Assembly: GCA_030040815.1 (NCBI GenBank)
Contig: JASHSZ010000724.1
Coordinates: forward strand, 1 to 10,043
Length of the DNA: 10,043 nucleotides
Direction: 5' to 3'
DNA from: Streptosporangiaceae bacterium
Lineage (GTDB): Bacteria > Actinomycetota > Actinomycetes > Streptosporangiales > Streptosporangiaceae
A program made the translations under genes and the position numbers. Below the pieces are notes generated by a model. The model saw only the letters and a program-made list of their open reading frames with translations. It did no database searches and was not told where the DNA came from. This document shows, in pieces, positions 1 to 10,043 of the stretch (the first letter of the stretch is position 1; each line of letters begins with the position of its first letter).

Positions 1-252
1 CAGCGCAGCTGGCCCGGTGATGAGGCTCTCTGGTCCGGCGTACAACATCGACGCGATCTGAAGCTGCTCGCGGGACGGCAGTCCCGTGGTCGTCAGGTAC
101 ACGCCGGGTAGCAGTCGTTGCCACGGACCCTCGCGCCTCAGACGGTGCTGAAGGGCACTGGCCGTTATCCCACCCGCGAACGCCTGCGCACGCGTTATAA
201 CCTCTCGCTGCCAGTTGAGTGTCCATGGGGTGGGCCGTTCAGGGTACGTCAT
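1..252 (-). CDS. AbiEi-type winged-helix antitoxin-domain protein (5' part only)
   Basis: This is the N-terminal 84 codons of a gene that continues past the left edge, so no stop is seen. The protein starts MTYPERPTPW. Residues 17-55 read as the winged-helix opening of the AbiEi antitoxin family: a segment 'ITRAQAFAGGIT' (19-30), a recognition-helix-like 'SALQHRLRR' (32-40), then 'PWQRLLPGVYL' (43-53). The PGVY turn is characteristic of the family. Next come 'REQLQIASMLYAGP' (61-74) and 'ITGPAAL' (78-84). In actinomycetes such proteins are often stand-alone and carry a C-terminal DUF559/Vsr-like nuclease-type domain, which would lie outside the window. AbiEi proteins act as DNA-binding antitoxins and autorepressors; whether a toxin partner exists here cannot be seen. 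The ATG at 252-250 has no clear Shine-Dalgarno sequence, so the start is tentative. The frame is open throughout and matches the family well. Confidence 0.75.
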   Translation of the reverse strand, partial: MTYPERPTPWTLNWQREVITRAQAFAGGITASALQHRLRREGPWQRLLPGVYLTTTGLPSREQLQIASMLYAGPESLITGPAAL

Positions 253-300
253 GGCGGTCAGCGTGGCGCATGCTGCCGACAAAACGATCGGTTGCTCATC

Positions 301-347
301 ATGGGTGCCTCATTGATATCGCGGGAGCACTAGCAACGGACCACCCA
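301..347. repeat. Hairpin element, copy 1 (weaker copy)
   Basis: This 47-nt segment matches 387-433 at 36 of 47 positions with an offset of 86 bases. Its outer arms pair (TGGGTG at 302-307 with CACCCA at 342-347). Inside, the two arms pair with several mismatches around a GGGA loop (323-326). It lies between the 3' end of mntH and the 5' end of the AbiEi-type gene, both on the minus strand. It may be a decayed duplicate of the stronger hairpin next to it. Confidence 0.6.
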
Positions 348-386
348 TGAGCTCAGTACCGGCCGCGGTCGACATCACCCTCGTCG

Positions 387-433
387 ATGGGTGGTTCGCT
401 GCTATCGCCCGAGCGATAGCAACGGGTCACCCA
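387..433. repeat. Hairpin element, copy 2; possible mntH terminator
   Basis: Bases 388-408 and 413-433 form a long stem around a CCGA tetraloop (409-412). The core is a perfect 9-bp stem, 400-408 with 413-421. After one mismatch it continues outward through G-C, G-T and A-T pairs to the outer TGGGTG/CACCCA arms, giving about 20 pairs including three G-T wobbles. Read on the minus strand it begins about 40 bases after the mntH stop, the right place for a transcription terminator. No T-run follows, which is common for actinomycete terminators but leaves the function unproven. Copy 1 is the related segment at 301-347. Confidence 0.65.
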
Positions 434-472
434 CGGGCTGGTGTCGGCTTCAAGGGCGGCGCGCCTGGGGTG

Positions 473-1924
473 TCAGTGGGCGAGGGTGACCCACAACAGG
501 TAGCAGTTCACGGCGATGATCAAGCCCGCGGTCGCAGCGGCGGCGTAGGTGGTCAGCCGGGAGTTCACCAGCGCGCCCATGATGTCCTGGCGCCGAGTGA
601 GCGCGACGAGCGGTACCAGCGCAAACGGGATGCCGAAGGAGAGCACGACCTGCGAGAGCACCAGGCTAGTCGTGGGTGGCAGACCGGCCGTCAGCACGAT
701 CAGGGCCGGGAGCATGGTCACCCCGCGGCGCACGAAGAGCGGCACGTCGCGGCGGAGGAATCCGCGCATGATCACCTGGCCCGCGTAGGTGCCAACGCTG
801 GACGACGATAGCCCGGACGCGAGCAGGGCGACCGCGAACGCCAGCGCGGCGCCGCCGCCGACGAGCCGGCCGAGATCAGCGTGCGCGGCCTCGATCCAGT
901 CGGTGGCTGCTGCGTGCCGACCGGCCGCCCGGAACAGGGCCGCAGCGACGATCAGCATCGCCAGGTTGACCAGACCGGCCGCCCCGAGCGCGACGAGCAC
1001 GTCTGCTCGCTGGAACCGCAGCAAGGCGCGGCGATCGGCGTCGTCGCGGCAGATGACGCGGTCCTTCGTCAGCGCCGAGTGCAGGTACACGACGTGCGGC
1101 ATGACGGTGGCCCCGATGATGCCGACCGCGAGCAGGAGGCCATTCGCGCTGCCGAAGCCCGGCACCATTCCACGAGCAAGGCCAGCCGCGCTCGGATGCA
1201 CCGCCACCAGGTCGTACCCGAATCCCAGCAGCACCAGGCCGAGCAGGCCCATGATGGCCAGCTCGAACCGGCGATAGCCGCGCTGATCGAGCGCGAGGAT
1301 GCCGAACGCGACCACCGCCGTGATCAGGCCGGCTATCGGCAGCGGCGTGCGGAAGAGCAGATTCAGCCCGACGGCGGCACCGACAAACTCCGCCACATCA
1401 GTCGCCATCGCGACCAGCTCGGCCTGCGCCCACAGCCCGAGAGTGACCCCGCGCGGCAGCTGATCGCGGCACAGCTCAGGCAGGTCGCGGCCGGTGGCGA
1501 CGCCGAGCTTGGCGGACAGGTACTGGACCAGCATGGCCATGAGGCCGGCGGCGACAATCACCCAGGCCAGGCGGTAGCCCAACGCCGCCCCGGCGGAGAA
1601 GTTGGTGGCGAAGTTGCCGGGGTCGACATACGCGATAGCGGCGACGAAGGCGGGCCCGAGCAACGCGGCGGTGCCGCGCATTCGGCCGCGCGAGCGGAGC
1701 ACCGCGAGCTCAGCTCCGGTTCGGGTGCTGGCGCGCCGGCCGGCTGGCGGCACGGGCCTGGTGGCCGCGAGCACAGGCTCGGCCGGAACCTCGCGCGCGG
1801 GGCGGGGGAGGAACGGCCGCGTGGCGTAGGTACTGACCTCATGCGTGGCGTCGGGAACGAGCTCGCGCGCGCCGGCCGGGACCGGTTGGCCGGGGCCGGA
1901 GCGCCCGGCCGCATCAGTCGCCAT
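473..1924 (-). CDS. mntH: Nramp-family Mn2+/Fe2+ transporter MntH
   Basis: A proton-coupled divalent metal importer of the cytoplasmic membrane, natural substrates Mn2+ and Fe2+. From residue 82 the 483-aa protein follows the Nramp fold. The first-helix metal motif DPGN is at 101-104, within 'AIAYVDPGNFATN'. 'ATDVAEFVGAAVG' is at 174-186. The sixth-helix metal motif MPH is at 275-277, within 'ATVMPHVVYLHSALT'. All the key ligand motifs I can recognise are intact, and about eleven hydrophobic segments are visible. Family members are usually about 410-430 residues. Here the first 75-80 residues are an extra Pro/Arg/Ala-rich, probably disordered cytoplasmic tail. A GTG at 1702-1700 (codon 75) would give a 409-aa protein of normal length and could be the true start; neither start has a strong Shine-Dalgarno. 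The ATG at 1924 lies 10 bases after the stop of the amidohydrolase remnant on the same strand, so the two may share a transcript. I see no clear MntR- or Fur-type operator. Confidence 0.93.
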   Translation of the reverse strand: MATDAAGRSGPGQPVPAGARELVPDATHEVSTYATRPFLPRPAREVPAEPVLAATRPVPPAGRRASTRTGAELAVLRSRGRMRGTAALLGPAFVAAIAYVDPGNFATNFSAGAALGYRLAWVIVAAGLMAMLVQYLSAKLGVATGRDLPELCRDQLPRGVTLGLWAQAELVAMATDVAEFVGAAVGLNLLFRTPLPIAGLITAVVAFGILALDQRGYRRFELAIMGLLGLVLLGFGYDLVAVHPSAAGLARGMVPGFGSANGLLLAVGIIGATVMPHVVYLHSALTKDRVICRDDADRRALLRFQRADVLVALGAAGLVNLAMLIVAAALFRAAGRHAAATDWIEAAHADLGRLVGGGAALAFAVALLASGLSSSSVGTYAGQVIMRGFLRRDVPLFVRRGVTMLPALIVLTAGLPPTTSLVLSQVVLSFGIPFALVPLVALTRRQDIMGALVNSRLTTYAAAATAGLIIAVNCYLLWVTLAH

Positions 1925-1934
1925 CCGTGGGCGG

Positions 1935-2063
1935 TCAGGGGACGAGGATCGCGCGTCCGCGCACCCAGCCCTCCGGGCCTGGCACCCAGTTGTCCCGGGC
2001 AGCGTTCCAGAAGTGCATGTGGCCGTCGACCACGACGTACTTTTCGCCGTCTTTCTCGTACAC
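1935..2063 (-). pseudogene. Amidohydrolase N-terminal remnant, 42 codons
   Basis: A GTG start at 2063-2061 is preceded by a good Shine-Dalgarno (GAGGAGG, 5 bases away) and opens a 42-codon frame beginning VYEKDGEKYVVVDGHMHFW. This closely resembles the first residues of actinobacterial metal-dependent amidohydrolases (Amidohydro_2 type), where a D-x-H-x-H motif supplies two metal ligands; here it is DGHMH at residues 13-17. Family likeness continues through 'NAARDNWVPGPE' (20-31), then the reading frame ends at 'RAILVP' and TGA. Full enzymes have roughly 300-400 residues, so more than 85% is missing and no catalytic activity is possible. The simplest reading is a deletion that fused the 5' end of an amidohydrolase gene to the region just upstream of mntH. 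The intact start signals mean it could still be translated as a short peptide or act as a leader for mntH. Confidence 0.6.
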
Positions 2064-2131
2064 CCGCGCCTCCTCGCCCAGCCCGACCGGTACCTTCGAG
2101 GCTAGGCTTCGACCGGATCGGGGTGAAGTGG
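2064..2131. promoter_or_regulatory. Short divergent intergenic region
   Basis: These 68 bases separate the amidohydrolase remnant (minus) from the dehydrogenase (plus), so promoters for both should lie here or overlap the gene starts. A TAGGCT at 2103-2108 fits the actinobacterial -10 pattern TAnnnT for plus-strand transcription, but I see no convincing -35. A direct repeat CTTCGA occurs at 2094-2099 and 2107-2112. The assignment rests mainly on the divergent layout. Confidence 0.3.
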
Positions 2132-2968
2132 GTGGGCGAACTGTCCGGGCGGACATTCCTCGTCACCGGCGCCAACACTGGCATCGGCCTGGCCACGGCG
2201 ACCGATCTGGCCCGCCGCGGTGGCCGTGTTTACCTGGCCTGCCGGTCCGGCCAGAAGGGCGCGGCCGCGGTCGCCAGAATCGCGGCGGCAACCGGCAGCG
2301 ACGAGGTCCGGTTCCTTCCGCTTGACCTCGCCGACCTGGCGTCGGTCCGGGAGTGCGCACGGGCCTTCCTCGCGCTCGAGGAGCCGTTGCACGTGCTCAT
2401 CAACAACGCGGGTATCGGCGGCACCCCCGGCCGGACCAAGGACGGCTTCGAGCTAGTCTTCGGCGTGAACCACCTCGGTCATTTCGCGCTCACCATGGGA
2501 CTGCTCGACTGCCTCACCGCGAGCCGGGCCAGGATCGTGAACGTCGCCAGCGACGCGCACTACCAGGCCAAGGGCATCGACTTTGACCGGCTGCGACGGC
2601 GAACCCGTGGCATCACCGGGATGCGCGAGTACGCCGTGTCCAAGCTCTGCAACGTGTTGTTCAGCCAGGAGGTCGCCAGCCGCCTGGCCGGAAGTGGCAT
2701 AGTCAGCTACTCGCTGCACCCGGGCGTAGTGGCCTCCGACATCTGGCGCCGGGTGCCAGGTCCGGTGCGGCCGCTGGTCACCCGGCGGATGCTAACCGTG
2801 GAGCAGGGCGCCCGCACGTCGCTGTACTGTGCTACCGCGCCGGAGGCGGCGCTGCGCAGCGGTGCATATTACGCGGACTGCGCTGAGAAGGAGCCAAGCC
2901 CTGTTGCCACGCCGGAGCTCGGCGAGCAACTCTGGCGGCACAGCGAGGCCTGGACGCGCGGACATTGA
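2132..2968 (+). CDS. Short-chain dehydrogenase/reductase, retinol-dehydrogenase-like
   Basis: A cytoplasmic NAD(P)-dependent oxidoreductase of the classical SDR type, 278 residues from the GTG at 2132. The Rossmann glycine motif TGANTGIG is at 12-19, the acidic 'LDLAD' at 64-68, NNAG at 91-94, the catalytic Ser at 140 in 'VNVASDAHY', and Tyr167/Lys171 in 'YAVSK'. The C-terminal half ('SLHPGVVASDIWR', then 'EQGARTSLYCATAPE' and 'SGAYYADC') is typical of the subgroup resembling retinol dehydrogenases 11-14 and WW-domain oxidoreductase. In bacteria these act on varied alcohols, aldehydes or ketones, so the substrate is unknown. Arg38 after the second strand ('YLACRSG') suggests NADP preference. 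The start gives 'xGELSGRTFLVTG', matching where family members begin. A GTG three codons upstream at 2123 is an alternative. The frame stays open far upstream opposite mntH, but that stretch has no SDR likeness. The amidase gene follows closely on the same strand. Confidence 0.9.
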   Translation: MGELSGRTFLVTGANTGIGLATATDLARRGGRVYLACRSGQKGAAAVARIAAATGSDEVRFLPLDLADLASVRECARAFLALEEPLHVLINNAGIGGTPGRTKDGFELVFGVNHLGHFALTMGLLDCLTASRARIVNVASDAHYQAKGIDFDRLRRRTRGITGMREYAVSKLCNVLFSQEVASRLAGSGIVSYSLHPGVVASDIWRRVPGPVRPLVTRRMLTVEQGARTSLYCATAPEAALRSGAYYADCAEKEPSPVATPELGEQLWRHSEAWTRGH

Positions 2969-3000
2969 TCTTTCGCAGAGCGGCGGCGGCCCAAGGTGGC

Positions 3001-3837
3001 GTGACCGCGGAGCGCAAACGGCGGCTGCGGGCCGCCCTCGTCGCCGGGTCTGTCCTGGTGGCCGGGCTGGCCTGCGGTTGCGCCGCAACTGGCCGGCCGG
3101 CCGCGGCGCACCCATCCACCCCGGCGTCGTCCGCTGCCCCGAGCAGCCCGCCGAGCCCCAGCCCGTCGGCGCTGCCACTGGCAGGCCGCGTCGTCGGCAT
3201 CGACCCAGGGCACAACGGGGAGAACTTCTCCGACCCCAGCTTCATCAACCAGCAGGTCTGGAACGGCCGAGAGTACGAGGACTGCGACACTACCGGCACC
3301 CAGGCCGCGGACGGCTTCACCGAGGCCAGCTTCAACTTCGACGTCGCCACAGATCTGCGGGCGGACCTGATCGCGGTCGGCGCGACCGTCGTGATGACGC
3401 GCGACAGCAACGACGGCGTCGGGCCGTGCGTGACCACCAGGGCGCAGATTATCAACGACGCGCATGCCGACGTCGCACTCGACATTCATGCCGACGGCGG
3501 ACCGGTCACCGGGCGCGGGTTCACCGTGCTTGAGCCAGTCGCCGACGGCCCCAACGACGCCGTGATCGCCTCGTCGCAGCAGTTCGGCGCCGATGTGCGG
3601 GCGGCGATCCTGCAGTACACGCCCATGCCGGAGAGCGACTACTACGGAACGGACGGGGTCATCAGCCGAGACGACCTGGCCGGGCTGAACCTGACGACGG
3701 TGCCCAAGGTGCTGGTCGAGTGCGGCAACATGACCAACCCGACGGACGCGAGCCTGCTGCAGACCCCGTCCTTCCAGCAGCAGCTCGCCCGTGCATTCAC
3801 CGCCGCGGTCATCGTGTTCCTCACCGGCCAGGGTTAG
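3001..3837 (+). CDS. Exported N-acetylmuramoyl-L-alanine amidase (Amidase_3, Rv3717/Ami1-like)
   Basis: A zinc hydrolase that cleaves the bond between N-acetylmuramic acid and the first L-Ala of the peptide stem in peptidoglycan, acting outside the membrane. Residues 1-30 form an export signal: basic RKRR, a hydrophobic stretch, then 'GLACGC' (22-27). The cleavage region resembles a lipobox imperfectly, so a lipoprotein is possible but unsure. A Pro/Ser-rich linker (about 38-60) leads to the Amidase_3 domain. Zinc ligands are His71 ('IDPGHNG'), Glu108 ('GFTEASF') and His163 ('DIHADGG'); the catalytic Glu is 240 ('VLVECGN'). The order and spacing, including 'GPC', 'GRGF', 'DLAGLN' and 'GNMTNP', match mycobacterial Rv3717, which likewise lacks a separate wall-binding domain. 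Cys95 and Cys143 may form a disulfide. The GTG start puts the signal at the N-terminus and has AAGGTGG just upstream. A TTG at 2965, overlapping the dehydrogenase stop, would add 12 residues. It is likely co-transcribed with the dehydrogenase. Confidence 0.9.
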   Translation: MTAERKRRLRAALVAGSVLVAGLACGCAATGRPAAAHPSTPASSAAPSSPPSPSPSALPLAGRVVGIDPGHNGENFSDPSFINQQVWNGREYEDCDTTGTQAADGFTEASFNFDVATDLRADLIAVGATVVMTRDSNDGVGPCVTTRAQIINDAHADVALDIHADGGPVTGRGFTVLEPVADGPNDAVIASSQQFGADVRAAILQYTPMPESDYYGTDGVISRDDLAGLNLTTVPKVLVECGNMTNPTDASLLQTPSFQQQLARAFTAAVIVFLTGQG

Positions 3838-3922
3838 GTCGCTGCGGCAGGTGGCCCGCCGGATCGGGCACTGCGCGCTGAGCTCGGCCGATCGCGGCGT
3901 TCCGCGGACGCTGGCAGCCCGG
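3838..3922. terminator. Convergent intergenic gap with possible terminator
   Basis: The amidase gene (plus) and a DUF929 gene (minus) end facing each other across these 85 bases, where a two-way terminator is expected. The best hairpin I can find is CGCGG (3893-3897) pairing with CCGCG (3902-3906) around CGTT. A second one is GCCCG pairing with CGGGC near 3854-3869. Neither has a T-run, so the function is inferred mainly from position. Confidence 0.3.
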
Positions 3923-4783
3923 TCAGAGCTGCCGCTGCAGAGCCGGGATGGGTGCCGCCGTGCAAACGCTTGAGGGCGCGTTGCCGGTGATCTTGCAGAT
4001 GGCGGCGGTGAAGAGGTTCGCCGAGCCGATGGCGCCCTGCGCCACCGCAGAGGACGGGCTGTGCAGATCGGTCGCGATCTGGCTCCAGGACAGGCCCTGC
4101 AGCACCTGCGGGTTGTAGGTCGTCTCAGCGATATACCTGTTGCCGATGTCGATGAACGGGAAGGTGTCGCCGGGCGGATCGTACTTCGCCCAGAGCGCTT
4201 GCTGCGCTGACGTCGGCGCCACCAGCACGTTGTGGTTGACGTCCTCGGTCTCAACCGGGGTGAAGACGAGGTAGTGGCTCGTATAGGTGGAGCCGTAGAA
4301 GGTCAGCGTCGCGGTGTTCGGGTACACGTCCGTCGACGACGAGTGCACCCCCTTCAGGGGCGTGAACTGGCCGAACCGGCTCAGCGCGGTCGCCATCGCC
4401 CACCGCTCCGCCGCGCAGTACGGGCACCACTCCGCCCCGATGTACAGCATCTCGGGTTTCCCGCTGGAGGTCAGCGCCGAGCCGGGCACGGACTTCAGGT
4501 ATGAAGCGCTCGAACTGCCGATGCCGACCGCGGCGAACGTGCTGGCCGGAACCGTCAGCTTTGCCTGCACGCCAGCCGGCAGGGGCTGCGCCGCGGGAGC
4601 CGAGCCTGAGGAGCTGTGGCTGACCAGCGCGCCGATGATGATGCCGATGACGGCCAGCAGGGCCACCCCGACGCCGCCGATGGCGAGAATGCGGCGGCGC
4701 TGCTCCTTGCGCCGTGCCTGCGCCTGCTGGGCCGCGATCCGCGCCCGGCTGGACCGCGGGTTGGGGCGCTCCGGGTTGCTCAT
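3923..4783 (-). CDS. DUF929 family membrane-anchored thioredoxin-like protein, paralogue B
   Basis: A 286-aa predicted thiol-disulfide protein with one N-terminal membrane segment. The cytoplasmic start is strongly basic ('ARRKEQRRR', 23-31), followed by a transmembrane helix (about 33-54) and a Ser/Ala/Pro-rich linker. The DUF929 domain has a thioredoxin-type active site CPYC at 120-123 ('[15 protein letters not shown]'). A proline at 209 in 'TFPFIDIGN' sits where thioredoxins carry their cis-Pro, next to the active site. A second Cys pair, 263 and 274, lies near the C-terminus. The positive-inside rule puts the CPYC domain outside the cytoplasm. The family is described mainly as unknown function; a disulfide oxidoreductase role is my inference from CPYC and the VKOR neighbour. 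The ATG at 4783 starts '[10 protein letters not shown]', which aligns with the start of paralogue A. An upstream ATG at 4897 is in frame but adds residues without family likeness. The Shine-Dalgarno is weak (AAAGG, about 12 bases upstream). Confidence 0.85.
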
Positions 4784-4871
4784 GATCGGGATCGACCTTT
4801 GCCTGGGCGGGCTCACGTCGGCGTAAAAAGTAACACCTTGTAACGACCAGGCTACAGAAAGCACTCGCCAG
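4784..4871 (-). promoter_or_regulatory. Possible promoter/operator of DUF929 paralogue B
   Basis: The upstream part of this gap is locally A+T-rich in an otherwise G+C-rich window. On the minus strand it reads GTTACAAGGTGTTACTTTTT just before the gene. The two GTTAC words are in direct repeat, 10 bases apart or one helical turn, which is suggestive of a regulator or RNA polymerase site. I cannot define a -35/-10 pair with confidence. Confidence 0.3.
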
Positions 4872-4880
4872 CATGAGTCC

Positions 4881-4907
4881 GGCCCCTGCCGCATCACGGC
4901 AGCGGCC
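4881..4907 (-). terminator. Hairpin after DUF929 paralogue A
   Basis: GGCC-C-CTGCCG (4881-4891) pairs with CGGCAG-C-GGCC (4897-4907) around a CATCA loop. This makes a 10-bp stem with a single C/C mismatch. It lies about 65 bases after the stop of paralogue A on the minus strand and before paralogue B, so it may end or attenuate the VKOR/paralogue A transcript. There is no T-run. Confidence 0.45.
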
Positions 4908-4971
4908 CGGCCTTATTACGCCCCGCCGACCGCCGATATCGAGGTCCGCCAACCCAGCAGGGCTACCAAGG

Positions 4972-5922
4972 TCAGACGCTCTTTTCCAGCTTCTTGATCG
5001 ACGACGAGGTGCACACGCCCGCTGGTCCCTTGTTGCCCGTCATGTGGCAGATCGCGGCGGTGAAGTAATTGGCCGCGCCGTCGGCAGCCTGGGCGACCGC
5101 GCTGGAGGGATCGTGCAGATCGCTGGCCACCTGGGCCCAGGTCAGGCCCTTAAAGATGGCCGGGTCGTAGATCGGGTACTTGAGGAGGGCCTTATTGCCG
5201 AAGTCGATGAACGGGTAGCCCTGCGACGTGACGCCGTCGACCGTGCTGGTGTCGTACTTCTCCCAGAGCGCCTGCTCGGTGGACGTAGTGGACTGGAGCT
5301 GGCCGTGGTTGATGTCCTCGTTCTCGACCGGGGCGAACGTGAGGTACTTGCTCGAATAGCCAGCCTTGTAGAAGGTCAGGGTCGGCGTGCTCGGGTCAGC
5401 GTCAGTCGACGATGAGTGGATTCCCCGGAGCGGCGTGGTGAAGTGGCCGAACCGGCTCAGCGCTACCGCCATCGCCCAGCGCGTAGCGGCACAGTACGGA
5501 CAGAACTCCGCGCCGATGTAGAGCATCTCCGGCTTCCCGCCGCTGGTGAGCAGCGAGTCGTTGATCTTGAGGATCGGCGGCGAGCCGGTGTAGCCGTTCC
5601 AGCCAGTTGCCGTGTTGGGGGCCTGGTAGCTGAGGACAGAGCCAGCGCCGATCTGGTTGAGCGTCGCGGCCGGCACGTCGGTGATCTCATCCGCGGTGCT
5701 GGCGGGCAGGACAGTGCCGTGGGCGCCCGCAGAGGCGGTGCTCGTCGACGGAGATCGCAGGTCATAGCCCACGATGATGCCGACCACGATGGCGATGACC
5801 GCCAGGACGGTGCCGCCGAAGAGCAGGACGCGGCGGCGCTGTTCCTTGCGCCGCGCGGCGGCCTGCTGCGCCGCAATCCGCTGTCGGACGCTCTTCTCGC
5901 GAAGCCTCGCGGCCTTGCTCAT
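4972..5922 (-). CDS. DUF929 family membrane-anchored thioredoxin-like protein, paralogue A
   Basis: A 316-aa protein with the same plan as paralogue B: a basic cytoplasmic start ('[17 protein letters not shown]', 15-31), one transmembrane helix (about 33-53), a Ser/Thr/Ala linker, then the DUF929 domain outside the membrane. The active site CPYC is at 141-144 ('YIGAEFCPYCAATRWAM'). The cis-Pro candidate is Pro237 ('GYPFIDFGN'), and a C-terminal Cys pair is at 292 and 304. It aligns with paralogue B over nearly its whole length. It also has about 20-25 extra residues before the active site ('NTATGWNGYTGSPPIL', about 103-118) and a small insertion near 224-235. The ATG at 5922 has a good Shine-Dalgarno, AGGAG with 6 bases spacing. 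The gene starts 46 bases after the VKOR stop on the same strand, so co-transcription is very likely. I infer that it exchanges disulfides with exported proteins and is reoxidised by VKOR; there is no direct proof. Confidence 0.88.
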   Translation of the reverse strand: MSKAARLREKSVRQRIAAQQAAARRKEQRRRVLLFGGTVLAVIAIVVGIIVGYDLRSPSTSTASAGAHGTVLPASTADEITDVPAATLNQIGAGSVLSYQAPNTATGWNGYTGSPPILKINDSLLTSGGKPEMLYIGAEFCPYCAATRWAMAVALSRFGHFTTPLRGIHSSSTDADPSTPTLTFYKAGYSSKYLTFAPVENEDINHGQLQSTTSTEQALWEKYDTSTVDGVTSQGYPFIDFGNKALLKYPIYDPAIFKGLTWAQVASDLHDPSSAVAQAADGAANYFTAAICHMTGNKGPAGVCTSSSIKKLEKSV

Positions 5923-5968
5923 CGGTGACTCCTGGGCAACTACGGGTGCGTGTGGGGCTTGGCTGCTA

Positions 5969-6709
5969 TCAGACTGCTCTGCCGGTTGTACTGTCGGCAG
6001 CCGCCTTCGCCGGACTGCCCCAGAAAGTCGCCTGCGCGACGAGAATCACGAACAGAACGAATGTGGTGATGTGCACGTAAGTACACCAAAGGCAAATAGT
6101 CCTGAGCGTGATCAGTTCAGTATAAATCAGGTACAAGATGAACAACACACCAAGGATCACCGCAGCCAGCCGGAGCCGCCAGGCAGCCACCGGCAGCGCG
6201 CGCCGCCGGGCGCTTGCCCGCGGGCCGCGGACCGGCAGCCATCGCCATTCTGGCCGCCACACCCAGGGCAGGTTCATGACGACCATGAAGAGGTAGAAGG
6301 CCAGCCCGAGTTCCGCCACCGGGAAGATCCCGAAGAGCTCAGACTCGGCGCTCGTCGTGACCGCCGCACAGTCGACCAGGCCATGGTTGCTGCAGAGCAG
6401 GATGCCGGCTCCGGCCAGGTGGGCGATCGTCAGATAGATGCTCAGCCCGAGGCCGAGGACCGAGAGCCCGAGTGTGGTCCAGCGCAGCCACGGCGGTGTC
6501 CACGCCGTGCTAGCCGGAGCGGCAGCCGCTGGCCGAGCGGTCGCAGGCTTGCCCTTCGCCGGCGGCCTGGATGCGGTCTGCTGGGGCCGTGACCGGGACC
6601 CGCCGCCGGAGTTGCGTGCGGAGCTTGCTGTGGCCTGGCCCCGGCCGCGCGACTGTGAGCCCTTGCGCGCAGTCTGCGTTGCGCTCGGACGGCGGTTCTG
6701 GTTCGCCAC
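5969..6709 (-). CDS. VKOR-family membrane disulfide oxidoreductase
   Basis: A quinone-linked membrane enzyme that, in bacteria lacking DsbB, reoxidises DsbA-like proteins and so drives disulfide formation in exported proteins. The 246-aa protein begins with about 65 residues of basic, low-complexity tail rich in Arg, Ser, Ala, Gly and Pro. The VKOR core follows: a first helix (about 76-98), then the loop pair Cys106/Cys114 ('CSNHGLVDC'). Next are Ser120/Ser123 in 'TTSAESELFG' and a helix 'FPVAELGLAFYLFMVVMN' (129-146). Two more helices carry the quinone-side active pair Cys206/Cys209 in 'TICLWCTYVHI'. All four cysteines of the catalytic relay are present. No thioredoxin domain is fused, unlike many bacterial VKORs, so a separate partner is expected; the two downstream CPYC proteins are the obvious candidates. 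The GTG start at 6709 has only a weak upstream GGA. It is the first gene of the minus-strand cluster. Confidence 0.93.
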   Translation of the reverse strand: MANQNRRPSATQTARKGSQSRGRGQATASSARNSGGGSRSRPQQTASRPPAKGKPATARPAAAAPASTAWTPPWLRWTTLGLSVLGLGLSIYLTIAHLAGAGILLCSNHGLVDCAAVTTSAESELFGIFPVAELGLAFYLFMVVMNLPWVWRPEWRWLPVRGPRASARRRALPVAAWRLRLAAVILGVLFILYLIYTELITLRTICLWCTYVHITTFVLFVILVAQATFWGSPAKAAADSTTGRAV

Positions 6710-7019
6710 AGCGTTTTTCCAATCCTCGGCGCGCCTAATCCTCCGGTGCGACCGCCAGGCATTGCAAGAACGCTTGCCGGTCCGGGCGCACCCGGTACCC
6801 AGGCGGGGGACCTAACGCGCCCTAGAGGGGTCAAGATGCCGCGATCCATGCTAGGCCGCCACTGTGAGTGTGGCCGCCTTCGTTATAGAACCGAGCACTG
6901 CTGAGGACTAGCTGAAGACCCGCTCTATCGGCGCTGAATGCTGCCCGGCCTGAACCGTTATGCAGCCGTTGTCCAGCTTTCTTGCGGCGCGCAACCTCTG
7001 CTAGCTATCGTCTGGGGGC
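6710..7019. promoter_or_regulatory. 310-base divergent intergenic region between VKOR and importer operons
   Basis: No gene is supported here. It should hold the minus-strand promoter of the VKOR cluster and the plus-strand promoter of the ABC operon. I see an inverted repeat GCAAG-AACG-CTTGC (6764-6777), about 55 bases upstream of the VKOR start, which could be an operator. A short palindrome CCCT-AG-AGGG lies near 6820-6830. The word CGTTAT occurs twice in the same direction (6881-6886 and 6956-6961). CGTTAT resembles part of a ModE half-site, but no full inverted ModE site is seen, so I do not call one. The plus-strand promoter candidate is listed separately. Confidence 0.4.
6982..7011 (+). 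promoter_or_regulatory. Candidate promoter of the oxyanion importer operon
   Basis: TTGCGG (6982-6987) and TATCGT (7006-7011) are spaced 18 bases apart and fit a housekeeping sigma factor pattern (TTGnnn, TAnnnT). Transcription would start about 7-9 bases after the -10, at or next to the ATG at 7020. The mRNA could therefore be leaderless, as is common in actinomycetes. The only Shine-Dalgarno-like string, GGGGG at 7014-7018, is too close to the ATG to work normally, which agrees with this view. Confidence 0.45.
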
Positions 7020-8027
7020 ATGTTGGCTCTCAGATACCGGCGCGGCGCCCAGGCCGCCGCGTTCCTCGCTATCGCAAGCGTCGGGCTCGCCGTCGCGGGG
7101 TGCGGGAGCTCCTCGCCCAGCACCTCCGCGCCCAAGGTGACCGGCACCGCGAACGTCGCGTACGCGTCGTCCCTCCAGTACCTGAACACGAAGGTAGTCG
7201 GCCCGGCCTTCACCAAGACCACCGGGTACAAGTACCTGGGCACAGGCGGCGCATCCGGCACCTTGTCATCAGAGATCGCAGCCAGCGAGCTACCGGACAC
7301 GAACGTGTTCGAGAGCGTGGGCAGCGACAACATCACCCCGCTAGAGCCCACGTTCACGCACTGGTACGTCCAGTACGCGGGCAATAAGATGGTTATCGCC
7401 TACAACCCCAAGAGCAAGTACGCCTCGCAGTTCGAAGCGATCGCCAGCGGCAAGGAGCCGATGAAGGATCTCTTCACCCTCCTGCAGACTCCCGGCCTCA
7501 AGCTCGGCCGGACCGACCCCAACATCGACCCGCAGGGCCGGTACTTCATCGAGATGCTCGAACTAGCTCAGATGTACTACAACCTGCCGGCCGATACCGT
7601 GACAAACATCATCGGCAGCCCGCTCAACTCGTCGAGCTCCTCGCAGATCTACGCCGAGTCCTCGCTCGACTCGATCCTGCAAGCCGGCGAACTCGACGCG
7701 GCCAGCGCCTACTACACCCAAGCGATCGAGCTGCACCTGCACTACATCGCGCTGCCGGCCATGATCAATCTTGGTACCTCCGCGGACGCCGCGTACTACT
7801 CGAAGGCGACTATCACCACCACTAACGGCAAGGTCCACTCGGGCGAGTTTCTGGTGCTCGACATCACGATCATCGGTAAGGCCACTCCGGCTGCGGTCGC
7901 GTTCGTCAAGTACACGCTGTCGAGTACCGGCATCGGTCAGTACAAGCAGGGCGGGTTCACACTGCTGAAGCCGACGGGGTACGGCACCGGGATCCCGGCC
8001 GCGATACGAAGTGAGCTGGGTAGCTAG
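7020..8027 (+). CDS. wtpA: WtpA/ModA-like oxyanion-binding lipoprotein of an ABC importer
   Basis: The extracellular solute-binding component of the importer encoded with the next two genes; probable ligand tungstate or molybdate. Residues 1-28 are a lipoprotein signal: basic start, hydrophobic core, lipobox 'VAGC' with Cys28 as the lipidated residue. The mature protein (335 aa in all) follows the WtpA type of binding protein. Strand 'NVAYASSL' (45-52) matches the family's 'HAGSL' anion-binding start. 'WYVQYAGNKMVIAYNPKSKY' (115-134) and 'LGRTDPNIDPQGRYFIEML' (162-180) are strong family blocks, and 'GELDAASAYYTQAIELHL' (223-240) is the C-lobe block. Asp170 is a candidate for the Asp that coordinates the metal in archaeal WtpA. 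I could not place the partner Glu with confidence, so sulfate or another oxyanion is not excluded. The permease gene overlaps its 3' end by 17 bases. Confidence 0.82.
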   Translation: MLALRYRRGAQAAAFLAIASVGLAVAGCGSSSPSTSAPKVTGTANVAYASSLQYLNTKVVGPAFTKTTGYKYLGTGGASGTLSSEIAASELPDTNVFESVGSDNITPLEPTFTHWYVQYAGNKMVIAYNPKSKYASQFEAIASGKEPMKDLFTLLQTPGLKLGRTDPNIDPQGRYFIEMLELAQMYYNLPADTVTNIIGSPLNSSSSSQIYAESSLDSILQAGELDAASAYYTQAIELHLHYIALPAMINLGTSADAAYYSKATITTTNGKVHSGEFLVLDITIIGKATPAAVAFVKYTLSSTGIGQYKQGGFTLLKPTGYGTGIPAAIRSELGS

Positions 8028-8907
8028 CCCGGCGGCAGCAGCTGGCGGAGCTGTCCGGGGCGAGGGACCTCCCGGACAGCCTGGTCGGCGCGGACGGCCT
8101 GCTCGCACGGGCGCGCGGGCCGTCCGCTCTGTCTCGGGGGCAGTGTCCGTCGCCGGGGCGCTGGTGGTCTGGGTCCTGCTCCTTGGCCCGGTCATCACGC
8201 TGCTCACCCACATCTCCGGCAGCGCGGTCGCCAGCTCGCTCAGCGCGGCGGGCGCGCTGCAGCCGCTCGTGACGTCGCTCGAGTCGGGGGCCGTGACACT
8301 GGCCGTGCTCTTCCTGATCTGCACCCCGCTGGCCTGGATGCTGGCCCGCGGCACGCTGCCGTTCCCGCGGGTCTGGGAGGCGGGCATTCTCTGCAGCCTG
8401 CTACTGCCGCCGCTGGTGATCGGGCTGCTGCTGGTCTTCATGGTCGGCCCTTACACGCCATTCGGCGAGCTGATCGGACACCTGAACCTGTCTGCGGTCA
8501 ATACCTTCCTCGCCCTGGTGATCGCAGAGGTGTATGAGTCGGCGCCGTACTACGTCCTCGGCGCGCAGGCGGCTTTCGCATCGGTCGATCCGCGGCTGGA
8601 GCAACAGGCGGCCCTGCTGGGCGACCGGCCGCGGCGGGTGTTCAGGCGGGTCACGATGCCGCTGGCAGCGCCGGGCCTCGCGATGGCACTGGCCGTGGCC
8701 TGGGCCAGGGCAATGGGGGCGTTCGGCGCGGTCGTCGTCATCGCCTACCATCCGTATGGTCTGCCGCTGCAGATCTGGACTACCCTGCAGGCGACCGGGC
8801 TGCCGTCCGCACTGCCGTTCGCGCTAGTACTGCTCGTGGTGGCGCTGCCGTTGCCGCTAGCCGCCTATATCTGGAGCGCGCGTGCTCAAAGCCGACGTCG
8901 AGGTTGA
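8011..8907 (+). CDS. Oxyanion ABC transporter permease (ModB/WtpB-like)
   Basis: The integral membrane subunit that forms the translocation path of the importer. The 298-aa protein has about 45 polar, Gly/Arg/Pro-rich N-terminal residues, then hydrophobic segments near 46-68, 88-112, 122-146, 164-188, 222-245 and 266-288, as expected for the six-helix MetI-type permease fold. The cytoplasmic EAA coupling loop that docks on the ATPase is at about 199-223 ('QAALLGDRPRRVFRRVTMPL' and the following 'AAPG'). The GTG at 8011 overlaps the binding-protein gene by 17 bases and has no clear ribosome binding site, so translation may depend on coupling. A GTG at 8143 (codon 45), just before the first helix, is an alternative start. 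The end overlaps the ATPase gene by 26 bases. Specificity (molybdate, tungstate or sulfate) is taken from the binding protein and is not readable here. Confidence 0.88.
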   Translation: MSWVASPAAAAGGAVRGEGPPGQPGRRGRPARTGARAVRSVSGAVSVAGALVVWVLLLGPVITLLTHISGSAVASSLSAAGALQPLVTSLESGAVTLAVLFLICTPLAWMLARGTLPFPRVWEAGILCSLLLPPLVIGLLLVFMVGPYTPFGELIGHLNLSAVNTFLALVIAEVYESAPYYVLGAQAAFASVDPRLEQQAALLGDRPRRVFRRVTMPLAAPGLAMALAVAWARAMGAFGAVVVIAYHPYGLPLQIWTTLQATGLPSALPFALVLLVVALPLPLAAYIWSARAQSRRRG

Positions 8908-10009
8908 CCGACGTGACTTCACCGTGCGGGCCGCGCTCGAGGTCGCGCCGGGGGAGCGGCTTGCCCTGTTTGGCCCATCGGGCGCAGGCAAGACGACGCT
9001 ACTCGAAGCCGTCGCCGGGCTGGTTGCGCCGCGGTCTGCCAGCATCGAGCTGGCCGGTCGGATCCTCACCCGGACTAGCAAGCCGCCGGTAGCTGTGCCG
9101 GCCTGGCAACGCCGGGTTGGTCTGCTGCGCCAGGACCCTGGGCTGTTCCCGCACATGTCGGTCCGGGCGAACCTGGCTTACGCCCGAGGTTCCCACGCTG
9201 GCGCGAGGGGTCGCGGGGGCCCTGGCGGCCAGGGAAGTCCCGGTCGCGAGCTGGCCGAACTGGCGGATGCGCTCGGCATCGGCAATCTGCTCGGGGCCAT
9301 GCCGGCCCGGCTCTCGGGCGGCCAGCAGCACCGGGCCGCGCTAGCCAGGCTGCTGCTCGCGCACTGCGACGCGCTGCTGCTCGACGAGCCGTACTCCGGC
9401 CTTGACGGCGCACTGCGCCGCACGCTCACGGCACTGGTTGTACGGCTGGTGACCGAGCGCGGCGTGCCTGCCATCCTGGTGGCACACGAGCTCGCCGACG
9501 CGCAGGCTTTCGCCACCCGGATGGCCGTGCTCGACCACGGCCAGCTGCTGCAGGTCGGTCCGCCCGACTACGTCGTGCTGAGGCCCGCTAGCGTCCGGGC
9601 TGCCGAGCTGGTCGGCTATCTCGGGTTCGCAGCTCTAGCGGACCGGCCCGACGTCGTCGCAGGCGTGCACCCCGACCGCGTGGTGGCGGGCCGCTCGCCG
9701 GACCGCGGCGTGGTGCTCGACGGAACGATCGCGGCGAGCCGGCCTGCCGGGGCGGGCTGGGAGGTCGATCTGCTGGTGCCGGGTGCTCGCGAGGCCGGCT
9801 CCGTGGTCACGTGCCGACTGCCCCACCCGCCGGGCGCGGACGGCAGCCAGCTGGCCGTCACTGCGCTGAGTCCGCCGCTGTTCGGTACGGACGGGACGTC
9901 GCTGACCGCCCCGGATGCCGCTTCAGGGCTGCTGGCAACCCCGGCGGCGGACTGCGCCGCCGGGACGTATGGCAGCCAGCAACTAGCCGTGGAGGGAAAC
10001 GGGCGGTGA
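8882..10009 (+). CDS. Oxyanion ABC transporter ATP-binding protein (ModC/WtpC-like)
   Basis: The cytoplasmic ATPase that powers the importer. In the 375-aa product, Walker A is 'GPSGAGKTT' (31-39), the Q-loop Gln is 84 ('RQDPGLFP'), the signature is 'LSGGQ' (144-148), and Walker B is 'ALLLDEP' (164-170) with Glu169. The D-loop 'SGLD' is at 172-175 and the switch His is 202 ('VAHEL'). Everything needed for ATP hydrolysis is present. After about residue 235 there is a C-terminal domain of the TOBE/MOP kind found in ModC and CysA-type proteins, where it can bind ligand or regulate transport; 'VVAGVHPDRVVAG' (258-270) and 'GWEVDLLVPG' (292-301) resemble its strands. Between the Q-loop and the signature there is a Gly/Arg-rich insertion (about 103-121). 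The GTG start at 8882 has GGAG five bases upstream and lies inside the permease gene, so translation is probably coupled. Confidence 0.9.
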   Translation: MLKADVEVDRRDFTVRAALEVAPGERLALFGPSGAGKTTLLEAVAGLVAPRSASIELAGRILTRTSKPPVAVPAWQRRVGLLRQDPGLFPHMSVRANLAYARGSHAGARGRGGPGGQGSPGRELAELADALGIGNLLGAMPARLSGGQQHRAALARLLLAHCDALLLDEPYSGLDGALRRTLTALVVRLVTERGVPAILVAHELADAQAFATRMAVLDHGQLLQVGPPDYVVLRPASVRAAELVGYLGFAALADRPDVVAGVHPDRVVAGRSPDRGVVLDGTIAASRPAGAGWEVDLLVPGAREAGSVVTCRLPHPPGADGSQLAVTALSPPLFGTDGTSLTAPDAASGLLATPAADCAAGTYGSQQLAVEGNGR

Positions 10010-10043
10010 CCGACGGACGGGGAGACGGCGTAGGCCGGGGGCC
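10006..10043 (+). CDS. Start of a fourth operon gene (truncated by window edge)
   Basis: A GTG at 10006 overlaps the TGA stop of the ATPase gene (GTGA). It is preceded by GGAGG at 9991-9995, ten bases away, a good ribosome binding site at a slightly long spacing. Only 12 codons are visible (VTDGRGDGVGRG), which is too little to assign a family. The overlap and ribosome binding site suggest a gene translated together with the importer, perhaps with a molybdenum- or tungsten-related role, but that is a guess from position. Confidence 0.5.
   Translation, partial: MTDGRGDGVGRG

Follow-up and report, generated by a model that had tools for sequence, protein, structure and literature searches.

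A VKOR gene followed by two DUF929 genes: a candidate disulfide-bond-forming module

VKOR, DUF929-a, and DUF929-b at the locus

The window, the 10,043-nucleotide stretch of DNA analysed here, carries one VKOR gene and the genes of two DUF929 proteins, all three on one strand (Table 1). The intergenic distances are 46 bp from VKOR to DUF929-a and 188 bp from DUF929-a to DUF929-b. The window VKOR scores 94.5 bits against the PF07884 profile, above the curated cut-off of 27.5, and a hydropathy scan returned four transmembrane (TM) segments. Its only cysteines are Cys106, Cys114, Cys206, and Cys209, which form a CXnC pair between TM1 and TM2 and a CXXC motif opening TM4, the placement given for VKOR in the available portion of PMC11208910. 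No thioredoxin domain was found downstream of TM4 by sequence and topology reading. Profile match, topology, and cysteine count thus bear out the initial annotation in its description of a VKOR with four relay cysteines and no fused thioredoxin domain. The loop with Cys106 and Cys114 is free of Lys and Arg, and the loops on the opposite side are basic.

The two DUF929 proteins, 50% identical to each other, reach 91.0 and 101.8 bits against PF06053 (curated cut-off, 24.6). For each, the topology read from sequence consists of a basic N-terminus, one TM segment, and an outward domain, and the predicted topology places the CPYC motif on the same side of the membrane as VKOR Cys106 and Cys114. PF06053 matches, topology, and coordinates confirm that two membrane-anchored, outward-facing CPYC proteins follow VKOR on the same strand, as had been proposed. 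The GTG start at position 4897 listed for DUF929-b is, judging from the sequence, probably too long; we set the start at the ATG at 4783 because it yields the N-terminus conserved in relatives. Both copies carry a second cysteine pair, absent from the initial annotation.

Table 1. Coordinates of the genes and sequence features in the window
Feature	Position	Strand	Description and basis
VKOR	5969..6709	-	246 aa, single domain, four TM segments; PF07884 E 7.9e-27, topology, cysteines
VKOR outer-loop pair Cys106-Cys114	6368..6394	-	CXnC, TM1-TM2 interval; sequence, placement per available portion of PMC11208910
VKOR membrane CXXC Cys206-Cys209	6083..6094	-	CLWC, start of TM4; sequence
DUF929-a	4972..5922	-	316 aa; basic N-terminus, one TM, outward domain of predicted thioredoxin fold; PF06053 E 1e-25
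DUF929-a CPYC, residues 141-144	5491..5502	-	Active-site motif; sequence, CXXC universal in 98 family members
DUF929-a Pro237	5212..5214	-	cis-Pro candidate; Pro in 98/98, immediately precedes a strand in the model
DUF929-a Cys292 and Cys304	5011..5049	-	Second pair; both Cys in 98/98
DUF929-b	3923..4783	-	286 aa; paralogue of DUF929-a; PF06053 E 5.3e-29 (query 3923-4780)
DUF929-b CPYC, residues 120-123	4415..4426	-	Active-site motif, Trp just before; sequence
DUF929-b Cys263 and Cys274	3962..3997	-	Second pair; sequence

Conservation and predicted fold of DUF929

Among 7999 candidates scored, 4788 were DUF929 proteins at E 0.001, and all 67 members of alignment A2 match PF06053 at E 0.1 or better. 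Conservation was counted in 98 sequences from the collected loci and the window (100 matches minus L055, cut at a contig end, and L041, a weak match with E 2e-5). The active-site motif is CPYC in 76 and CPFC in 22 of them; in the alignment columns the CXXC, the equivalent of Pro237, and the second cysteine pair are each kept in 98/98.

The AlphaFold2 model of DUF929-a has a mean pLDDT of 90.8 over the whole protein, and a model of the outer part reaches 95.3 with a pTM of 0.93. In the latter (own numbering), a strand at 65-73 is followed by CPYC (76-79) at a helix spanning 77-91, and Pro172 sits between strands 166-169 and 173-176. A strand, a CXXC at the start of a helix, and a Pro before a later strand are the marks of a thioredoxin fold with an oxidoreductase-type site, which DUF929-a is therefore predicted to adopt. 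Thioredoxin-fold proteins topped both structural re-alignments of the DUF929 models. The top-ranked Foldseek chains, glutathione S-transferase (GST) among them, were discarded, their TM-scores being too low to carry meaning, and a sequence search of solved structures returned nothing useful (E 0.036 or worse). PF06053 has been classed as thioredoxin-like in PMC3091736, the available portion of which assigns it neither a function nor a link to VKOR.

The predicted DUF929-a model has no inserted helical bundle of the DsbA kind; between the CXXC helix and Pro172 it shows seven strands and one helix. Neither window protein matches PF01323 (DSBA) or PF13462 (Thioredoxin_4) at E 0.01, and both families are absent among the matches listed for the 67 members at E 0.1 (25 of 28 families), where one member weakly matches Thioredoxin_2 and one Thioredoxin_7. 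Since the comparison of the DUF929 and DsbA profiles gave only 15.5% over 17 columns, we make no claim that DUF929 is DsbA. Relatives were found neither on the viral contigs searched nor on plasmids searched by near-identical DNA.

Linkage, exclusion, and co-inheritance of VKOR and DUF929

VKOR directly adjoins DUF929 on the same strand in 61/80 DUF929 loci, with adjacent pairs in Actinomycetota, Chloroflexota, Dormibacterota, and archaea. The remaining 19 loci fall in 18 genomes (L014 and L003 share one), in six of which VKOR adjoins another DUF929 copy. Counted by domain position, with D for DUF929 and V for VKOR, the linked loci read DV (45), DVD (8), DDV (3), VD (2), VDD (2), and VDDD (1); the window reads VDD. 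Order thus varies and strand is constant. Among 149 evenly drawn Actinomycetota genomes, VKOR is adjacent in 7/7 DUF929-positive genomes other than the centre genome, and under random placement a same-strand VKOR neighbour in all seven would have a chance of roughly 1e-22, a rough estimate. Adjacency was seen in 0/6 Sulfolobales-like archaeal genomes and in only 19/38 DUF929-positive Chloroflexota.

At the genome level, VKOR is present in 8/8 DUF929-positive genomes of the Actinomycetota draw versus 34/149 overall (p 3.6e-6; 1.6e-5 with the centre genome removed), in 32/38 versus 82/151 in Chloroflexota (p 1.1e-5), and in 5/6 versus 29/120 in Thermoproteota with the centre excluded (p 0.003). 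All five Thermoproteota genomes with a CPYC-type DUF929 have VKOR (p 6e-4), a subset chosen after the sequences had been read. Some genomes carry DUF929 and no VKOR match. Co-occurrence is thus significant in three draws, but adjacency is lacking in the Sulfolobales-like genomes and present in half of the DUF929-positive Chloroflexota. A scattering of DUF929 away from VKOR, which had been named as evidence against the pairing, is accordingly contradicted in Actinomycetota and partly seen in the other two groups.

Around 114 VKOR reading frames, the neighbour is DUF929 in 75, DsbA in 16, both in none, and neither in 23. In Actinomycetota the slot count covers one VKOR from each genome, although two of the genomes carry more than one, and the profile built for this analysis missed 3 of the 34 VKORs. 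Two genomes (G300 and G294) hold a VKOR-DsbA pair on one contig and a VKOR-DUF929 pair on another. In a quick tree of 96 VKOR rows, 65/67 DUF929-linked rows lie on one side and all 10 DsbA-linked rows that were kept lie on the other. The rows are the 114 frames minus four same-locus repeats and 14 without the cysteine-spacing pattern in the matched stretch (six DsbA-linked, four DUF929-linked, four others); one repeat, L146 = L021, was kept. A Thioredoxin_4 match is absent in 16/26 DUF929-positive genomes. Eleven of these 16 have PF01323 matches, 19 in total; 18 of the matches were retrieved, and the 15 that could be read look cytosolic. Another DsbA-like protein able to serve VKOR, a further objection foreseen at the outset, is thus not apparent in these 16 genomes; the other 10 do have a Thioredoxin_4 match.

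Nine VKOR/DUF929 fusion proteins are listed, each a single member. P0242 is a clean in-frame fusion carrying a further TM segment of its own. The other eight were not counted, an apparent out-of-frame Arg/His/Gly-rich stretch having been read by eye at or before the junction. VKOR and DUF929, both secreted redox proteins, might be linked by co-regulation only, with DUF929 having another oxidant or acting as a reductase; DUF929-positive genomes without a VKOR match and the separation of the genes in Sulfolobales-like genomes would fit. However, the failure of DsbA and DUF929 ever to share the VKOR slot in the frames examined, the VKOR tree that tracks the partner, and the in-frame fusion make this decidedly unlikely.

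Two DUF929 copies stand beside VKOR in 13/80 loci and three in one, with the window in addition. The recurrence of adjacent copies could be read as an oxidase accompanied by an isomerase, as the initial annotation had it. The residue before CPYC differs between the copies (copy b, Trp in 7/7; copy a, Phe in 11/15 and Tyr in 4/15), and a DsbD/CcdA-type protein might feed a reductive branch, a DsbD_TM match being present in 16/19 DUF929-positive genomes (15 over the cut-off), although such proteins also serve other pathways. However, both copies keep the same CPYC, Pro, and second cysteine pair, three paralogue lineages (a, b, and c) are found in the combinations ab, ca, cb, and cab, and in two draws most DUF929-positive genomes show just one DUF929 match (6/7 Actinomycetota without the centre; 27/38 Chloroflexota). 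An oxidase/isomerase division is thus unsupported and highly improbable; each copy may instead act as an oxidase in parallel to the other, on substrates of its own.

A proposed VKOR-DUF929 module and its known counterparts

By linkage and fusion, DUF929 is a candidate member of the class of VKOR partners (61/80 loci; P0242). We put the probability that DUF929 is a thiol oxidant reoxidised by VKOR, replacing DsbA, at about 80%. The partnership suggested by the initial annotation is favoured by the linked loci, the 7/7 Actinomycetota genomes, the three draws, DsbA exclusion, and the fusion, and is weakened by the lack of adjacency in Sulfolobales-like genomes and in 19/38 Chloroflexota. Genes, conserved cysteines, topology, predicted fold, linkage, exclusion, co-inheritance, and the fusion together suggest that VKOR and DUF929 most likely form a disulfide-bond-forming module. 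DUF929 would be an extracytoplasmic thiol oxidase of divergent thioredoxin fold, with the N-terminal helix as its membrane anchor. The CPYC disulfide of DUF929 would oxidise cysteine pairs of exported proteins and become reduced; Cys106 and Cys114 of VKOR would then accept the electrons and pass them to the membrane pair Cys206/Cys209 and on to, presumably, quinone. DUF929 would serve its VKOR branch as DsbA serves the classical one.

In E. coli, DsbA is the extracytoplasmic oxidant and DsbB its quinone-reducing membrane partner (PMC11208910, available portion). The proposed VKOR-DUF929 couple can be likened to this pair in layout, with both components from other families. Closer is the mycobacterial couple of DsbA (Rv2969c) and VKOR (Rv2968c), described in the accessible part of PMC3792642, in which VKOR likewise neighbours the gene of a thioredoxin-fold protein that is membrane-anchored or exported and has a CXXC, a cis-Pro (a candidate one in DUF929), and a second cysteine pair. 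Unlike Rv2969c, the partner proposed in the window is a DUF929 protein without Thioredoxin_4 or DSBA match, without a helical-bundle insertion in its model, and at 15.5% in the profile comparison, and it sometimes occurs in two copies. The window VKOR also lies on another tree branch than the DsbA-linked VKORs sampled, the mycobacterial VKOR itself not knowingly being in the tree. A shared cysteine spacing of DUF929 and Rv2969c was considered and dropped; the Rv2969c pair is Cys140-Cys192 (same part of PMC3792642). VKOR-thioredoxin fusions occur in cyanobacteria, some other bacteria, and plants, according to the available parts of PMC3792642 and PMC4555120. P0242, with its further TM segment, is the DUF929 counterpart of these fusions, from which the present couple differs in that VKOR and DUF929 are usually separate genes and the partner domain is of another family.

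The literature searched contained no description of a VKOR-DUF929 couple and no function assigned to DUF929; a role as VKOR partner gives the family a directly testable one. If true, it points to a possible route by which bacteria without an exported DsbA match oxidise secreted proteins, and one membrane oxidase family would work with a partner of another kind.

Alternatively, the module might be dedicated to maturation of copper proteins or terminal oxidases, DUF929 handling copper-site thiols in the manner of TlpA and Sco and being kept oxidised by VKOR. In 13 DUF929 loci the oxidase assembly factor CtaG (PF09678) is encoded no more than 4 kb away on the same strand, and in one more on the opposite strand; these loci span Actinomycetota, Chloroflexota, and Dormibacterota, and a cupredoxin is found in five loci. 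TlpA is among the fold matches and Sco1 appears in the list for the whole protein, but neither ranks above plain thioredoxins and the matches are unspecific; CtaG was not found in the other loci, many of them short, or in the window. We consider such a dedicated role unlikely. Broader still, and in our view doubtful, is a reading of VKOR-DUF929 as a separate, old disulfide-forming couple of bacteria and archaea, with the disulfide relayed between two working redox pairs of DUF929, CPYC and Cys292/Cys304, tied in several phyla to the assembly of terminal oxidase copper sites and with the DUF929 domain also used by Ser/Thr kinases for redox sensing on the outer side.

DUF929 is also found capping Ser/Thr kinases. 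These resemble PknE, a Ser/Thr kinase fused to a DsbA-like domain (PMC3792642, in the part available), so that in both systems the partner domain is also joined to a kinase. On the proposed role of DUF929, the kinases it caps would, in parallel to PknE, be sensors of the extracellular redox state.

The VKOR-DUF929 run and its distribution

VKOR (PF07884) and the two DUF929 (PF06053) proteins, DUF929-a and DUF929-b, form a single run of three genes on the minus strand of the window. The VKOR has exactly four cysteines at the places expected for its family, and the positive-inside rule places Cys106 and Cys114 outside. DUF929-a and DUF929-b each have a basic N-terminus, span the membrane once and carry, in a domain facing outward, both CPYC and a further pair of cysteines. 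The initial annotation, a four-cysteine VKOR with two outward-facing CPYC proteins on one strand, is thus borne out by Pfam, cysteines and topology. The nearest named relatives come from Streptosporangiaceae metagenome assemblies. Cysteines of the Rv3717-like amidase encoded next to DUF929-b could be a disulfide substrate.

Features of the window
Feature	Position	Strand	Remark
Rv3717-like N-acetylmuramoyl-L-alanine amidase	2965-3837	+	adjoins DUF929-b
DUF929-b	3923-4783	-	Pfam match
DUF929-a	4972-5922	-	Pfam match
VKOR	5969-6709	-	Pfam match
Tungstate/molybdate-type ABC transporter (binding protein, permease, ATPase)	7020-10009	+	transcribed away from the VKOR-DUF929 run

The proposed association holds beyond the window, with linkage across loci and significant co-occurrence in three genome draws. 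A scan of relatives, using one genome per species, yielded 463 confirmed encoding places, and VKOR was present in 61 of the best 80 of these DUF929 loci. In the linked loci, both genes always share a strand and overlap or lie at most 297 bp apart, in the orders (D, DUF929; V, VKOR) DV (45), DVD (8), DDV (3), VD (2), VDD (2), and VDDD (1). Their assembly labels, which can be wrong for metagenomes, are Actinomycetota, Chloroflexota, Dormibacterota, Bacillota, Pseudomonadota, Thaumarchaeota, and Micrarchaeota. Several of the 19 unlinked loci stop at a contig edge; 15 of the 18 genomes behind them encode VKOR, in 6 cases beside another DUF929 copy. The pairing is a wide, conserved feature. In one archaeal genome, VKOR adjoins a DUF929 stretch interrupted by two stop codons (G008:C11:9685-10707), likely a decayed pair.

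Co-occurrence in draws not chosen for linkage

Each draw was assigned the phylum of its centre locus, which for the archaeal draw we take to be Thermoproteota (GTDB). Among 149 genomes of the Actinomycetota draw, 8 (including the centre) encode DUF929, 34 VKOR, and 8 both (p 3.6e-6; 1.6e-5 without the centre), and VKOR adjoins DUF929 in all 7 DUF929-positive genomes other than the centre. A ninth genome, missed by the profile search, has a DUF929 gene cut at a contig end beside VKOR (G145). The Chloroflexota draw (151 genomes including the centre) contained DUF929 in 38, VKOR in 82, and both in 32 genomes (p 1.1e-5), with VKOR adjacent in 19 of the 38. In the Thermoproteota draw (121 genomes; DUF929 in 7, VKOR in 30), the two genes were side by side in none of the 6 DUF929-positive genomes remaining without the centre; one of these six has them on opposite strands with 3.7 kb between them. 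Scattering of DUF929 away from VKOR, named beforehand as counter-evidence, was absent from Actinomycetota but partly present in these archaea and in Chloroflexota.

We call the six archaeal genomes Sulfolobales-like because Sulfolobus acidocaldarius was the sole control genome with DUF929. Their DUF929 proteins are of two types, one lacking the second CXXC cysteine and the other with CPYC and the second pair. The CPYC type occurs in five genomes, all encoding VKOR, and the sixth has neither; co-occurrence is significant (p 6e-4 for the CPYC subset, 0.003 for all DUF929), without linkage. The subtype lacking the second active-site cysteine (L105-L111) has GCPxG where others have CPYC.

DUF929 as a probable counterpart of DsbA

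VKOR and DUF929 most likely constitute, judging from sequence, a disulfide-forming couple paralleling VKOR-DsbA, which is a variant of known VKOR couples and not a new kind of system. Among the 34 VKOR-positive genomes of the Actinomycetota draw, the VKOR examined adjoined DUF929 in 8 and a Thioredoxin_4-type DsbA in 14, never both; it had neither neighbour in 9 and was not recovered by our profile in 3. Likewise, 114 VKOR reading frames, with five loci counted twice, adjoined DUF929 (75), DsbA (16), neither (23), or both (0). Two genomes, G300 (Kribbella antibiotica) and G294 (an assembly from Chloroflexota), hold both couples in separate places. In the VKOR tree, one side holds 65 of 67 DUF929-linked rows and the other all 10 DsbA-linked rows kept, parted by a branch with SH-aLRT 89. 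The DUF929 label required 9 changes (shuffled mean, 25.2), a value as low in 0 of 500 shuffles.

Another DsbA serving VKOR in the same genome had been raised as an objection. Thioredoxin_4 was not found in 16 of 26 DUF929-positive genomes, which is weak evidence because many assemblies are incomplete and the search covered the Thioredoxin_4 and PF01323 families. The remaining 10 do have Thioredoxin_4 proteins. Eleven of the 16 genomes gave 19 PF01323 matches (18 fetched, 15 readable); the 15 look cytosolic, since a simple hydropathy scan found no hydrophobic N-terminal segment in any. In two PF01323 genes (L166, L167), from genomes reached via Dormibacterota loci L080 and L045, TGA occupies the position of the first CPWC cysteine, and the codons around it are identical; both genes are selenoprotein candidates.

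A fusion search limited to long proteins gave 353 matches, 120 of them listed. At least nine listed proteins combine VKOR and DUF929 domains; eight of these nine were rejected as resembling frameshift artefacts. The one clean fusion, P0242 (440 aa, one member), comprises VKOR (13-141), a basic stretch, a hydrophobic segment and a full-length DUF929 that retains its four cysteines, an order that fits the topology because the VKOR C-terminus and the DUF929 N-terminus are both inside. At least seven listed proteins join a Ser/Thr kinase to DUF929 (P0251, P0254, P0255, P0256, P0310, P0324, P0344), with both domains Pfam-confirmed in the five checked; the two sequences read have CYLC (P0251) and CSFC (P0254). 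Mycobacterial PknE has a DsbA-like domain at the same position, according to PMC3792642. DUF929 and DsbA thus fill the same two niches, beside VKOR and on kinases. DUF929-VKOR coupling was not found in the PMC literature searched, from which subscription journals were mostly absent; certain public annotations already call DUF929 proteins "thiol-disulfide isomerase/thioredoxin."

DUF929 copies and further gene context

An oxidase/isomerase pair had been suggested to explain the two copies. Three DUF929 lineages (a, b, c) in Streptosporangiaceae and close relatives combine beside VKOR as ab (window, L002), ca, cb, and cab, and more duplications appear elsewhere in a quick tree with many weak forks, which argues for repeated specialisation and against one fixed pair. 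CPYC is preceded by Trp in copy b (7/7) and by Phe (11/15) or Tyr (4/15) in copy a, a residue that could shift redox potential or substrate choice.

The main rival to a general disulfide-forming couple is a more restricted function in copper-site assembly. In its favour, 13 loci (L024, L025, L027, L029, L034, L036, L045, L047, L050, L059, L062, L072, L080) encode the cytochrome oxidase assembly factor CtaG on the same strand as DUF929 and no more than 4 kb from it, and one further locus has CtaG on the other strand. Five of the 13 also encode a cupredoxin (L036, L045, L059, L062, L080). In 13 other actinobacterial loci (L002, L005-L007, L009-L014, L016, L019, L055), as in the window, the gene for a tungstate/molybdate-type binding protein is oriented away from the module; in one archaeal locus (L056), it lies near DUF929 on the same strand.
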